Positions 1 through 64,000 of a stretch of DNA of 64,000 nucleotides are shown here, one piece after another; position 1 is the first letter of the stretch; the number at the start of each line of letters is the position of its first letter. The stretch spans positions 1-64,000 of the forward strand of contig WGOD01000001.1 in the NCBI GenBank assembly GCA_016124205.1, written 5' to 3'. The DNA comes from Alphaproteobacteria bacterium (GTDB lineage Bacteria > Pseudomonadota > Alphaproteobacteria > Caulobacterales > Maricaulaceae). Both the position numbers and the translations under genes were made by a program. The notes under the pieces are model-generated. The model saw only the letters and a program-made list of their open reading frames with translations. It did no database searches and had not been told where the DNA came from.

Positions 1-143
1 CCGAGATGGTGATGCCGGGCGACAATGTGGAAATCCATGTCGAGCTGATCACCCCGATCGCCATGGACCAGGGCCTGCGCTTCGCCATCCGTGAAGGTGG
101 CCGTACCGTCGGCGCCGGCGTCGTCGCGAAAATCATCGACTAG
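1..143 (+). CDS. tuf: Elongation factor Tu, C-terminal end (partial)
   Basis: The window opens inside this gene. The frame beginning at base 3 encodes the last 46 residues of EF-Tu, ending in [12 protein letters not shown] and a TAG stop. This is the end of domain 3, recognisable by [11 protein letters not shown] and [21 protein letters not shown]-Tu delivers aminoacyl-tRNA to the ribosomal A site. Its position directly before rpsJ is the usual alphaproteobacterial junction of the str and S10 operons. The GTPase domain lies outside the window. Confidence 0.97.
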
Positions 144-162
144 GCGGACAAGTTCAGGCGAG

Positions 163-197
163 GGGCGGCGCCGGCCTTAAAATTGGCGCCGCCCTTT
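163..197 (+). terminator. Hairpin between tuf and rpsJ (terminator or attenuator)
   Basis: A perfect 10-bp stem (GGGCGGCGCC at 163-172 pairing with GGCGCCGCCC at 185-194) encloses a 12-nt AT-rich loop and is followed by only three T residues. This could end part of the tuf transcript or attenuate read-through into the S10 operon. The short T tail makes full termination uncertain. Confidence 0.6.
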
Positions 198-226
198 CGC
201 ATCTGAGGAAAGACCGGGATCGGACT

Positions 227-538
<312 letters not shown>

Positions 539-542
539 AGCC

Positions 543-1346
543 ATGCGCACTGGCATTATTGCAAAGAAGATGGGCATGACCCGCGTGTTCGCCGAAGACG
601 GCGCCCACGTTCCGGTGACCGTGCTCCACATGGACGGCTGTCAGGTCGTCGCTCAGCGTACGCAGGACCGTGACGGCTATGTCGCGCTTCAGCTGGGCGT
701 GGGCGCGGCCAAGGCGAAGCGCACCTCCAAGGCGATGCGCGGCCACTTCGCGAAGGCGCAGGTCGCCCCGCGCAAGAAGCTGGTCGAGTTCCGCGTCTCG
801 GAAGACAATCTGATCCCGGCCGGCGCCGAGCTGACCGCGGACCACTTTGTCCCGGGCCAGAAGGTGGACGTCGCCGCGAAGTCGATCGGCCGCGGTTTCA
901 CCGGCGCCATGAAGCGCTGGAACTTCGGCGGTCTGCGCGCCACGCACGGCGTGTCGATCTCGCACCGTTCGCACGGCTCCATCGGTCAGTGCCAGGACCC
1001 CGGCAAGGTGTTCAAGGGCAAGAAGATGGCCGGTCACTACGGCGTCGAGCGCGTGACCACGCAGAACCTGGAGATCGTGCGCGTCGATGTCGAGCGCGGC
1101 GTGATCCTGGTTCGCGGCGCGGTCCCGGGCCCGAACGGCGGCTGGGTCGAAGTGCGCGATGCGGTCAAGGGCGTGAAGGCGGACGATCTGCCGCTGCCGG
1201 GCAAGTTCCGCACGCTCGACGAGAAGAATGCGCCGGCGACCGAAGCCGCCCCGGAAACCGAAGCCCCGGCGGATGCCGAAGCTCCGGCTGAAGAGGCTGC
1301 TGCCGAGGTTCAGGCCGAGGCCGGTGAAGAGGAATCGAAGTCATGA
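543..1346 (+). CDS. rplC: 50S ribosomal protein L3 with acidic C-terminal tail
   Basis: The ATG at 543 gives [16 protein letters not shown], the canonical L3 N-terminus; an in-frame upstream start inside rpsJ is not needed. The product is 267 residues against about 210 in E. coli. The extra length is an Ala/Glu/Pro-rich acidic tail (roughly residues 230-267) ending GEEESKS, which is unusual on a basic rRNA-binding protein. L3 nucleates 50S assembly near the peptidyl-transferase centre. Its stop overlaps the rplD start by 4 nt (ATGA), indicating translational coupling. Confidence 0.97.
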
Positions 1347-1981
1347 AGGTCGAAGTAAAGACGTTCGCGGCCAAGGCGGCGGGTGATGTCGAGCTGGACG
1401 ACGCGATCTTCGGGATCGCCGACGTCCGCGCCGACCTCCTCCAGCGCGCCGTCCGCTGGCAGCTTGCGCGCCGCCAGCAGGGCACGCACAAGGCCAAGGA
1501 ACGCGGTGAGATCAACATCACCAAGAAGAAGTATGGCCGTCAGAAGGGCGGCGGCGGGGCGCGTCACGGTGCGCGTTCGGCCCCGATCTTCGTCGGTGGC
1601 GGCAAGGCCCACGGCCCGCGCGTCCGCAGCCACGCTCACGAGCTTCCCAAGAAGGTCCGTGCGCTGGCGCTGAAGCATGCGCTGTCGTCGAAGGCCGGTA
1701 CGAAGTCGCTCTTCGTGATCGAAGACACCGCGATGAAGGACGCCAAGACGAAGGCTGCACGCGAGGCGCTTGCCAAGCTGGGCCTGACCAACGCGCTGAT
1801 CATCGACGGTGACGCGGTCGACGCGAACTTCTCGCTGGCGACCCGCAACGTTCCGCACGTCGACGTGCTGCCCGCGCAGGGCCTGAACGTCTACGACGTC
1901 CTGAAGCACGACCAGCTGGTTCTGACCAAGGCCGCGGTCGAGAAGATCCATGCGCGTCTCGGCGCAGGGGAGGCCGCGTAA
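1343..1981 (+). CDS. rplD: 50S ribosomal protein L4
   Basis: A 212-residue L4 with the family's central extended loop ([21 protein letters not shown]) that reaches into the peptide exit tunnel. In E. coli, L4 also represses its own operon at the leader; nothing in this window shows that mechanism directly. The start overlaps the rplC stop (ATGA) and the stop overlaps the rplW start (TAATG), so the three genes are translationally linked. Confidence 0.98.
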
Positions 1982-2289
1982 TGGCGACGAAGACGAAAGC
2001 GTCGGCGAAGCACTACGACGCCATCCTGGCGCCGGTGATCACCGAGAAGTCGACCCTCCTGTCTGAAGACGGGAAGGTGGTCTTCCACGTTCCGCTCTCG
2101 GCCACCAAGACCGAGATCAAGGACGCGATCGAGGCGCTGTTCAACGTCAAGGTGACGGCGGTCAACACGCTTGTGACCAAGGGCAAGACGAAGCGCTTCC
2201 GCGGCATCAAGGGCCGCCGGAGCGACGAGAAGAAAGCGGTGATCACCCTCGCCGAGGGCGACTCCATCGACGTGACCACGGGGCTGTAA
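1981..2289 (+). CDS. rplW: 50S ribosomal protein L23
   Basis: A 102-residue L23 ([17 protein letters not shown] followed by [18 protein letters not shown]). L23 sits at the tunnel exit and is the docking site for trigger factor and SRP. The start codon shares one base with the rplD stop. rplB starts 4 nt after its stop. Confidence 0.98.
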
Positions 2290-2293
2290 GACC

Positions 2294-3130
2294 ATGGCGC
2301 TCAAGACATTCAAACCGACCTCGCCGGGCCGCCGCGCCCTGGTGCTGGTCGATCGGACGGGCCTCCACAAGGGCGCGCCGGAAAAGAGCCTGACCGAAGG
2401 TCTGAACAAGACCGGCGGCCGGAACAACAAGGGCCGTATCACTTCCCGCCGTATGGGCGGCGGTGCCAAGAAGTCGTATCGCAAGGTTGACTTCAAGCGC
2501 CGCAAGCTCGACGTCGCGGCGACGGTGCTGCGCCTGGAATACGACCCGAACCGCACCGCCTTCATCGCGCTCATCGAGTATGCGGATGGCGAGAAGAGCT
2601 ACATCCTGGCTCCTCAGCGTCTGGCCGTCGGCGACGAAGTCATCGCGGGTGACCGCGTCGACGTGAAGCCGGGCAATGCCATGATGCTGAAGTCGATGCC
2701 GATCGGCACCATCATCCATAACCTGGAGATGAAGCCGGAAAAGGGTGGCCAGATTGCGCGTTCGGCGGGCTCCTATGCCCAGCTGGTCGGCCGCGATGGC
2801 GGTATCGCCCAGGTCCGTCTGATGTCGGGTGAGCTTCGTGCGATCCCGGAAAACTGCTTTGCCACGGTCGGTGCGGTGTCCAACCCGGACCACATGAACC
2901 AGAATCTCGGCAAGGCCGGTCGTAATCGTCACCTTGGCCGCCGTCCTTCGGTTCGCGGCGTGGTGATGAACCCGATCGACCACCCGCACGGTGGCGGCGA
3001 AGGCCGTACCTCGGGTGGCCGCCACCCGGTCACGCCGTGGGGCAAGCCCACCAAGGGCCGCAAGACCCGCCGCAACAAGGCGACCGATAAATTCATCATC
3101 CGCTCGCGTCACGAGCGGAAGAAACGGTAG
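2294..3130 (+). CDS. rplB: 50S ribosomal protein L2
   Basis: A 278-residue L2 of normal length. It ends with the diagnostic region [23 protein letters not shown], which contains the conserved histidine near the peptidyl-transferase centre, and a basic tail SRHERKKR. L2 is needed for subunit association and peptide-bond formation. It lies between rplW and rpsS, with 11 nt before the next start and an AGGGAG ribosome-binding site in that gap. Confidence 0.99.
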
Positions 3131-3141
3131 GGAGCGCGAAC

Positions 3142-3417
3142 ATGCCGCGTTCAGTCTGGAAAGGTCCGTTTGTAGACGGATACCTCCTGAAGAAGGCCGA
3201 GGCGTCGCACGCCGAAGGCCGCAAGAAGCCGATCAAGACCTGGTCGCGCCGCTCGACGATCATGCCGCAATTCGTGGGTCTGACCTTCCAGGTCCACAAC
3301 GGCAACAAGTTCGTCCCCGTGCTCGTGTCCGAAGAAATGGTCGGTCACAAGCTCGGCGAATTCGCGCCGACGCGGACCTATTACGGTCACGCGGCCGACA
3401 AGAAGTCGAAGAGGTAG
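3142..3417 (+). CDS. rpsS: 30S ribosomal protein S19
   Basis: A 91-residue S19 ([16 protein letters not shown], then [19 protein letters not shown] and [15 protein letters not shown]). S19 is in the 30S head near the A site and forms a heterodimer with S13. AGGGAGCG just upstream of the ATG is its Shine-Dalgarno sequence. The stop lies 4 nt before rplV. Confidence 0.98.
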
Positions 3418-3421
3418 CGAG

Positions 3422-3801
3422 ATGGGCAAGACCGCCAATCCCCGCCGCGTCGCCGACAACGAGGCGCGCGCCAAGCAGACGATGATCCGGATCAGCCCTC
3501 AGAAGCTGAACCTGGTCGCCGCCATGATCCGCGGCAAGAAGGTCGAGAAGGCCCTGGCCGAACTCGAATTCTCGCGCAAGCGGATCGCCGGCGACGTCCG
3601 CAAGGTGCTGCAGTCCGCGATCGCGAATGCGGAGAACAATCACGGCCTCGACATCGACTCGCTCGTCGTTGCCGAAGCCTATGTCGGCAAGAATCTGGTG
3701 ATGAAGCGCTGGCGCGCCCGCGCCCGTGGCCGCGCCGCCAAGATCATGAAGCCGTTCTCCGAACTCACCATCGTGGTTCGCGAAGTCGAGGAGGCCGCCT
3801 G

Positions 3802-3802
<1 letters not shown>
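3422..3802 (+). CDS. rplV: 50S ribosomal protein L22
   Basis: A 126-residue L22 ([20 protein letters not shown], later [13 protein letters not shown]), matching the family in length. Its beta-hairpin lines the exit tunnel and is a common macrolide-resistance site. The last base of its TGA stop is the first base of the rpsC ATG (TGATG), so the two are translationally coupled. Confidence 0.98.
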
Positions 3803-4506
<704 letters not shown>

Positions 4507-4521
4507 GGGACGAGACACGTT

Positions 4522-4935
4522 ATGTTGCAGCCGAAGCGCACAAAGTTCCGCAAACAGCACAAGGGCCGGATCCACGGACTGGCCAAGGGTGGCTTTACGC
4601 TGAACTTCGGCTCCTATGGCCTGAAGGCCGTGGAACCGGAACGCGTCACCGCCCGCCAGATCGAAGCGGCCCGCCGCGCCGTCACCCGCCACATGAAGCG
4701 GGCCGGCCGGGTGTGGATCCGTATCTTCCCGGACGTGCCGGTTTCCAAGAAGCCGACCGAAGTCCGGATGGGTAAGGGCAAGGGTTCGCCCGAGTACTGG
4801 GTGGCCAGGGTCAAGCCGGGCCGGATCATGTTCGAGATCGACGGTGTGCCGGATGCGATCGCGCGTGAAGCGCTGTCGCTCGGTGCCGCCAAACTGCCGG
4901 TCAAGACCAAGATCGTCTCCCGGATCGGCGAGTAA
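4522..4935 (+). CDS. rplP: 50S ribosomal protein L16
   Basis: A 137-residue L16 ([19 protein letters not shown], then [20 protein letters not shown] and [15 protein letters not shown]). It contacts the A-site tRNA elbow and is assembled late into the 50S subunit. A TAAGGGAC element overlaps the rpsC stop and acts as the likely ribosome-binding site. rpmC follows after 12 nt. Confidence 0.98.
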
Positions 4936-4947
4936 GGAGTGAGTTCG

Positions 4948-5154
4948 ATGAATACCGCCGATATCCGCGGAATGACGGACGTTCAGCTGAAGGACGAACT
5001 CCTGAAGCTGAAGAAGGAACAGTTCAACCTGCGCTTCCAGGGGGCTTCGGGCCAGCTGGAAAACACGGCGCGGATCCGTCAGGTGCGCCGCACGATTGCG
5101 CGCGTCAAGACGGCCCAGACCGAGCGCGCCGCGCAAGCGAAGAAAGGGAGCTAG
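4948..5154 (+). CDS. rpmC: 50S ribosomal protein L29
   Basis: A 68-residue L29 from the ATG at 4948 ([21 protein letters not shown]; later KEQFNLRFQ). A GTG at 4939 is in frame, but it overlaps the AAGGAG Shine-Dalgarno at 4934-4939, which is placed 8 nt before the ATG, so the ATG is chosen. L29 sits near the tunnel exit next to L23. The gene's own last codons (AAAGGGAG) serve as the ribosome-binding site of rpsQ. Confidence 0.96.
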
Positions 5155-5157
5155 GCG

Positions 5158-5394
5158 ATGCCGAAGCGAATTCTGCAAGGCGTCGTGGTCAGCGACAAGG
5201 GCGACAAGACCGTGGTGGTCCGCATCGAGCGAACCTACCTGCACCCGCTGCTTCGCAAGACGGTGCGCCGGTCCAAGCGCTATCACGCGCACGACGAGAA
5301 GAACAATTTCAAGGTGGGTGACCGGGTCCAGATCCAGGAATGCCCCCCGAAGTCGAAGCTCAAGCGGTGGGAGGTCGTCGCTACGGAAGCCTGA
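5158..5394 (+). CDS. rpsQ: 30S ribosomal protein S17
   Basis: A 78-residue S17 ([21 protein letters not shown], then [19 protein letters not shown]), an OB-fold primary 16S rRNA-binding protein. It is the last gene of the S10 operon. A 37-nt gap follows with a strong AAGGGAGA ribosome-binding site before rplN. I see no convincing terminator there, so the S10 and spc operons probably read through. Confidence 0.98.
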
Positions 5395-5431
5395 GGGCCT
5401 TCGTGACGACGCTCCGTAAGGGAGAAACGCA

Positions 5432-5800
5432 ATGATCCAGATGCAATCCAATCTGGACGTGGCCGACAATTCCGGCGCCCGCCGCGTGCAATGCATCAAA
5501 GTGCTTGGTGGTGCCAAGCGCCGTTATGCCCACGTCGGCGACACGATTGTCGTGTCCGTCAAGGAAGCGATCCCCCGGGGTCGCGTGAAGAAGGGCGAGG
5601 TCCGCAAGGCCATCGTCGTGCGCGTCCGCAAGGACATCAAGCGCAAGGACGGTTCGGTCATCCGCTTCGACTCGAATGCGGCGGTCCTGATCAACAACAA
5701 TGGCGAGCCGGTCGGCACGCGCATCTTCGGCCCGGTTCCGCGTGAACTGCGTGCGAAGAAGCACATGAAGATCGTCTCGCTGGCTCCGGAGGTTCTGTAG
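5432..5800 (+). CDS. rplN: 50S ribosomal protein L14
   Basis: A 122-residue L14 ([20 protein letters not shown], with [16 protein letters not shown] and [10 protein letters not shown]), identical in length to typical bacterial L14. It lies at the subunit interface and is the binding site for the silencing factor RsfS. It is the first gene of the spc operon; rplX begins 3 nt downstream. Confidence 0.99.
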
Positions 5801-5802
5801 TC

Positions 5803-6120
5803 ATGGCTGCGAAGATCAAGAAGGGCGACAAGGTCGTCGTTCTCACCGGCCGCGACAAGGGCAAGTCCGGTGAAGTCCTGAAGGTGATGACCGCGGAAAA
5901 CCGCGTCCTCGTCTCCGGGGTGAACATGGTGAAGCGCCACAATCGTCCGACCCAGCAGTCGGCGGGTGGCATTGAAACGAAGGAAGCCCCCATCCACGTC
6001 TCCAACGTGGCGCTGACCGACCCCAAGTCGGGCGAGCCCACGCGCGTCGGTTTCACGACGCTGAAGGACGGCAAGAAGGTGCGGGTGGCCCGGAAGTCCG
6101 GTGAGGTCATCGATGGCTGA
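5803..6120 (+). CDS. rplX: 50S ribosomal protein L24
   Basis: A 105-residue L24 with an N-terminal KOW motif ([22 protein letters not shown]). L24 initiates 50S assembly by binding the 5' end of 23S rRNA. The ribosome-binding site is not obvious, which fits coupling to rplN. Its last 8 bases overlap the start of rplE in another frame. Confidence 0.98.
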
Positions 6121-6673
6121 CGTCAAAGAATACACGCCGCGTCTGCGCGAGCGCTACAACGCGCAAATCGTCGCCCAGATGAAGGAAAAGTTCGGCTACA
6201 AGAACCCGATGGAAGTTCCGCGGGTGACGAAGATCGTCATCAATATGGGTGTCGGTGAGGCCACGCAGGACTCCAAGAAGATCCAGGGTGCGTTCGACGA
6301 CCTTCAGCGCATCGCGGGTCAGAAGCCGATCAAGACCAAGGCCCGTACGTCCATCGCCGGCTTCAAGCTGCGCGAAGACATGGCGATCGGTGTCAAGGTC
6401 ACGCTGCGGCAAGACCGTATGTGGGAATTCATGGACCGCCTGGTCACGATCGCGCTGCCGCGCGTTCGCGACTTCCGCGGCCTGAATGGAAAGAGCTTCG
6501 ACGGCCGTGGCAACTTCGCCATGGGCCTGAAGGAGCACATCGTTTTCCCGGAGATCGACTACGACAAGGTCGAGAAGGTCCGCGGGATGGACATCGTGGT
6601 CTGTACGACCGCGAAGACGGACGAAGAAGCGAAGGCCCTGTTGGCCGAGCTCGATTTCCCGTTTTCGAGCTAA
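6113..6673 (+). CDS. rplE: 50S ribosomal protein L5
   Basis: The ATG at 6113 gives [20 protein letters not shown], which fits the L5 N-terminus; GTG at 6101 would add four non-conserved residues. The 186-residue product carries the family signatures [16 protein letters not shown] and [21 protein letters not shown]5 binds 5S rRNA and contacts the P-site tRNA. The start overlaps the end of rplX by 8 nt. A GC-rich hairpin lies in the 49-nt gap before rpsN. Confidence 0.98.
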
Positions 6674-6722
6674 CGCAACAGGTGGGCGGGTCCGCGGTGG
6701 GCCCGCGCGCAGGAGGAATTAA

Positions 6723-7028
6723 ATGGCGAAGACAAGTGCCATCGAACGTAACCGCAAGCGCCAGGCTCTCGCCAAGCGCTACGCGGCGAAGCGTGCCGAA
6801 CTGAAGGCGATTGCGCGTGATACCGACCGGCCGGTCGAGGAACGCTTTGCGGCCCAGCTGAAGCTGGCTGATCTGCCCCGCAACTCTGCCCCCAACCGGG
6901 TGCGGAACCGTTGCGAGGTCACGGGTCGTCCGCGTGCGTTCTATCGCAAGCTGAAGATGTCGCGTATTGCACTGCGCGAACTGGCCAATAGCGGGATGAT
7001 TCCCGGCATGGTCAAGTCGAGCTGGTAA
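6723..7028 (+). CDS. rpsN: 30S ribosomal protein S14 (zinc-free type)
   Basis: A 101-residue S14. It has only one cysteine (in [10 protein letters not shown]) and lacks the four-cysteine zinc site, so it is the long C-minus type usual in alphaproteobacteria. It ends in [10 protein letters not shown] as expected. A near-perfect Shine-Dalgarno AGGAGG sits just before the ATG. S14 is assembled late into the 30S head. Confidence 0.98.
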
Positions 7029-7045
7029 CCGGGAGAGATTGAGCC

Positions 7046-7444
7046 ATGTCGATGAACGATCCTCTCGGCGATATGCTGACCCGTATCCGCAATGCGCTGA
7101 TGCGCAACAAGCGGACGGTCACCACGCCGGCGTCGGAACTCCGCCGCCGCGTGCTCGACGTTCTTCAGTCGGAAGGCTACATCCGCGGCTATGCCGCGGT
7201 GGAGCATGCCGACGGCAAGCGCGAGTTCGAGATCGAGCTGAAGTATTTCGAAGGTGAGTCCGTGATCGGCGAAATTCGCCGCGTCTCCAAGCCGGGCCGC
7301 CGTGTGTATTCCAAGGTGAAGGACCTGCCGCTTGTTGCGAACGGGCTCGGCATCGCCATCGTCTCCACGCCGAAGGGCGTGATGAGCGATGCGACCGCGC
7401 GCGAGAACAACGTCGGTGGCGAGATCCTCTGCCACATCAGCTAA
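7046..7444 (+). CDS. rpsH: 30S ribosomal protein S8
   Basis: A 132-residue S8 ([18 protein letters not shown]-terminal [22 protein letters not shown]). S8 binds helix 21 of 16S rRNA and in E. coli represses the spc operon. The ATG at 7046 follows a GGGAGAG element; the ATG two codons later is also possible. rplF begins 12 nt after the stop. Confidence 0.98.
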
Positions 7445-7456
7445 CGGGAGCCGGAT

Positions 7457-7990
7457 ATGTCGCGTATCGGAAAACTGCCGGTTGCCATCCCGTCGGGCGT
7501 CGAGGTCAATTTGAACGGACAGGATCTGTCCGTGAAGGGACCGAAGGGCACGCTGGGTCTGACCCTGGTTGAAGACGTCACCGCCTCCAAAGGCGATGAC
7601 GGCATCCAGATCAAGCCGAAGGACGAGTCCAAGCGCTCCCGCGCGATGTGGGGCATGAGCCGTGCGCTCGTGGCCAACCTCGTTCACGGTGTGACCGAGG
7701 GCTTCACCCGGACGCTCGAACTGGAAGGCGTCGGTTACCGCGCCGCCATGCAGGGCAACGACCTGAAGCTGGCGCTCGGTTTCAGCCATGACGTGATCTA
7801 CAAGACGCCGCAAGGCATCCAGATCGCGACGCCGAAGCCGACGGAAATCACCATTACCGGGGCCGACAAGCAGCAAGTCGGTCAGGTTGCCGCGGAAATC
7901 CGCCGGTTCCGTTCGCCGGAGCCCTACAAGGGCAAGGGCGTGCGCTACCAGGGCGAATATATCCGCCGCAAGGAAGGCAAGAAGAAGTAG
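7457..7990 (+). CDS. rplF: 50S ribosomal protein L6
   Basis: A 177-residue L6 with the two-domain family pattern: [17 protein letters not shown] at the N-terminus and the C-terminal signature [24 protein letters not shown]6 lies near the factor-binding site and contacts EF-G. A GGGAG element precedes the start. rplR follows after 8 nt. Confidence 0.99.
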
Positions 7991-7998
7991 GCCGGGCC

Positions 7999-8352
7999 AT
8001 GAAGAGCACTCACCACCAGCACCTGCGCCGCGAGCAACGCAATCGCTCGCGTCTTCGCAAGGTCGCGAACGGTCGCCCGCGTCTGTCGGTCTTCCGTTCC
8101 TCGAAGCACATCTACGCCCAGATCATCGACGATCTGGACGGCAAGACGCTGGCGTCCGCCTCCACCGTGGAGAAGGACAATTCCGCCAAGGGCGCGACGA
8201 TCGACGGCGCCTCGGAAGTCGGAAAGCGTCTGGCCGAGCGTGCGGTGAAGGCCGGCGTCAAGGACGTCGTCTTCGATCGCGGCGGCTACATCTTTCACGG
8301 GCGCGTCAAGGCGCTCGCCGATGCCGCTCGCGAGGGCGGTCTGAATTTCTAG
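7999..8352 (+). CDS. rplR: 50S ribosomal protein L18
   Basis: A 117-residue L18 ([29 protein letters not shown]-terminal [25 protein letters not shown]). L18 binds 5S rRNA together with L5 and mediates its docking into the 50S subunit. The stop codon runs into TAGGGAGC, which serves as the ribosome-binding site for rpsE. Confidence 0.99.
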
Positions 8353-8362
8353 GGAGCGACCA

Positions 8363-8956
8363 ATGGCACGCAATGAAGAAAACCGCGGCCGTGGCGGCCG
8401 CAATCGCGGCCGGGATCGCGAGGAGCAAGCCGACGAACTCGTCGACAAGCTCGTCCACATCAACCGCGTCGCGAAGACGGTGAAGGGTGGCCGGAACTTC
8501 CAGTTCGCCGCGCTCGTCATCGTTGGCGACCAGAAGGGCCGCGTCGGCTTCGGTCAGGGCAAGGCCCGCGAAGTGCCGGAAGCGATCCGCAAGGCGACCG
8601 ACGAAGCCAAGAAGTCGATGATCCGCGTTCCGCTGCGTGAAGGCCGTACCCTTCACCAGGACACGCCGGGCCATCACGGCGCCGGCAAGGTGATCCTGCG
8701 CGCTGCCCCTCCGGGCACGGGCGTGATCGCCGGCGGTCCGATGCGCGCCGTGCTCGAAACGCTCGGCGTCCAGGACGTCGTGGCGAAGTCGACCGGCACG
8801 TCGAACCCGTACAACATGATCCGGGCCACGTTCGACGCCCTGAAGCGTCAGCGCAGCCCGCGTTCGGTTGCCGCCAAGCGCGGTCTGAAGGTTGGCGATA
8901 TCGTCGCCCGCCGCAACGACGGTGCTTCGGCTCCGGAAGCGATCGAGGCTCAGTAG
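8363..8956 (+). CDS. rpsE: 30S ribosomal protein S5
   Basis: A 197-residue S5 with the double-stranded RNA-binding-like N-terminal domain ([20 protein letters not shown]) and the C-terminal domain ([22 protein letters not shown]). An Arg/Gly-rich N-terminal extension ([15 protein letters not shown]) makes it longer than the 167-residue E. coli form, which is common in alphaproteobacteria. S5 helps set decoding accuracy. The stop is 4 nt before rpmD. Confidence 0.98.
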
Positions 8957-8960
8957 GACC

Positions 8961-9152
8961 ATGGCCGCGAAGAAATCCACGATCCGCGTGCGTCAAACGG
9001 GCAGCGCCATCCGCCGTCCCGACGTCCAGCGGAAAATCCTCACCGGTCTCGGCCTCGGCCGCATCGGCAAGGAAAAAGAACTCGAAGACACCCCGGCCAT
9101 CCGCGGCATGATCGCCAAAGTGGCCCACATGGTGGAAGTGATCGAAGGATAG
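8961..9152 (+). CDS. rpmD: 50S ribosomal protein L30
   Basis: The ATG at 8961 gives a 63-residue L30 ([39 protein letters not shown]). An open frame continues upstream inside rpsE, but only the 63-residue protein matches the family in length and sequence. Immediately after the stop there is an 8-bp perfect hairpin (GGACCCGG/CCGGGTCC, 9152-9170) before rplO, of unknown effect. Confidence 0.97.
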
Positions 9153-9192
9153 GACCCGGTTTCCGGGTCCGCTTCCTTTGGAGGAAAACGAT

Positions 9193-9675
9193 ATGCGTCT
9201 CAATGATTTGCGCGATAACGAAGGCGCCACGAAGAACCGGATGCGCGTTGGACGCGGCATCGGTTCGGGCAAGGGCAAGACCGGTGGCCGCGGCGTGAAG
9301 GGTCAGAAGGCCCGTTCCGGCGTCGCGATCAAGGGTTTCGAGGGCGGTCAGATGCCGCTCCACATGCGCCTGCCGAAGCGCGGCTTCAACAAGCCGAACC
9401 GTCTGAAGTTCGCCGAGATCAATCTCGGCCGCCTTCAGAAGGCCATCGACGCCAAGACGATCGACGCGAAGAAGGCGATCGACGCAGCGTCCCTGGTCGA
9501 GGCTGGCGTGCTGCGCCGTGCACATGACGGCGTGCGCCTCCTTGCGAAAGGCGAACTGAAGACCAAAGTCCAGATCACCGTGGCGGGCGCCTCCAAGGCG
9601 GCGGTCGAAGCGGTGGAGAAGGCTGGCGGATCGGTGACGATCAACGCGCCGGCGCGGACCGAGGCCGCGGAGTAG
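9193..9675 (+). CDS. rplO: 50S ribosomal protein L15
   Basis: The ATG at 9193 ([20 protein letters not shown]) is preceded by a GGAGG Shine-Dalgarno at 9180-9184, so the in-frame upstream start at 9178 is rejected. The 160-residue product has the glycine-rich L15 signature [21 protein letters not shown]15 is a late-assembly 50S protein. It precedes secY by 45 nt, as in most bacteria. Confidence 0.97.
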
Positions 9676-9720
9676 GCCAAGGCCGAATTCCGGGTCGAAG
9701 CCGCTTCCTGAGGGGACAAT

Positions 9721-11082
9721 ATGGCATCCGCTGCTGAACAGCTTGCGCAGAACATCAATCTCGGATCTTTCGCCAAGGCGAAGGAGCTGCAGAAGCGTAT
9801 CCTGTTCACCCTGGGTATCCTGGTCGCCTACCGGATCGGGACGTATATCCCGGTGCCGGGCATCGACCCGGACCAGTATTCTGCCGTCTTCCAGAACCAG
9901 CTCGGGGGCAATAACGGCATCCTCGGGATGGTGAACATCTTCGCGGGTGGTGCCGTGGAGCGCATGGCGATCTTCGCGCTCAACGTCATGCCCTACATCT
10001 CCGCGTCCATCATCATGCAGCTGATGGCGGCGACGATCCCGTCGCTGGAGAAGTTGAAGAAGGAAGGTGGGGAGGCTGGCCGCAAGCAGATCAACCAGTA
10101 TTCGCGCTATCTGACGGTCTTCCTGGCAATGGCGCAGGGGCTGGCGATCGCGCTGTCCATGATCCGGCCGGACCCGTCGACCGGTGCAACCATCGCGCTG
10201 GAACCGGGCCTGTTCTTCGTCATCACGACGGTCACGACCTTCGTCGGCGGCACCATGCTCCTCCTGTGGATGGGCGAACAGATCACCGCGCGCGGCGTCG
10301 GCAACGGCGTGTCGCTGATCATCTTCACCGGCATCATCACTGTGTTGCCGGGCATGATCTTCGGCCTGTTGCAGCAGGCCGAGCAGGGCGCAATCGGGGC
10401 CGGTACGGCCTTCCTGATCCTGGCGCTGATGATCGGCACGGTGATCTTCGTTGTCTTCATCGAGCGTTCGCAGCGCCGGATCCTGGTGCAGTATCCGAAA
10501 CGCCAGATGGGCACGCGCATGGTCGGGGGCGAAACCTCCTTCCTGCCGCTGAAGCTGAACACCGCGGGCGTTATCCCGGCGATCTTCGCGGCCTCGCTGC
10601 TGCTGCTGCCGGCGACGATCGCGAGCTTTGCCTCGCAGACGAATATCGAATGGCTGCAGACGATGGCGGCGGTTCTGGGTCGTGGCCAGCCGGCCTTCCT
10701 GATCCTCTACGCCGCACTGATCATCTTCTTCACCTTCTTCTACACGTCGATCGTCTTCAATCCGGAAGATACGGCCGACAATCTGCGCAAGTATGGCGGC
10801 TTCCTGCCGGGCATCCGTCCAGGCAAGCGGACCGCGGAATATCTCGACTATGTGCTGTCGCGCCTGACGGTGATCGGTGCGATCTACCTGACCATCGTCT
10901 GCCTGGTGCCGGAATTCATTCGCGGCCCGGCATCGGCGGTGACGTTCGCGCTCGGCGGCACCTCGATCCTGATCGTGGTCTCGGTGACGCTCGACACTGT
11001 CGGCCAGATCCAGTCGCACCTGCTGGCGCACCAGTATGAAGGCCTGATCAAGAAGACCAAGCTGCGGGGGCGGCGTCGATGA
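9721..11082 (+). CDS. secY: Protein translocase subunit SecY
   Basis: A 453-residue integral membrane protein with about ten hydrophobic segments, matching SecY throughout. Landmarks are RIGTYIPVPGID in the first segment region, the plug region GGNNGILGMVNIFAGGAVERMAIFALNVMPYISASI, and the cytosolic loop KRQMGTRMVGGETSFLPLKLN. It forms the SecYEG channel for export and membrane insertion. GAGGGG precedes the ATG. Its stop overlaps the adk start by 4 nt (ATGA). Confidence 0.99.
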   Translation: MASAAEQLAQNINLGSFAKAKELQKRILFTLGILVAYRIGTYIPVPGIDPDQYSAVFQNQLGGNNGILGMVNIFAGGAVERMAIFALNVMPYISASIIMQLMAATIPSLEKLKKEGGEAGRKQINQYSRYLTVFLAMAQGLAIALSMIRPDPSTGATIALEPGLFFVITTVTTFVGGTMLLLWMGEQITARGVGNGVSLIIFTGIITVLPGMIFGLLQQAEQGAIGAGTAFLILALMIGTVIFVVFIERSQRRILVQYPKRQMGTRMVGGETSFLPLKLNTAGVIPAIFAASLLLLPATIASFASQTNIEWLQTMAAVLGRGQPAFLILYAALIIFFTFFYTSIVFNPEDTADNLRKYGGFLPGIRPGKRTAEYLDYVLSRLTVIGAIYLTIVCLVPEFIRGPASAVTFALGGTSILIVVSVTLDTVGQIQSHLLAHQYEGLIKKTKLRGRRR

Positions 11083-11645
11083 ACCTCGTCCTGTTCGGAC
11101 CTCCGGGCTGCGGCAAGGGCACGCAAGCCAAACGCATCGTGTCGGAGCGGGGCTGGGTCCAGCTCTCGACCGGCGACATGCTGCGCGCGGCCAAGTCTTC
11201 CGGCTCGGAACTCGGCCAGCGGGTTGCGGGCATCATGGATCGCGGCGAGCTCGTCTCCGACGAGATCGTCATTGCGCTGATCGAGGAGCGCCTTCCCGAG
11301 GCCGAGGCCGCGGGCGGTGCGATCTTCGACGGCTTCCCGCGCACGGTCGCCCAGGCCGAAGCGCTTGACCGGCTTCTGGAAGGCCGGGGCGCGAAGGTGG
11401 ATGTGGTCATCCGCCTGACCGTCGATGAGGACGAGCTGGTCCAGCGCGTGGTGCGCCGGGCCGAGCAGGAGAATCGCCCGGACGACACGCCCGAGGTGAT
11501 CCGCACACGGCTCGCCGTCTACAACGAACAGACCGCGCCGCTCATCCCCTACTACGAAGCGAAGGGGATTGTGCGCGAGGTCAATGGAATGGGCACGATG
11601 GACGAGGTGGCAGGCGCCATTTCCCGCGTGCTGGATAAAGGTTGA
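11079..11645 (+). CDS. adk: Adenylate kinase (short, lidless form)
   Basis: A 188-residue adenylate kinase catalysing ATP + AMP to 2 ADP. The P-loop GPPGCGKGTQAK is at residues 7-18, the AMP-binding region STGDMLRAA follows, and the Asp-Gly-Phe-Pro-Arg motif (FDGFPRT) is present. The LID insertion of the long form is replaced by a short stretch (RRAEQENRPDDTPEVIRTRL), as in many alphaproteobacterial enzymes. The location after secY, with a 4-nt overlap, is conserved. Confidence 0.98.
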   Translation: MNLVLFGPPGCGKGTQAKRIVSERGWVQLSTGDMLRAAKSSGSELGQRVAGIMDRGELVSDEIVIALIEERLPEAEAAGGAIFDGFPRTVAQAEALDRLLEGRGAKVDVVIRLTVDEDELVQRVVRRAEQENRPDDTPEVIRTRLAVYNEQTAPLIPYYEAKGIVREVNGMGTMDEVAGAISRVLDKG

Positions 11646-11664
11646 AAACTGGCTGTCGTCCCGG

Positions 11665-11692
11665 TTGACGGGACGAGGGTCGAGACTATAGA
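11665..11692 (+). promoter_or_regulatory. Candidate promoter for the rpsM-rpoA operon
   Basis: TTGACG at 11665-11670 and TATAGA at 11687-11692 are 16 nt apart in the 149-nt gap between adk and rpsM. Both resemble sigma-70-type elements. A separate alpha-operon promoter is plausible here, but no transcription data support it. Confidence 0.45.
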
Positions 11693-11723
11693 TAGCGCCC
11701 TTCGCGAAACGGGCGGCACGCGG

Positions 11724-11747
11724 CCGGCTCCCACCAGTGGGAACCGG
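11724..11747 (+). promoter_or_regulatory. Inverted repeat in the rpsM leader
   Basis: Two 11-nt arms (CCGGCTCCCAC and GTGGGAACCGG) flank a 2-nt centre and pair at 10 of 11 positions. The element lies between the candidate promoter and the rpsM start. It could be an mRNA hairpin used for ribosomal-protein feedback or a protein-binding palindrome. No function can be assigned from sequence alone. Confidence 0.5.
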
Positions 11748-11794
11748 GCAAGGGCCTGACCCGTGATTGGCGCGACCAAGGTAAGGAGAGCATC

Positions 11795-12163
11795 GTGGCC
11801 CGCATCGCCGGCGTCAATATTCCGACGAACAAGCGCGTGGAAATCGCACTGCGCTACATCCACGGCATTGGTCCCGCCAAAGCGAAAGAGATCTGTGAAA
11901 AGGTCGGCATCGCTTCGGACCGCCGTGTCAACGACCTGACCGACGCGGAAGTTCTGCAGATCCGCGAAACCATCGACCGTGACTACATGGTCGAGGGCGA
12001 TCTGCGCCGTGACGTCGCGGTCAACATCAAGCGGCTGATGGACCTCGGTAACTACCGTGGTCTGCGTCATCGCCGGGGCCTTCCGGTGCGCGGCCAGCGT
12101 ACGCATACCAATGCGCGCACCCGCAAAGGCCCGGCGAAGCCGATCGCCGGCAAGAAGAAGTAA
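11795..12163 (+). CDS. rpsM: 30S ribosomal protein S13
   Basis: A 122-residue S13 starting at a GTG codon ([20 protein letters not shown]) behind an AAGGAG element at about 11783. The C-terminal signature [23 protein letters not shown] is intact. S13 bridges the subunits and contacts the P-site tRNA. The gene opens the alpha operon; rpmJ, which often precedes rpsM in other bacteria, is not here. Confidence 0.98.
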
Positions 12164-12177
12164 GGCTGAGGGCTGAG

Positions 12178-12567
12178 ATGGCTAAAGAACCGCAAAAAGG
12201 CCGCAAGCGCGAACGGAAGAATATCATGTCCGGCGTCGCGCATGTGAACGCCAGCTTCAACAACACGATGATCACCATTTCGGATGCTCAGGGGAATACG
12301 ATTTCCTGGTCGTCCGCGGGTGCCAACGGTTTCAAGGGGTCGCGCAAATCGACCCCGTACGCTGCGCAGATCGCCGCCGAGCAGGCGGGCCGCAAGGCGA
12401 TGGAACACGGCATGAAGACGCTGGAAGTGAACGTGTCCGGTCCGGGTTCGGGCCGCGAGTCGGCGCTCCGCGCGCTGCAGTCCATCGGGTTCACGCTGAC
12501 GACGATTCGCGACGTCACGCCGATCCCGCACAATGGCTGCCGTCCGCCGAAGCGTCGCCGCGTCTAG
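12178..12567 (+). CDS. rpsK: 30S ribosomal protein S11
   Basis: A 129-residue S11 ([50 protein letters not shown]). S11 lies on the 30S platform near the Shine-Dalgarno helix. It follows rpsM by 14 nt and is followed by a 100-nt gap before rpoA; rpsD is absent from this position, as expected in alphaproteobacteria. Confidence 0.99.
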
Positions 12568-12577
12568 TACACCCAGA

Positions 12578-12598
12578 GAACCGCGCCTGGCGCGGTTC
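12578..12598 (+). promoter_or_regulatory. Hairpin between rpsK and rpoA
   Basis: GAACCGCGC and GCGCGGTTC form a perfect 9-bp stem with a 3-nt loop, 11 nt after the rpsK stop. No T run follows, so it is not a standard intrinsic terminator. It may stabilise or attenuate the mRNA between rpsK and rpoA. Confidence 0.55.
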
Positions 12599-12667
12599 AT
12601 TGGCGACCGGATTACATCGCGCGAGCGGGCAGGGCCCGTCACCGCGCGCGAGAGAGAGGCAAGACCC

Positions 12668-13687
12668 GTGATCGAGAAGAATTGGCAAGAGCTGATCCGT
12701 CCGATGAAGCCCGAAGTGAAATCGGGCCACAACCCGGAACGGAACGCGACGATCGTCGCGGAACCGCTGGAGCGCGGTTTCGGCATGACGCTCGGTAACG
12801 CGCTGCGCCGCGTGCTGCTGTCCTCGCTGCAGGGTGCGGCTGTGACCGCGCTGCAGATCGATGGTGTCGTGCACGAATTCTCGTCGATTCCGGGCGTCCG
12901 CGAAGACGTCACGGACATCGTCCTGAACATCAAGCAGGTCGCCCTGCGCATGCATGGCGAAGGCCCGAAGCGCGTCGTTCTGCGCAAGTCGGGTCCGGGC
13001 GAAGTGACCGCCGGCGACATCGAAGAGACGGCCGACATCGAAGTGGTCAACAAGGACCACGTGATCTGCACGCTCGACGAGGGCGCCGAAGTCCGCTTCG
13101 TGCTGACCGTGAACACCGGCAAGGGCTATGTCCCGGCCGAGCGCAACCGTCCGGAAGACGCGCCGATCGGCCTCATTGCCGTCGACTCGCTCTACAGCCC
13201 GGTCAAGCGCGTCGCCTACCGCGTGGAGAACACCCGCGAAGGCCAGGTGCTCGACTATGACAAGCTGATCCTGGACGTCGAAACCAACGGCACGATCAAG
13301 CCGGAAGATGCCGTGGCCTATGCCGCGCGCATCCTTCAGGACCAGTTCCAGATCTTCATCAACTTCGAGGAAGCCGTCGAGAAGCGGACCGCCGAGGACG
13401 ACCGTCCGGAGCTGGACTTCAACCCGGCCCTCCTCAAGAAGGTGGACGAGCTCGAGCTGTCGGTCCGTTCGGCCAACTGCCTGAAGAACGACAACATCGT
13501 CTATATCGGCGACCTGATCCAGAAGTCCGAGGCGGAAATGCTCCGCACCCCGAACTTCGGCCGCAAGTCGCTCAACGAGATCAAGGAAGTTCTCGCCCAG
13601 ATGGGTCTCCACCTGGGTATGGAAGCGCCGAACTGGCCGCCGGAGAACATCGAAGAGCTCGCCAAACGTTTTGAGGAACACGTCTGA
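12668..13687 (+). CDS. rpoA: RNA polymerase alpha subunit
   Basis: The GTG at 12668 starts a 339-residue alpha subunit ([16 protein letters not shown]), behind GAGAG about 13 nt upstream. The N-terminal dimerisation domain includes [21 protein letters not shown]. The C-terminal domain, which contacts UP elements and activators, includes [20 protein letters not shown] and [17 protein letters not shown]. The length is typical of alphaproteobacteria. An open upstream extension is not conserved sequence and is ignored. Confidence 0.98.
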
Positions 13688-13736
13688 TCCCGCGTCCGCG
13701 AGGACCCGGTAGTTCGGACCATCAGGAGTATTCGCC

Positions 13737-14159
13737 ATGCGTCACGGCGTCGCCCATCGCAAGCTCGGCCGCACCACGTCTCACCGTCACGCCATGTTCG
13801 CCAACATGGCCGCGTCGCTGATCGAGCACGAGCAGATCGTCACCACCTTGCCGAAGGCCAAGGAACTGAAGCCGATCATGGACAAGCTCATCACGCTCGC
13901 GAAGCGCGGTGACCTCCATGCCCGCCGTCAGGCCATTTCCAAGGTCCGCGACACGGCGCAGGTCGCCAAGCTGTTCGAAACGCTTGGCCCGCGCTACGCC
14001 GAGCGCAATGGCGGCTATACGCGCGTCCTGAAGGCCGGTTTCCGCCATGGCGACAATGCCGCCCTGGCCGTGATCGAGCTGGTGGACCGCGATCCGGAAG
14101 CCCGCGGTGCCGCCGATCGCGCCCGCATGGCCGAGATGGATGCGTCCGCGGACGAATAG
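13737..14159 (+). CDS. rplQ: 50S ribosomal protein L17
   Basis: A 140-residue L17 ([37 protein letters not shown]), the last gene of the ribosomal block. CAGGAG upstream is the ribosome-binding site. A short acidic tail ([10 protein letters not shown]) follows the conserved core. It is followed by a small GCCGCC/GGCGGC hairpin and then a strong intrinsic terminator. Confidence 0.98.
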
Positions 14160-14203
14160 TCCCGCGCGACCGACACCGTTCGCCGCCTAAAGGCGGCCGC
14201 AGA

Positions 14204-14239
14204 ACGCCCTTCCCGGAACCGGGGAGGGCGTTTTCGTTT
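14204..14239 (+). terminator. Intrinsic terminator of the ribosomal operons
   Basis: A 13-bp stem (14204-14216 with 14219-14231, one mismatch) is followed by a T-rich tail (TTTTCGTTT). It ends the rpsM-rplQ transcript. Confidence 0.85.
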
Positions 14240-14290
14240 CCAGCGGCAAGACGGAGCAATCCCGGCAGATCGCCTCTTGTCATTTCCATA

Positions 14291-14311
14291 AATTTCGATA
14301 TATCGAGAATT
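14291..14311 (+). promoter_or_regulatory. Candidate ArsR operator at the ars promoter
   Basis: The 12-bp palindrome TCGATATATCGA (14295-14306), flanked by AATT on both sides, lies directly before the arsR ATG at 14312. AT-rich symmetric elements of this sort are typical operators for ArsR/SmtB repressors. No Shine-Dalgarno fits between the palindrome and the ATG, so the arsR mRNA may be leaderless. Confidence 0.6.
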
Positions 14312-14641
14312 ATGGATACATTAAATGCGATCGAGGCGCTTGGCGCTCTCTCACAGGAAACCCGGCTCGAGGCTTTCCGGACTCTGGTCCGGCATGAGCC
14401 GGAAGGGTTGCCGGCCGGCGAGATCGCCCGTCTGCTTTCCGTGCCGCAGAACACGATGTCGACCCATCTCGCCATCCTCGTGAATGCCGGGCTGGCGGTC
14501 TCGCGCCGCGACGGAAGGTCAGTCGTCTACCGGGTGCGCCTCGCCACGATGGAAGGGCTTGTCGGCTACCTGTTGAAGGATTGCTGCCAGGGTCACGCCT
14601 GCCTCCCCGATGTCGAAACCACAAAAGGACAATGCCGATGA
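14312..14641 (+). CDS. arsR: Arsenite-responsive ArsR repressor
   Basis: A 109-residue winged-helix repressor. The recognition helix region is GEIARLLSVPQNTMSTHLAILVNAGL and the wing is RRDGRSVVYRV. Near the C-terminus it has C91, C92 and C97 (DCCQGHAC). This resembles the C-terminal arsenite site of Acidithiobacillus ferrooxidans-type ArsR (Cys-Cys and a third Cys a few residues on) rather than the CVC site of plasmid R773 ArsR. It is expected to leave the operator when As(III) binds. The stop overlaps the arsI start. Confidence 0.93.
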   Translation: MDTLNAIEALGALSQETRLEAFRTLVRHEPEGLPAGEIARLLSVPQNTMSTHLAILVNAGLAVSRRDGRSVVYRVRLATMEGLVGYLLKDCCQGHACLPDVETTKGQCR

Positions 14642-15126
14642 AACGCATGCACATGCATCTGTCGGTTCAGAATCTGGAACGCAGCATTGCGTTCTACTCA
14701 CACCTGTTCGGGTCAGAACCGACCGTTCGCAAGGACGATTACGCCAAATGGATGCTGGACGATCCGCGCGTGAATTTCGCGATCTCCGTCCATGAGGGCG
14801 CGAAGACGGGCATCGAACATGTCGGGCTTCAGGTCGAGACCGAAGCCGAGCTGTCTGAAGTCTATGGCCGCATCCACGACGCGGGGCAGCCTTTCCTGGA
14901 GGAAGGCAAGACGACGTGTTGCTATGCGAAGTCCGAAAAGGGCTGGGTAGCCGATCCCGACGGCGTGCTGTGGGAGGCGTTTCTGACCACGGGCGAGGCC
15001 ACGGTCTATGGCGACCGGACGCAGGCCGTAAAAGCTATCGAAGCCTGCTTCGACGCAACCACGCCGCAGGAAGAGGGCGGTCCGACCAAGGCGGATCGTG
15101 CGCCGCAAACGCCTTGCTGCGGGTAG
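14638..15126 (+). CDS. arsI: ArsI-type C-As lyase (VOC dioxygenase)
   Basis: The ATG at 14638 is 8 nt behind AAAGGA and overlaps the arsR stop (ATGA). The 162-residue vicinal-oxygen-chelate protein has the metal ligands expected for ArsI: H5, H61 (GIEHVGL) and E113 (PDGVLWEAF). It also has the vicinal cysteine pair C94-C95 (KTTCCYAK) that binds trivalent organoarsenicals. In this family the enzyme uses Fe(II) and oxygen to cleave the C-As bond of methylarsenite and aromatic As(III), releasing As(III). That product would feed the Acr3 pump downstream. A cadmium-induced CadI name is sometimes used for relatives. Confidence 0.9.
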   Translation: MKRMHMHLSVQNLERSIAFYSHLFGSEPTVRKDDYAKWMLDDPRVNFAISVHEGAKTGIEHVGLQVETEAELSEVYGRIHDAGQPFLEEGKTTCCYAKSEKGWVADPDGVLWEAFLTTGEATVYGDRTQAVKAIEACFDATTPQEEGGPTKADRAPQTPCCG

Positions 15127-15130
15127 AGCC

Positions 15131-15640
15131 ATGGCCGAGGCGAGGGTGCGGAACGTTCTGTTCCTGTGTACCGGCAATTCCGCGCGCTCCGTGCTCGCCG
15201 AAGCGATCCTGAACAAGGAGGGTGCCGGCCGGTTCCGGGCGTATAGCGCCGGCAGCCAGCCGAAAGGGGAGGTTCACCCCCTCACGCTCGACACGCTTCG
15301 CGCGCTGAATTTCCCGGTCGAAGGGTATCGCTCGAAGAGCTGGGACGAGTTCGCGGACGAGGATGGACCTGCCTTCGATTTCGTCTTCACCGTCTGTGAA
15401 AGCGCGGCGGCTGAAGTATGCCCCGTGTGGCCGGGCCAGCCGATGACCGCGCATTGGGGTGTGCCCGATCCGGCTGCCGCTATCGGTAGCGAGGCCGAGC
15501 GCCGGGCCGCCTTCCTCGAAGCCTTCCGGCAGCTCAACAACCGGATCTCGATATTCCTGTCCCTGCCACTGGAAAGCCTCGACCGGATGAGCCTGCAGCA
15601 CAGGCTGGATGAAATCGGCCGGGCCGGGGACACCGCATGA
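15131..15640 (+). CDS. arsC: Arsenate reductase, low-molecular-weight phosphatase type
   Basis: A 169-residue protein from the ATG at 15131. The phosphatase loop CTGNSARS begins at C13 near the N-terminus. Two further cysteines, C89 and C97 ([11 protein letters not shown]), sit where the thioredoxin-linked ArsC family relays its disulfide. The HWGVPDPAA motif carries the general-acid Asp. It reduces As(V) to As(III) in the cytoplasm for export. It lies 4 nt after arsI and overlaps acr3 by 4 nt (ATGA). Confidence 0.93.
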
Positions 15641-16704
15641 CGATCACCCCGGCATCGCCCAAAGTGGCCGCGCCGCTCGGCCCGTTCGAGCGCTGGTTGT
15701 CGGTCTGGGTCGGCCTGTCGATCGTGTCCGGCGTGGTGCTCGGCAATGTGATCCCCGGCGTGTTCCGGTCGATCGCGGAGGTCGAATACGCCTCGGTGAA
15801 CCTCGTCGTCGCGGTCCTGATCTGGGCGATGATCTATCCGATGATGGTCGCGGTCGATTTCGGCAGCCTGAAGCAGGTCGGTTCGAAGCCCAAGGGGCTG
15901 ATCCTGACCCTTGCTGTGAACTGGCTGATCAAGCCCTTCTCCATGGCCGCGCTCGGTGTGCTGTTCTTCGATTTCCTGTTTGCGCCCTTCATCCCGCCTG
16001 CCGATGCGCAGCAATACATCGCCGGGCTGATCCTGCTCGGTGCCGCACCATGCACCGCGATGGTGTTTGTCTGGTCGCAGATGACGAAGGGCGATCCGGC
16101 CTACACGCTCGTCCAGGTGTCGGTGAACGACGTCATCATGGTGTTCGCCTTCGCGCCCATCGTGGCGCTGCTGCTGGGCGTGACCGAAATCGCAGTGCCC
16201 TGGGAAACGCTGCTTCTGTCGGTCGGGCTCTATGTCGTCGTTCCGCTCGTGGCCGGAGGGATCACGCGCGCAATGCTGCTGCGCGGTTCGGCCGGGATTG
16301 CAGCAGTAGACCGTTTCACGGCGCGGCTGAAGCCGGCGTCGGTGCTTGGGCTGTTGGCGACCGTCGTTCTGCTGTTCGGCTTTCAAGCCGAGACCATCGT
16401 GTCGCGTCCGGTCCTGATCGCTCTGATCTCGGTGCCGATCATCGTCCAGAGCTATGGCATCTTTGCCGTCGCATACGGTGCGGCCTGGCTCTGGCGGGTG
16501 CCGCACAAGGTGGCGGCTCCGTGTGCCCTGATCGGGACATCGAACTTCTTCGAACTGGCCGTTGCGGTCGCGATCAGCCTGTTCGGGCTCGGCAGCGGCG
16601 CGGCGCTGGCCACCGTTGTCGGCGTTCTCGTTGAAGTCCCGGTGATGCTGTCGCTTGTCGCGATCGCGAACCGGACGCGCGGGCGCTTTCCCGCCGACGT
16701 GTGA
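15637..16704 (+). CDS. acr3: Arsenite efflux transporter Acr3
   Basis: A 355-residue membrane protein with about ten hydrophobic helices. It matches the Acr3/BASS superfamily: [16 protein letters not shown] at the start, [13 protein letters not shown], and the essential cysteine region [13 protein letters not shown] in the fourth helix. It exports As(III) using the proton gradient. It is the last gene of the arsR-arsI-arsC-acr3 operon, coupled to arsC by overlap, and is followed by an excellent terminator. Confidence 0.95.
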
Positions 16705-16754
16705 GAAAGCGGCTTTTCAGACGCGTAATCCGGGCGTCATATTGAATTTATGGG

Positions 16755-16790
16755 AAGGCGGCTTTCTTGGACAGAAAGCCGCCTTTTTCT
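16755..16790 (+). terminator. Intrinsic terminator of the ars operon
   Basis: A perfect 13-bp stem (AAGGCGGCTTTCT at 16755-16767 with AGAAAGCCGCCTT at 16773-16785) with a 5-nt loop runs into TTTTTCT. It cleanly separates acr3 from the protease gene downstream. Confidence 0.95.
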
Positions 16791-16829
16791 TATCTGAAAC
16801 GGGTATCCGTCCGAAGGGGAGCTGACGTG

Positions 16830-18281
16830 ATGAACCGCATCGCCATTCTTGCCATTGCCGCCGTTCTCGCCACCGCCGCCTGTGGGGCGCAAGAGCCGGT
16901 TGATGAAGCACTGACCGGCGCTCCGCAGGGAGAGGCTTTGGGCGAAACCCTCGCCGATGCCGACTTCCGCGAGGTTCCGGCGAGCCAGGGCCAGATGATG
17001 TTGTCCTTCGCGCCGATCGTGCGCGAGGCGGCCCCGGCCGTGGTGAATGTCTATTCCACGCGCGTCACGCAGCGCCGCATGGACCCCTTCTTCGAACGCT
17101 TCTTCGGACCGCAGGGACCGCAGAACGACGTCCAGCAATCGCTCGGTTCGGGCGTGATCGTCGACCCGTCGGGCATCATCGTCACCAACAATCACGTCGT
17201 CGAACAGGCGACCGAACTGCGCGTCGTCCTGAATGACCGCCGCGAGTTCGAGGCCGAGATCCTGCTGGCCGACGACCGTACGGACCTGGCCGTGCTGCGC
17301 GTCGTCACCGACGAGCCGCTGCCGACCTTGCCCTACGCCCAGCCGGGTGCGGCGCAGATCGGTGATATCGTGCTGGCCATCGGCAACCCGTTCGGCGTGG
17401 GGCAGACCGTGACGTCCGGTATCGTGTCCGCACTGGCGCGCACGGAAGTGGGCGTGACCGACTTTGCGTTCTTCATCCAGACCGATGCGGCGATCAATCC
17501 GGGCAATTCCGGCGGCGCGCTCGTGAACATGGACGGCCAGTTGATCGGCGTGAACTCGGCGATCTATTCCCGTTCGGGCGGATCGAACGGGATCGGATTC
17601 GCCATCCCCATCGAGATGGTCCGCCGTGTGGTCGATGCCGCGATGACCGATGGCGAGCTGATCCAGCCCTGGCTGGGGGCGCGCCTGCAGACGGTGACCG
17701 GCACGATTGCCGACAGCCTCGGGCTCGACCGGCCGCAGGGTGCGCTGGTCGCCGACCTCTATCCGGGCTCGGCAGCGGAAGCGTCCGGGCTGGAGCAGGG
17801 CGATATCGTCCTCGCCATCGACGGGGTCGATGTGAATGACGAGGCCGGAGCCAATTTCCGCTACGCGACCCGCGCGATCGGCGAGGAAGCCTCGTTCAGC
17901 GTGATGCGCGATGGTCGGCGGATCGATGTCGCCATCCCCGTGCGGGTGGCGCCGACCGATCCCGATCCGGACCGGCAGGTGATCGGCGGGCGCAATCCTC
18001 TCGCCGGCGCCGAGCTGGCAAACCTGTCGCCGGCTTTCAATGACGAGCTGGGCATTGATCCCTTCGCGCGCGGCGTGATCGTGCTGGCGGTGCAGCGCGG
18101 CAGTGCGGCGGACTATTTCGGCCTCAGGCCCGGCGACCGGGTGCTGATGCTGCAGGACCGCCGGATCGACCGCGTCGAGGATGTCACCGACGTTGTCTCG
18201 GGCGAAAATGACAGCAAGTCATCCTGGCCGATCGCCATCGAACGCCGCGGCCAGCGCGTGGAACGCACGCTGCGGCTCTAG
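16830..18281 (+). CDS. Do/DegP-family periplasmic serine protease
   Basis: The ATG at 16830 follows AAGGGGAG; an earlier in-frame TTG lies inside the ars terminator and is rejected. The 483-residue protein begins with a signal peptide and a lipobox-like TAAC (C18), so it may be a lipoprotein. The trypsin-like domain has the triad H122 (TNNHVVE), D152 (DRTDLAVL) and S227 (GNSGGAL). Two PDZ domains follow (about 285-375 and 390-483). Such proteases degrade or refold damaged envelope proteins. Whether it is DegP, DegQ or MucD cannot be decided. Confidence 0.92.
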   Translation: MNRIAILAIAAVLATAACGAQEPVDEALTGAPQGEALGETLADADFREVPASQGQMMLSFAPIVREAAPAVVNVYSTRVTQRRMDPFFERFFGPQGPQNDVQQSLGSGVIVDPSGIIVTNNHVVEQATELRVVLNDRREFEAEILLADDRTDLAVLRVVTDEPLPTLPYAQPGAAQIGDIVLAIGNPFGVGQTVTSGIVSALARTEVGVTDFAFFIQTDAAINPGNSGGALVNMDGQLIGVNSAIYSRSGGSNGIGFAIPIEMVRRVVDAAMTDGELIQPWLGARLQTVTGTIADSLGLDRPQGALVADLYPGSAAEASGLEQGDIVLAIDGVDVNDEAGANFRYATRAIGEEASFSVMRDGRRIDVAIPVRVAPTDPDPDRQVIGGRNPLAGAELANLSPAFNDELGIDPFARGVIVLAVQRGSAADYFGLRPGDRVLMLQDRRIDRVEDVTDVVSGENDSKSSWPIAIERRGQRVERTLRL

Positions 18282-18292
18282 GATGCCATCCC

Positions 18293-18327
18293 GGCGGTAC
18301 GGGATGAAGGTACCAGCCCGTACCGCC
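18293..18327. terminator. Hairpin between convergent genes
   Basis: A perfect 11-bp stem (GGCGGTACGGG and CCCGTACCGCC) with a 13-nt loop lies between the 3' ends of the Do-type protease and the minus-strand metallopeptidase. No T run follows on either strand. It may block read-through in both directions. Confidence 0.55.
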
Positions 18328-18340
18328 CGGATATCGTCCG

Positions 18341-21148
18341 CTAGCGCGTATAGGTCTCGCACTCATTCATGACGGCCTGACCTTCGACCTTGCAGATCTG
18401 GACCTGGCCGAACACGTTGCCGGTGTTGGGGCCACGGAAGTTGACCGCGTAGTAGGGCAGCGGCCCGCGGCTCTGCTCCGGGAAGGCATTCGCGCCGACC
18501 ACGCCGTCCGCGGACTCACCCGCAATCAGGAAATCATAACGCTCGGTCACGTTCAGGCAGAGGTGGACGATGATCGCCTCGGCTTCGGTCAGCGAGACCG
18601 TTCCGGTGGCGTCGCCATTGAACGTCGCCAGACGGCGCAGCATGCGGCTGTTCGTCGGCCTGTTCGGCATGCAGTTTGAAAACGGTTCCATTTCGACCGT
18701 ACCCGTCGCCGTCGCTGAATTTCCGGAGACGTTCACTGCCTGGAACTGGAAGCTCACCGACGAGCCGCTGTCGGGAAGATCGATATCGAGCGTGCCGGTC
18801 ACTTCGTCGAATGTGTACGGCACGGTGGGTGGCACGGTCAGAACGAAGCGATCGATATCGCCGGACGCGTGGTCGTCGAGGTCGACCCGATAAGTGCCGT
18901 CGACATCGTCCGCTTCGGTAAAGTTCGACACGGTCGGCAGGGGCAGGGCCGTGACGGAAATATCCGCGGTTGCGGCCTCTGACGCACCCGAACTGTTCAC
19001 GGCGCGGAAGGTGAAGCTGTCCGATCCGCCGACCGTCGGGGCCGTATAGGTGAACTCGCCCGTCGATGCGTTCAGAACCACAGTGCCAAGCGTCGGCTGG
19101 CTGACGATCTCGAAGGACGAAGCGTAGCCGGTCAGCTGGTCTGCTAGGGAGCCCGTGAGCGTCTTCGTCGCCTCGACGCTTCCGCCAAAGCCTGAAACGG
19201 TCGGGGGCTGAAGACCCGCTTCGTCGCGGATGGCGACCGAGGTCGAGCCGCGCACGACGCCGCCGACTTCCATCTGAACCTGGAAACGATGGCGCGACAC
19301 GAAGGGCGTCGGCCAGGTCGTGCGGACGAAGACACCGAAGGTCGGGGTTTCGCCGGGGCCGACATTGAGCGTCACGCTCGCGGCAGGCGTGGCCATGCAG
19401 GCGCCCGAGGTGTTCGTCTGACACACTTCGCCGGTGGCGGGCAGGGCGGGGTCGAGCGAACGGGCACTGACGGTGACTTCACCCGCACCGCCGATATTGG
19501 CGGTGGCGACCGAGAAGACGCCGCGGCGGCCGGCCGGCACGTCGACGATCCCATTGCCGTTGATCGTGGCGGCCAGTGCGACGAGGTCCGGTCCGCCTGT
19601 GGCGTCAGAGCCCAGATTGACCGTGTTCAGTCCCGCGGTGACCTCGGCCATCGGCACGTTGGCGCACGACACGAAGGGGGCAAACGACACGCCAGAGACG
19701 TCGGTCGACGGCGTCAGGGAGATCACAAAGGTCTGGAAGGCTCGCGCCGGAATGTCGACCGGCGTGTTCGGGTCACCGATGGCGCCATTCGTGGCCGGGT
19801 CCGTGCGCTGATAGGTGAAGGCGTTGCGATCCGGGCCATGGTGCTGCACGCGGCAGGCTTCAGCGGTCACGTCGTTGGGGTTCACCACGGTCATGAAGAC
19901 GGTGGCCGGCGTGCCCGTCTGGACAAAGCGGCTGGTCGGCAGCACAGCCGAGCGCATGCGGTTCAGAGGGACGGCGGTCTGGCGATTGCCGGCCACGCTG
20001 TATTCACGCAGCGCTCTCGACGCATCGGCCTCATTCGGCTGACCGACCGGGACGCCGCAGACACTGCCGCGTTCCGGACAGGGACGTGTGGCGTCGGAGA
20101 ATTCAAGCCGTTGCGCCGAACCATAGGACATCAGCGAGCCATAAATGCCGCCGAGCACGTAATCGTCGCTGATGAGAAATCCCCGCGCCCAATCGACCGG
20201 ACGGCCCGCAGTGCCGTCGGTGTCGAGGCCGTGGGCAATCCCGAGATTGTGACCGGTTTCATGTGCCAGAACGTTCCCGTTGTGGCAGACATTGTATTGC
20301 GGAGCGATGCCGTATTCGAGCGTGGGATCGAGCAGAAGCGCGACACCACAGAAGGTGTCGCGACCCGGAACCTGCACGCGATTGATCGAATAGATGTCCG
20401 CCCCGAGCGTGTCCATCCGGGCCCCGAGGCCCTCGAAGCCATTGATCTGGTCGAAAATCTCGCTGAGGAGCGTGAAGCCGCCGCGGTCCGCAGTCAGATC
20501 GACAAAGCCCATGTCGGTGATCGAAGCGGACATTGGAACGTTCGAGTTTTCGAAGGCCGTTGTGGCGCGGCCGACATCGGCTGCCGCGAGGTCCACCAGT
20601 CCCCAGCCATACTGGTCGATCATGGTCTGGTCGTAGGCGTAGAACATGTCGACGACGCCGTTGCCGGCCTGCGGTGACGCTGTGGACGGACGTCCAGCGG
20701 CGGGCGACGGGACGACATGGTCCGTTCCGAAGGCCGTATCCGGTGCGGGGCGCAGGACCAGTTCACCGTGAACCGAGCCTTCGACCTGCCAGGACTGGCC
20801 GTCGATCACGAGCGAGCCGAACACGGCATTCAGCCCGCGCACCAGGTAGAGCTCACCCTCGCCGTCGGCGGCGCGGGCAAAGAGGGAGGTGCCGCCGGCG
20901 ACGGTCGGCTCGACCGCGCCGATCCGCATCCGGGCGATTTCACCGCCGGGTAGGGGTAAGGCGACGGTCCGACCGGCGCGTTCGGCGAAGACCGCGTCGT
21001 TCAACCGGAGTGTGCGCGCCGGTGATTCACCGGCTGCGACATCTGCCTCTGCCGGGTCGGACTGAAGCGTCCAGACGGCAATATCCTCTGCCAAAGCTGC
21101 CGCGGAAATCGACAACACACCCAACGCACACGCAACCTGACGGATCAT
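18341..21148 (-). CDS. Secreted reprolysin-like zinc metallopeptidase with tandem beta domains
   Basis: The start at 21148 is chosen because AAGGGAGAG precedes it and a signal peptide follows (cleavage near residue 20, ALA-ED). The 935-residue protein contains the extended zinc motif HETGHNLGIAHG (ligands H296, H300 and H306) and a Met-turn SLMSYG about 40 residues on (M340), the metzincin/M12B pattern. After the catalytic domain come long stretches that look like beta-sandwich repeats (for example GSDSFTFRAVNSSGASEAATA, then a similar unit near the end). No sorting signal is obvious. It is likely an extracellular or surface peptidase of unknown substrate. Confidence 0.88.
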   Translation of the reverse strand: MIRQVACALGVLSISAAALAEDIAVWTLQSDPAEADVAAGESPARTLRLNDAVFAERAGRTVALPLPGGEIARMRIGAVEPTVAGGTSLFARAADGEGELYLVRGLNAVFGSLVIDGQSWQVEGSVHGELVLRPAPDTAFGTDHVVPSPAAGRPSTASPQAGNGVVDMFYAYDQTMIDQYGWGLVDLAAADVGRATTAFENSNVPMSASITDMGFVDLTADRGGFTLLSEIFDQINGFEGLGARMDTLGADIYSINRVQVPGRDTFCGVALLLDPTLEYGIAPQYNVCHNGNVLAHETGHNLGIAHGLDTDGTAGRPVDWARGFLISDDYVLGGIYGSLMSYGSAQRLEFSDATRPCPERGSVCGVPVGQPNEADASRALREYSVAGNRQTAVPLNRMRSAVLPTSRFVQTGTPATVFMTVVNPNDVTAEACRVQHHGPDRNAFTYQRTDPATNGAIGDPNTPVDIPARAFQTFVISLTPSTDVSGVSFAPFVSCANVPMAEVTAGLNTVNLGSDATGGPDLVALAATINGNGIVDVPAGRRGVFSVATANIGGAGEVTVSARSLDPALPATGEVCQTNTSGACMATPAASVTLNVGPGETPTFGVFVRTTWPTPFVSRHRFQVQMEVGGVVRGSTSVAIRDEAGLQPPTVSGFGGSVEATKTLTGSLADQLTGYASSFEIVSQPTLGTVVLNASTGEFTYTAPTVGGSDSFTFRAVNSSGASEAATADISVTALPLPTVSNFTEADDVDGTYRVDLDDHASGDIDRFVLTVPPTVPYTFDEVTGTLDIDLPDSGSSVSFQFQAVNVSGNSATATGTVEMEPFSNCMPNRPTNSRMLRRLATFNGDATGTVSLTEAEAIIVHLCLNVTERYDFLIAGESADGVVGANAFPEQSRGPLPYYAVNFRGPNTGNVFGQVQICKVEGQAVMNECETYTR

Positions 21149-21170
21149 CGAGCTCTCCCTTTGCGGGGTT

Positions 21171-21199
21171 TTTAAACCAGCAAAATCACAGGCTTGCAA
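21171..21199 (-). promoter_or_regulatory. Candidate promoter for the metallopeptidase gene
   Basis: On the minus strand TTGCAA (21199-21194) and TTTAAA (21176-21171) are 17 nt apart, 22 nt upstream of the start codon. The match to consensus is moderate, and the site lies in the divergent gap shared with rarA. Confidence 0.35.
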
Positions 21200-21267
21200 G
21201 ATTGCATGATTAAAAGCTGCCGATATACGTTTCGGCCGATACCCGAAGCCGCCTAGTCTTGCAGTCG

Positions 21268-22581
21268 ATGAGCAATCTGTTCGAAGCGGCCGGAATGGAT
21301 GACGGCGCGCCGCGGCCTCTGGCCGACCGGCTGCGCCCGCGAACACTCGACGAGGTTGTGGGGCAGGACCACCTTCTGAAGGGCAAGGGGCCGATCGCGC
21401 GGATGCGCGACCAGGGCCGGATTGCCTCGATGATCCTGTGGGGTCCACCCGGGGTCGGGAAGACCACGATCGCGCGCCTGATGGCGCAGGATTCCGGCCT
21501 CGAATTCGAACCGCTTTCGGCGGTGTTCTCCGGCGTCGCGGACCTGAAGAAGGTGTTCGAGCGCGCCCGCGCGCGGCGTCAGGCCGGGCGGGGGACCCTC
21601 CTGTTCGTTGACGAGATCCACCGCTTCAACCGGGCGCAGCAGGATGGCTTCCTGCCGGTGGTCGAGGAGGGCGTGATCACACTCGTCGGAGCCACGACGG
21701 AAAACCCGTCCTTCGAGCTTAACGCCGCCCTCCTGTCGCGCTGCCAGGTGCTGGTTCTGAAGCGGCTCGGTGACGAGGCGCTCGGCCAGCTGCTGGACCG
21801 GGCAGAGGCCGACTATGGCCGCGACCTGCCGGTCACGCCCGAGGGCCGCGCGACGCTGACAGCGCTCGCGGACGGCGACGGGCGCTATCTCCTGAACCTC
21901 GCCGAGGAAGTGTTCGAGACCGAGCCGGATCATCCGCTCGAGCCCGCCGAGATCGCCGAACTCCTCCAGAAGCGGGCGCCGGCCTACGACAAGGACCGGG
22001 AGGAGCACTACAATCTCATTTCCGCGCTGCATAAATCCGTGCGCGGATCGGACCCGGACGCGGCACTCTACTGGCTGGCGCGGATGCTGGGCGCGGGCGA
22101 AGATCCGCTCTTCCTGGCACGCCGGATCGTGCGCATCGCGAACGAGGATATCGGCCTCGCCGACCCGACCGCCATCCACGCCGCGCTTGCGGCCAAGGAT
22201 GTCTACGATTTTCTGGGCTCGCCCGAAGGCGAACTCGCTATGGCGCAGGCGGTGGTCCATCTCGCCTGCGCGCCGAAGTCCAATGCGGTCTACACGGCTT
22301 GGAAGGGCGCGATGCGGACGGCGCGGGAGACCGGCAGCCTGATGCCGCCGAAACATATCCTCAACGCGCCGACCAAGCTGATGAAGTCGGAAGGCTATGG
22401 TTCGGGCTATGAGTACGACCACGATGCCGAGGGCGGCGTCTCGGGGCAGGACTACTTCCCCGACGAGATGCGGGAGCGGCCCGTCTTCTACCGCCCGACC
22501 GACCGGGCCCGCGAAGCGGCCATCGCCGAGAGGCTGGAGCGCTGGCGCGCGATCCGGGATAAAAGGCGGGGCGGGACGTGA
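21268..22581 (+). CDS. rarA: Replication-associated recombination protein RarA (MgsA)
   Basis: A 437-residue AAA+ ATPase (PLADRLRPRTLDEVVGQDHLL). It has Walker A GPPGVGKTT, Walker B LLFVDEIHRFN, sensor GATTENPSFELN and the C-terminal tetramerisation region (VYTAWKGAMRTARETGSLMPPKHILNAPTKLMK). RarA acts at stalled forks near the replisome. The ATG at 21268 is preferred although its ribosome-binding site is weak. The stop overlaps the next gene by 4 nt (GTGA). Confidence 0.95.
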   Translation: MSNLFEAAGMDDGAPRPLADRLRPRTLDEVVGQDHLLKGKGPIARMRDQGRIASMILWGPPGVGKTTIARLMAQDSGLEFEPLSAVFSGVADLKKVFERARARRQAGRGTLLFVDEIHRFNRAQQDGFLPVVEEGVITLVGATTENPSFELNAALLSRCQVLVLKRLGDEALGQLLDRAEADYGRDLPVTPEGRATLTALADGDGRYLLNLAEEVFETEPDHPLEPAEIAELLQKRAPAYDKDREEHYNLISALHKSVRGSDPDAALYWLARMLGAGEDPLFLARRIVRIANEDIGLADPTAIHAALAAKDVYDFLGSPEGELAMAQAVVHLACAPKSNAVYTAWKGAMRTARETGSLMPPKHILNAPTKLMKSEGYGSGYEYDHDAEGGVSGQDYFPDEMRERPVFYRPTDRAREAAIAERLERWRAIRDKRRGGT

Positions 22582-23390
22582 CGCGGCTGGTGGTGAACAC
22601 GATCAGCGCTGTGCTTGCCGCGCTGCTGGTGCTGACGCTCGCCGCGCTGGTCGCCGGGCGGATGATGTTCGCCGAACCGGACGTAACCCAGATCCGGTCG
22701 GTGCGCAGCGCGCTGGAGGCGGACCGGATTCTCTTCGTGTTCGCGCATCCCGATGACGAGATCCTCGTCACCGAGATGATTTCGCGGGCCGTCGCGGAAG
22801 GGATCGAAGTCACGACGGTGACGGCGACGCGCGGCGAGGCGGGGACGCAGTATCCGCCTGTTGTGGATCAGGCCTGGCTGGGCGTGGTGCGCGAGGCGGA
22901 GTTGCGGCGGCACGGTTTCGCGCTGGGCGTCACACGTCAGATCGTGCTCGGCCTTCCCGATGGCGGCGTGCCGGACACGCCGGACGCGGAACTGGCCGAC
23001 ATGGTCCGGGCCGTCATCGATGATGTCCGGCCGGACGTGATCGTCGGCTTTCATCCCGCCAGCGGGATTTCGATGCACCCCGACCACAGGGCGATGGGAC
23101 GGGCGGCAATAGGCGCGGCGGGTGATATTCCGCTGCTTTACGTGCTGGGGCCGCGGCCCGGCTTCCGGCGGTTCGGCGGCGAAGCGCAGCGCCAGGTCGC
23201 CGCTCTTCAGCCCGAGCCGGACTTCGCCATCGGCGCCGATCCGCGGTTGAAGCTGCGGGCGTGGAATATCCACCAGTCGCAGACCCGTTACATTCAGGGA
23301 ACGGCAGGCCTGCCGGCCTGGCTGCTCTATTCGCTCTGGCGGCAGGAGTATTACGCCTGGTCCGAAGAGGCGGTCGCGCCGCGAGAATAG
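22578..23390 (+). CDS. PIG-L/LmbE family deacetylase, membrane-anchored
   Basis: A 270-residue protein starting at GTG, overlapping rarA by 4 nt. An N-terminal hydrophobic segment (ISAVLAALLVLTLAALVAG) acts as an anchor or signal. The zinc motif HPDDE and the later HPDHRA, with GFHPASGISMHPDH, identify the PIG-L fold, which removes acetyl groups from GlcNAc-type substrates. The real substrate is not predictable. The protein probably faces the periplasm. Confidence 0.85.
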   Translation: MTRLVVNTISAVLAALLVLTLAALVAGRMMFAEPDVTQIRSVRSALEADRILFVFAHPDDEILVTEMISRAVAEGIEVTTVTATRGEAGTQYPPVVDQAWLGVVREAELRRHGFALGVTRQIVLGLPDGGVPDTPDAELADMVRAVIDDVRPDVIVGFHPASGISMHPDHRAMGRAAIGAAGDIPLLYVLGPRPGFRRFGGEAQRQVAALQPEPDFAIGADPRLKLRAWNIHQSQTRYIQGTAGLPAWLLYSLWRQEYYAWSEEAVAPRE

Positions 23391-23478
23391 GCCGGGTCAC
23401 AACTTTCGACTCCGCGATTGCGACACATTCGTGATACGCCTTCTGCGCGCCGGTAGGGCGGCGCAGGGGGAAGTACTC

Positions 23479-23856
23479 ATGAAAATCGAACGTATTCACC
23501 TAACTTTGGGTCTCGTCTGGTTGCTTGCCGGCATGACGCTCGGCCAGATCATGGGCGAGTCCGGCGATCACGGACAATTGCCGACCCATGCGCACATCAT
23601 GCTCGTGGGCGGCGTGCTGTCGATACTATGGGCGATCCTGTATCGCGCCTTCGCGTTCCGGCAGGGCGTGCTCGCGTGGATCCAGACGCTTGCGCACCAT
23701 CTGGGGGCGGCGGGCATGGTCTACAGCCTGTTCAACATGTATGGCGGCGGTCAGCCCAACATGGCGCTGTTCGGCCCGATGATCGGCATCTCCGGCCTGC
23801 TCGTCATGATCTCGGTCCTGTTGATCCTGATCCAGAGCTTCCTGAACCGGAACTAG
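23479..23856 (+). CDS. Small four-helix membrane protein with HAH motif
   Basis: The ATG at 23479 has AGGGGGAAG upstream. The 125-residue protein has about four transmembrane helices. The second carries LPTHAHIMLVGG, and a further His pair (AHHLGAAG) lies in the third. It resembles small proteins annotated as cytochrome-c-oxidase-like, which keep a heme-copper-oxidase subunit I type HxH motif, but no copper-centre residues can be assigned. Its TAG stop overlaps the stop of the convergent gene in a shared CTAG. Confidence 0.6.
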   Translation: MKIERIHLTLGLVWLLAGMTLGQIMGESGDHGQLPTHAHIMLVGGVLSILWAILYRAFAFRQGVLAWIQTLAHHLGAAGMVYSLFNMYGGGQPNMALFGPMIGISGLLVMISVLLILIQSFLNRN

Positions 23857-24446
23857 AGCCGCGCAGGGGCCGGACCGAAGCGGTTCGGCCCCGGTTCGCT
23901 CGGCATGTGGTCAAACTGCATGTGGAAAGCGCGCGCAAAGCCATGCCAGACATGCATCCACCCGGCCAGCAGGATGAAGACCGACGCGGCCAATAGAAGA
24001 GCAGATGCCAGCAGGACCGCAGGCGGCCAACCGATGTCCGTAAAGAAAATCGCTGCGCCGATAATGGGTGGCAGGACAACAGCGTGTTCCGCGCTTGTGA
24101 TCAGCACCGCACGCATACCGGGTTCACCGACATCGCGCATGCGGCGGACCCACCAAACCGTCCTCTGATAAATCGCGAGTGTCAGCGAAACACCAAAAAT
24201 GCTCAGGATGGCGAGCTGCAGCACGCGCAAATCCAGTCCCGGGAATTGCCCATAGCTGGCTGTCAACATCGTGATTGCGAAATTGGCGGCCAGACATGCC
24301 GCTGCGATGTACGCCAAAAATACCCAGGGGCGACGCTCTCCGGGCCCAGGTGTGGACACCTGAAGCGGGCCGGCGCGGCCGTTGGGGGACCATGACGGCA
24401 GACCCAGGCGATCGGTCAGCGTCGGAGAGACGGTGGGCTTTGACAT
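23853..24446 (-). CDS. Membrane protein of unknown function
   Basis: A 197-residue protein with a proline/glycine-rich cytosolic N-terminus (about 40 residues) and four hydrophobic segments (for example LAYIAAACLAANFAITML and VVLPPIIGAAIFFTDIG). I recognise no family. The C-terminus is near GWMHVWHGFARAFHMQFDHM, which is histidine-rich. It faces the small HAH-motif gene and shares its CTAG stop. Confidence 0.55.
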   Translation of the reverse strand: MSKPTVSPTLTDRLGLPSWSPNGRAGPLQVSTPGPGERRPWVFLAYIAAACLAANFAITMLTASYGQFPGLDLRVLQLAILSIFGVSLTLAIYQRTVWWVRRMRDVGEPGMRAVLITSAEHAVVLPPIIGAAIFFTDIGWPPAVLLASALLLAASVFILLAGWMHVWHGFARAFHMQFDHMPSEPGPNRFGPAPARL

Positions 24447-24533
24447 TCAGCGACGGTAGCGGGTTGTTCGAACGGAAACCAGACGGCCTCGCCCCTTGCA
24501 CCTCTGCCCGCCGGGGCGTATCCCGCGCGGGGC

Positions 24534-24917
24534 ATGACCCAGCTTCTTCTCATCGGTCTCGGCGGCGCGATCGGCGCGGTCTCCCGGCATCTGTTCGGCC
24601 AGTGGACGCTGCGCGTCATCGGGCCGGAATGGCCCTATGGCACGTTCGGCGTGAACGTGATCGGCGGGCTGATCATGGGCCTGTTCATCGGCTGGCTGGC
24701 CGGGGCGGGCCGGGCCGACGCCAACATGCTGCGCAGCTTCGTGGCGGTGGGCGTTCTGGGCGGGTTCACGACCTTTTCGGCCTTCTCGCTCGACGTCGTC
24801 GTGATGATCGAGCGCAAGGCCTATGCGGGCGCGCTGGGATATGCGCTCGCCAGCGTGATCGCCTCTGTGATCGCGCTGTTTGTCGGACTTCTGATCGCGA
24901 GGCGGTTGATCGCATGA
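24534..24917 (+). CDS. crcB: Fluoride channel CrcB/Fluc
   Basis: A 127-residue protein with four transmembrane helices and the Fluc signatures GGAIGAVSRHL, YGTFGVNVIGGLIMG and GVLGGFTTFSAFS (the central Na+ and Phe-box region). Dual-topology dimers export fluoride. No crcB riboswitch sequence is visible in the 87 nt upstream. The stop overlaps the rluC start (ATGA), an unusual pairing that suggests one transcript for crcB, rluC, HAD and ATP12. Confidence 0.93.
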   Translation: MTQLLLIGLGGAIGAVSRHLFGQWTLRVIGPEWPYGTFGVNVIGGLIMGLFIGWLAGAGRADANMLRSFVAVGVLGGFTTFSAFSLDVVVMIERKAYAGALGYALASVIASVIALFVGLLIARRLIA

Positions 24918-25900
24918 GCCAGGTACAGACCCTTAGCGTCGGGCAGGGCGACGACGGCGCGCGGCTGGACCGCTGGTTCAAGAAGCGCTTCCCGCACATC
25001 AGCCACGGCCAGGTGCAGAAGCTGCTGCGGACCGGGCAGGTCCGCGTCAATGGCGGACGGGCCAAGCCCGATACGCGCCTCGAAGCCGGGCAGGAAATCC
25101 GCATCCCGCCGCTGCCCGAACCGACCGAGGTGAAGGCGAAGGATTCCATCAGCCGCGAGGATGCGGCGATGGTCCGCAGGATGGTGATCTACGAGGATGA
25201 CGATCTGATCGCCTTCAACAAGCCTTACGGCCTCGCCGTGCAGGGCGGCACGAAGACGACGCAGCATCTCGACCGTTTGCTGGCCGCCTTCGGCAAGGAC
25301 GACATGAAGCCCCGCCTCGTCCACCGGCTCGACCGCGACACGTCCGGCGTCATCATCGCCGCGAAGACGCTCGAGAGCGCCTCGCGCCTTGCCAAGGCGT
25401 TCCAGAACAAGGCGGCGGAGAAGACCTACTGGTCGGTCGTGCTGGGCGTGCCGCGCCCGAAAACGGGCGAGATCAAGGGCTTCATCAAGAAGTCGTCGGC
25501 CGGCAAGGGCGGGGCGGATCGCGAGATCATGGTCCCGGCCGAGCATGGCGATCCGGACGCGCAATACGCCCGCACGCTCTACACGACCGCCGGTGAGGCC
25601 GGGCAAAAGGCCAGCTTCGTCGTTCTGCGCCCCATCACCGGGCGGACGCACCAGCTGCGCGTCCACATGGCCGGGATCGGCCATGCCATCCTGGGCGACG
25701 GGAAATATACCTGCGACCGGGAAACGCCGGGTGGCCTCGAACAGAAGCTGCACCTGCATGCGCGCCGGCTGGTCCTGCCGCTGGGCAAGCGCAATCTGGT
25801 GCTTGAAGCGCCGCTGCCCGACCACATGAAGCGCACCTTCGACAAGCTGGGCTTCGACCCGGACCTGATCGACGAAAGCGCGATCGAGGACTTGCTGTGA
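24914..25900 (+). CDS. rluC: 23S rRNA pseudouridine synthase, RluC/RluD family
   Basis: The ATG at 24914 gives a 328-residue protein; an open frame further upstream is not conserved. It has an N-terminal S4 domain (ARLDRWFKKRFPHISHGQVQKLLRTGQVRVNG) and the synthase domain with the catalytic-Asp motif VHRLDRDTSGVIIAAKT, then RPITGRTHQLRVHMAGIGHAI. RluC-type enzymes modify 23S rRNA at 955, 2504 and 2580; the sites here are inferred. It overlaps both neighbours by 4 nt. Confidence 0.9.
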   Translation: MSQVQTLSVGQGDDGARLDRWFKKRFPHISHGQVQKLLRTGQVRVNGGRAKPDTRLEAGQEIRIPPLPEPTEVKAKDSISREDAAMVRRMVIYEDDDLIAFNKPYGLAVQGGTKTTQHLDRLLAAFGKDDMKPRLVHRLDRDTSGVIIAAKTLESASRLAKAFQNKAAEKTYWSVVLGVPRPKTGEIKGFIKKSSAGKGGADREIMVPAEHGDPDAQYARTLYTTAGEAGQKASFVVLRPITGRTHQLRVHMAGIGHAILGDGKYTCDRETPGGLEQKLHLHARRLVLPLGKRNLVLEAPLPDHMKRTFDKLGFDPDLIDESAIEDLL

Positions 25901-26589
25901 CGACGCCGAAACTCGCCCTGTTCGACCTCGACGGCACGCTGGTGGATTCCCGCCAGCTGATCCACGCCTCAATGGACGAGGCGTTCCGCGTCTGCGGCCT
26001 CGGCGGGTGTGAATACGACCATGTGCGCAAGATCGTCGGCATCGAACTCAGCCAGGCCGTGCGCATGCTGCTGCCTGCGGACTATCCCGACGAAGGCGCG
26101 GCCAAGGTTACGCAGACCTTCCGGGAGAGCTTCGTGCGGCTGCGAGCCGACGGCACGCACCTGGAAGGCCTTTATGACGGCGCGCTGGATCTGCTGGCCC
26201 ATCTTGAGCGCGACGGCTGGCTTCTGGGCGTCGCAACCGGCAAGCCGCGCCGCGGGCTCGACCACATCCTCGACACGCACGACCTGCACGGCTTCTTCGT
26301 GACGCTGCACACCAGTTGCCCCGGCCCGGGCAAGCCCGATCCGCGCATGGTGCTGGAGGCGATGGATGCGACGGGCACCACGGCGGACCGGGTCGCGATG
26401 ATCGGGGATTCCACGCACGACATCACGATGGCGGTGAATGCCGGGGTGCGGGCCAAGGGCGTGACCTGGGGCTTTCACACCGCCGAGGAATTGAGCGGCG
26501 CGGGCGCGCATGAAGTGTTCGACCGGTTCGAGGACCTCCAAACCGGGCTCGACCGGTTCGGCAGCGGTATCGGAGTGGCAGCGGAATGA
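25897..26589 (+). CDS. HAD-IA family phosphatase
   Basis: A 230-residue protein from a GTG start that overlaps rluC by 4 nt. HAD motif I FDLDGTL has D10 and D12, motif II/III lies around TGKPRRG, and motif IV is GDSTHDITMAVNAG. It resembles phosphoglycolate phosphatases (Gph), but in this rluC-ATP12 context it is commonly left as an unnamed HAD hydrolase. The substrate is unknown. Confidence 0.87.
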   Translation: MTTPKLALFDLDGTLVDSRQLIHASMDEAFRVCGLGGCEYDHVRKIVGIELSQAVRMLLPADYPDEGAAKVTQTFRESFVRLRADGTHLEGLYDGALDLLAHLERDGWLLGVATGKPRRGLDHILDTHDLHGFFVTLHTSCPGPGKPDPRMVLEAMDATGTTADRVAMIGDSTHDITMAVNAGVRAKGVTWGFHTAEELSGAGAHEVFDRFEDLQTGLDRFGSGIGVAAE

Positions 26590-27332
26590 GTGGTTTCGAA
26601 ACCAAGCCCGGCGTGCGTATCCCGACGCAGAAGGACCATCTGCCCAAGCGCTTCTACAAGACGGCGGGCGTGGCCGAGGGCGAGGGCGGTCATTCCGTGA
26701 CGCTGGACGGCCGGCCCGTGCGCACGCCGATGAAGCGGCCGCTGGCCTTCCCGACGGCTGCGCTGGCCGCCGATGTCGCGGCGGAATGGGAGGCGCAGGC
26801 TGAACGCATCAATCCCGTCACCATGCCGCTGACGCGGCTGGCGCATGGCGCGATCGACGCGGTGCCGGGAAACCGCGATGCGGTGGTCGCCGAAGTCCTG
26901 AAATACGCGGGCACCGATCTGACGCGCCACCGCGCCGAGGAGCCGGCCGACCTGGCCGTGCGCCAGGCACGCGCCTGGGACCCAGCGCTGCGCTTCGCGG
27001 AAGAGAAGCTGGGCGCGCACCTGCCCGCCGTGACGGGCATCCTGCCGGCCGCGACGTCTCCGGCAGCGCTCGCGGCGCTGAAAGACCGTGCCGACGGTTA
27101 TGACGACTGGCGGCTCGCCGTTCTGGGTCATGCAACCGCGGTGACGACCTCGGCTGTGCTGGGCTTCATGTTGTGCGAAGGTGTCCTGTCGGGCGAGGAA
27201 ATCTTTGCCGCGAGCCGGATCGACGAGACCTGGCAGGCCGAGCATTGGGGCGAGGACAGCGAGGCGGCGGAGCGCGCCGAAGTGCTGCGCACCGAACTCG
27301 TCGCCTGCGCGCGACTTCTCGCCGCGCTTTAA
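26586..27332 (+). CDS. ATP12-family F1-ATPase assembly chaperone
   Basis: A 248-residue protein (PKRFYKTAGVAEGEGGHSVTLDGRPVRTPMKRPLAFPT; EWEAQAERINPVTMPLTRLA; TDLTRHRAEEP). This is the ATP12 signature found in mitochondria and alphaproteobacteria, where the protein helps assemble the F1 alpha subunit. It overlaps the HAD gene by 4 nt and is the last member of the coupled crcB-rluC-HAD-ATP12 set. Confidence 0.92.
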   Translation: MSGFETKPGVRIPTQKDHLPKRFYKTAGVAEGEGGHSVTLDGRPVRTPMKRPLAFPTAALAADVAAEWEAQAERINPVTMPLTRLAHGAIDAVPGNRDAVVAEVLKYAGTDLTRHRAEEPADLAVRQARAWDPALRFAEEKLGAHLPAVTGILPAATSPAALAALKDRADGYDDWRLAVLGHATAVTTSAVLGFMLCEGVLSGEEIFAASRIDETWQAEHWGEDSEAAERAEVLRTELVACARLLAAL

Positions 27333-27382
27333 CGCGGCGCGCCAAGCGGCTATTGAGTCTGCGGACTTCAAGGGAGGCCGAG

Positions 27383-28027
27383 ATGGCCAAGACCGGACCG
27401 GGCGGCATGCTCGATTTCGATGCGCTGCGTTCCGCCGACAAGCGCACCCAGCCCTTCAACTATTTCATCGCCAAGGGCGCCGTCACCGAGGACGAGGCCG
27501 AGGCGGTGCGCGGTGATTATCCCGCGATCAACAAGCCGGGCTATCTGCCGCTGTCGAAGCTGGAGGCGTCGGGCGCGTTCAAGCGGCTGACCGATGATCT
27601 GAACAGCCCGGAACTGGCCGAGGTCCTAACCGAGAAATTCGGCGTCGATTTCACCGACAAGCCGCGCATGATCACCGTGCGCCGCCTGTCGCAGAAGTCC
27701 GACGGGCCGATCCACAACGATTCCAAGTCGAAAATCCTGACCATGCTGATCTATCTCAACAAGGAGTGGGACGGCACGGGCGCGGGGTGTATCCGGGCGC
27801 TGAACGGTCCGGACGATTTCGACGATTTCGCCGACGAGGTGCCGCCGCTGTCGGGCTATGTCTTCGCCTTCCTGCGCGACGAGAATTCCTGGCACGGCCA
27901 TCTTCCTTACGAGGGCGAGCGCTATGTGATCCAGACGACCTTCCTGACGAGCCAGGAAGAGCTGGACCGCAAGGAAAACCGCGGCGGCCTGCAATACTTC
28001 CTGAAGAAGCTGAACCCGTTTCAGTAG
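27383..28027 (+). CDS. 2-oxoglutarate/Fe(II) oxygenase family protein
   Basis: The ATG at 27383 follows AAGGGAGG. The 214-residue protein has the facial triad expected of 2OG-Fe(II) oxygenases: H111 and D113 (IHND) and a distal H171 (SWHGH), followed by the 2OG-binding Arg in GERYVIQTTF. It resembles the prolyl-hydroxylase/SM-20 class. The substrate is unknown. It lies between ATP12 and pccB, about 90 nt before pccB. Confidence 0.82.
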   Translation: MAKTGPGGMLDFDALRSADKRTQPFNYFIAKGAVTEDEAEAVRGDYPAINKPGYLPLSKLEASGAFKRLTDDLNSPELAEVLTEKFGVDFTDKPRMITVRRLSQKSDGPIHNDSKSKILTMLIYLNKEWDGTGAGCIRALNGPDDFDDFADEVPPLSGYVFAFLRDENSWHGHLPYEGERYVIQTTFLTSQEELDRKENRGGLQYFLKKLNPFQ

Positions 28028-28113
28028 GGCGCAGACGCACCGGAAAATTGCCCCGCCGCCCCTTGCGGTGCTAACTGGCGTGAAAGCCGGAAATGCAGGG
28101 GCGATACATTCCG

Positions 28114-29646
28114 ATGAAAGACATTCTCGAAGAGCTGGAACAGCGGCGCGAGCGCGCCCGGATGGGCGGCGGCGCGGAGCGCATCGCCAAGCAGCACGAG
28201 AAGGGCAAGCTGTCCGCACGCGAGCGGATCGTGCTCCTCCTCGACGAGAACAGCTTCGAGGAATGGGACATGTTCGTGGAGCACCGCTGCACGGATTTCG
28301 GCATGGCGGGCAAGACGATTCCCGGCGACGGCGTTGTCACCGGCCACGGCACGATCAATGGCCGCCTCGTCTATGTCTTCTCCAAGGATTTCACCGTGTT
28401 CGGCGGCTCTCTGTCGGAGACGCACGCCCAGAAGATCGTTAAGGTGCAGAAGGCCGCGGTGCAGAATGGTGCGCCGATCATCGGCATTTTCGACGCCGGC
28501 GGCGCGCGCATCCAGGAAGGCGTCGCCTCGCTGGGCGGGTATGCCGACATCTTCCTGCAGAACACGCTGGCCTCGGGCGTGGTGCCGCAGATCTCGGTCA
28601 TCATGGGTCCGTGCGCGGGCGGGGACGTCTATTCCCCGGCGATTACCGACTTCATCTTCATGGTCCGCGACACGTCCTACATGTATGTGACCGGCCCGGA
28701 TGTGGTGAAGACTGTCACCAATGAAGAGGTGACGCACGAGGAACTCGGCGGGGCGAGCGTCCACGCCAAGAAGTCCGGCGTCGTCGACGGCTCGTTCGAA
28801 AACGATCTCGAAGCGCTCGTCCAGATGCGCCGCCTGATCGACTTCCTGCCGCTGTCGAACCGGGAAACCCCGCCGACGCGGCCGGTCTACGACCATCCCG
28901 AACGCTCAGAACCCAGCCTCGACACGCTGGTGCCGAACAATCCGAACAAGCCCTATGACATCAAGGAGCTGATCGAGAAGGTGGCCGACGAGGGCGATTT
29001 CTTCGAGATCAGCCCGGAATTCGGCAAGAATATCGTCGTCGGTTTCGGGCGGCTGGAGGGCCAGCCGGTCGGCTTCGTCGCGAACCAGCCGATGAGCCTC
29101 GCCGGCGTGCTCGACATCGACGCCAGCCGCAAGGCGGCGCGCTTCGTGCGCTTCTGCGACGCCTTCAACATCCCGATCGTCACCTTTGTGGACGTGCCCG
29201 GCTTCCTGCCCGGCACGAAGCAGGAATATGGCGGCCTGATCAAGCACGGCGCGAAACTGCTCTTCGCCTATGCCGAGGCGACGGTGCCGAAGCTGACCGT
29301 GATCACGCGCAAGGCCTATGGCGGCGCGTATGACGTGATGAGCTCAAAGCACCTGCGCGGCGACGTGAACTACGCCTGGCCGACGGCGGAAATCGCCGTG
29401 ATGGGCGCGAAGGGTGCCGCGGAGATCATCTTCCGCGCCGACGCGAACGATCCGGAGAAGATGGCCGAGCACGCGAAGAATTACGAAGCCCGCTTCGCCA
29501 ATCCCTTCGTGGCCGCGGGCCGGGGCTATATCGACGACGTCATCCAGCCGCGCAACACACGCCGCCGCCTGATCCGCGCGCTCAGGACGCTGAAGCACAA
29601 GACCGCGTCGAACCCCTGGAAGAAGCACGACAATATTCCGTTGTGA
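28114..29646 (+). CDS. pccB: Propionyl-CoA carboxylase beta subunit
   Basis: The start at 28114 ([15 protein letters not shown]) yields 510 residues, the usual PccB length; an ATG seven codons upstream is possible but less typical. The carboxyltransferase domains contain [29 protein letters not shown], the oxyanion motif [13 protein letters not shown] and [18 protein letters not shown]. With PccA it converts propionyl-CoA to methylmalonyl-CoA. pccA is about 7.7 kb away. Confidence 0.95.
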
Positions 29647-29650
29647 GTCG

Positions 29651-29719
29651 CGTCACTCCCGCGAAGGCGGGAGACTAGATTGGCGCTCCTTCTGGATTCC
29701 CGCCTTCGCGGGAATGACG
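29651..29719. repeat. Long inverted repeat (REP-like element)
   Basis: Arms of about 29 nt at 29651-29679 and 29691-29719, with only a few mismatches, surround an 11-nt spacer. Each arm contains CCCGCGAAGGCGGGA or its complement. The ATTCCCGCCTTCGCGGGAAT-like core is the commonest intergenic palindrome of many alphaproteobacteria. It lies between convergent genes, so it may also act as a terminator. Confidence 0.8.
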
Positions 29720-29720
29720 G

Positions 29721-30182
29721 TCACTCCTCCCCCGTCACCTCTCTCGCGAAGCCGTCGAGGGCTTCGGTGAACTGGTCGAGCGCGTCGCCTCGGGAGAGGC
29801 CGTGGCGGGCGGCGATTGCGTCGGGGTCGGTATAGGCGAGCCAGACCTCGCCATTGTCTTCCCAGACCAGCATGCGCACCGGCAGGTCGAGGCCCGCCGT
29901 GCGGCTTTCCGCGATCAGTGGCGTGCCGAGGGCGGGATTGCCAAAGATGACGAGGCCGGTCGGCTCCATCTCGACGCCGGCGGTTTCCGCGCCGGCGGCA
30001 TGGTCGACCCGGGCGAAGATGCGCGCGCCGCGGCTTTCCGCCTCGGCCTCGATCCGGTCGAGCGTCTCGCGGACGGAATACTCGCTTTCCAGAACGATCA
30101 CGCCGTCGGCCTCCGGGGCGGGCGGCGTGCAGGCGGCAAGGGCGAGCGTGGCCGCTCCGGCGGCGAGGACGAGATGTTTCAT
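29721..30182 (-). CDS. DUF302 domain lipoprotein
   Basis: A 153-residue protein with a lipoprotein signal (LALAACTPP). The DUF302 core includes SVRETLDRIEAEAESRGARIFARVDHAAGAETAG, then GNPALGTPLIAESRTAGLDLPVRMLVWED and YTDPDAIAARHGL. DUF302 proteins are often linked to redox or stress systems, but their function is not settled. It is transcribed away from the 30.3-kb repeat cluster, and an AAGGGAGA element precedes it. Confidence 0.8.
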   Translation of the reverse strand: MKHLVLAAGAATLALAACTPPAPEADGVIVLESEYSVRETLDRIEAEAESRGARIFARVDHAAGAETAGVEMEPTGLVIFGNPALGTPLIAESRTAGLDLPVRMLVWEDNGEVWLAYTDPDAIAARHGLSRGDALDQFTEALDGFAREVTGEE

Positions 30183-30274
30183 GCGGGTCTCCCTTTGGAT
30201 GGGAAACCGTTGGCGGGGAGGGTGGGTTCCGCCCTTTCATTCCGTTCTCCCCCGAATGGACGCGAGGGGAAGAA

Positions 30275-30430
30275 ATGCCGGGATCCCTGCGCAGGCAGGG
30301 ATCCAGAATGAATGGTGCTCTGGGTTCCTGCCTTCGCAGGAACCCCGGTTCTCTACTCAGACGTCACCCCGGCGGAAGCCGGGGTCCAGATTGGCCATTG
30401 GACCGGATTCCGGCTTTCGCCGAAATAAGG
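30275..30430. repeat. Cluster of short palindromic repeats
   Basis: At least three independent palindromes follow each other: GGATCCCTGC/GCAGGGATCC (30281-30304), GGTTCCTG/CAGGAACC (30323-30344) and ACCCCGGC/GCCGGGGT (30366-30385). A degenerate fourth lies near 30405-30424. Each has the CTGG..TCCGG style of flanks seen in alphaproteobacterial REP elements. No spacer or repeat structure of a CRISPR array is present. It fills the gap between the DUF302 gene and the 30495 gene; otherwise I see nothing there. Confidence 0.75.
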
Positions 30431-30494
30431 GACCAAGCTTGCTGGCTAGGCTCGCGGCGGAATCCGGGGCAAAAGGGGGCGGGGAGGGGCGCGC

Positions 30495-30917
30495 ATGACA
30501 CCCTATGAAGCCGCATCGCTGTTCGTGGCGTTCGCCGAGGCCGCGCAGACCGGGTTCGCGAACTATATCGCCATCCTGTCGGGCATGCTGGCGGCGAGCT
30601 GGTTTTTCGCCCACCGGCTGACGCGCCTGATGGCGGCGATCCTGATCTTCATCTTCACCGTCGCGGCGGCCGGGTTCGGCAATGAGGTCTTCTCGATCTA
30701 TTCCGATCTGGCGCGGCTCGGGGCCTATCTCCACGAGATCGGTCAGGCGCCGGAAGCCGGGCTCGGCTGGCTGGGGCCGGTGCGCGGCCCGTCCGGGTCG
30801 ATGGCGCCGATCCCCTATATCGTGCTGAGCCTGTGCGCGATGGGTTATGTCGCGGCGCTGTGGTTCTTCTTCCACGTGCGCAAGATCCGCCGCGAGGAAA
30901 GGGCGGCAGACGCCTAG
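30495..30917 (+). CDS. Small membrane protein of unknown function
   Basis: A 140-residue protein behind a strong GGGGAGGGG ribosome-binding site. It has two hydrophobic segments in the N-terminal half (ANYIAILSGMLAASWFFA, AAILIFIFTVAAAGFG) and one near the C-terminus (PYIVLSLCAMGYVAALWFFF), followed by a basic end. I recognise no family. Its TAG stop overlaps the convergent VOC gene in CTAG. Confidence 0.55.
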   Translation: MTPYEAASLFVAFAEAAQTGFANYIAILSGMLAASWFFAHRLTRLMAAILIFIFTVAAAGFGNEVFSIYSDLARLGAYLHEIGQAPEAGLGWLGPVRGPSGSMAPIPYIVLSLCAMGYVAALWFFFHVRKIRREERAADA

Positions 30918-31285
30918 CGCCTGGGCAGGTCGTGGCCGATGCGCCAGAGGACGCCCGTCGGGTCAGTCAGCGGGAAATCGCGCATGCCCCAGGGCTGGTC
31001 CTCGGGCGGTTTTGCGCGGACGCCATAGCGCTCGACCAGTTTTCGGTCGACGACGCGTTGCCACCACGCATCGCAGTCCGCCACCAGCAGGCTCATCATG
31101 AAATTGTTGGCGTGCTCGGCGGAGTAGAAATGCTGGAGCAGGAATTTCGACGGCCCGCACTCGAACTGTGCGAGATCGTCGCCGGTCCAGGTCAGATCAA
31201 AGCCGAGGTCGACATAGAAGCGCTTGGAAACCTCCATGTCCCTTGCCGGGACGAAGGCCTTTGCCTCGATCGTTTCGAGGCTCAC
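30914..31285 (-). CDS. VOC family (glyoxalase/bleomycin-resistance-like) protein
   Basis: A 123-residue single-domain VOC protein from a GTG start (EAKAFVPARDMEVSKRFYVDLGFDLTW; C-terminal MRDFPLTDPTGVLWRIGHD). The fold is shared with glyoxalases, dioxygenases and resistance proteins; the residues seen do not decide the reaction. The start overlaps the desaturase stop by 4 nt (GTGA), so the two are coupled. The stop is part of a CTAG shared with the convergent gene. Confidence 0.75.
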   Translation of the reverse strand: MSLETIEAKAFVPARDMEVSKRFYVDLGFDLTWTGDDLAQFECGPSKFLLQHFYSAEHANNFMMSLLVADCDAWWQRVVDRKLVERYGVRAKPPEDQPWGMRDFPLTDPTGVLWRIGHDLPRR

Positions 31286-32175
31286 GCCGCCACCTCCGGC
31301 TGCCGAACCGCCCGCCTTATCACCGTGGCATAGCCCGGGCTGACGCAGTCATAGCCCTCGTAATAGCCGCGCTGCGACAAGAGGCGGTGGAGGCGGGGCA
31401 GGTGATAGGGCGGGACCGCCGCGAACATGTGGTGTTCGAGGTGGTAATGGACGTGGTTCGGCGCGACGAGCAGGCGTTCGAGCCAGTTCGCCCGCGTCGT
31501 GTGCGTGTTGCGGCGGGGCTCCGGGTCGAAGCGGTCCATCGCCACGCCATGCTCGCCGATATTCCGGAGCCGGATGATCGCCGGATAGACGAAGATGCGC
31601 GCCACCCACCACAGCGCCAGCGCCCACGGCGCCTGCGCCGCGACCAGCGCAGCCAGCAGGACGAGTTGGAAGACGATGGGCGGGATGCGGCGCTCCCAAT
31701 CCGACTTCGTCCACAGGAAGACCATCTCCTTCACGCCGGTCTGACCGGTGAAGTCGCGGATGAATTTGCGCCGCAGGCTGTCGCTTGTGACCGGATAGTC
31801 CTTCACAAGGCCCTGATCGGGGTCCCTGTCCGTGCCGGCATATTTGTGGTGATCGAGATGATAGGGGCGATAGTCGCGCAGTGGCACACCGACTGCCGCG
31901 CCGCCCAGCCAATTGCCGACGAAGTCGTTGATCCAGGGCGTGCGGAACATCGCCCGGTGCGCGCTGTCATGCATCACGATGGCGAGCGCCAGCTGCCGTC
32001 CGGCGAGGATGAAGACACTGATCGGCGCCAACCAGGGGTTCCAGATCGCCAGCGCGAAGGCCGCCGCGATCAGCGCGTAATCGCCGGCAAGCATCAGTGC
32101 GCCGCGCCAGTTCTCGGCCTTCGACAGGGCGCGCAATTCCTCGCGGCTGATGGCGTCCGACAGCTTCATCGTCAT
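31282..32175 (-). CDS. Membrane fatty acid desaturase
   Basis: A 297-residue protein with four to five transmembrane segments. It has the three histidine clusters of membrane di-iron desaturases: HDSAH, HLDHHKYAG and, near the C-terminus, HVHYHLEHH. The start at 32175 is chosen over farther upstream starts that would run into the next gene; the ATG two codons downstream is an alternative. It is likely an acyl-lipid or fatty-acid desaturase, or a related hydroxylase. It is coupled to the VOC gene. Confidence 0.85.
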   Translation of the reverse strand: MTMKLSDAISREELRALSKAENWRGALMLAGDYALIAAAFALAIWNPWLAPISVFILAGRQLALAIVMHDSAHRAMFRTPWINDFVGNWLGGAAVGVPLRDYRPYHLDHHKYAGTDRDPDQGLVKDYPVTSDSLRRKFIRDFTGQTGVKEMVFLWTKSDWERRIPPIVFQLVLLAALVAAQAPWALALWWVARIFVYPAIIRLRNIGEHGVAMDRFDPEPRRNTHTTRANWLERLLVAPNHVHYHLEHHMFAAVPPYHLPRLHRLLSQRGYYEGYDCVSPGYATVIRRAVRQPEVAA

Positions 32176-32212
32176 GTCGGCCAGAGTAATCCGGGAACGT
32201 GAATGTGCAATA

Positions 32213-33673
32213 TCAGCCGAGCCGCTGGCGAACGGCATCGACTCGCGCCCGGCCGACGGGGATTTCGCCGCCGTCGTGTAGCTCGAGGTGGTAGCGGCTG
32301 CCCGCTCGGGTCCGCAGGGCCGCGACGCGGTCGAGGTCAACGGCCCAGGAGCGGTGCACGCGCATGAAGCGGTCAGGCAGGAGGTCCAGCACCTGAGCGA
32401 TGTTGCGCCCGTCGAGCGTGACGGTGCCGGTGTCGGACCGGATCTCGGTGTAGTTGCCTGCCGCTTTCAGCGAAACGATCGCCGCCAGCGGCAGATAGAT
32501 TGTCCGGCCGGTTACGGGGACGGCCAGGCTGACCGGCGCAGACACCGGTGGAGAGTGCGGCACCAGAAGGCTAGCCCGACGCAAGAGCAGGTGGCCCAGA
32601 AACGCCGCTGCGAGCAGGTAGGCGAGGCTGTCGAGATAAAGAATGGGAAGCCGCACCGCCGCCGCGATCGAAACGAGCAGGATCGGCAACCAGAGCGCGG
32701 CCTGACGGTCGTTGCGAAACGCGGTCCAGCCGGCCAGCAGGAAGGCAAGCGCCGAGAGCAAGCCGGACAGCATCGCGGTTCGGGCGTCATACCCCGTGGG
32801 CGCGAGGAAGGCGGTGACAGCGAAGACGGCGGCGGCAAGCCAGATCGCCGCGCCGGGCACGCCCGTCGTCCAGCGTGCCTGGAGATGACGGATCACCGCG
32901 GCCCAGAACGCCGCAAAGCCGATAAATTGCGCGGCCTGGCGCGGCTGATGCCAGTCATAGGGATAGTTGACGAGGGATCGCGAAACCTCCGCACCGCCGG
33001 CCAGCAGCAGTCCGGCGACGGCAAGAGCGAGCCAGTAGGACGCCGGTGCGCCGCGTTCCCGGGCGAGATAGACCAGCATCCCCGCGAGCCCGATCAGCGC
33101 GCCGGACAAGATCACCAGCAAACCGTAATAGCGCAGTGACCGGCGTTGATCAGGCCTGTAGGGCAGGATGCTCAGCACCTGGACGATGGAGGCAGGCTCG
33201 TAACCGGCGTGATGGCTGGAATAGACGACGCGCACCGTGTTTCCGGTGTCCGCGACAAGGCTGTCCGGGATTGCGGCGAGAAAGTCGATCGGGCCCGCGC
33301 GTTCCTGCGCGCGGCTTTCGCCGGGCTCGCCCTTTCGTCCCACGAGCACCCCATTCCAGTAAAAGTCCGCCGAGAAGGGGCCGGCCGCCTGAAGCGCGAG
33401 CGGTCCGTGGCCTGAGAGGTCTGCCGCGATAGTCCAAGTGAACTCGGCGACCGTCGCAGGGCGCGGCAACTGGGTCATCCGTGCGCGCGCAGAGGGATCC
33501 GTTCCGGCAGAGACATCCACGGCATAGGCGATCACACCGGGTTCCGGGCTTGTGCCCCTCAGGGCCAGCCATGCGGTGACCGTCAGCAGCAGAAGAAAAC
33601 TCTCAGCGATCAAACGAACGAGGCGGGGCAGTGTGAGCCGTTCGTCCGCGATATGAGCCGTTCGACCGATCAC
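32213..33673 (-). CDS. Membrane receptor with LytTR DNA-binding domain
   Basis: A 486-residue protein from a probable GTG start. There is an N-terminal transmembrane segment, a periplasmic domain of about 140 residues, then roughly seven hydrophobic helices (about 190-375). The C-terminus is a LytTR domain (YLPLAAIVSLKAAGNYTEI; LLPDRFMRVHRSWAVDLDRV; GEIPVGRARVDAVRQRL). The layout resembles 7TM receptors fused to DNA-binding LytTR modules, without a kinase or receiver. It probably senses an envelope signal and acts on genes nearby, such as the divergent serine hydrolase. Confidence 0.85.
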   Translation of the reverse strand: MIGRTAHIADERLTLPRLVRLIAESFLLLLTVTAWLALRGTSPEPGVIAYAVDVSAGTDPSARARMTQLPRPATVAEFTWTIAADLSGHGPLALQAAGPFSADFYWNGVLVGRKGEPGESRAQERAGPIDFLAAIPDSLVADTGNTVRVVYSSHHAGYEPASIVQVLSILPYRPDQRRSLRYYGLLVILSGALIGLAGMLVYLARERGAPASYWLALAVAGLLLAGGAEVSRSLVNYPYDWHQPRQAAQFIGFAAFWAAVIRHLQARWTTGVPGAAIWLAAAVFAVTAFLAPTGYDARTAMLSGLLSALAFLLAGWTAFRNDRQAALWLPILLVSIAAAVRLPILYLDSLAYLLAAAFLGHLLLRRASLLVPHSPPVSAPVSLAVPVTGRTIYLPLAAIVSLKAAGNYTEIRSDTGTVTLDGRNIAQVLDLLPDRFMRVHRSWAVDLDRVAALRTRAGSRYHLELHDGGEIPVGRARVDAVRQRLG

Positions 33674-33740
33674 GCTTCAATCGTCCCGTCCGGGCGCGCA
33701 AGCCGGATCCGAAACCCCATGTTCAAGGAGATTGAGACCG

Positions 33741-34805
33741 ATGCCACTTGCCACGATCGCCATTTTTGCCGGCACACTGATTACCACGAACCCTGCTCCC
33801 GAACAGAGCGCGCAGGCCGCGTTCGATGCCGTCGCCGGAGAATTTCCCTCGATCAATGCTACCGTGATGGTCGAGGGGGAAATCGTATGGGAAGCTGCGG
33901 GTGGTGTACTCCGCCAGCCCGGCAATGGTCCCGATCAGGATTACAATGTCTATTCGGTCGCGAAGATGCTGACAGGCATGGCCTATCTGCACCTTGTCGC
34001 CGAAGGAGAGATCACGCTCGACCGGCCGGTTCGCGACATCGATCCGGATCTGCCCGAGTCGTTCGCTCCTGTGACGCTCCGCCATCTTCTGACGCACACG
34101 TCCGGAATCCGGCACTATGTCAGCGATCAGGACTGGATCGATTTTTCAAACCTTCGCTGTGACACCCCTGCAGATGCGGTGGCGTACTTCGCCGGCGACC
34201 GGCTGACCTTCGACCCGGGAATGCGCACCCGCTATTCGACCTTTGGTTTCGTCCTCCTGAGCCACCTTCTCTTCGAACTGACCGGGGCGCCGAGCTATGA
34301 CGCAGCGATGACCGAGGTGCTAGGCGATGTTTATCTCGCCCGCACCGATAGCGTCGGGGCGGACAAGGCGGAAAACTTCCACCGTGACAGGGAGCCGTCC
34401 CGCGCAGGCGACTGGTTTGTGCTCGATGACCTCAGCGCGGAATGCAAATTCGGCGGCGGCGGCTTGCTCGCCAGTTCGCGCGACCTTGCTGCGATGGGGC
34501 AGGCCCTGACCGATGGCAGCGTCGCCGACATCTCCGCCGAGATGGAATTGCTGCAACCGGGGCATTTGCCGTCCGGCGAGGTGATCGGCACCGTCTTCGG
34601 GATGACGGTCGGATTTTCTGACTCGATGCAAGTACATTACGCGCTGCATTCCGGCGGTTCGCCGGGCGGGCGGTCCTTCATCATCGTGTTGCTTGAACCC
34701 CAGGTCAGTGTCGCGATCACGGCGAATGCCGACGGCGAAGCCTTCACCGATCTTGCGATACGCTTGGCGCGCCTGTTCGCGGGTTTTCCGGAAACCGCAG
34801 ACTAG
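33741..34805 (+). CDS. Serine hydrolase of the beta-lactamase/class C family
   Basis: The ATG at 33741 follows AAGGAG (33725-33730) by 10 nt; a TTG at 33732 is too close. The 354-residue protein begins with a hydrophobic N-terminus, probably a signal peptide. It has the catalytic SxxK motif (S72-V-A-K75), a RYSTFG region for the second-motif tyrosine, and HSGGSPGG as the third motif. The family includes esterases, D-aminopeptidases and beta-lactamases; the substrate is unknown. It is divergent from the LytTR receptor. A paralog lies at 57812. Confidence 0.85.
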   Translation: MPLATIAIFAGTLITTNPAPEQSAQAAFDAVAGEFPSINATVMVEGEIVWEAAGGVLRQPGNGPDQDYNVYSVAKMLTGMAYLHLVAEGEITLDRPVRDIDPDLPESFAPVTLRHLLTHTSGIRHYVSDQDWIDFSNLRCDTPADAVAYFAGDRLTFDPGMRTRYSTFGFVLLSHLLFELTGAPSYDAAMTEVLGDVYLARTDSVGADKAENFHRDREPSRAGDWFVLDDLSAECKFGGGGLLASSRDLAAMGQALTDGSVADISAEMELLQPGHLPSGEVIGTVFGMTVGFSDSMQVHYALHSGGSPGGRSFIIVLLEPQVSVAITANADGEAFTDLAIRLARLFAGFPETAD

Positions 34806-34898
34806 CGCCAGACCCCGCCGGGCAGAATTGCCGCGTTTTCACTCCAAAGTCCGGCGCGCCGCGCTATCTTCCCGCAAAACACGCTGGGAGGCTTTGCC

Positions 34899-35861
34899 AT
34901 GAAAACGCTACTGACCGGATTGTCCGCTGCCGCGTTGATCGCGGGCGCGGCGCTGGCTGACGATCTTCTACTGGTCGTGAACAAGGGCGACGACACGCTG
35001 GCGCTGGTCGATGGAGAGACGCTCGAAGTCACCGCGACCGTTCCAACAGGTGACAATCCGCACGAAGTCTACCCGTCGCCGGACGGGGCGCTCGCCTATG
35101 TGTCCGACTATGGCGGGGCGCAGGGCACGACGGTGACGGTGGTCGATCTGGCCACCGCCAGTGCCACCGCGACGTGGGATATCGCCCCCAATCGCGGGCC
35201 ACACGGCATCTGGGTGTCGGGCGACGGGTCGCTGGTCTGGGTGACGACGGAAACCAGCGGCACGGTGACCGAGATCGACGCGGCGACCGGCGCCATCACC
35301 AATGTCTGGGAGACCGGTCAGGCGGTCAGCCACCAGCTGGTCCCGACGCCCGACGGGGCCAAGCTCTACATCGCAAACATCGGTTCGGGTTCGGTCACGG
35401 TGATCACGCGCGCGACCGGCGAGGTCGTGTCGATCCCGACCGGGGCGGGCGCGGAAGGCATCGATGTGTCGCCGGACGGGTCGGAGGTGTGGGTCACCAA
35501 CCGGGCTGATGCCTCCGTGTCTGTCATTGATGTTGCCACCGACGCCGTGACGACGACCTTCCCGTCAGGTGGCCTGTTGCCAATCCGGGCGAGATTCACC
35601 CCGGACGGCAGCGAAGTCTGGGTTTCGAACGGCAATTCCAACAGCGTCGCCGTTTTCGATGCGGAAACGCATGATCAACTCGCCACGATCGAGGTAGGCG
35701 CGATCCCGATCGGCCTGCTCATGGACCCGGAGGGCGAGCGCGTCTTCGTGGCCAACACGCAGGACGATTTCGTCACGGTGATCGACCGCGCAACCCGCGA
35801 AGTGATCGGGCGCGTTGAGACCGGCGATGAGCCGGACGGTCTGGCCTGGGTGACGCGCTAG
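34899..35861 (+). CDS. YncE-family seven-bladed beta-propeller protein
   Basis: A 320-residue secreted protein with a signal peptide (ALADD) and repeated blades of the form VTVVDLATAS/VSVIDVATDA/VTVIDRATRE, with PDGxxxY/WVxN linkers. The YncE/YVTN repeat style suggests a binding or scaffold role in the periplasm. TGGGAGG precedes the start. Its stop shares a CTAG with the convergent membrane gene. Confidence 0.82.
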   Translation: MKTLLTGLSAAALIAGAALADDLLLVVNKGDDTLALVDGETLEVTATVPTGDNPHEVYPSPDGALAYVSDYGGAQGTTVTVVDLATASATATWDIAPNRGPHGIWVSGDGSLVWVTTETSGTVTEIDAATGAITNVWETGQAVSHQLVPTPDGAKLYIANIGSGSVTVITRATGEVVSIPTGAGAEGIDVSPDGSEVWVTNRADASVSVIDVATDAVTTTFPSGGLLPIRARFTPDGSEVWVSNGNSNSVAVFDAETHDQLATIEVGAIPIGLLMDPEGERVFVANTQDDFVTVIDRATREVIGRVETGDEPDGLAWVTR

Positions 35862-36706
35862 ATTTTCCGCTTCGGCATCGCGCGGCCTTCGATGACGCCG
35901 GCAAGAGCAGCCCAGACGGGCAGGGTGGCGAAGAGTTGCGGCGGTCCGCCGAACAGGCAGGCCACCGCCCCGGCGAGTGCGAGGGCCATGCCGGCCTGGA
36001 TGCGGCGCTTCTGAAGCTTTTCCTCCAGCCGGACGTCGCAGCAGGATTGCGGCTGCGGCGTGGTGAAGATCATCAACAGGAAGAGCCCGCCGACGACAAT
36101 GGCGGCGACCAGCCAGCCGCGCTCGATCAGCGCGGCATTCTCCGGATGCGGCGCGCCGTTTATCGCCATGGCATAGAGACCGGCGACGAAGGCGACACCC
36201 GCCGCCATCAGATTGTTGCCCTGGGTGCGGTCGAACACGGTGTCGATCGTCAGGGCCGCGGCGATGAGGAAACAGGTCCACCATGGCGCGCCAAGAACGG
36301 CCAGGCCGACGGCGAACAGACCCATCATGATCAGGTCGATCAGCTTCAGCGGATTGCCGACCGTCCGGTTGACGATGCGGACCGCGAACAGCACAGCCGC
36401 GATGTGGAGGATAGACGTGTTGTAGCCGAGCGCGACCGCGACCAGGGCAAGCGCCATCGCGACAAAGGCCGACTGGTTGATGTCCGGGTCGAGTTCGCGG
36501 CCGAGCGCCCAGGCCAGGAAGGCGACGAACATCGCCTCGATGGCGAGCAGAACGGCGTCGCCGATGCCCATGATATTTGTCAGGTAGAGGTAGATCGCGA
36601 CGGCGATGCCACCGAGCGGAGCCAGGATGATGACGGCCAGATTCGTCCGAAAGTTCGGATCGAGCGGCCTCGCCAGCGACGAGTAGCTGTAAACCTTGTG
36701 CGTCAT
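35858..36706 (-). CDS. Multi-spanning membrane protein of unknown function
   Basis: A 282-residue protein with about nine hydrophobic segments and a short charged stretch (TTPQPQSCCDVRLEEKLQKRRIQ). I recognise no transporter motif. It is divergent from the channel-like gene at 36781 and convergent with the propeller gene, with which it shares CTAG. Confidence 0.5.
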   Translation of the reverse strand: MTHKVYSYSSLARPLDPNFRTNLAVIILAPLGGIAVAIYLYLTNIMGIGDAVLLAIEAMFVAFLAWALGRELDPDINQSAFVAMALALVAVALGYNTSILHIAAVLFAVRIVNRTVGNPLKLIDLIMMGLFAVGLAVLGAPWWTCFLIAAALTIDTVFDRTQGNNLMAAGVAFVAGLYAMAINGAPHPENAALIERGWLVAAIVVGGLFLLMIFTTPQPQSCCDVRLEEKLQKRRIQAGMALALAGAVACLFGGPPQLFATLPVWAALAGVIEGRAMPKRKI

Positions 36707-36780
36707 CTCTGTCCCTCGGATTCCTCGATGACCAGACTAACCGTGTTCGGCGCGGTGAAAAGTCCGGCTAGTGTGAGGCC

Positions 36781-37254
36781 ATGATTGAGTCGGATACCGT
36801 CCAGCTGATGCCGCCGCTCGCCGTCGCCACGGGGATGATCGCGGGCACTGTGGTTATCCACATGATCGGGCTCATCGTTCTGATGGCTCTGTTGCAGTCG
36901 CGATCACACAATCTGAAGCCGATGCAGAACGCCTTGCGGCAGGGCATTTTCATTGTCCTGGTGGTGCTGGGCCTGGTCGCGATCCACGCGGTCGAGATCT
37001 GGCTCTACGCACTGGTCTATCGGGCGCTGGGCGAGTTTCCGACCCTCGAAGCCGCGCTCTATTTCTCGACTTCGAGCTTCACAACGGTGGGGTATGGCGA
37101 TGTCGTGCTCGACGAACGCTGGCGGCTGGTCGGAGCGGTCGAAGGGTTCAATGGCCTGTTGCTGATCGGCTGGTCGACCGCCTTCCTGGTGTCGGTCATC
37201 GGCAAGCTGCGCGCCGCGGAGCTGGAATGGCTCGACCGCATGCGCGACAGCTGA
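36781..37254 (+). CDS. Two-TM potassium-channel-like protein
   Basis: A 157-residue membrane protein with two N-terminal helices and an Ion_trans_2-type pore: YFSTSSFTTVGYGDVVLDERWR contains the K+ selectivity filter TVGYGD, followed by an inner helix (NGLLLIGWSTAFLVSVIG). There is no RCK or cyclic-nucleotide domain. It is expected to be an inner-membrane cation channel. pccA begins 77 nt downstream. Confidence 0.85.
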   Translation: MIESDTVQLMPPLAVATGMIAGTVVIHMIGLIVLMALLQSRSHNLKPMQNALRQGIFIVLVVLGLVAIHAVEIWLYALVYRALGEFPTLEAALYFSTSSFTTVGYGDVVLDERWRLVGAVEGFNGLLLIGWSTAFLVSVIGKLRAAELEWLDRMRDS

Positions 37255-37331
37255 CAAGCGTTCACACCTTGCCGCTGCGTCGCCGGGCGGGCTAAACCGG
37301 CATTTCGAATTGGGGCTCCCGAAGGGCTGGA

Positions 37332-39356
37332 ATGTTCAAGAAAATCCTGATTGCCAATCGCGGCGAGATTGCCGTCCGCGTCATCAAGACCTGCCGCCGC
37401 ATGGGTATCCAGACGGTCGCGGTCTATTCCGAGGCCGATGCCGATTCCAAGGCCGTCGACATGGCGGACGAGGCGGTCTTCATCGGACCGCCGGCGCCGG
37501 GTGAAAGCTATCTGCAGATCGACAAGATCATTCAGGCCGCGAAAGACACGGGCGCGGAAGCCGTCCATCCCGGATTCGGCTTCCTCTCGGAGAATCCGAA
37601 ATTTCCGGCCGCTCTGGAAGAGGCCGGAATCGTCTTCATCGGGCCGAATGTGCGCGCCATCGAGGCGATGGGCGACAAGATCACCTCGAAGAAGTTCGCG
37701 GCCGAGGCCGGGGTGTCGACCGTGCCGGGGCATATGGGCCTGATCGAGGATGCGGACGAGGCGGTGAAGATCGCCGCGGAAATCGGCTTCCCGGTGATGA
37801 TCAAGGCGTCGGCCGGCGGGGGCGGCAAGGGCATGCGCATCGCCTGGGACGAGGCGGAAGCGCGCGACGGCTTCAAGTCGGCCCGGTCCGAGGCGAAATC
37901 GAGCTTCGGCGACGAGCGCATCTTCATCGAGAAATTCGTCGTGCGTCCGCGCCATATCGAGATCCAGGTGCTGGGCGACAAGCACGGCAATGTCATCCAC
38001 CTCAACGAGCGTGAGTGCTCGGTTCAGCGCCGGAACCAGAAAGTGCTGGAAGAGGCGCCGTCGCCCTTCCTCGACAAGTCGACGCGCGAGGCGATGGGTG
38101 CTCAGGCCGTCGCGCTGTCCAAGGCCGTCGACTATGACAGCGCGGGCACGGTCGAATTCATCGTCGACGCCGACCGCAATTTCTACTTCCTCGAGATGAA
38201 TACCCGCCTGCAGGTGGAGCACCCGGTCACCGAACTGACCGTCGGTCTCGATCTCGTGGAGCAGATGATCCGCGTCGCGGCCGGCGAGGAGCTGAAGCTT
38301 CGCCAGAAGGATGTGAAGATCAATGGCTGGGCGGTCGAGGCGCGGCTTTATGCCGAGGACCCGTATCGCGGATTCCTGCCCTCGATCGGGCGTTTGAAGC
38401 GCTACAAGGAGCCGGCGGAAGGCAAGCTGGGCGACGGCACGCTGCGGATCGATTCCGGCGTGCGCGAAGGCGACGAGATCTCGATGTTCTACGACCCGAT
38501 GATCGCCAAGGTCGTCGGCCATGGTGAGACGCGGGAAGAGGCGATCGACACGCTGCTCGCCGGGCTCGACCGCTATCATGTCGAGGGCGTTACCGCGAAC
38601 GCACCTTTCCTGGCCGCCTGCCTCGGCGAGAAGGACTTCCGCCGCGGCGACATCCATACCGGCTATATCGAGGAGCATTTCCCGGAAGGCTTCCATGGCA
38701 CCGCGCCAACCGAAGACCAGCTGCGCTATCTGACGGCAGCGGCGGCCTTCATCCACACGGTGAATATCCGCCGCGCGGCGCAAACCAGCGGCCGCATCAC
38801 ACCGCCGCCGGTTGCCCATGCCCAGGAATGGGACGTTCTTCTCGATGGCCGCCGGATTCCTGTCGAGATCGACCTGCCGGACGCAGCCATCGGGGGCGGC
38901 GGCGAAGCCACGTTGTGGATGCCGGAACTGGTCGGCGAACCGGTCACGCTCAAATCATCCTGGCTGCCCGGCACACATCTGTTCGAAGGCCAGCTGGGCG
39001 ACGAGCGCTTTGCCGTGTCCTTCTCCGATCGGACAGAAGGCTACTGGCTGCGCCACCGCGGCTTCACCTGTGTTGCCATCGTCTGCACGCACACGTCCGC
39101 GGACCTGCATGCCCTGTTGCCCGAAAAGGAGCTCGGCGCATCGGCGAAGATGGTCGAAAGCCCGATGCCGGGTCTCGTGGTCTCGATCGATATCGAGGTC
39201 GGCCAGGAGGTGAAGGCCGGCGAGCCGCTGATGGTGATCGAGGCGATGAAGATGGAAAACGTCCTGCGCGCCGAAATCGACGGCACGATCAAGACGCTGC
39301 ACGCCAAGCCGGGCCAATCGGTCGCCGCCGACGAATTGCTCGCCGAGTTCGAATAG
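37332..39356 (+). CDS. pccA: Propionyl-CoA carboxylase alpha subunit (biotin carboxylase + carrier)
   Basis: A 674-residue protein with an N-terminal biotin carboxylase (MFKKILIANRGEIAVRV, ATP-grasp loop ASAGGGGKGMR, MNTRLQVEHPVTE), a middle BT domain that joins alpha to beta, and a C-terminal biotinyl domain with EAMKMEN (biotin at K640). The BT-like region after residue 500 (EWDVLLDGRRIPVEI) favours PccA over a plain ACC subunit. Length and motifs match PccA better than the 663-residue MccA at 59116. Confidence 0.9.
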   Translation: MFKKILIANRGEIAVRVIKTCRRMGIQTVAVYSEADADSKAVDMADEAVFIGPPAPGESYLQIDKIIQAAKDTGAEAVHPGFGFLSENPKFPAALEEAGIVFIGPNVRAIEAMGDKITSKKFAAEAGVSTVPGHMGLIEDADEAVKIAAEIGFPVMIKASAGGGGKGMRIAWDEAEARDGFKSARSEAKSSFGDERIFIEKFVVRPRHIEIQVLGDKHGNVIHLNERECSVQRRNQKVLEEAPSPFLDKSTREAMGAQAVALSKAVDYDSAGTVEFIVDADRNFYFLEMNTRLQVEHPVTELTVGLDLVEQMIRVAAGEELKLRQKDVKINGWAVEARLYAEDPYRGFLPSIGRLKRYKEPAEGKLGDGTLRIDSGVREGDEISMFYDPMIAKVVGHGETREEAIDTLLAGLDRYHVEGVTANAPFLAACLGEKDFRRGDIHTGYIEEHFPEGFHGTAPTEDQLRYLTAAAAFIHTVNIRRAAQTSGRITPPPVAHAQEWDVLLDGRRIPVEIDLPDAAIGGGGEATLWMPELVGEPVTLKSSWLPGTHLFEGQLGDERFAVSFSDRTEGYWLRHRGFTCVAIVCTHTSADLHALLPEKELGASAKMVESPMPGLVVSIDIEVGQEVKAGEPLMVIEAMKMENVLRAEIDGTIKTLHAKPGQSVAADELLAEFE

Positions 39357-39447
39357 GCCGGGGGGACGGGACGGGTCCTGTTCCCCGTTGGCTGACCGGC
39401 GCGGCAGTCTAGCTTCCGCGTCAGGATTTTACCGGAGGGAATGGAAC

Positions 39448-39969
39448 ATGAATCCTGTAGCCTGGTTCGTACCCGGCGTTCGCGCCAACGGGACGACATT
39501 CTTCTTGGGACTGCTCGTCTTTCTGGCGGCGCATGTCGCTCTGACGGCGGTGCAGCTTTACACCGATATCGCCCTGCCTGACGGCACAGGCCTGATTTTC
39601 CTGGCCGTCCTTCTGTTGCTACTGGTCTTCGTGCACATCAACCGGCTGAATGACGCCGGCCGCAGCTGGACGTGGGTTTTCCTGCCCATCCCGCTGGCTC
39701 TGGTCGCCTTCTTCGTCGTCGTGATGATTTTCGGCACGATGTTCTTCTTCCAGCAGCTCGGCGTCTATGCCGAAGCGAACAGTCTCGATTCCGCGACGAT
39801 CATGCAGGACCCTGCGCTGATGCAGGAATTCCAGACCTGGATCGAGAACAATGAGAGCGACCTCGGCGGGCTTCAGCTCACCGCGGCCTGGGGCAGCACG
39901 GGCGCCTTCTGGGCGGTGATCCTGCTGTTCGGACTCTGGTTCCGCGGAATGCCCAGCCGCGAGGCCTGA
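39448..39969 (+). CDS. DUF805-like membrane protein
   Basis: A 173-residue membrane protein. The ATG at 39448 follows GGAGGGA at 39434-39440. It has four hydrophobic segments and the motif HINRLNDAGRSWTWVFLP, which resembles the RLHDxGKSGWW element of DUF805 proteins. A longer loop (residues about 105-140) separates the last two segments. It starts a run of four small membrane proteins. Confidence 0.65.
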   Translation: MNPVAWFVPGVRANGTTFFLGLLVFLAAHVALTAVQLYTDIALPDGTGLIFLAVLLLLLVFVHINRLNDAGRSWTWVFLPIPLALVAFFVVVMIFGTMFFFQQLGVYAEANSLDSATIMQDPALMQEFQTWIENNESDLGGLQLTAAWGSTGAFWAVILLFGLWFRGMPSREA

Positions 39970-39973
39970 TCGT

Positions 39974-40056
39974 AAAAAATCGCCTGCGAGGCGATTGACA
40001 GGAAACGCCTTCCCCCGTCACGCTGCCGACTCGGGAGTAGACAGGGGAGGGTGTTT
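39974..40056 (-). ncRNA. Candidate minus-strand small RNA with anti-Shine-Dalgarno stretch
   Basis: On the minus strand AATCGCC-TCGCA-GGCGATT (39996-39978) is followed by a run of six T (39979-39974), a good intrinsic terminator, yet no minus-strand gene lies just upstream. About 80 nt before it is TAAAAT (40068-40063), a plausible -10 element; the -35 is weak. The interval contains CCCTCCCCT, complementary to the AGGGGAGGG ribosome-binding site of the 40056 gene. This is a hypothesis, not a confirmed RNA. Confidence 0.3.
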
Positions 40057-40349
40057 TGCCTGATTTTATCAAACGTTTCATGAGCTTCGACAAGCTCATC
40101 GCCACCACGCTCATCAAGGTTCTCTACTGGATCGGGATGGCGGGCATTGCCCTGGGCGTGCTCGTGCAACTCGCCGGAGCCCTCGTCATGATCACCCGGT
40201 CGCCGATGGTCGGCCTTGGCATGCTGATCGCGGTTCCGATCGGAGGCGTGATCGCCGTGCTGTTCTGGCGCTTCCTGTGCGAAATCTACATCGTCATCTT
40301 CGGGATCTACGACCGCTTGGGCGAGATCCGCGACAAGCCCAACCAGTAA
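40056..40349 (+). CDS. DUF4282 membrane protein
   Basis: A 97-residue protein starting at TTG 40056 behind a very strong AGGGGAGGG (40043-40051). It has two transmembrane helices (VLYWIGMAGIALGVLVQLAGAL and MLIAVPIGGVIAVLFWRFLCE) and the family pattern FMSFDKLIATTLIKVLYW with REIRDK near the C-terminus. The role of DUF4282 is unknown. An ATG at 40080 would remove part of the conserved start. Confidence 0.75.
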   Translation: MPDFIKRFMSFDKLIATTLIKVLYWIGMAGIALGVLVQLAGALVMITRSPMVGLGMLIAVPIGGVIAVLFWRFLCEIYIVIFGIYDRLGEIRDKPNQ

Positions 40350-40359
40350 GGGGGACATC

Positions 40360-40740
40360 ATGGGATTCATGGACGCCGTTAAATCGGTCTATTCGAACTA
40401 CGCCAACTTCAACGGCCGCGCGCGCCGCAGCGAGTACTGGTTCTACGTCCTGTTCTACATCATCGCGTACGCGGTCCTGTTTACGGTCGAGACGGCGATT
40501 GGCGGTTTCGGCCTCCTGGCAGGGCTGTTCGCGCTCGCGAACATCATCCCGATGCTGGCTGTCGCGGTTCGCCGTCTGCACGACACAGGCAAGAGCGGTT
40601 GGTGGATTCTGATCGGTTTCGTCCCGCTCGTCGGCTTCATCGTGCTGCTGATCTTCTACATCAAGGACAGCGATCCGGGCGCGAATGCCTACGGCCCGAA
40701 TCCGAAGGGCGTCGCCGGCGACGCAACCGTCGCAGGCTGA
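40360..40740 (+). CDS. DUF805 membrane protein
   Basis: A 126-residue protein with the DUF805 signatures FNGRARRSEYWFYVLF and RRLHDTGKSGWWILIGFVPLVG, and four transmembrane helices. It starts 10 nt after the DUF4282 gene with AGGGGG ahead of the ATG. The family is widespread and uncharacterised. It forms a cassette with DUF4282 and TM2 genes. Confidence 0.85.
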   Translation: MGFMDAVKSVYSNYANFNGRARRSEYWFYVLFYIIAYAVLFTVETAIGGFGLLAGLFALANIIPMLAVAVRRLHDTGKSGWWILIGFVPLVGFIVLLIFYIKDSDPGANAYGPNPKGVAGDATVAG

Positions 40741-40772
40741 GTGCCGGACAGTTTGGAACTCTCGCGTATTCC

Positions 40773-40806
40773 GTTCGGCGGGCCTTATCCGGCCCGCCGA
40801 ACTCTT
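40773..40806 (+). terminator. Hairpin between DUF805 and TM2 genes
   Basis: A perfect 12-bp stem (GTTCGGCGGGCC at 40773-40784 and GGCCCGCCGAAC at 40791-40802) with a 6-nt loop is followed by TCTTT. It may be a terminator or partial attenuator before the TM2 gene, whose ribosome-binding site TAGGGGGAT follows directly. Confidence 0.7.
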
Positions 40807-40818
40807 TAGGGGGATAGT

Positions 40819-41193
40819 ATGAACCAGCGTGCTTACACACTCGAACTTCACTCGATCATCGGATCGATCCCGGAAGCCAACCGGAACAACTTCCTTGTCG
40901 CCTTTCAGGCGTCCGAGAAGAACCCGGTCCTGTTGTTCGGATTCAATATCTGGCTCGGTGCCCTCGGCATTGACCGTTTCCTGGTCGGAGACATCGTCGC
41001 CGGCATCCTGAAGCTGATCACGCTGGGCGGATTCGGAATCTGGCAGCTGATCGACTGTTTCCTGATCGGCGGCCGCGCGCGCGACAAGAATATCCAGCTC
41101 GCCCGGCAGATGCGTGACACCTTTCGGGCTCCCGGCGTCGCCGCTCCGGCAGCGCCTGCTGCGCCGGCCGGTGATCCGCCGCCGTCAGCCTGA
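40819..41193 (+). CDS. TM2 domain membrane protein
   Basis: A 124-residue protein with a short N-terminal segment, then NPVLLFGFNIWLGALGIDRFLVGDIVAGILKLITLGGFGIWQLID, the TM2 pattern of two helices with the central GxDRF. An Ala/Pro-rich tail ends it. The exact cellular role of TM2 proteins in bacteria is unknown. A terminator lies 25 nt downstream. Confidence 0.85.
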   Translation: MNQRAYTLELHSIIGSIPEANRNNFLVAFQASEKNPVLLFGFNIWLGALGIDRFLVGDIVAGILKLITLGGFGIWQLIDCFLIGGRARDKNIQLARQMRDTFRAPGVAAPAAPAAPAGDPPPSA

Positions 41194-41217
41194 CGAAGCG
41201 TACATGCTATGCGGAGG

Positions 41218-41243
41218 GGCCCTGCGGCGACGCCGGGCCTTTT
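41218..41243 (+). terminator. Terminator after the TM2 gene
   Basis: GGCCC pairs with GGGCC around a smaller GGC-GAC-GCC hairpin (one bulge on the 5' side), followed by TTTT (41240-41243). It would end the membrane-protein cassette. Confidence 0.6.
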
Positions 41244-41254
41244 CCATTTGGCCT

Positions 41255-41941
41255 CTATTCGGTCAGGGCCGGCGGGGCGGTGTCTTCCAGTTCGCCGAAG
41301 ACTTCCGCAAAGGCCGTGCGCATCGCGGTGGTCACGTCTTCCATCGATGCATCGACACCGAGATCGGCGAGGCTGGTGACGCCGTATTTCTGCTCCGAGA
41401 TCCCGCACGGCGTGATGCCGGAAAAGTGCGAGAGGTCAGTCGATACATTCAGCGCGATGCCGTGGAAGGACACCCAACGGCGCAGCCGCACGCCGATCGC
41501 TGCCACCTTGTCTTCATGGCCATCGCCCTTGTCGGGGCGGGCCACCCAGACGCCGACGCGCTCGCAGCGGCGTTCGCCGACCACATCGAAGGCGGCGAGG
41601 GTTCGGATGATCCATTCCTCGAGCCCGCGCACGAATTTCCGGGCATCGCGGCCGCGCTCGGTCAGGTTCAGCATGACATAGCCGACCCGCTGCCCGGGGC
41701 CGTGATAGGTGTATTCGCCGCCGCGCCCGGTCTTGTAGACCGGGAAGCGGTCGGGCTGCAGCAAATCGCCGGCATCGGCGCTGGTGCCGCCGGTGTAGAG
41801 CGGGGGATGTTCCAGCATCCAGACGAGTTCGGTGGCTTCGCCGGCCGCGATTTTCGCGGCGCGATCTTCCATGAAAGCGACGGCCGGTTCGTAGGGAATA
41901 TGGCCGGGCGAGACCGCCCACTGGGTTTTTTGCTGTGTCAT
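41255..41941 (-). CDS. lipB: Octanoyltransferase LipB
   Basis: A 228-residue protein that transfers octanoyl groups from ACP to lipoyl domains. The motifs [20 protein letters not shown] and [10 protein letters not shown] are intact, with the catalytic lysine K145 (EDKVAAIG) and cysteine C179 (GITPCGI). The length fits the family. It is transcribed divergently from the FliN-like gene, with a 91-nt gap that contains the palindrome TGTTCGAACA (41975-41984) and GGTTAACC. Confidence 0.95.
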
Positions 41942-42032
41942 TGTTATCTTGGTTAACCCGCCGGAAACGGCGTCTGTTCGAACATTGTGCGTGACATGTC
42001 GAGTGGCAAGTGCCTGTGAAGGGGGAAGTCCG

Positions 42033-42281
42033 TTGAGTCAGCTGGGTGCGGTGAAGGTGGAAGTGACGGTCGTTCTCGGGCGCTCGTCCATGCCGATTCA
42101 GCAATTCCTCCGGATGGGCCGGGGCGCGGTCATTCCGCTCGATGCCGAGGAAGACGACGAAGTCTGGATCCTGGCCAACAACCACCCGATCGCGCGCGGC
42201 GAGATCCAGATCCAGGGCGACCGCGTGACGGTCAACATCACCGGCCCGGCGGACGTCAACGCGTTTTACGCGGCGGCCTGA
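42033..42281 (+). CDS. Orphan FliN-like (SpoA domain) protein
   Basis: A TTG at 42033 behind GGGGGA gives an 82-residue protein that is little more than one SpoA/FliN domain ([53 protein letters not shown]). FliN normally sits in flagellar or type III secretion operons and has an N-terminal extension of some 40 residues or more. None is seen here and no flagellar gene is nearby. A longer open frame upstream to 41949 is not conserved-looking and lacks a ribosome-binding site. Confidence 0.75.
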
Positions 42282-42313
42282 CCGGGCGTCTGACTTTCCG
42301 CCGCATCGCGCAC

Positions 42314-42342
42314 TTCACAAGCCGCATTTCCGCTGCTATCTC
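42314..42342 (+). promoter_or_regulatory. Candidate promoter for tRNA-Leu
   Basis: TTCACA (42314-42319) and TATCTC (42337-42342) are 17 nt apart and end 18 nt before the tRNA. The -10 is a weak match. Confidence 0.4.
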
Positions 42343-42360
42343 GCACGGCCCTGACACGAT

Positions 42361-42447
42361 GCGGTCGTGGCGGAACTGGTAGACGCGCAGCGTTGAGGTC
42401 GCTGTGGGGTAAAACCCGTGGAAGTTCGAGTCTTCTCGACCGCACCA
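42361..42447 (+). tRNA. tRNA-Leu (anticodon GAG)
   Basis: The 87-nt sequence folds as a class II tRNA. The acceptor stem GCGGTCG pairs with CGACCGC, the discriminator is A, and CCA is encoded. The anticodon loop TTGAGGT gives anticodon GAG at 42395-42397, which reads CUU and CUC. The T arm contains GTTCGAG, and the long variable arm (TGTGGGGTAAAACCCGT) confirms leucine. A terminator follows. Confidence 0.97.
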
Positions 42448-42458
42448 TGTCATCGAAG

Positions 42459-42490
42459 CGCCGCCCCTTATGGGGCGGCGTTTTCGCTTT
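42459..42490 (+). terminator. Terminator after tRNA-Leu
   Basis: CGCCGCCCC (42459-42467) pairs perfectly with GGGGCGGCG (42472-42480) around a TTAT loop, followed by TTTTCGCTTT. Confidence 0.88.
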
Positions 42491-42558
42491 CAGGGCCTCT
42501 CGAAAACGCCGCACTTCATCGCTAGACTCAAGAGCGAACCCCCCGAGCAGGAGTCCCC

Positions 42559-43941
42559 ATGAGCGAAACCGCCGAAATCCCGACGGAAGAGACCCCGCAG
42601 GGCGAGGTCGACGTCTCGAAGGCGGTGGCGCTGGCGGTCCTGATCGAGGAGGGCGACGGGGAGGGGATCAGTCGTCTGCTGGAAGGCCTGCACCCGGCCG
42701 ACATCGCCGACCTGATCGAGCAGCTGAACAGCGAGCAGCAGGAAGAACTGGCACGGATCGCGCCGGACGTGCTGAACGGCGAAGTCCTCGCCAATCTGCA
42801 ATGGGATACGCGCGAAGTCGTCGCGGCTGAGCTCGACCCCGCTCACCTGGCCGCGGCGATCCAGGAACTCGATTCGGACGATGCGACGCTGCTGGTCGAG
42901 GAACTCGACGACGCGCTGCGCGAACAGGTTCTGGCCGAAGTCCCGGAAGAGGACCGGGCAGCGCTGGAATCGAGCCTCTCCTTCGACGAGGAGACGGCCG
43001 GCCGCCTGATGCAGCGCGAATTCGTGGCAGCGCCGGATTTCTGGACGGTCGGGCACACGATCGACCACATGCGCGCGGCGGGCGACGAGCTGCCGGAGCT
43101 GTTCTTCGACGTCTATGTCGTGAACACCGGGTTCGAGCCGGTCGGCGCGGTGCCGGTCAGCCGCCTGATGCGGTCGAAGCGCGACGTGAAGCTGGCCGAG
43201 ATCATGGAAGAGGTGCGGATTCGCATCGAGCCGGATACCGACCAGGAAGACGTCGCTTACTACTTCGAGAAATATCACCTGATCTCGGCCCCGGTGGTCG
43301 ATGCCTCGGGCCGGTTGTCGGGCATGCTGACCGTCGACGACATGGTCGAGGTCATCCAGGAAGAGAACAAGGAAGACATGCTGGCCCTGGCCGGCGTGAA
43401 CGAGGCCGGGCTGACCGATACCGTGCTGGAATCGGTCAAGTCGCGGGCGCCCTGGCTGCTGGTCAATCTCGGCACTGCCATTCTAGCGTCGGGCGTGATC
43501 GCTCTCTTCGACACGGCGATTTCCCAGCTGGTCGCACTGGCCGTGCTGATGCCGATCGTCGCCTCGATGGGGGGCAATGCCGGGACGCAGTCGCTGGCCG
43601 TGGCCGTCCGGGCGATCGCCTCGCGCGACCTGACCTCGGCCAATGCGCGGCGCGTGATCATCCGCGAGATGCTGACCGGGACATTCAACGGTCTCATCTT
43701 CGCGGTCGTCATGGGCGTGGTCGCCGGGCTGTGGTTCCAGAACTGGGCGCTGGCCGCGGTGATCGCCATCGCCATGGTGATCAATCTCGCCTGCGCCGGT
43801 CTTGCCGGAATTCTCGTGCCGATGGGGCTGAAGCGTTTCGGCGCCGACCCGGCGGTGTCGTCTTCGGTCTTCGTGACCACTGTCACCGATGTCGTCGGGT
43901 TCTTCGCCTTCCTCGGACTTGCCGCTATGGTGCTGCTCTAG
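42559..43941 (+). CDS. mgtE: Magnesium transporter MgtE
   Basis: A 460-residue protein with the N domain (helical repeats LLEGLHPADIADLIEQLNSEQQ), two CBS domains that sense Mg2+ (about 140-265), and a C-terminal five-helix channel domain including PIVASMGGNAGTQSLAVAVRA, the family signature. It is expected to import Mg2+. No M-box riboswitch can be seen in the short upstream region (42491-42558). Confidence 0.95.
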   Translation: MSETAEIPTEETPQGEVDVSKAVALAVLIEEGDGEGISRLLEGLHPADIADLIEQLNSEQQEELARIAPDVLNGEVLANLQWDTREVVAAELDPAHLAAAIQELDSDDATLLVEELDDALREQVLAEVPEEDRAALESSLSFDEETAGRLMQREFVAAPDFWTVGHTIDHMRAAGDELPELFFDVYVVNTGFEPVGAVPVSRLMRSKRDVKLAEIMEEVRIRIEPDTDQEDVAYYFEKYHLISAPVVDASGRLSGMLTVDDMVEVIQEENKEDMLALAGVNEAGLTDTVLESVKSRAPWLLVNLGTAILASGVIALFDTAISQLVALAVLMPIVASMGGNAGTQSLAVAVRAIASRDLTSANARRVIIREMLTGTFNGLIFAVVMGVVAGLWFQNWALAAVIAIAMVINLACAGLAGILVPMGLKRFGADPAVSSSVFVTTVTDVVGFFAFLGLAAMVLL

Positions 43942-43976
43942 CGGGGCCCATCAGTCTTATCGGGTGTTTCAAAATC

Positions 43977-44945
43977 ATGCGTCACTGGATCCTTTCCGGC
44001 CTTGCCGCCGCCATCCTGCTTCCCTCTGCCGCGCTCGCCGACGGGCAGTGGTCTGACGGCCCGCGCCTGCAGGACCCGCGCTCCGGGCTCGCCGCCATCG
44101 AGTTCGAGGGACGGATTTACGCCGCTGGCGGGGCAGGCCTGACCCAGCCGCGCGACGAGGTGGAAGTGCTCGACCTGACGCTGGGCGACTGGCGGGACAC
44201 GACAGCGCTGCCGGCCGGGCTCGAACGCTTCGGCCTCGCCGCGATCGGCGGGCGCATCTATGCCGCGGGCGGTTATGCCGCGCGGGAGGGCGTGCGCCCG
44301 ATCGCCGACATGTGGTCGTTCGATCCGTCGGCCGGCATCTGGTCCCGCGAGCCCGCCATGCCGGGTCCGAAGGCGTCCTTCCAGCTGGTCGCTGCGAATG
44401 ACCGGCTCTACGCCATCGGCGGCGAGACGGGCGCGGCGGAAACCTATGTCTTCGATCCGGAAGACCAGAGCTGGGAAACGCTCGAAGCGTCCGAGGACAT
44501 TTCCCGGCGCGGTGCCGCCTCGGTCGTGGCCGACGGGCTGATCTATCTGATCGGCGGCGCGCGCGAGGGCGCAGCGACCACGCGGATCGACGTCTACGAT
44601 CCCGAGAGTGACAGCTGGACGCAGCTGGCCGACATGCCAACGCCGCGGGCCGGGCATGCCGCCGCGCTCCTAAACGGCCGCATCCATGTGTTCGGCGGAC
44701 GGGGTGCCGATCTCAGCCAGACGCTGAGCGATCACCTGGTCTACGACATTGCGGACGACAGCTGGGAAGCGGCCGAAGGCCTGCCCGCGCCGCGCACCGA
44801 TGCGTCGGCCGCGGTCATCGACGGACAGATCTATCTGATCGGCGGCGGGGCCGGGGGCGGCTTCTTTGCCCCCTTCACCGCGGTCGACGAAACCGACATC
44901 TATTCCGATGCCGGTTCGGGCGCCATTTCCAACTCTGGCGAGTAA
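43977..44945 (+). CDS. Secreted kelch-repeat beta-propeller protein
   Basis: The ATG at 43977 begins a signal peptide (LPSAALADGQ). The 322-residue protein has at least five kelch-like blades with GRIYAAGG, DRLYAIGG, LIYLIGG, RIHVFGG and QIYLIGG cores followed by W-rich linkers. Sialate epimerase NanM and galactose-oxidase-like proteins share the fold; active-site residues cannot be assigned. It starts 35 nt after mgtE, with no clear terminator. Confidence 0.8.
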   Translation: MRHWILSGLAAAILLPSAALADGQWSDGPRLQDPRSGLAAIEFEGRIYAAGGAGLTQPRDEVEVLDLTLGDWRDTTALPAGLERFGLAAIGGRIYAAGGYAAREGVRPIADMWSFDPSAGIWSREPAMPGPKASFQLVAANDRLYAIGGETGAAETYVFDPEDQSWETLEASEDISRRGAASVVADGLIYLIGGAREGAATTRIDVYDPESDSWTQLADMPTPRAGHAAALLNGRIHVFGGRGADLSQTLSDHLVYDIADDSWEAAEGLPAPRTDASAAVIDGQIYLIGGGAGGGFFAPFTAVDETDIYSDAGSGAISNSGE

Positions 44946-45008
44946 ACGGCGTCCGGCTTGCAAGATGCTTCCGTGTCGCCTCCAAAGGCGTCCCGGATTG
45001 GAACATCG

Positions 45009-46415
45009 ATGAAGCTGCGTTTGAAATCCACGCCCGCCGCACGCGCCCTGGTCAGGGAGTATGAGCCGTTCCGCGGCTCGGCCGAACGCGATGCCAATGG
45101 CCGCTGGACGGTGGGCTATGGCCACCGCGCCGGAGCGCGCGAGGACACGACCGTTTCGCGCGACGACGCCGAACTTCTGATGATCTACGATGTGCTTCAG
45201 GCCGAGAAAGCCGTCGACCAAAGCATCAATGACCCGCTGCAGGCACCGCAGCGCGACGCGCTGGTGTCCTTCGCGCTGGGGATCGGCCTGACGGCGTTCC
45301 GCCAGAGCGCGGTCGTGCGCCTGATCAACAAGGGGCGCTGGCGCGCCGCGGCCGATGCGATCGCAGCGTGGGGCGGCGGAGACAATCCGCGCCACGACGC
45401 CGAACGCGCGCTGTTCATGACCGACCTGCCGGCCGATGTCAGCGGCCGTCCGGTCGAGCTGGTCATCGAGGTTGAGCATCCCGATCTCGACGAGGATGAC
45501 ATCGACCTTCCCGTCGCGCCGGCGGTTGAAGCGGATGAGACCGCCGACGATGAGGCGGTTGACGGACCCGCGGACGAAATCGTCGAGGCTCCGGCAGACG
45601 ATGCGGCCAACGACGACGCCGATGACGAGGCCGAGCCCGAAGAACCGGTCGAGGCTCCGGTCGTCGAGGACGAGCCTGCTGCACAGGAAACGCCGCGTCC
45701 GGCCGCCGTGCCGTCCGCCCCCGTCCGCAGCGCGGTCGCCGAGCGCGTGATCGCGCGCATGCGCGACCAGCTGGCGATCCGCGAGGAAGAGCCCGCCGCA
45801 GCACCGATCGTTGCCGCGCCCGAGCCGGAAGTGGACACCGCCGAGCCGGCTCCTGCGCCCGAACCTCAGCCTGAACCTCAGCCCGAGCCGGAGCCCGTTA
45901 CGGGACCGGTGGGCTATGTGTTCGCCGAGGCGGCCGATGCAGATGTGGAAGAAGACGAGGCTCCGGCCATCGTCACGCCGTCCGAAGAGGTTCCGCCGAT
46001 GACCGGCGCGGCCGTCAGCGATGGAGCGACCGGCGAGGTCGACGGAGCCGGTCCGAGCGGAATGGCCGAAATCGAGACCGAAAATCACAATCATGGTGCC
46101 GACGAAGGCCTGCCGGACCCGGAGGAGATTTCTCCGGAATTCGAAGCCGGTTCGGTCGTGCCGAGGCGCAATGGCTGGGTGAATGGCGACGATTCACCGG
46201 CGCCTGCCGCCGGCGGCTTCCCGGCCGGAACCGTGTCCGTCCTGGGCCTGGGCGTGCTCGCCTTCGGCGTGGGTGTCTGGGATACGGCTTCGCGCTGGGG
46301 CGCCTATAGCGGCGGCGATCTCTGGCCGTTCGGTCCGGCAACGGCGGCGGCGGGTTTCGTGCTGACCGGAGCGGCGGCGATCGGCCTGATCAGCCGCGGC
46401 ATGCGCAAAAACTGA
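45009..46415 (+). CDS. GH24 lysozyme with acidic linker and C-terminal membrane segments
   Basis: The ATG at 45009 (MKLRLKSTPAARALVREYEPFRG) gives 468 residues. The N-terminal domain (about 1-140) has the GH24 catalytic triad in phage-T4-lysozyme spacing: a Glu (second of EYE), an Asp 9 residues later (ERDANG) and a Thr 15 residues later (RWTVGYGH). It is followed by about 260 residues of Glu/Asp/Pro/Ala-rich linker and two C-terminal hydrophobic helices. There is no signal peptide, so the side of the membrane on which the catalytic domain lies is uncertain. Confidence 0.83.
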   Translation: MKLRLKSTPAARALVREYEPFRGSAERDANGRWTVGYGHRAGAREDTTVSRDDAELLMIYDVLQAEKAVDQSINDPLQAPQRDALVSFALGIGLTAFRQSAVVRLINKGRWRAAADAIAAWGGGDNPRHDAERALFMTDLPADVSGRPVELVIEVEHPDLDEDDIDLPVAPAVEADETADDEAVDGPADEIVEAPADDAANDDADDEAEPEEPVEAPVVEDEPAAQETPRPAAVPSAPVRSAVAERVIARMRDQLAIREEEPAAAPIVAAPEPEVDTAEPAPAPEPQPEPQPEPEPVTGPVGYVFAEAADADVEEDEAPAIVTPSEEVPPMTGAAVSDGATGEVDGAGPSGMAEIETENHNHGADEGLPDPEEISPEFEAGSVVPRRNGWVNGDDSPAPAAGGFPAGTVSVLGLGVLAFGVGVWDTASRWGAYSGGDLWPFGPATAAAGFVLTGAAAIGLISRGMRKN

Positions 46416-46437
46416 CGCAAACGTCACCTTCGTTTGC
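46413..46437 (+). promoter_or_regulatory. Candidate regulatory inverted repeats before ivd
   Basis: Two nested inverted repeats occur: TGACG-CAAA-CGTCA (46413-46426) and GCAAACG-TCACCTT-CGTTTGC (46417-46437). They lie about 40-60 nt upstream of the ivd start. CGT-rich symmetric motifs of this style have been reported upstream of leucine-catabolism genes controlled by LiuR-type MerR regulators; I did not check this. Confidence 0.4.
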
Positions 46438-46472
46438 TTGACCCTCCGGGGGGAATGCGCCATGTCCCGCGC

Positions 46473-47645
46473 ATGATCCCGAACCAATACCCCTCGATGA
46501 ATTTCGACCTCGGCGAAACCGCCGAGATGATCCGTGACACCGTGCGCAGCTTTGCGTCGGATGAACTCGCGCCGCGTGCCGCGGAGATCGACAAGTCGGA
46601 CGTGTTTCCGGCCGATCTCTGGAAGAAGATGGGCGATCTCGGCCTGCTTGGCATCACGGTCGAGGAGGAATGGGGCGGCACCGGGCTCGGCTATCTCGAG
46701 CACGTCATCGCGATGGAAGAGATTTCGCGCGGATCGGCCTCGGTCGGCCTGTCCTATGGCGCGCACTCGAATCTCTGCGTGAACCAGATCCGCCGCTGGG
46801 CCTCGAAAGAGCAGAAGGAGAAATTCCTTCCCGGCCTGATCTCGGGCGACAAGGTCGGCGCACTGGCGATGTCCGAACCCGGTGCGGGCTCCGACGTCGT
46901 GTCGATGAAGCTGCGCGCCGACAAGAAGGGCGACCACTACGTCCTCAACGGCTCGAAGATGTGGATCACCAACGGTCCGTCGGCCGACTATCTGGTGGTC
47001 TACGCCAAGACCGATCCGGGCGCTCGGTCGCGCGGAATCACCGCCTTCCTGATCGAGAAGGGGATGAAGGGTTTCTCGGTCGCGCAGAAGCTCGACAAGC
47101 TCGGCATGCGCGGATCGGAGACCGGCGAACTGGTGTTCGAGGACTGCGAAGTTCCCGAAGAGAACGTGATGGGACCGGTCAATGACGGCGTCCGCGTTCT
47201 GATGAGCGGGCTCGACTATGAGCGCGCCGTCCTGTCGGCCGGACCGATCGGCATCATGCAGTCCTGCATGGACGTGGTGCTGCCCTATGTTCACGAGCGC
47301 CGCCAGTTCGATCAGCCGATCGGCAATTTCCAGCTGGTCCAGGGCAAGCTGGCGGACATGTATGTGCGGATGAATGCCGCGCGTGCCTATGTGTACGCCG
47401 TCGCCAAGGCCTGCGACCGGGGCGAGACCACCCGCAAGGACGCCGCCGGGGCCATTCTCTATGCCGCGGAAACCGCGACCCAGCTGGCGCTCGACGCGAT
47501 CCAGCTGCTCGGCGGGAACGGCTATATCAACGAGTATGCGACCGGCCGTTTGCTGCGCGACGCCAAGCTCTACGAGATCGGCGCGGGCACGAGCGAGATC
47601 CGCCGCTGGCTGATCGGCCGTGAGCTGTTCACCGAGACGCGATAA
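46473..47645 (+). CDS. ivd: Isovaleryl-CoA dehydrogenase
   Basis: The ATG at 46473 gives 390 residues, close to the usual length and to the usual [15 protein letters not shown] start; an ATG at 46455 lies closer to GGGGGGA and is an alternative. The acyl-CoA dehydrogenase fold has [25 protein letters not shown], the catalytic base E250 ([14 protein letters not shown]) typical of isovaleryl-CoA rather than medium-chain enzymes, and [20 protein letters not shown]. It oxidises isovaleryl-CoA to 3-methylcrotonyl-CoA. Confidence 0.92.
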
Positions 47646-47686
47646 AAAATTTCTCCGAGCGGCGGAACCGATCCGCTAGTTTACCT

Positions 47687-47705
47687 CTTGAACAAGGAGT
47701 TCAAG
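47687..47705 (+). promoter_or_regulatory. Hairpin next to the ribosome-binding site of the 47717 gene
   Basis: CTTGAAC (47687-47693) and GTTCAAG (47699-47705) form a 7-bp stem with an AAGGA loop, immediately before the Shine-Dalgarno AAGGGGAGA (47703-47711). The final bases of the stem are part of the ribosome-binding site, so it might modulate translation. Confidence 0.45.
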
Positions 47706-47716
47706 GGGAGAAATCC

Positions 47717-48226
47717 ATGCGCAAGATACTGATGATCACCGCCGCCAGCCTGTTCGCCGTTGCGTGCAGCGAGTCCGACATGCCGTCCGGCGAGGAAATG
47801 GAAGCCGACGCCGAACAGGCGATGGACGAGACCGGCGAGGCGCTCGAAAATGCCGGCGACGCCATCCAGGACGCCGCCGCGGACGCCGAGGCGGAAATGG
47901 ACGAGATGGGCGAAGACATGCCCGTCCGCGACGTCAACGGACGCTGGGGCATCACCGAGATGGCGTGCAGCGAAGACAACGACATGCGCGACGGCGTGAT
48001 CGTGATCTCCCGCTACACGATCGACATGGGCCTCGATTCCTGCTCGATCCAGACGGCCGATCAGACCGATAACTACACACATTTCACGACGCAGTGCGAA
48101 AGCGGCGAGGGCGGCGAGCCCTACATGCAGGAATTCTACTTCATGGCGGACGGCGACACGCTGACCTGGGATAATCGCGACATGAACCGCGAAGAGACCT
48201 ATGTCCGCTGTGGTGACGCAGGCTGA
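47717..48226 (+). CDS. Small acidic lipoprotein
   Basis: A 169-residue protein with a lipobox (LFAVACSES, Cys17). An Ala/Glu/Asp-rich region (DETGEALENAGDAIQDAAADAEAEMDEM) follows, likely helical. The C-terminal domain has four cysteines (MACSEDND, DSCSIQ, TQCESG, VRCGDAG). I recognise no family. The next gene overlaps its stop by one base. Confidence 0.7.
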   Translation: MRKILMITAASLFAVACSESDMPSGEEMEADAEQAMDETGEALENAGDAIQDAAADAEAEMDEMGEDMPVRDVNGRWGITEMACSEDNDMRDGVIVISRYTIDMGLDSCSIQTADQTDNYTHFTTQCESGEGGEPYMQEFYFMADGDTLTWDNRDMNREETYVRCGDAG

Positions 48227-48936
48227 TGGCTTTTGATGATCTCAAGGCCGTTTTCGTCAATTGCACGCTGAAGCGATCGCCGGACACCTCGAACACCGAG
48301 GGGCTGATGGCGGTCGCCAAGGCGATCATGGACAAGCAGGGCGTTCAGACCGAGGTGATCCGGCTTGTCGATCATCCGGTCGCGCCCGGCGTCTATCCCG
48401 ACATGACCGAGCATGGCTGGCCGGTCGACGCCTGGCCAGAGCTGTGGACGCGGATCAAGGCCGCCGACATCCTCGTCGTCGGCACCCCGATCTGGCTCGG
48501 CGAAGAAAGTTCGGTCTGCCGCGTGCTGATCGAACGGCTCTACGGCCAGTCCGGCGACACCAATGACAAGGGTCAGTATGTCTTCTACGGCAAGGTCGGC
48601 GGCTGCGTCGTGACCGGCAATGAGGACGGCATCAAGCACTGCAGCCAGACCGTGCTCTATGCCCTCCAGCACATCGGCTACACCATCCCGCCGCAGGCCG
48701 ATTGCGGCTGGATCGGCGAGGCCGGGCCGGGACCGTCCTATTGCGACGAAGGCAGCGGCGGACCCGACAACGAGTTCACGCAGCGCAATACGACCTTCAT
48801 GGCATGGAATCTCATGCACATGGCGCGGATGCTGAAGGACAATGGCGGCATCCCCAACGAGGGCAATTCGCGCGAGGCGTGGGACAAGGGCGAACGCTTC
48901 GGCCACCCCAATCCGGAATACCGGTCAGGCGACTAG
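48226..48936 (+). CDS. Flavodoxin-like NAD(P)H-dependent oxidoreductase
   Basis: A 236-residue protein of the flavodoxin-like/NADPH-dependent FMN reductase fold (KAVFVNCTLKRSPDTSNTEGLM for the phosphate loop; TPIWLGEESSVCRVLIERLYG; GKVGGCVVTGNEDG). It probably binds FMN. The electron acceptor is unknown. The ATG overlaps the preceding stop. Its own stop overlaps the minus-strand patatin gene in CTAG. Confidence 0.8.
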   Translation: MAFDDLKAVFVNCTLKRSPDTSNTEGLMAVAKAIMDKQGVQTEVIRLVDHPVAPGVYPDMTEHGWPVDAWPELWTRIKAADILVVGTPIWLGEESSVCRVLIERLYGQSGDTNDKGQYVFYGKVGGCVVTGNEDGIKHCSQTVLYALQHIGYTIPPQADCGWIGEAGPGPSYCDEGSGGPDNEFTQRNTTFMAWNLMHMARMLKDNGGIPNEGNSREAWDKGERFGHPNPEYRSGD

Positions 48937-50663
48937 GCGAAGATCTTCGCCCGTGTGTCCTCGTCGGCCTCGTCGAGGGCGCGCATGGCGGCTTCGTAGC
49001 CGGACTGGATCGTGTCCTCGAACCGCTTCCATTCCCTGAGGTCGGTGTCGATCTCGGGCAGGGCGACGAGATCGGCGGCCTTCAGATAGGCCTCGTGCCG
49101 GTCGACCATCGTGCCCGCGGTCGCCGCGCGCATCAGGAGGGAGGCGATCGGGGGCGGGTCGCCCAGTCCGTGCTTGCGCACCCAGCCGAAAAAGCTGGGC
49201 GGGTTCTCGAAATCCTTCGGATCCACACCGCGTGCTCGGGTCACATCGCAGCCGACATTCGGGCCGCGATGGAAGGCGCGCATCTGTTCCGACGGGAAGT
49301 TGGTAAAGACCGCCCCGTCGACGAGCAGGGCGTCGCCCTGAACGACAGGCGGCAGGATGCCGGGCAGGGCGATCGAGGCGCGCAGCGCATGACGCAGCAG
49401 GCCGCGCCGGTGCACGAAAGGCTTTCCATCCGAGAGGTTGGACGAGACGCAGAAGAAGGGTCGGCGCATGTCGGCGATCTCGACCTCGCCGAAATGCTTT
49501 TCCAGCCGCTTGTCGACCTTGTCGCCCCGGGCGAGCGAAACCACCGGCAAATGCCAGTCCGACAAGGGATTCGAATCCACAAAGGCGTCGCGCGTGCGTT
49601 CGACGATTTCCTCATGCGTCCAGTCGAGTGCCTCGCTAGCCGCGAGAATGGCGCCCATCGACGCACCGCCGAGAAAGTCGAACTGCAGCCCGGATTCCTC
49701 GAACGCCCGCATCGCTCCGATATGGGCGTAGGCGCGCGCGCCGCCGCCCGAGAGGACAAGACCAAGAGACCGGCCAGCGAGTGTGCGCGCCAGGCGCGCG
49801 ACATCGGCGCTCGATCCCTGCCGCCAGTGGAAGAGCCGGGCGGCTTCGACCGCGTCCATCCATTCCTGCGGGCGCGCGGCCTTTGCGACCCCCTCATGGT
49901 GCAACAGGACGACGTCGATCAGTTTCAGACTGGCCGCCGGCGACGGGTCGGGCGGCAAAAGCGGTATGGAGGGTCGCGCATCGGAGCGGGCGAACAGCCA
50001 GACCCGGTCAGCCCGGCCCATGGCGCGCCGCGCCCAGAGCGGATCGCCAAGCTTGGCGGTCAGGAAGACCAGATCGTGTGAGTTCTCGAATTCATCGAGC
50101 TTGGTTCCCGGCATCTCTGCGCATTCTTCGCCGCCGATGGCGACGGTGACGCCGAGATTTTCGAGCGCGTCCTTCAGGGCGCGGGCGCGGTATTCGAGGT
50201 CGATGGTCGGTGAGGACGAGATCAGCGCAAACACGCGCGGTTCGGACCCGCCGCGTTGTGGACCGGAACGCAGTCGGCGCAGCATCATCTTCGCGAGTTC
50301 GCGCATCAGCGATGGGTGCTTGTCCGCCAGACGGTCGAAGCTGGCACGCGGCAGACGCACGACTTCGCTGTCGCGCATGGCGTAGACGCTGGCCGAGTGC
50401 GGGCGTTCCTCCAGCATCGACATTTCGCCGACCGGCTCGCCCTGGCGGATATAGCCAAGCAGGTTGGGCCGCCCGAGCGCGCCGTTCCTGAACGCGGCCA
50501 GCGCGCCGGAGCGCAGGAGGTAGAAGGCGTCCGCGGGTTCGCCTTCGCCGAACAGCATCGCCCCGGCGGGCAGGCAGAACCATTCCACCTCGTGCTCGAC
50601 GGCTTTCAGTGCCGCCTTGCCGATATCATCGAAGAAACCGAGGAAGGAGAGGGTGAGGGGCAT
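48933..50663 (-). CDS. cNMP-binding domain plus patatin-like phospholipase
   Basis: A 576-residue protein. The N-terminus is a cyclic-nucleotide-binding domain (GEPVGEMSMLEERPHSASVYAM), residues about 15-125. A C-terminal patatin domain (about 295-490) has the oxyanion loop LSGGGARAYAHIGAM, catalytic nucleophile GGASMGA and DGA in VDGAVFTNFP. It resembles NTE/RssA-type hydrolases that act on phospholipids. Its stop shares CTAG with the convergent flavodoxin-like gene. Confidence 0.9.
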   Translation of the reverse strand: MPLTLSFLGFFDDIGKAALKAVEHEVEWFCLPAGAMLFGEGEPADAFYLLRSGALAAFRNGALGRPNLLGYIRQGEPVGEMSMLEERPHSASVYAMRDSEVVRLPRASFDRLADKHPSLMRELAKMMLRRLRSGPQRGGSEPRVFALISSSPTIDLEYRARALKDALENLGVTVAIGGEECAEMPGTKLDEFENSHDLVFLTAKLGDPLWARRAMGRADRVWLFARSDARPSIPLLPPDPSPAASLKLIDVVLLHHEGVAKAARPQEWMDAVEAARLFHWRQGSSADVARLARTLAGRSLGLVLSGGGARAYAHIGAMRAFEESGLQFDFLGGASMGAILAASEALDWTHEEIVERTRDAFVDSNPLSDWHLPVVSLARGDKVDKRLEKHFGEVEIADMRRPFFCVSSNLSDGKPFVHRRGLLRHALRASIALPGILPPVVQGDALLVDGAVFTNFPSEQMRAFHRGPNVGCDVTRARGVDPKDFENPPSFFGWVRKHGLGDPPPIASLLMRAATAGTMVDRHEAYLKAADLVALPEIDTDLREWKRFEDTIQSGYEAAMRALDEADEDTRAKIFA

Positions 50664-50666
50664 GGG

Positions 50667-51194
50667 TCAGTAGCAGCCTGTACCGAGTCGAACGGCCCGG
50701 CCCGTCAGATCGTCATACCAGAGATAGGTCGGATATTCGGGGTCTTCCATCACGGTGATCAGCGGCCCCCCGTCGGTGCGGGCGCGGATGTAGGTCACCG
50801 GATCGGCCGAAAGGCAGAAGCCGTCTCCGACGTCATGTCCGCGAGGCTGTTCCGGCAAATCGGACGCGCGTGCCGGTGTCGGACCAACATGCAACGCATT
50901 GGTCGACAGGAAGCGGACGAGTTGATCGCGCGTCGGCGGTTCTCCGACCGAACTCCAGAGGAATTCCACGGTCGATGCCCCGAAGAAGACGCGCCGGCCG
51001 GTGCCGTCGAAGATGTGATAGAGCACTGCCGCCTGCTCGCAATTCTCGCCGATGATCTCGGCGACTGCGCTGTCATTGGCGGCCGGTCCGGTAATGGCAA
51101 TCGCGTGTTCAACGCGATAGTCGCACGCCTGCGCCGTGCGCGGCGTGGCCTGAGTTCCGTCGGAGATCAGAAGGGCGGCGAGGGCGAAAAGCAT
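50667..51194 (-). CDS. Secreted protein of unknown function
   Basis: From the ATG at 51194 this is a 175-residue protein with a hydrophobic start (MLFALAALLISDG) and three later cysteine-bearing stretches (AQACDYR, ENCEQA, GFCLSA). An alternative start at 51272 adds an Arg-rich region and would give the hydrophobic segment a positive n-region. I recognise no family. It is divergent from the 51307 gene and lies 3 nt from the patatin gene on the same strand. Confidence 0.5.
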   Translation of the reverse strand: MLFALAALLISDGTQATPRTAQACDYRVEHAIAITGPAANDSAVAEIIGENCEQAAVLYHIFDGTGRRVFFGASTVEFLWSSVGEPPTRDQLVRFLSTNALHVGPTPARASDLPEQPRGHDVGDGFCLSADPVTYIRARTDGGPLITVMEDPEYPTYLWYDDLTGRAVRLGTGCY

Positions 51195-51306
51195 GATCCG
51201 TGTGAGTCTCGTGCGTCGATGCGACGCTAACGTAGTCGCGCCGCGCGCGCCACGGGACTTGGACTTTCCCATCGACAATCGTTCAACCGCGGCTGATCAT
51301 TCCGAG

Positions 51307-51768
51307 ATGATGCGTATGCTCGCAATTTCGCTTTTGGTCGTGACGATCAGCCCATTGTCGGCTCGGGCGGACGACGAACCCGATTGCTACGATGCCGAGG
51401 TCTCAGCCGAGATAATCGCGCAAGTTCCGACGGTCATTCCGGACTGCGACGACTGCCTCATCATGCGATGGCCGTGGTTCCTTGATCTCGATGTCGTTCG
51501 AACGCACTCCGGCGAGATCGACCTAGGACCACTGACAGTATTGTCCGTGCAGCACACCTACTTTCGCGAAGACCGAGGGGCGATCCGGTGGAAGCTGCGG
51601 CGCAATACGCTGGCCGGTTACAACGCAGTCGGCGCATTTGGGTACGGCCCCGAAGAGCAATGCCAGCCTGGCACGCCGCCGGCGCGACCGCATTTCGATC
51701 CCGGAGATCGACGTACCCTCGACGACGTTCGCCGAGAAGGCGAAGAGCGCTACGGTCGGAATCGTTAA
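51307..51768 (+). CDS. Secreted cysteine-containing protein of unknown function
   Basis: The ATG at 51307 gives 153 residues with a signal peptide (ISLLVVTISPLSARADDEPD). The mature part has two paired cysteines (PDCDDCL) and a C-terminal basic/acidic stretch. No family is recognised. It precedes the zinc-peptidase gene, with about 95 nt between them in which I see only its ribosome-binding site. Confidence 0.5.
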   Translation: MMRMLAISLLVVTISPLSARADDEPDCYDAEVSAEIIAQVPTVIPDCDDCLIMRWPWFLDLDVVRTHSGEIDLGPLTVLSVQHTYFREDRGAIRWKLRRNTLAGYNAVGAFGYGPEEQCQPGTPPARPHFDPGDRRTLDDVRREGEERYGRNR

Positions 51769-51864
51769 GTCTTCCAGTCTCGCGATAATGTGGTCTCACC
51801 AAAGCTTCAGTTGGCGCGCGGCCGGGCCGGTGTCAGTCTGCCTGAAACGATCGGGGAGAGTTTC

Positions 51865-52821
51865 ATGCGCGTGTTCCTGACCGGCCTGATGGCGTCTGCA
51901 GCGGCGTTTGCGCTTTCGGCGGCGGCAAATGCGGCCGACTACGTCTTTGCCACGCCGGACGAGGCCTATGCCATCCTTTCGGCGGATGATGAGTTCACCG
52001 CTCGCTTGCAGCCGATGGAGATCGGCCTGCGCCTCGAGGACAATGCGCAAACCTCTCGTGAGGCCTTGAACGCGCTCTACCGCGACTCGGTGCGGGACTT
52101 CACGGACGAGGAACGCGCAAGGCTGGAAGCGTTGGTGGCCGAGGATGCCGCGTTGCTTGAAAGCCTGTCGCCGCTTTTGCCGGACGATGTGGTCTTCATT
52201 GCGACCAATGGCGGGATCGATGGCGGATTTCCGCACACGCGCGGCAATGCGATCGTCTTCACCCCGGGATGGCTGGCGGGCGGCGATGCCGGTTTCCGCC
52301 AGACTTTCTACCACGAGCTCTGGCACGTGCTGTCGCGCCACAACCGGGACCGGGCCGACGAGATCTATGCGCTGATCGGGTTCGAGCCGTGCGAGGTCAT
52401 GGTCCCTGAGAGCCTGTCCGAGCGCCGCCTGACCAATCCCGATGCGCCGGTGAATGCGCACTACGCGCCGCTGGATATGGAGCAGGGCGACGGCGTCGTT
52501 CCGATCCTGTTTCTGCCGGAAGGTGGATACGATCCCGATCTGGAAGGCGGGTTCGGCGCGCATCTGGGCTTCGCCCTGATGGCTGTCGACCTGGAAGGCC
52601 GGCAGTGTGAAGCGACGCTCGATGGAGACGGCAATCCGATGCTGATCGCGCCGGGAAACTTGCCGCAATATCTCGACCTGATCGGGCACAACACCGGCTA
52701 CATCATCCACCCGGAAGAGACGCTGGCCGACAATTTCGTCCTCTGGATCAATGGCGCCGAGGGCGTTCCGGACCCGCAGGTCGTGGAACGGCTCGGCGCC
52801 TGGATCGAAGCGAACCGCTAG
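51865..52821 (+). CDS. Secreted zinc metallopeptidase-like protein (HExxH)
   Basis: The ATG at 51865 follows GGGGAGAG. The 318-residue protein has a signal peptide (SAAANAADY) and one HExxH zinc motif, H150-E-L-W-H154 (YHELWHVLSRH). A candidate third ligand lies in HPEETLADNFVLW about 120 residues later, a pattern seen in gluzincin-like peptidases. Substrate and exact family are unknown. Its stop shares CTAG with the next minus-strand gene. Confidence 0.75.
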   Translation: MRVFLTGLMASAAAFALSAAANAADYVFATPDEAYAILSADDEFTARLQPMEIGLRLEDNAQTSREALNALYRDSVRDFTDEERARLEALVAEDAALLESLSPLLPDDVVFIATNGGIDGGFPHTRGNAIVFTPGWLAGGDAGFRQTFYHELWHVLSRHNRDRADEIYALIGFEPCEVMVPESLSERRLTNPDAPVNAHYAPLDMEQGDGVVPILFLPEGGYDPDLEGGFGAHLGFALMAVDLEGRQCEATLDGDGNPMLIAPGNLPQYLDLIGHNTGYIIHPEETLADNFVLWINGAEGVPDPQVVERLGAWIEANR

Positions 52822-53621
52822 TCTTCGAGATAGTCGAGGGGATCGACCCATTCCAGTTCGACCGCGTCCTGAATGAATTGATCGAACAGGAATTTGTGGC
52901 CCGACCCGTAGATGACGAGCACGCGTTCGCCGGGTTCGGCGACCCAGGAAATCTGCGCGAAGATGTGCAGGTTGCGACCCCACCAATTGGCCATCTGTTC
53001 GGCGCCGACGGGATTGTCGCGATCGCCGAGCTGAGCCAGCGTCAGATAGATGTTGTGCATCTGAAGGAAATCCGGCTCGTTCATCGCGACCAGACGCTCG
53101 GTGACGCTGACGTCGGGCCGGTTCAGGCGGGCATCCATCGCCTCGACTGTCGCACGGAGTTCCTCCATGCGCGCCATCAGACGGCCCTGGCCGTTCTCCT
53201 GGCCGGCGGTCATCATGGCGTTGAAATCCATGTCGGACGCATAGTCGGCCGCGTAGAGCCGGTCATGACCCAAGCGTGCGGCGAGGCGCATGCCGATCTG
53301 CTGGCGCTCATTGACGGTCAGTTCGTGTTCGCCCCGACGGTAAGCGTCGTACTGCGCGTTGAAGCGGTCCTCCGCCTCCGGATCGAGTTCGACGACAATC
53401 CGCGTCGGGTTGAATTCGGCGAGGCGTTCGACAACCGCTTCGATCTCGGCCTGACGCGCCGGCGCGAGATAGTCGTCGACCTCCGAGTTTACATAGTCCT
53501 GCCCCCCGCCGGTGAAGTGGAAGGTTCCGAGCACCATGACCTGAGCCGGTGGCTCATCGTCCTGAGCGATCGCGGTGGCGGGGCTCAGCGCGAGGGCGAG
53601 GGCAGCGAGTGCGAATTTCAT
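52818..53621 (-). CDS. Secreted TraB/DUF5694-like protein
   Basis: From the ATG at 53621 (AAGGAG upstream) it is 267 residues with a signal peptide (ATAIAQDDE). The body contains VMVLGTFHFTGGGQDYVNSEVDDY near the start and ERVLVIYGSGHKFLFDQFIQD near the end. These are the G-x-x-H positions seen in TraB/DUF5694-type proteins, which share a fold with putative metal-dependent hydrolases. A longer minus-strand open frame upstream is not a gene. Confidence 0.7.
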   Translation of the reverse strand: MKFALAALALALSPATAIAQDDEPPAQVMVLGTFHFTGGGQDYVNSEVDDYLAPARQAEIEAVVERLAEFNPTRIVVELDPEAEDRFNAQYDAYRRGEHELTVNERQQIGMRLAARLGHDRLYAADYASDMDFNAMMTAGQENGQGRLMARMEELRATVEAMDARLNRPDVSVTERLVAMNEPDFLQMHNIYLTLAQLGDRDNPVGAEQMANWWGRNLHIFAQISWVAEPGERVLVIYGSGHKFLFDQFIQDAVELEWVDPLDYLED

Positions 53622-53753
53622 GTCCAGTCTCCTTCGGGGTCTGTCACCAAGGATGCCGCCGCAGGCCGGAATGGATGCAGCGCGTTGCCCGGACATGCGT
53701 TTAGCGGCTAAGAGCGTGTGATCCATTCGGCAGACCCCGCGAGCACCCCGTCC

Positions 53754-55361
53754 ATGAGTCACATCACGTCGCAGATCGATCCCGGTTCCGATGCCTTCAA
53801 GGCCAATCGCGATGCGATGGGGACGCTGGTCGAGGAGTTGCGCGCCCGCACGGCCGAAGCGGCGATGGGCGGTTCCGAGCGAGCGAGGGAAAAGCATGTC
53901 AGCCGGGGCAAGCTCCTGCCGCGCGAGCGGGTGGAGCGGCTGCTCGATCCGGGTTCGCCCTTCCTCGAGATCGGTGCGCTGGCCGCGAACGGCATGTATG
54001 ACGGCGACATTCACGGCGCGGGAATGATTGCCGGCATCGGCCGGGTGTCGGGCCGCGAAGTCATGGTGGTGTGCAATGACGCCACGGTGAAAGGCGGCAC
54101 CTATTACCCGATGACGGTGAAGAAGCACCTTCGGGCGCAGGAGATTGCGCGCGAGAACCGACTGCCGTGCGTTTATCTCGTCGACAGTGGCGGGGCGAAC
54201 CTCCCTCACCAGGCGGAAGTCTTCCCGGACCGGGAGCATTTCGGGCGCATCTTCTACAATCAGGCGCAGATGTCGTCGGCCGCCATACCGCAGATCGCGG
54301 TCGTGATGGGCAGTTGCACGGCTGGCGGGGCCTATGTGCCCGCCATGTCGGACGAGACGATCATCGTGCGCCAGCAGGGCACGATCTTTCTCGGCGGTCC
54401 GCCGCTGGTGAAGGCCGCGACCGGAGAGGTGATCTCGGCGGAGGATCTGGGCGGGGCGGACGTGCATGCGCGCAAGTCGGGCGTCGCCGACCACTATGCC
54501 GCCAATGACGACCATGCACTGTTCCTGGCGCGGTGCAGCGTCGCCACGCTGAACACGCGCAAGCCGGAATGGCCGGACCTGGCCGAACCGGTGGCGCCGG
54601 CCTATTCGCCGGACGAGCTGAACGGCGTGGTGCCGACCGATCTGCGCACACCCTATGACGTGCGCGAAGTGATCGCGCGGATCGTCGACGGCTCTGAATT
54701 CGACGAGTTCAAGAAGCTCTATGGCGAGACGCTGGTCACGGGTTTTGCCCGCATCCAGGGCATGCCGGTCGGCATCATCGCCAACAATGGCATCCTGTTC
54801 TCGGAGAGCGCCCAGAAAGGCGCGCACTTCATCGAACTGTGTGCGCAGCGAAAGATTCCGCTCGTCTTCCTGCAGAACATCACGGGCTTCATGGTCGGTT
54901 CGAAATACGAGGCCGGCGGCATCGCCAAGGACGGGGCCAAGCTGGTCACGGCGGTGTCCTGCTTCGCCGGTCCAAAGGTGACCATCATCATCGGCGGCTC
55001 CTATGGCGCGGGCAATTACGGCATGTGCGGCCGGGCCTACAGCCCGCGCTTCCTCTTCATGTGGCCGAATGCCCGCATCTCCGTGATGGGCGGGGAGCAG
55101 GCCGCGAGCGTGCTCGCGACGGTCAAGCGCGACGGCATGGAAGCACGCGGGGAAGAGTGGTCGGCGGACGACGAGGCCGCCTTCAAGGCGCCGATCCGCG
55201 AGACATACGAGGCCGAGGGCTCGCCCTATTACTCGACGGCGCGGCTCTGGGATGACGGCATCATCGCCCCGGCGGACACGCGCACGGTGATCGCGCTGTC
55301 GCTTTCGGCGGCGCGCAATGGCGATTTCCCCGATACGAAGTTTGGTGTTTTCAGGATGTAG
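53754..55361 (+). CDS. mccB: Methylcrotonoyl-CoA carboxylase beta subunit
   Basis: From the ATG at 53754 ([22 protein letters not shown]) it is 535 residues, as in LiuB proteins. The motifs are [52 protein letters not shown] and [33 protein letters not shown]. It carboxylates methylcrotonyl-CoA with MccA. A GTG at 53718 would add 12 residues and is not preferred. A terminator follows. Confidence 0.93.
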
Positions 55362-55416
55362 TCATCCCGTTTTCGGCGGGCGAAGTCGCGCCGGAGCCGC
55401 CTGACTGCGCCCAGTC

Positions 55417-55443
55417 AAATCGGTATGGACTCAACCGATTTTT
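55417..55443 (+). terminator. Intrinsic terminator after mccB
   Basis: AAATCGGT (55417-55424) pairs with ACCGATTT (55434-55441) around a 9-nt loop, ending in a run of five T (55439-55443). The rest of the 274-nt gap (55362-55635) holds no gene that I can support. Confidence 0.8.
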
Positions 55444-55635
55444 GCGCCCGTGCGGCCGTTTGCGACAGAATTGCAACATTGCTCTGCGTGCGGCTCGCGT
55501 GCAACGCCCTGAGATTGCGTGTTTTTCGCGTCACAGGGGAAGTCGCTTTCCAACGGAACCATTAACAAGAAGTTTTCGTTCTGAGCGCGTCTTGGGCTAT
55601 TGTGGACGCAGCAGGCGAACTGAGGGGAAGACGCC

Positions 55636-56028
55636 ATGGAAGATTTCATGAACACGCTTGAGGGCTGGCTCGGGCCGGTCTGGAACTGGTTCGAACCCGG
55701 ACTGGTGACGTATGCCGGCAATGGGGAGGCGGTCTCGTGGATGCCGTTCCTGATCCAGCTCGGCGTGATTGCGCTGGTGCTCGCCATCCTGATGCGCGGC
55801 GCCGGGGCCATCCTGATTTTCACGATCGTGGGCGTGGTGATCCACGTCGTGGTCGATCTCGTCATGCCGATGATCCGGGATGGCGCACAATTCGCGATGC
55901 CGCCGGTGATGGCCGAAGGCGCGGTGAACATGGTCTACATGCAGTATCTTGCGTCACTGGCCGTGGGTTATCTGATCGCGATCATCATCTTCTCGATCAT
56001 CAAGGGCATGATCTTCCGCGGCGACTGA
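55636..56028 (+). CDS. Small membrane protein of unknown function
   Basis: A 130-residue protein with a GAGGGGAAG Shine-Dalgarno. It has three hydrophobic segments (FLIQLGVIALVLAILMRG, AILIFTIVGVVIHVVVDLVM, YLASLAVGYLIAIIIFSIIKG). No family is recognised. A terminator ends it before the hydratase gene. Confidence 0.55.
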   Translation: MEDFMNTLEGWLGPVWNWFEPGLVTYAGNGEAVSWMPFLIQLGVIALVLAILMRGAGAILIFTIVGVVIHVVVDLVMPMIRDGAQFAMPPVMAEGAVNMVYMQYLASLAVGYLIAIIIFSIIKGMIFRGD

Positions 56029-56051
56029 CGCGCAGATCATTCGGGACCACG

Positions 56052-56083
56052 AACGGCCGTCCGGCATACCGGGCGGCCGTTTT
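56052..56083 (+). terminator. Terminator between the 55636 gene and the hydratase
   Basis: AACGGCCGTCCGG (56052-56064) and CCGGGCGGCCGTT (56069-56081) pair with one wobble around CATA, followed by TTTT. Confidence 0.8.
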
Positions 56084-56150
56084 CCTTTGCGCCCGTCCCG
56101 GGGCGGCGTTATCCCCGTCTCTATCCCGCAGACACGAGTGGATAACCCCC

Positions 56151-56948
56151 ATGTCCGATGAGCAACCCGTCCTTCTGAACATCACGCCCGGCCAGACCGC
56201 GGTGATCACGCTGAACCGGCCCGACCGGCACAATGCCTTCAACGACGAGGTGATTTCCGGCCTGACCGAGATTTTCGACCTTCTGGCGAAGAATACCGAC
56301 GAGGTGCGCTTCGTGATCCTGCGCGGGGCAGGCAAGAGCTTCTCGGCCGGGGCAGATCTCGAATGGATGAAGGATCAGAGCTACAACACGCTCGACGCCA
56401 ATGGCGAGGACGCGCAGGCGCTCGCCGACATGCTCTACAAGCTCTATTCGTTGCCGCAGCTGACCGTCGCGCTGGTGCAGGGCGCGGCGATGGGCGGCGG
56501 GGCCGGTCTGGTCGCCGCATGCGACGTCGCGGTGGCGGTGAAGGACACCAAGTTCCGCTTCTCCGAAGTGAAGCTGGGCCTGACGCCGGCGACGATCTCG
56601 CCCTTCGTGATCCGCGCCATCGGTCCGCGCTGGGCGCGGGCGCTGTTCGCCAGCGGCGAGGGCTTCGACGCCCAGTTCGCGCACCAGATTGGCCTCGTGC
56701 AGTACGTGATCGGCAGCATCGACGAGTTTGCCGGTATGGAAGAGCACCTGGCCTCGCTTGCCTTCGCCGCCGCGCCGGGCGCGGTCGCGGATGCCAAGAC
56801 ACTGGTGCATGACGTGGCCGGGGAAGAGATCGATCACGGGCTGATGAAGAATCTGGCCCACCGGATCGCCGACCGCCGCGCCAGCGACGAGGGCAAGGAG
56901 GGGCTCGCCGCCTTCCTCGAAAAGCGCAAGCCGAACTGGGCGGGGTAG
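56151..56948 (+). CDS. liuC: Methylglutaconyl-CoA hydratase (enoyl-CoA hydratase family)
   Basis: The ATG at 56151 gives a 265-residue crotonase-fold protein (ITLNRPDRHNAFNDEVI; RGAGKSFSAGADLEWMK; VQGAAMGGGAGLVAACDVAVA; LGLTPATISPFVIRAIG). AGADL and the GAAMGGG oxyanion region are intact. In the company of ivd and mccAB it probably hydrates methylglutaconyl-CoA to HMG-CoA; other crotonases cannot be excluded. A longer frame upstream is not conserved. Confidence 0.83.
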   Translation: MSDEQPVLLNITPGQTAVITLNRPDRHNAFNDEVISGLTEIFDLLAKNTDEVRFVILRGAGKSFSAGADLEWMKDQSYNTLDANGEDAQALADMLYKLYSLPQLTVALVQGAAMGGGAGLVAACDVAVAVKDTKFRFSEVKLGLTPATISPFVIRAIGPRWARALFASGEGFDAQFAHQIGLVQYVIGSIDEFAGMEEHLASLAFAAAPGAVADAKTLVHDVAGEEIDHGLMKNLAHRIADRRASDEGKEGLAAFLEKRKPNWAG

Positions 56949-57018
56949 GACGCTGAGCCTGCTCCGGGATCCGCGCGCCTGGCTGCATGCGCGCCACGAT
57001 GCGTGGCGGGCGGCCTTC

Positions 57019-57822
57019 GTGCGCGGCCCGGTCACGCAATTCCTGTTCGAATTCGTCAGCTTCGGGGTGAAGCAGGCCTGGGCCTGCCTGTTCGGCGGGC
57101 TGATGCTGGCCCTGCTGCTCGGCACCTTCCTGTTCTACCCGGACGATGCGCCGCTGGGGCGCTACGATTTCCTGACGCTGTCCGCGCTCGGCATCCAGAT
57201 CATGATGCTGGCGACGAAGCTGGAAAGCTGGGAGGAGGCGCGGGTCATCCTCGTCTTCCACGTCGTCGGGACGGCGATGGAAATCTTCAAGACCCATGCG
57301 GGATCTTGGATCTATCCGGAGGAGGCGTTCCTGCGGATCGGCGGCGTGCCACTCTTCTCCGGCTTCATGTATGCCGCCGTCGGCAGCTATATCGCCCGGG
57401 TCTGGCGGATATTCGACTTCCGCTTCGACCGCTTTCCGCCGCTCTGGCTGCAAGGCCTGCTCGCCGCGGCGGTCTATATCAACTTCTTCACCCACCACTA
57501 CACGGTCGACATACGCTGGGGGCTCTATGCCGCCACGCTGGCGATCTACGGGCCGTGCGTGATCTGGTTCCGCCCCGATCTGAAACATCGCTTCATGCCG
57601 CTGGTGGTTGGCCTTCTGCTGGTCGCGCTGTTCATATGGTTTGCCGAGAATATCGGCACGTTCGCGCGGGCCTGGGCCTATCCGAACCAGCATGGTGAGG
57701 CATGGCAGCCGGTGTCTTTGCACAAGCTCGGTTCGTGGTATCTCCTGATGATCATTTCCTTCGTGCTTGTGGCGGCGGTCCACAAGGCGAAGGGGCTGGA
57801 AAAGCCCGACGCTACTCCATGA
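57019..57822 (+). CDS. DUF817 membrane protein
   Basis: A 267-residue membrane protein with about eight helices and the DUF817 features FLFEFVSFGVKQAWACLFGG, FKTHAGSWIYPEE and GVPLFSGFMYAAVGSYIARVWR. The GTG at 57019 is the assigned start, but in-frame codons back to 56953 encode a plausible extra N-terminus (SLLRDPRAWLHARHDAWRAAF) that lacks an AUG, GUG or UUG start. Function is unknown. It overlaps the convergent hydrolase gene by 11 nt. Confidence 0.8.
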   Translation: MRGPVTQFLFEFVSFGVKQAWACLFGGLMLALLLGTFLFYPDDAPLGRYDFLTLSALGIQIMMLATKLESWEEARVILVFHVVGTAMEIFKTHAGSWIYPEEAFLRIGGVPLFSGFMYAAVGSYIARVWRIFDFRFDRFPPLWLQGLLAAAVYINFFTHHYTVDIRWGLYAATLAIYGPCVIWFRPDLKHRFMPLVVGLLLVALFIWFAENIGTFARAWAYPNQHGEAWQPVSLHKLGSWYLLMIISFVLVAAVHKAKGLEKPDATP

Positions 57823-58936
57823 AGCCTTCGGCGATGCGGCGGGCCGGGGTCAGGATGTCTTCCGGCGTGCCGCCAAGATTGCTGAGCAGCGCCACCGACA
57901 CGTTTTCCGCCGGGTAGACGACCAGAACCGCGCGGGCACCCTGCTGGGTGCCAGCATGGTGGTAATAGACCCTTCCGCTCTCGTCCGTGTCGATCCGCCA
58001 GCCGAGCCCGACCGGTGTCACTTCCCCGTCCGAGGTGCGGGCAAGGGTGAAGACATCGGCAAAGCTCTCTTCTGTCAGGAAGCCAGGTTCAAAATGCGCC
58101 GCGCCGAAGCGGGCTAGGTCACCGGCGGTCACGATCATGCCGCCGCCGGCCCATTTGTAGGACGGGTTGTTGGGCAGGGCGTTGACCACTTCAGTCTCGA
58201 CCTGCAGCCCCATCTGCTGGGTATAGAGTTCACCAATGTCGTAATACTGGACCCGGTTGGGACGCAGCGAATAAGGCGCGTCGAGCGCCAGTGACGTCAG
58301 GTCAAGCGGATCGGCAATATAGGTGTCGATCAGCTCTCCGAAACTGGCCCCACCCGCGGCCTCCAGAACCGCCGATGCCAGCGTGTAGCCGAAGGTGGTA
58401 TAGTTGTATTCCGTGCCCGGCGCGTTGGTCAGCGGGTCTTCGATGAAGAGGGCCAGAGCCGACCCGGTCGTCGGGTAGGCGGGCCGCAGATCGATCAGGC
58501 CGCCCGGACCGGCAAAATCGAAATCCTGCCGTCCATAGTGCCGGATGCCGCCCTGATGGGTCAGCAACTGGCGCAGCGTCGTCGCGTGGTGCTGTTCGGG
58601 AAGATCAGGCAGATAGTCGCTGATCGCCCGGTCGAGATCGACGAGCCCGGCATCCGCCATGCGCGCGGCAAGGCTCGCGGTAACGACCTTGGACACGCTG
58701 CCAAGCCGGAATCGGTGGTTCGGCTGCGCGGGCACGGACAGTTCGAGGCTGGCTTGGCCCAGGGCTTCGGCCCAGACGAGATTGCCGTGCGTAACGACGG
58801 CGGCCGACAGGGCTGGAATGGGGGCGGTTTCGCCGACCTCCTGCATGACTTGGCGGGCGGTTTCGGGGCCGTCGGCCCCGGCCGGGGTGGCGGAGAATGC
58901 AAATAAAATGGCGGCAAGCGCTGTGTGGCGGAACAT
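57812..58936 (-). CDS. Secreted serine hydrolase (beta-lactamase family)
   Basis: From the ATG at 58936 it is 374 residues with a signal peptide (SATPAGADG). The catalytic SxxK is S80-V-S-K83 (LGSVSKVV), the second motif is in NYTTFGY, and the third is HHAGTQQGA. It is a paralog of the 33741 gene: both share LRHLLTHxxGIRHY/LRQLLTHQGGIRHY. The substrate is unknown. It is divergent from mccA. Confidence 0.85.
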   Translation of the reverse strand: MFRHTALAAILFAFSATPAGADGPETARQVMQEVGETAPIPALSAAVVTHGNLVWAEALGQASLELSVPAQPNHRFRLGSVSKVVTASLAARMADAGLVDLDRAISDYLPDLPEQHHATTLRQLLTHQGGIRHYGRQDFDFAGPGGLIDLRPAYPTTGSALALFIEDPLTNAPGTEYNYTTFGYTLASAVLEAAGGASFGELIDTYIADPLDLTSLALDAPYSLRPNRVQYYDIGELYTQQMGLQVETEVVNALPNNPSYKWAGGGMIVTAGDLARFGAAHFEPGFLTEESFADVFTLARTSDGEVTPVGLGWRIDTDESGRVYYHHAGTQQGARAVLVVYPAENVSVALLSNLGGTPEDILTPARRIAEGFME

Positions 58937-59004
58937 GTCAGATTCCCATGGTTCACGCCCCTTCCGAAGCGGACGCTGCCACGCCGCCCTGCGACATTCA
59001 ACTA

Positions 59005-59014
59005 ACCAATTGGT
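59005..59014. promoter_or_regulatory. Palindromic operator candidate ACCAATTGGT
   Basis: A perfect 10-bp palindrome, flanked by CTA and AG to read CTAACCAATTGGTAG, lies in the divergent gap between the hydrolase (58936) and mccA (59116). Its sequence looks like a dimeric repressor site (for example a TetR or LacI type), but no regulator gene is adjacent. Confidence 0.45.
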
Positions 59015-59115
59015 AGAACAATCCGGGTCGATTCCTGAAGCGTGCACGGCTTGACCCCGGCGCGGTTTTCGGGCGCAAAGGCCCACGACACGTTCAGCGA
59101 CGGAAAGCCATCCGC

Positions 59116-61107
59116 ATGTTCAAGAAAATCCTGATTGCGAACCGGGGCGAGATTGCCTGCCGCGTCATGCGCACCGCCAAGGCAATGTGCATCAAGACAG
59201 TGGCGGTCTATTCCGAGGCCGACGCGAAGGCGCCGCATGTGAAGATGGCGGACGAGGCGGTGCTGATCGGTCCGGCGCCGTCTGCGGAAAGCTATCTGAA
59301 GGGCGACATCATCCTGAAGGTCGCGAAGGAGACCGGGGCGGAAGCGATCCATCCGGGCTATGGCTTCCTGTCTGAGAATGCCGGCTTCGCGGAGGCCTGC
59401 GCCAAGGCGGGGATCGTCTTCATCGGTCCGTCGCCGGACGCGATCCGGGCGATGGGGCTGAAGGACCGCGCAAAGGCGCTGATGGAGAAGGCGGGCGTGC
59501 CCGTCACCCCCGGCTATCACGGCGAGGACCAGGACCCGGAGCATCTGAAGGCGGAAGCGAACCGGATCGGCTATCCGGTCCTGATCAAGGCGGTCGCCGG
59601 CGGCGGCGGCAAGGGGATGCGCAAGGTCGACGCGGAAAAGGACTTTCTCTCGTCGCTCGAGAGCTGCAAGCGCGAAGCGTCGAAGAGCTTCGGCGACGAC
59701 AATGTCCTGATCGAGAAATTCATCACCAGCCCGCGCCATATCGAGGTGCAGGTGTTTGGCGACACCCACGGCAATGTCATCCACCTCTATGAGCGCGACT
59801 GCTCGCTGCAGCGCCGCCACCAGAAGGTGATCGAGGAAGCGCCCGCGCCCGGCATGACGGACGAAGTCCGCGCTGCGATGACCAAGGCCGCCGTCGATGC
59901 GGCGAAGGCCGTGAACTATTCCGGGGCAGGGACAGTGGAATTCATCGTCGACGGGTCCGGTGCGCTGAGGCCCGACGGCTTCTTCTTCATGGAGATGAAT
60001 ACCCGCTTGCAGGTGGAGCATCCGGTGACCGAGATGGTCACGGGGCTCGACCTTGTGAAGCTGCAGCTGGAAGTCGCCGCGGGCGGCAAGGTGCCGTCGC
60101 AGGACGCCATCACGCTGACCGGACACGCCATTGAGGCGCGGCTCTATGCCGAAGACCCGCAGAGCGGATTCTTGCCGTCGACGGGACCGCTGACCTATCT
60201 GCGCCTGCCGTTCAACGGAAAGGACGTTCGCGTCGACACCGGGGTCGAGGAGGGCGGTGAGGTCTCGCTGCACTACGACCCGATGATCGCCAAGGTGATC
60301 GGCTATGGCGCGACCCGCGAGAAAGCCATCGAGACGCTTGCGGATGCGATCGAGAGCGGCGTTGCCGCGTGGCCTGTTCGCGCCAATGGCGGTTTCCTGC
60401 GCGCAGCCCTGCTGCACCCGGCCTTCATCGCGGGCGATGTTTCGACCCACTTCATCGAGCAGAATCTTGATGCGCTCGTGCCGAAAGGCGCGCGGCCGGA
60501 TGCCGTCGCGGCTGCTGCCCTGACGGCGCTCTCTGGCAAGGCTCGCGATCCGTGGGCGACGCGCAGCGGCTGGCGGATGAATTCCGCGCCGCGCCGCCGG
60601 GTCGCCTTCGAGATGGATGGCGAGCGTATGGAAACCGGCGTGCTGACCGAAGGCGGGGTCACAACCGTTGCTTCGCCCTGGGGTGATGCCGTGCTCAGCG
60701 AGGCCAAAGCCTCCGATCTCGGCGACGCCGTGAAGGTCAGCTGGTCGGCCGGGCATGACACACACGGCGCTGAAGTGATCCGGCGCGCCGAAGGCCTGGT
60801 GGTCCTGTTCGGTGGCGAGGGCCGCCTGTTCACCTGGCCGCGCCCCGACGCGCTCGCCGATGCGCTGGAAGCTGGCAATGCCGTCAAGGCGCCAATGCCG
60901 GGCAAGGTGCTCGCCGTGCATGTGAAGCCGGGACAGGCGGTGTCGAAAGGCGATCCGCTGGTCGTGCTGGAAGCCATGAAGATGGAGCACGCCCTGACCG
61001 CGCCGCGCGACGGCGTTGTTGATGCCGTAACCGCCGAGGCCGGTGCGCAGGTGGGTGAGGGCGATGCCCTGATCACGCTCGCGGCCGAGGAAGACGTGGC
61101 GGCCTGA
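59116..61107 (+). CDS. mccA: Methylcrotonoyl-CoA carboxylase alpha subunit
   Basis: A 663-residue biotin carboxylase/carrier protein (MFKKILIANRGEIACRV; ATP-grasp loop AVAGGGGKGMRK; MEMNTRLQVEHPVTEMVTGLDLV). The biotinyl site EAMKMEH has K622. The middle region lacks the BT features of PccA and matches MCC alpha (LiuD). It carboxylates 3-methylcrotonyl-CoA with MccB (about 3.8 kb away). No strong Shine-Dalgarno is seen. Confidence 0.9.
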   Translation: MFKKILIANRGEIACRVMRTAKAMCIKTVAVYSEADAKAPHVKMADEAVLIGPAPSAESYLKGDIILKVAKETGAEAIHPGYGFLSENAGFAEACAKAGIVFIGPSPDAIRAMGLKDRAKALMEKAGVPVTPGYHGEDQDPEHLKAEANRIGYPVLIKAVAGGGGKGMRKVDAEKDFLSSLESCKREASKSFGDDNVLIEKFITSPRHIEVQVFGDTHGNVIHLYERDCSLQRRHQKVIEEAPAPGMTDEVRAAMTKAAVDAAKAVNYSGAGTVEFIVDGSGALRPDGFFFMEMNTRLQVEHPVTEMVTGLDLVKLQLEVAAGGKVPSQDAITLTGHAIEARLYAEDPQSGFLPSTGPLTYLRLPFNGKDVRVDTGVEEGGEVSLHYDPMIAKVIGYGATREKAIETLADAIESGVAAWPVRANGGFLRAALLHPAFIAGDVSTHFIEQNLDALVPKGARPDAVAAAALTALSGKARDPWATRSGWRMNSAPRRRVAFEMDGERMETGVLTEGGVTTVASPWGDAVLSEAKASDLGDAVKVSWSAGHDTHGAEVIRRAEGLVVLFGGEGRLFTWPRPDALADALEAGNAVKAPMPGKVLAVHVKPGQAVSKGDPLVVLEAMKMEHALTAPRDGVVDAVTAEAGAQVGEGDALITLAAEEDVAA

Positions 61108-61260
61108 CGCCCTCGTGCTTCGAGGCTGCCCGCCCTTCGAGACGCCGCTGCGCGGCTCCTCGGGACAGGCAGCACCTCAGCATGAGGGCTATCGTTTTCC
61201 CTCATCCTGAGGTGCGACCCCGGACTTGTTCCGGGGGAGCCTCGAAGGGCGAGGGGAAAC
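61108..61260. repeat. Palindromic repeat element
   Basis: Nested inverted repeats include GCACCTCAGCATGAGGG and CCCTCATCCTGAGGTGC (one mismatch) and CCGCCCTTCGAGACGCCG-type arms. Related sequence (CCGCCCTTCGAGACG, GCTCCTC-GGACAGGCA) recurs at 63153. This is an intergenic repeat common in alphaproteobacteria, with no coding content. Confidence 0.7.
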
Positions 61261-61319
61261 GATCTCGCGAAAACTGGCCCGATTCCTGCTCGCGTGAGAC
61301 GCGAACAAGGGAGTTGGCC

Positions 61320-62270
61320 ATGAACGGGACAGGCGAAACGACGACCAGGGTCGTGACCGAGTGGACACCGGAAGCGAAGACGGATTTCCGCCAGCGCGTC
61401 ACGGTGGGCCGTCACAATCTGCATGAGCGCCCGGAGTTTTCCGACGAGGCGCTGGCCCGGCTGATTGACCGGCATCCGCGCGAACTGACCGATTTCTGCA
61501 CAATGGGCGAGCTGGCCGAGGGCAAGGAGAGCTGGCGGGCGGGCGATCCGGGCGATTTCGGCGGTGACGAACTGATCGAGGCGGTGCGCCGCGGCAAGCT
61601 GTGGATCAATCTGCGCCGCGCCATGACCGATGATCCGGAACTCTATCCGATCTTCGAGGGCATGATCACCGATCTGCAGCGTCTCAATCCGGGATACCGG
61701 CCGCTGAATTTCGAGAGCGGCATCCTGATTTCCTCGCCGACGGCGCAGGTCTTCCTCCATTCCGACGTGTCTGAAACCGTGCTGTGGCATGTGCGAGGCA
61801 AGAAGCGGATCCGCATCTATCCGGCCACCGAGCCCTATGTCTCCGACGCGCACATGGAAGCCATCCTGCACCATGAGCAGACCGAGGATCTGCCCTTCGA
61901 TCCGCGCTGGGACGCGGACTGCGAGGCCGTCGATCTGGAGCCGGGCATGTTCACCTCCTGGCCGCTGCACGGCCCGCACCGGGTGCAGAATCTCGACGGG
62001 CTGAACGTCTCGGTGACGATGGAAGTCGTGACCACGGATTCACTGGTGAAGAACAACGTCCTTTACGCCAATGGCGTGATGCGCCGGAAATTCGGCTGGA
62101 CCCCGAAATCGGCGAAGACGTCGGGTCCGGGCGCGCTGATGAAGCTCGGCCTCTCGAAACTCGCCAAGACGATGTGGAAAGAGGACAAGCCGATGCCGAA
62201 GAGCGAGCGCACCTTCGACATTGATCCGGACGCGCCCACCGGCTTCCGCGAGCGCCGCAAGGCGGGGTGA
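61320..62270 (+). CDS. JmjC/cupin-like oxygenase
   Basis: The ATG at 61320 follows AAGGGAG and gives 316 residues. The core has H147-S-D149 (FLHSDVSETVLWHVRGKKRIRIYP) and a later LHGPHRVQN, the HxD...H pattern of JmjC-fold 2OG-Fe(II) oxygenases of the cupin_8 type. A lysine-rich C-terminus ends RKAG. The substrate is unknown; such proteins often hydroxylate proteins or ribosomal targets. It is flanked by related repeats. Confidence 0.72.
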   Translation: MNGTGETTTRVVTEWTPEAKTDFRQRVTVGRHNLHERPEFSDEALARLIDRHPRELTDFCTMGELAEGKESWRAGDPGDFGGDELIEAVRRGKLWINLRRAMTDDPELYPIFEGMITDLQRLNPGYRPLNFESGILISSPTAQVFLHSDVSETVLWHVRGKKRIRIYPATEPYVSDAHMEAILHHEQTEDLPFDPRWDADCEAVDLEPGMFTSWPLHGPHRVQNLDGLNVSVTMEVVTTDSLVKNNVLYANGVMRRKFGWTPKSAKTSGPGALMKLGLSKLAKTMWKEDKPMPKSERTFDIDPDAPTGFRERRKAG

Positions 62271-62300
62271 TCCCCGGTAGACAGGTCTGACGCAGCCTCG

Positions 62301-62337
62301 TATCTCTCCGGCCATGCGGGGGCGTGACGGAGAGATA
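62301..62337 (+). promoter_or_regulatory. Hairpin that covers the 62337 ribosome-binding site
   Basis: TATCTCTCCG (62301-62310) is perfectly complementary to CGGAGAGATA (62328-62337), leaving a 17-nt loop. The 3' arm contains the Shine-Dalgarno GGAGAG and its last base is the A of the start codon. Such a hairpin would hide the ribosome-binding site until melted, as RNA thermometers or other 5' regulators do. Confidence 0.6.
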
Positions 62338-63134
62338 TGATGCGTTCGATTCTGATTGCCGCGAGTCTGGCACTTGCGCCCGCCATTCCCGCCTTCGCCG
62401 ACAGTCCAGACATCCCCGGGAGTTGGCCTCCGCTCGTGCGCGAAGCGCTCGGCGCGGTGCATGAAGGCCATGAGGACGATGTCTGGCGCTTCACGCTCAC
62501 CGCCAATTACGGCGAGATGGGTGAATTCACCGCGCGCTTCGATTCCAGCCGGCCGGAAGGCGAACAGTGGACGCTGATCAGCCCGTCCTCTCCGTCCGCG
62601 ATGAGCGACGATCTCCGCGAGGAGTGGATGGACATGTCCACACCGGACGAGGAGGAGGCTCCGGCCGAGGACGGCGAGGAAGCCGAAGAGGAAACTGGCC
62701 AGTCCTTCGGGATCGGCGGCGAGGGCAGCGGCCTGTTCTTCAGCGCCGACACGGCGGACCTGATTTCGGGCGAGCTCAGCGAATTGCGCCTTTCCGGCGG
62801 CCGCGCCGTCTATTCGTTTCAGCCGAACATGTCGGATGACGAGGACGACTCGGATGCCGACGATTTCGGCCGCTATCTGTCCGGCGAGCTGACCGTGGCG
62901 CAGTCCGATCCTTTCGTCGAACGCATCCGCATCTTCGCTCCGGCTAGCTTCAAGCCGCATCCGGCGGCCCGGATCCACGAGTTCGAGATGGTGATGGAGT
63001 TTGCGCGGGTCGACGGCCTGCCGGGGCCGATCGTGCGCGAGTTCTCGACGCGGATCGATCTCAGCGCGCTCTTCCAGCGCCAGAGCCAGGATGTCCGCTT
63101 CACCTTCTCGGACGTGGAATACGAGGCGCGGTAG
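62337..63134 (+). CDS. Secreted protein of unknown function, translationally controlled?
   Basis: A 265-residue protein with a signal peptide (LALAPAIPAFADSP). The mature part has an acidic insert (TPDEEEAPAEDGEEAEEETGQ) and an acidic run (MSDDEDDSDADDFG). No family is recognised. Its start codon is at the end of the hairpin at 62301-62337. The downstream 249 nt (63135-63383) holds a repeat and no supported gene. Confidence 0.65.
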   Translation: MMRSILIAASLALAPAIPAFADSPDIPGSWPPLVREALGAVHEGHEDDVWRFTLTANYGEMGEFTARFDSSRPEGEQWTLISPSSPSAMSDDLREEWMDMSTPDEEEAPAEDGEEAEEETGQSFGIGGEGSGLFFSADTADLISGELSELRLSGGRAVYSFQPNMSDDEDDSDADDFGRYLSGELTVAQSDPFVERIRIFAPASFKPHPAARIHEFEMVMEFARVDGLPGPIVREFSTRIDLSALFQRQSQDVRFTFSDVEYEAR

Positions 63135-63152
63135 GGGACGGGTTCAGCAATT

Positions 63153-63253
63153 GCCGCCCTTCGAGACGCGTCCTTTGGCCGCTCCTCAGGACAGGCAATT
63201 GAGTTCGAGCCTGTCCTGAGGAGGCCGCGCAAGCGGCCGTCTCGAAGGGCGGC
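63153..63253. repeat. Palindromic repeat element (second copy family)
   Basis: The outer arms GCCGCCCTTCGAGACG (63153-63168) and CGTCTCGAAGGGCGGC (63238-63253) are perfect complements. Inner arms around CTCCTCAGGACAGGC and GCCTGTCCTGAGGAG are also complementary. It shares CCGCCCTTCGAGACG and GGACAGGCA with the 61108 element, and both lie next to the 61320-63134 gene pair. Confidence 0.75.
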
Positions 63254-63383
63254 TCGAATGTGTCGCTCACCCCACACCGCTCCCGTCTCCCTGACAGAAG
63301 CCGCTCGCGTCCCCCCCCCATCAAGGGGAGGGCAACAACATGGTGACTTTGACCTTCCGGCGATTCCGCCCTAGCTCGACGTC

Positions 63384-63818
63384 ATGCCGCTGCATCTGAT
63401 CAAGCTGTGCGTCGGGGTCGACACGGTCGAGGAGCTGGAAAGCTTCCGCGACCTGCGCGTGGCCGAACGCACGGCGCGTGGTGAGCCCGCCGTGTCGCGC
63501 CATGTCACCCGCATGTCGCCCAAGCGTGCCGAGGAAGTGCTGGATGGCGGCAGCCTCTACTGGGTGATCAAACGGGTCATCCAGTGCCGCCAGCGCATCA
63601 TCGGCCTCGACGAAGTGATCGATGCCGAGGGGACGAAGCGCTGTGTCATCGTGATGGACCCGGAGATCATCCGGACCAATCCCTCGCCCAAGCGGCCGTT
63701 TCAGGGCTGGCGCTATCTGAAGGATAGCGACGCGCCGGCGGATCTCACCGCGGCGACCGGCGGGACCGATCTGCCGGACGAGCTCCGCCGGAAGCTGATC
63801 GAGATCGGGGCTTGGTAG
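63384..63818 (+). CDS. DUF1489 family protein
   Basis: A 144-residue protein (MPLHLIKLCVGVDTVEELESF; RHVTRMSPKRAEEVLDGGSLYWVIKRVIQCRQRIIGL; RPFQGWRYL). This family is found in alphaproteobacteria and has no known function. No clear Shine-Dalgarno. Its stop is immediately followed by the panC stop on the other strand (no gap). Confidence 0.9.
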   Translation: MPLHLIKLCVGVDTVEELESFRDLRVAERTARGEPAVSRHVTRMSPKRAEEVLDGGSLYWVIKRVIQCRQRIIGLDEVIDAEGTKRCVIVMDPEIIRTNPSPKRPFQGWRYLKDSDAPADLTAATGGTDLPDELRRKLIEIGAW

Positions 63819-64000
63819 TCAGCGTGGATCAGCCGCGACATTGTCGATCAGTCGCGTCGAACCGAGCTTGACCGCCGCCAGAACGCGGGCCGGGCGGTCG
63901 AGTACCGGGCCGGGCAGGGCGGCGAGCGTGTTTGCGCAGCGCACGTCGACATAATCGACCAGATCGAAGGCACTCTCCGCGACGATGCGGGCGGTTTTCA
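63819..64000 (-). CDS. panC: Pantoate-beta-alanine ligase, C-terminal end (partial)
   Basis: The minus-strand frame reading KTARIVAESAFDLVDYVDVRC and ending RVLAAVKLGSTRLIDNVAADPR is the C-terminal part of PanC (the AAVKLGSTRLIDN motif). PanC makes pantothenate for coenzyme A from pantoate and beta-alanine. About 60 residues are within the window; the catalytic N-terminus is outside. Confidence 0.85.
   Translation of the reverse strand, partial: KTARIVAESAFDLVDYVDVRCANTLAALPGPVLDRPARVLAAVKLGSTRLIDNVAADPR

Follow-up and report, generated by a model that had tools for sequence, protein, structure and literature searches.

Why would a protein with a lysozyme-like domain at its N terminus lack an export signal and continue through a long acidic linker into two C-terminal helices? 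One gene in the window (the whole 64,000-nucleotide stretch of DNA analysed here) encodes such a protein, which the preliminary description, made from the sequence alone, presented as a possible new architecture for cell-wall remodelling. Our analysis shows that the odd domain layout is real, but already explained: it belongs to SpmX, which is known as a scaffold at the cell pole in Caulobacter relatives. We are highly confident that this is the spmX gene of a Hyphobacterium-like member of the Maricaulaceae and that its product is an inner-membrane polarity scaffold, not a wall enzyme. Our own observations concern the family, the anatomy, the gene order, a promoter-like site, and the genome's PopZ-family protein and candidate DivJ. 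The complete catalytic triad is unusual for SpmX; the family itself is already known. Overall, the earlier interpretation is partly supported: it was right to see a membrane-anchored protein and to look for its host around the Caulobacterales.

The protein is laid out as first described: the GH24 domain comes first, then an acidic linker and finally two C-terminal helices (Table 1). The GH24 assignment is not due to chance, because Pfam model PF00959 (Phage_lysozyme) matches residues 17-122 with an E-value of 4.2e-23. An AlphaFold2 model of the protein (17 sequences, mean pLDDT 65, pTM 0.40) is confident for residues 1-140, with block means of pLDDT 86-97, and predicts the linker to be disordered apart from one isolated helix, with pLDDT below 50 at residues 160-238, 259-286, 291-369 and 378-397. 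Among the 256 residues from 140 to 395, 72 are D or E, 38 are P and 9 are K or R. V247 and R250 of the isolated helix are invariant in the 17 aligned proteins, and in the modelled structure this helix is a candidate for oligomerization; a lone predicted helix is also described in the linker of Caulobacter crescentus SpmX (PMC5347347). The annotated ATG aligns with M1 in all 20 aligned relatives, whose own starts were picked by script as the nearest M; a longer alternative start, TTG at 44958, is open in frame. As the preliminary description had noted, there is no signal peptide: within the first 30 residues, no stretch of 11 exceeds a Kyte-Doolittle mean of 0.52, with or without the TTG extension, which reveals no hydrophobic N terminus, the absence of a Sec or Tat signal being judged by hydropathy alone.

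Table 1. Features of the spmX locus, in window coordinates
Feature	Position	Strand	Basis or remark
mgtE (Mg2+ transporter type), upstream neighbour	42559..43941	+	Pfam; synteny
Kelch-repeat protein, between mgtE and spmX	43977..44945	+	Pfam 43980-44942; start by eye
RpoN (sigma-54)-type promoter-like site CGGCGTCCGGCTTGC	44947..44961	+	62 bases upstream of ATG; sequence match
spmX, 468 aa, ATG start, stop included	45009..46415	+	
GH24 lysozyme-like (muramidase) domain, residues 1-138	45009..45422	+	Pfam PF00959; AlphaFold2; best PDB match 6h9d
E19, catalytic Glu position	45063..45065	+	E in 109/111 distinct SpmX-clade domains
D28, catalytic Asp position, unusual for SpmX	45090..45092	+	D in 8/111 distinct SpmX-clade domains
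T34, catalytic Thr position	45108..45110	+	T in 32/111 distinct SpmX-clade domains
Acidic proline-rich disordered linker, residues 139-405	45423..46223	+	Composition and pLDDT
Isolated linker helix, residues 240-258	45726..45782	+	AlphaFold2 model
Transmembrane helix 1, residues 406-428	46224..46292	+	Alignment of relatives and AlphaFold2
Transmembrane helix 2, residues 441-467	46329..46409	+	Alignment of relatives and AlphaFold2
Acyl-CoA dehydrogenase, downstream neighbour	46473..47645	+	Pfam; synteny

The best PDB match by phmmer is 6h9d (E 1.4e-22; runner-up 1.9e-13), the muramidase domain of SpmX from Asticcacaulis excentricus, and a 9-sequence profile also places this entry first (E 4.4e-37; second 6.6e-17). 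Foldseek ranks 6h9d 1-2 by E-value, with 37% identity in the alignment; by TM-score, the prophage lysozymes 9kbs (0.83) and 6et6 (0.80) are on a par with 6h9d (0.80 and 0.73). SpmX is likewise the top NCBIfam model (NF051871, E 6.6e-23), at 81.6 bits and below the cut-off of 700. This cut-off is narrow: 382 of the 398 genomes of the order match the model and only 18 pass, all from one genus, whereas the window protein finds matches in 129 of the 137 genomes of its family; these genome counts take any GH24 protein at E ≤0.001, not every one of which need be SpmX. Three of the 14 control genomes (E. coli, C. vibrioides and S. elongatus) match NF051871 and one passes its cut-off, presumably that of C. 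vibrioides. Correct naming removes a false lead, as Pfam alone gives just 'Phage lysozyme' for this gene.

A tree built from 155 different rows, minus L111 (an unread base) and L124 (a fragment), places the window protein within a 131-row SpmX clade that includes the NF051871 rows (SH-aLRT 99), in a topology with few columns, many unresolved forks and an outgroup that is not one clade. The nearest named loci belong to MAGs under the titles Maricaulis sp. IN14, at 80% in the domain, and Hyphobacterium sp., at 66%; Hyphobacterium is a genus of the Maricaulaceae. With SpmX of C. crescentus and Asticcacaulis, the window protein has in common the N-terminal lysozyme-like domain, the lack of an export signal, E19, the acidic proline-rich linker with its lone helix and the two C-terminal transmembrane helices. 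Hyphomonas neptunium SpmX (HNE_1271) likewise occurs outside the Caulobacteraceae, a likeness drawn from its published description only (PMC7200025). The architecture is therefore not new, being that of the known SpmX family. An absent signal peptide beside an intact triad is what one would see if this were a new wall-remodelling lysozyme leaving the cell by an unknown route, a reading that we regard as exceedingly unlikely, given that the odd features are those published for SpmX (PMC5347347) and that SpmX-like matches extend to the 382 genomes counted above. Nothing in our data supports the direct role in cell-wall remodelling that had been suggested, and the SpmX domain is a protein-interaction module.

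Loss of spmX in a 100%-complete congener (G024) was considered and rejected: the contig ends inside spmX and keeps the last helix of the protein just upstream of the acyl-CoA dehydrogenase gene (L177, G024:C2 end). In draft genomes, an apparent absence of spmX can thus be false.

The GH24 endolysins of P22, T4 and the Acinetobacter prophage (6et6) share the fold and the E-D-T residues with the window protein, but they are active on peptidoglycan, occur in a phage context and lack both the long acidic linker and the hairpin at the C terminus. The protein had been set apart from such endolysins at the outset, and its long linker, hairpin and non-phage neighbourhood bear this out. A closer comparison is the gene-transfer-agent endolysin BgtA of Bartonella, whose model NF058676 is the second NCBIfam match (70.5 bits) and whose rows likewise begin with a GH24 domain and end in one or two hydrophobic helices, as would be expected if the window gene encoded a prophage or gene-transfer-agent (GTA) endolysin of this short kind. 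We give that idea almost no credence: the score lies below the cut-off of 315, the Bartonella rows are about 220 aa long, lack a long acidic linker and fall outside the SpmX clade with its SH-aLRT of 99, and the neighbours of the window gene are housekeeping-type genes kept across families. Pfam detected no phage or GTA genes among the five neighbours scanned, and gene order and tree led us to reject the idea that the gene stems from a phage or GTA of this genome. A phage-derived gene was what the preliminary description had said would overturn its reading; this holds in essence for the published origin of SpmX, which Randich et al. 2019 trace in their title to a phage lysin, but not as a phage or GTA gene residing in this genome. 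A defence-system role was also dropped, PADLOC giving no match.

The gene order that argues against a phage element is widely kept. Of 89 SpmX-clade loci, 76 have mgtE, spmX and the acyl-CoA dehydrogenase gene in this order on one strand, with 25 out of 27 in the Maricaulaceae-type group, 20 out of 24 in the Brevundimonas-type group, 28 out of 30 in the Caulobacter-type group and 3 out of 8 among the rest. The first three groups comprise 81 loci sorted by titles and tree, the Caulobacter-type loci being the best NF051871 matches (18 above the cut-off); the further eight (L109, L136, L137, L140, L142, L146, L152 and L153) were added from the SpmX clade, and six of them have mgtE. The 13 exceptions include five loci of the first two groups near contig ends (L092, L106, L114, L116 and L124), two whose flanks extend for just about 1.5 kb (L075 and L077) and one, L133, in which all three genes are present but the spmX frame, a run-on, begins before that of mgtE. 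Among the other loci, L109 (Hirschia) is without both neighbours, L140 without mgtE, and L142, L146 and L153 without the acyl-CoA dehydrogenase gene. The window resembles the Caulobacter-type loci in gene order and in its RpoN-type promoter, and differs from them in the kelch gene between mgtE and spmX, which is present in all 27 Maricaulaceae-type loci and in none of the 24 Brevundimonas-type or 30 Caulobacter-type ones. A kelch gene is also found at L142, titled Robiginitomaculum sp.

The promoter-like site upstream of spmX follows the pattern [TC]GGC-N7-[TC]TGC, which lies 50-110 bases upstream of the gene in 71 of 83 loci, the window included, and anywhere in the 250 upstream bases in 73 (4.3 expected); among 2039 control blocks, each 250 bases long and taken from these loci, 119 contain it. 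The loci tested were L053-L134 and the window, with L032-L051 and L136 onward left out. A stricter sigma-54 pattern is present in 10 of the 83, the window not among them, against 0.45 expected from shuffles. The RpoN-type hits comprise 51 different 15-mers; because the loci are related, the 71 hits represent conservation and not 71 independent events. The site is absent in 12 loci, including L084 of Hyphobacterium, and the CtrA full-site motif was found upstream of spmX in none of the 83. For C. crescentus spmX, an RpoN motif, GGCNC-N4-CTTGC, is reported at -26 of the start (PMC4287350), and spmX is described as a TacA target (PMC7010744). The rpoN gene itself was not found in the window's own assembly, which is 70% complete, and is present in 7 of 7 congeners. 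SpmX, the gene order and the RpoN-type site together span Maricaulaceae-, Caulobacter- and Brevundimonas-type genomes.

On which side of the membrane does the lysozyme-like domain lie? In 112 of 123 SpmX-clade proteins, K/R residues are more numerous in the C-terminal tail than in the loop of the hairpin (9 equal, 2 fewer), a bias that fits both protein ends being in the cytoplasm. The window protein has three K/R in the tail and one in the loop; since none occurs within the 15 residues before helix 1, its topology is read from the tail and the family, and its lysozyme-like domain is probably cytoplasmic. C. crescentus SpmX is argued to be largely cytoplasmic, an earlier paper having suggested the periplasm (Perez et al. 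2017, PMC5347347). The doubt raised from the sequence, that the catalytic domain might be cytoplasmic, was apt, and the literature as represented by that paper favours this side.

What remains distinctive is the triad, which is intact, as had been noticed at first: in the alignment of relatives, E19, D28 and T34 fall on the catalytic positions of GH24, with a spacing that we take to be that of E11, D20 and T26 in T4 lysozyme. E19 is also named in C. crescentus SpmX (PMC5347347). Across 133 SpmX-clade rows, representing 111 domains distinct over the first 100 residues, the full E-D-T set occurs in two, one from the window and the other from its sister (L003/L083, identical over 100 residues), which form one lineage nested in the tree among relatives without D. 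In six further distinct domains, D is accompanied by V in place of T. The D site is occupied by N, Q, T or G in other species of the window's genus. In the Caulobacter-type rows, the position of D28 holds L, or M in one case, and that of T34 holds T, or M in two. Glu is missing from L004/L085, of the window's genus, and from L130. The L004/L085 species has V at the catalytic Glu site, which fits a lost enzyme function in SpmX. Outside the clade, 16 of 22 rows are E-D-T and 6 are E-C-T.

We read the full triad in the window as a probable coincidence, produced by drift at sites without selection, because two independently varying sites would give about 2.3 full triads (8 x 32 / 111), close to the two observed. 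Selection for an intact triad was considered and is not needed, two freely varying sites predicting a similar count. D28 appears by parsimony to have been regained within the SpmX clade, a wording that leans on parsimony because the tree has few columns, open forks and a non-monophyletic outgroup. The competing view is that SpmX with a full E-D-T set works as a muramidase, on the wall or on cytoplasmic precursors, as a side job in this lineage. It draws on the presence of all three residues in both the window and its sister, on an alignment that pairs the domain end, as far as residue 137, with a peptidoglycan hydrolase of the phage type, and on the ectopic poles described when SpmX is overexpressed in C. 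crescentus (PMC5347347). We judge it very improbable, in view of a triad frequency no different from that of independent sites, the six domains with D and V, the varied residues at the D site and the one V at Glu within the genus, the lack of an export signal by hydropathy and the report that C. crescentus SpmX activity was undetected (PMC5347347). There is correspondingly little chance that the Hyphobacterium-like lineage has re-armed its SpmX domain with the triad and some muramidase activity, coupling pole identity to peptidoglycan cutting. As a natural full-triad variant, the protein offers a simple test of whether the E-D-T residues alone decide activity.

The window protein has all the parts for work as a polar scaffold: in this reading, the C-terminal hairpin would anchor it in the inner membrane with domain, linker and tail in the cytoplasm, and the lysozyme-like fold, no longer a wall enzyme, would bind the polar PopZ network. 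The lone helix and the acidic proline-rich stretches of the linker would drive oligomerization, and the linker would keep the histidine kinase DivJ at a single pole, and there DivJ could act on the DivK/PleD-CckA-CtrA pathway; sigma-54 and its activator TacA would turn on expression around the swarmer-to-stalked transition. Binding to PopZ and DivJ, polar location and TacA control are inferred for the window protein by analogy with work on Caulobacter and Hyphomonas. SpmX is reported to bind PopZ and DivJ directly, and the same account describes the in vitro lysozyme activity of the C. crescentus protein as undetectable and overexpression as leading to ectopic poles (Perez et al. 2017, PMC5347347). 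Its linker is described as keeping DivJ in a polar condensate (PMC8849385), SpmX as being required for DivJ foci in Hyphomonas neptunium (PMC7200025) and as setting stalk position in Asticcacaulis (PMC4460556).

Sequence searches of the genome that carries the window turned up a protein of the PopZ family and a candidate for DivJ. PF10691 (DUF2497), presumably the PopZ family, is found above its cut-off in this genome, and all 8 genomes searched in the genus, this one among them, have it; among the 14 control genomes it occurs in Caulobacter vibrioides only. The DivJ candidate (G000:C6:153913-155463) is the best match to NF050805, covering positions 8-524 of 531 with 336.6 bits, below the cut-off of 1000; a second kinase matches over the kinase part only. 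NF050805 also matches 12 of the 14 control genomes, so kinases cross-match, and the search covered 10 of the 11 HisKA loci of the genome.

Other GH24 genes were seen alongside spmX. The same genome has a second, short phage-type lysozyme frame (L002, G000:C6:369734-369961; 114 codons, E-C-T by eye), perhaps a prophage remnant. In another genus of the family (G010), a locus encodes two tandem GH24 domains (L045:340-753 and beyond), with E-D-T in the first, and its protein falls outside the SpmX clade in the tree. Three alphaproteobacterial loci (L138:4001-4375, L141 and L143) encode short GH24 proteins with E-D-T, one or two C-terminal helices and no long linker; these lie outside the SpmX clade and may resemble the ancestor of SpmX.
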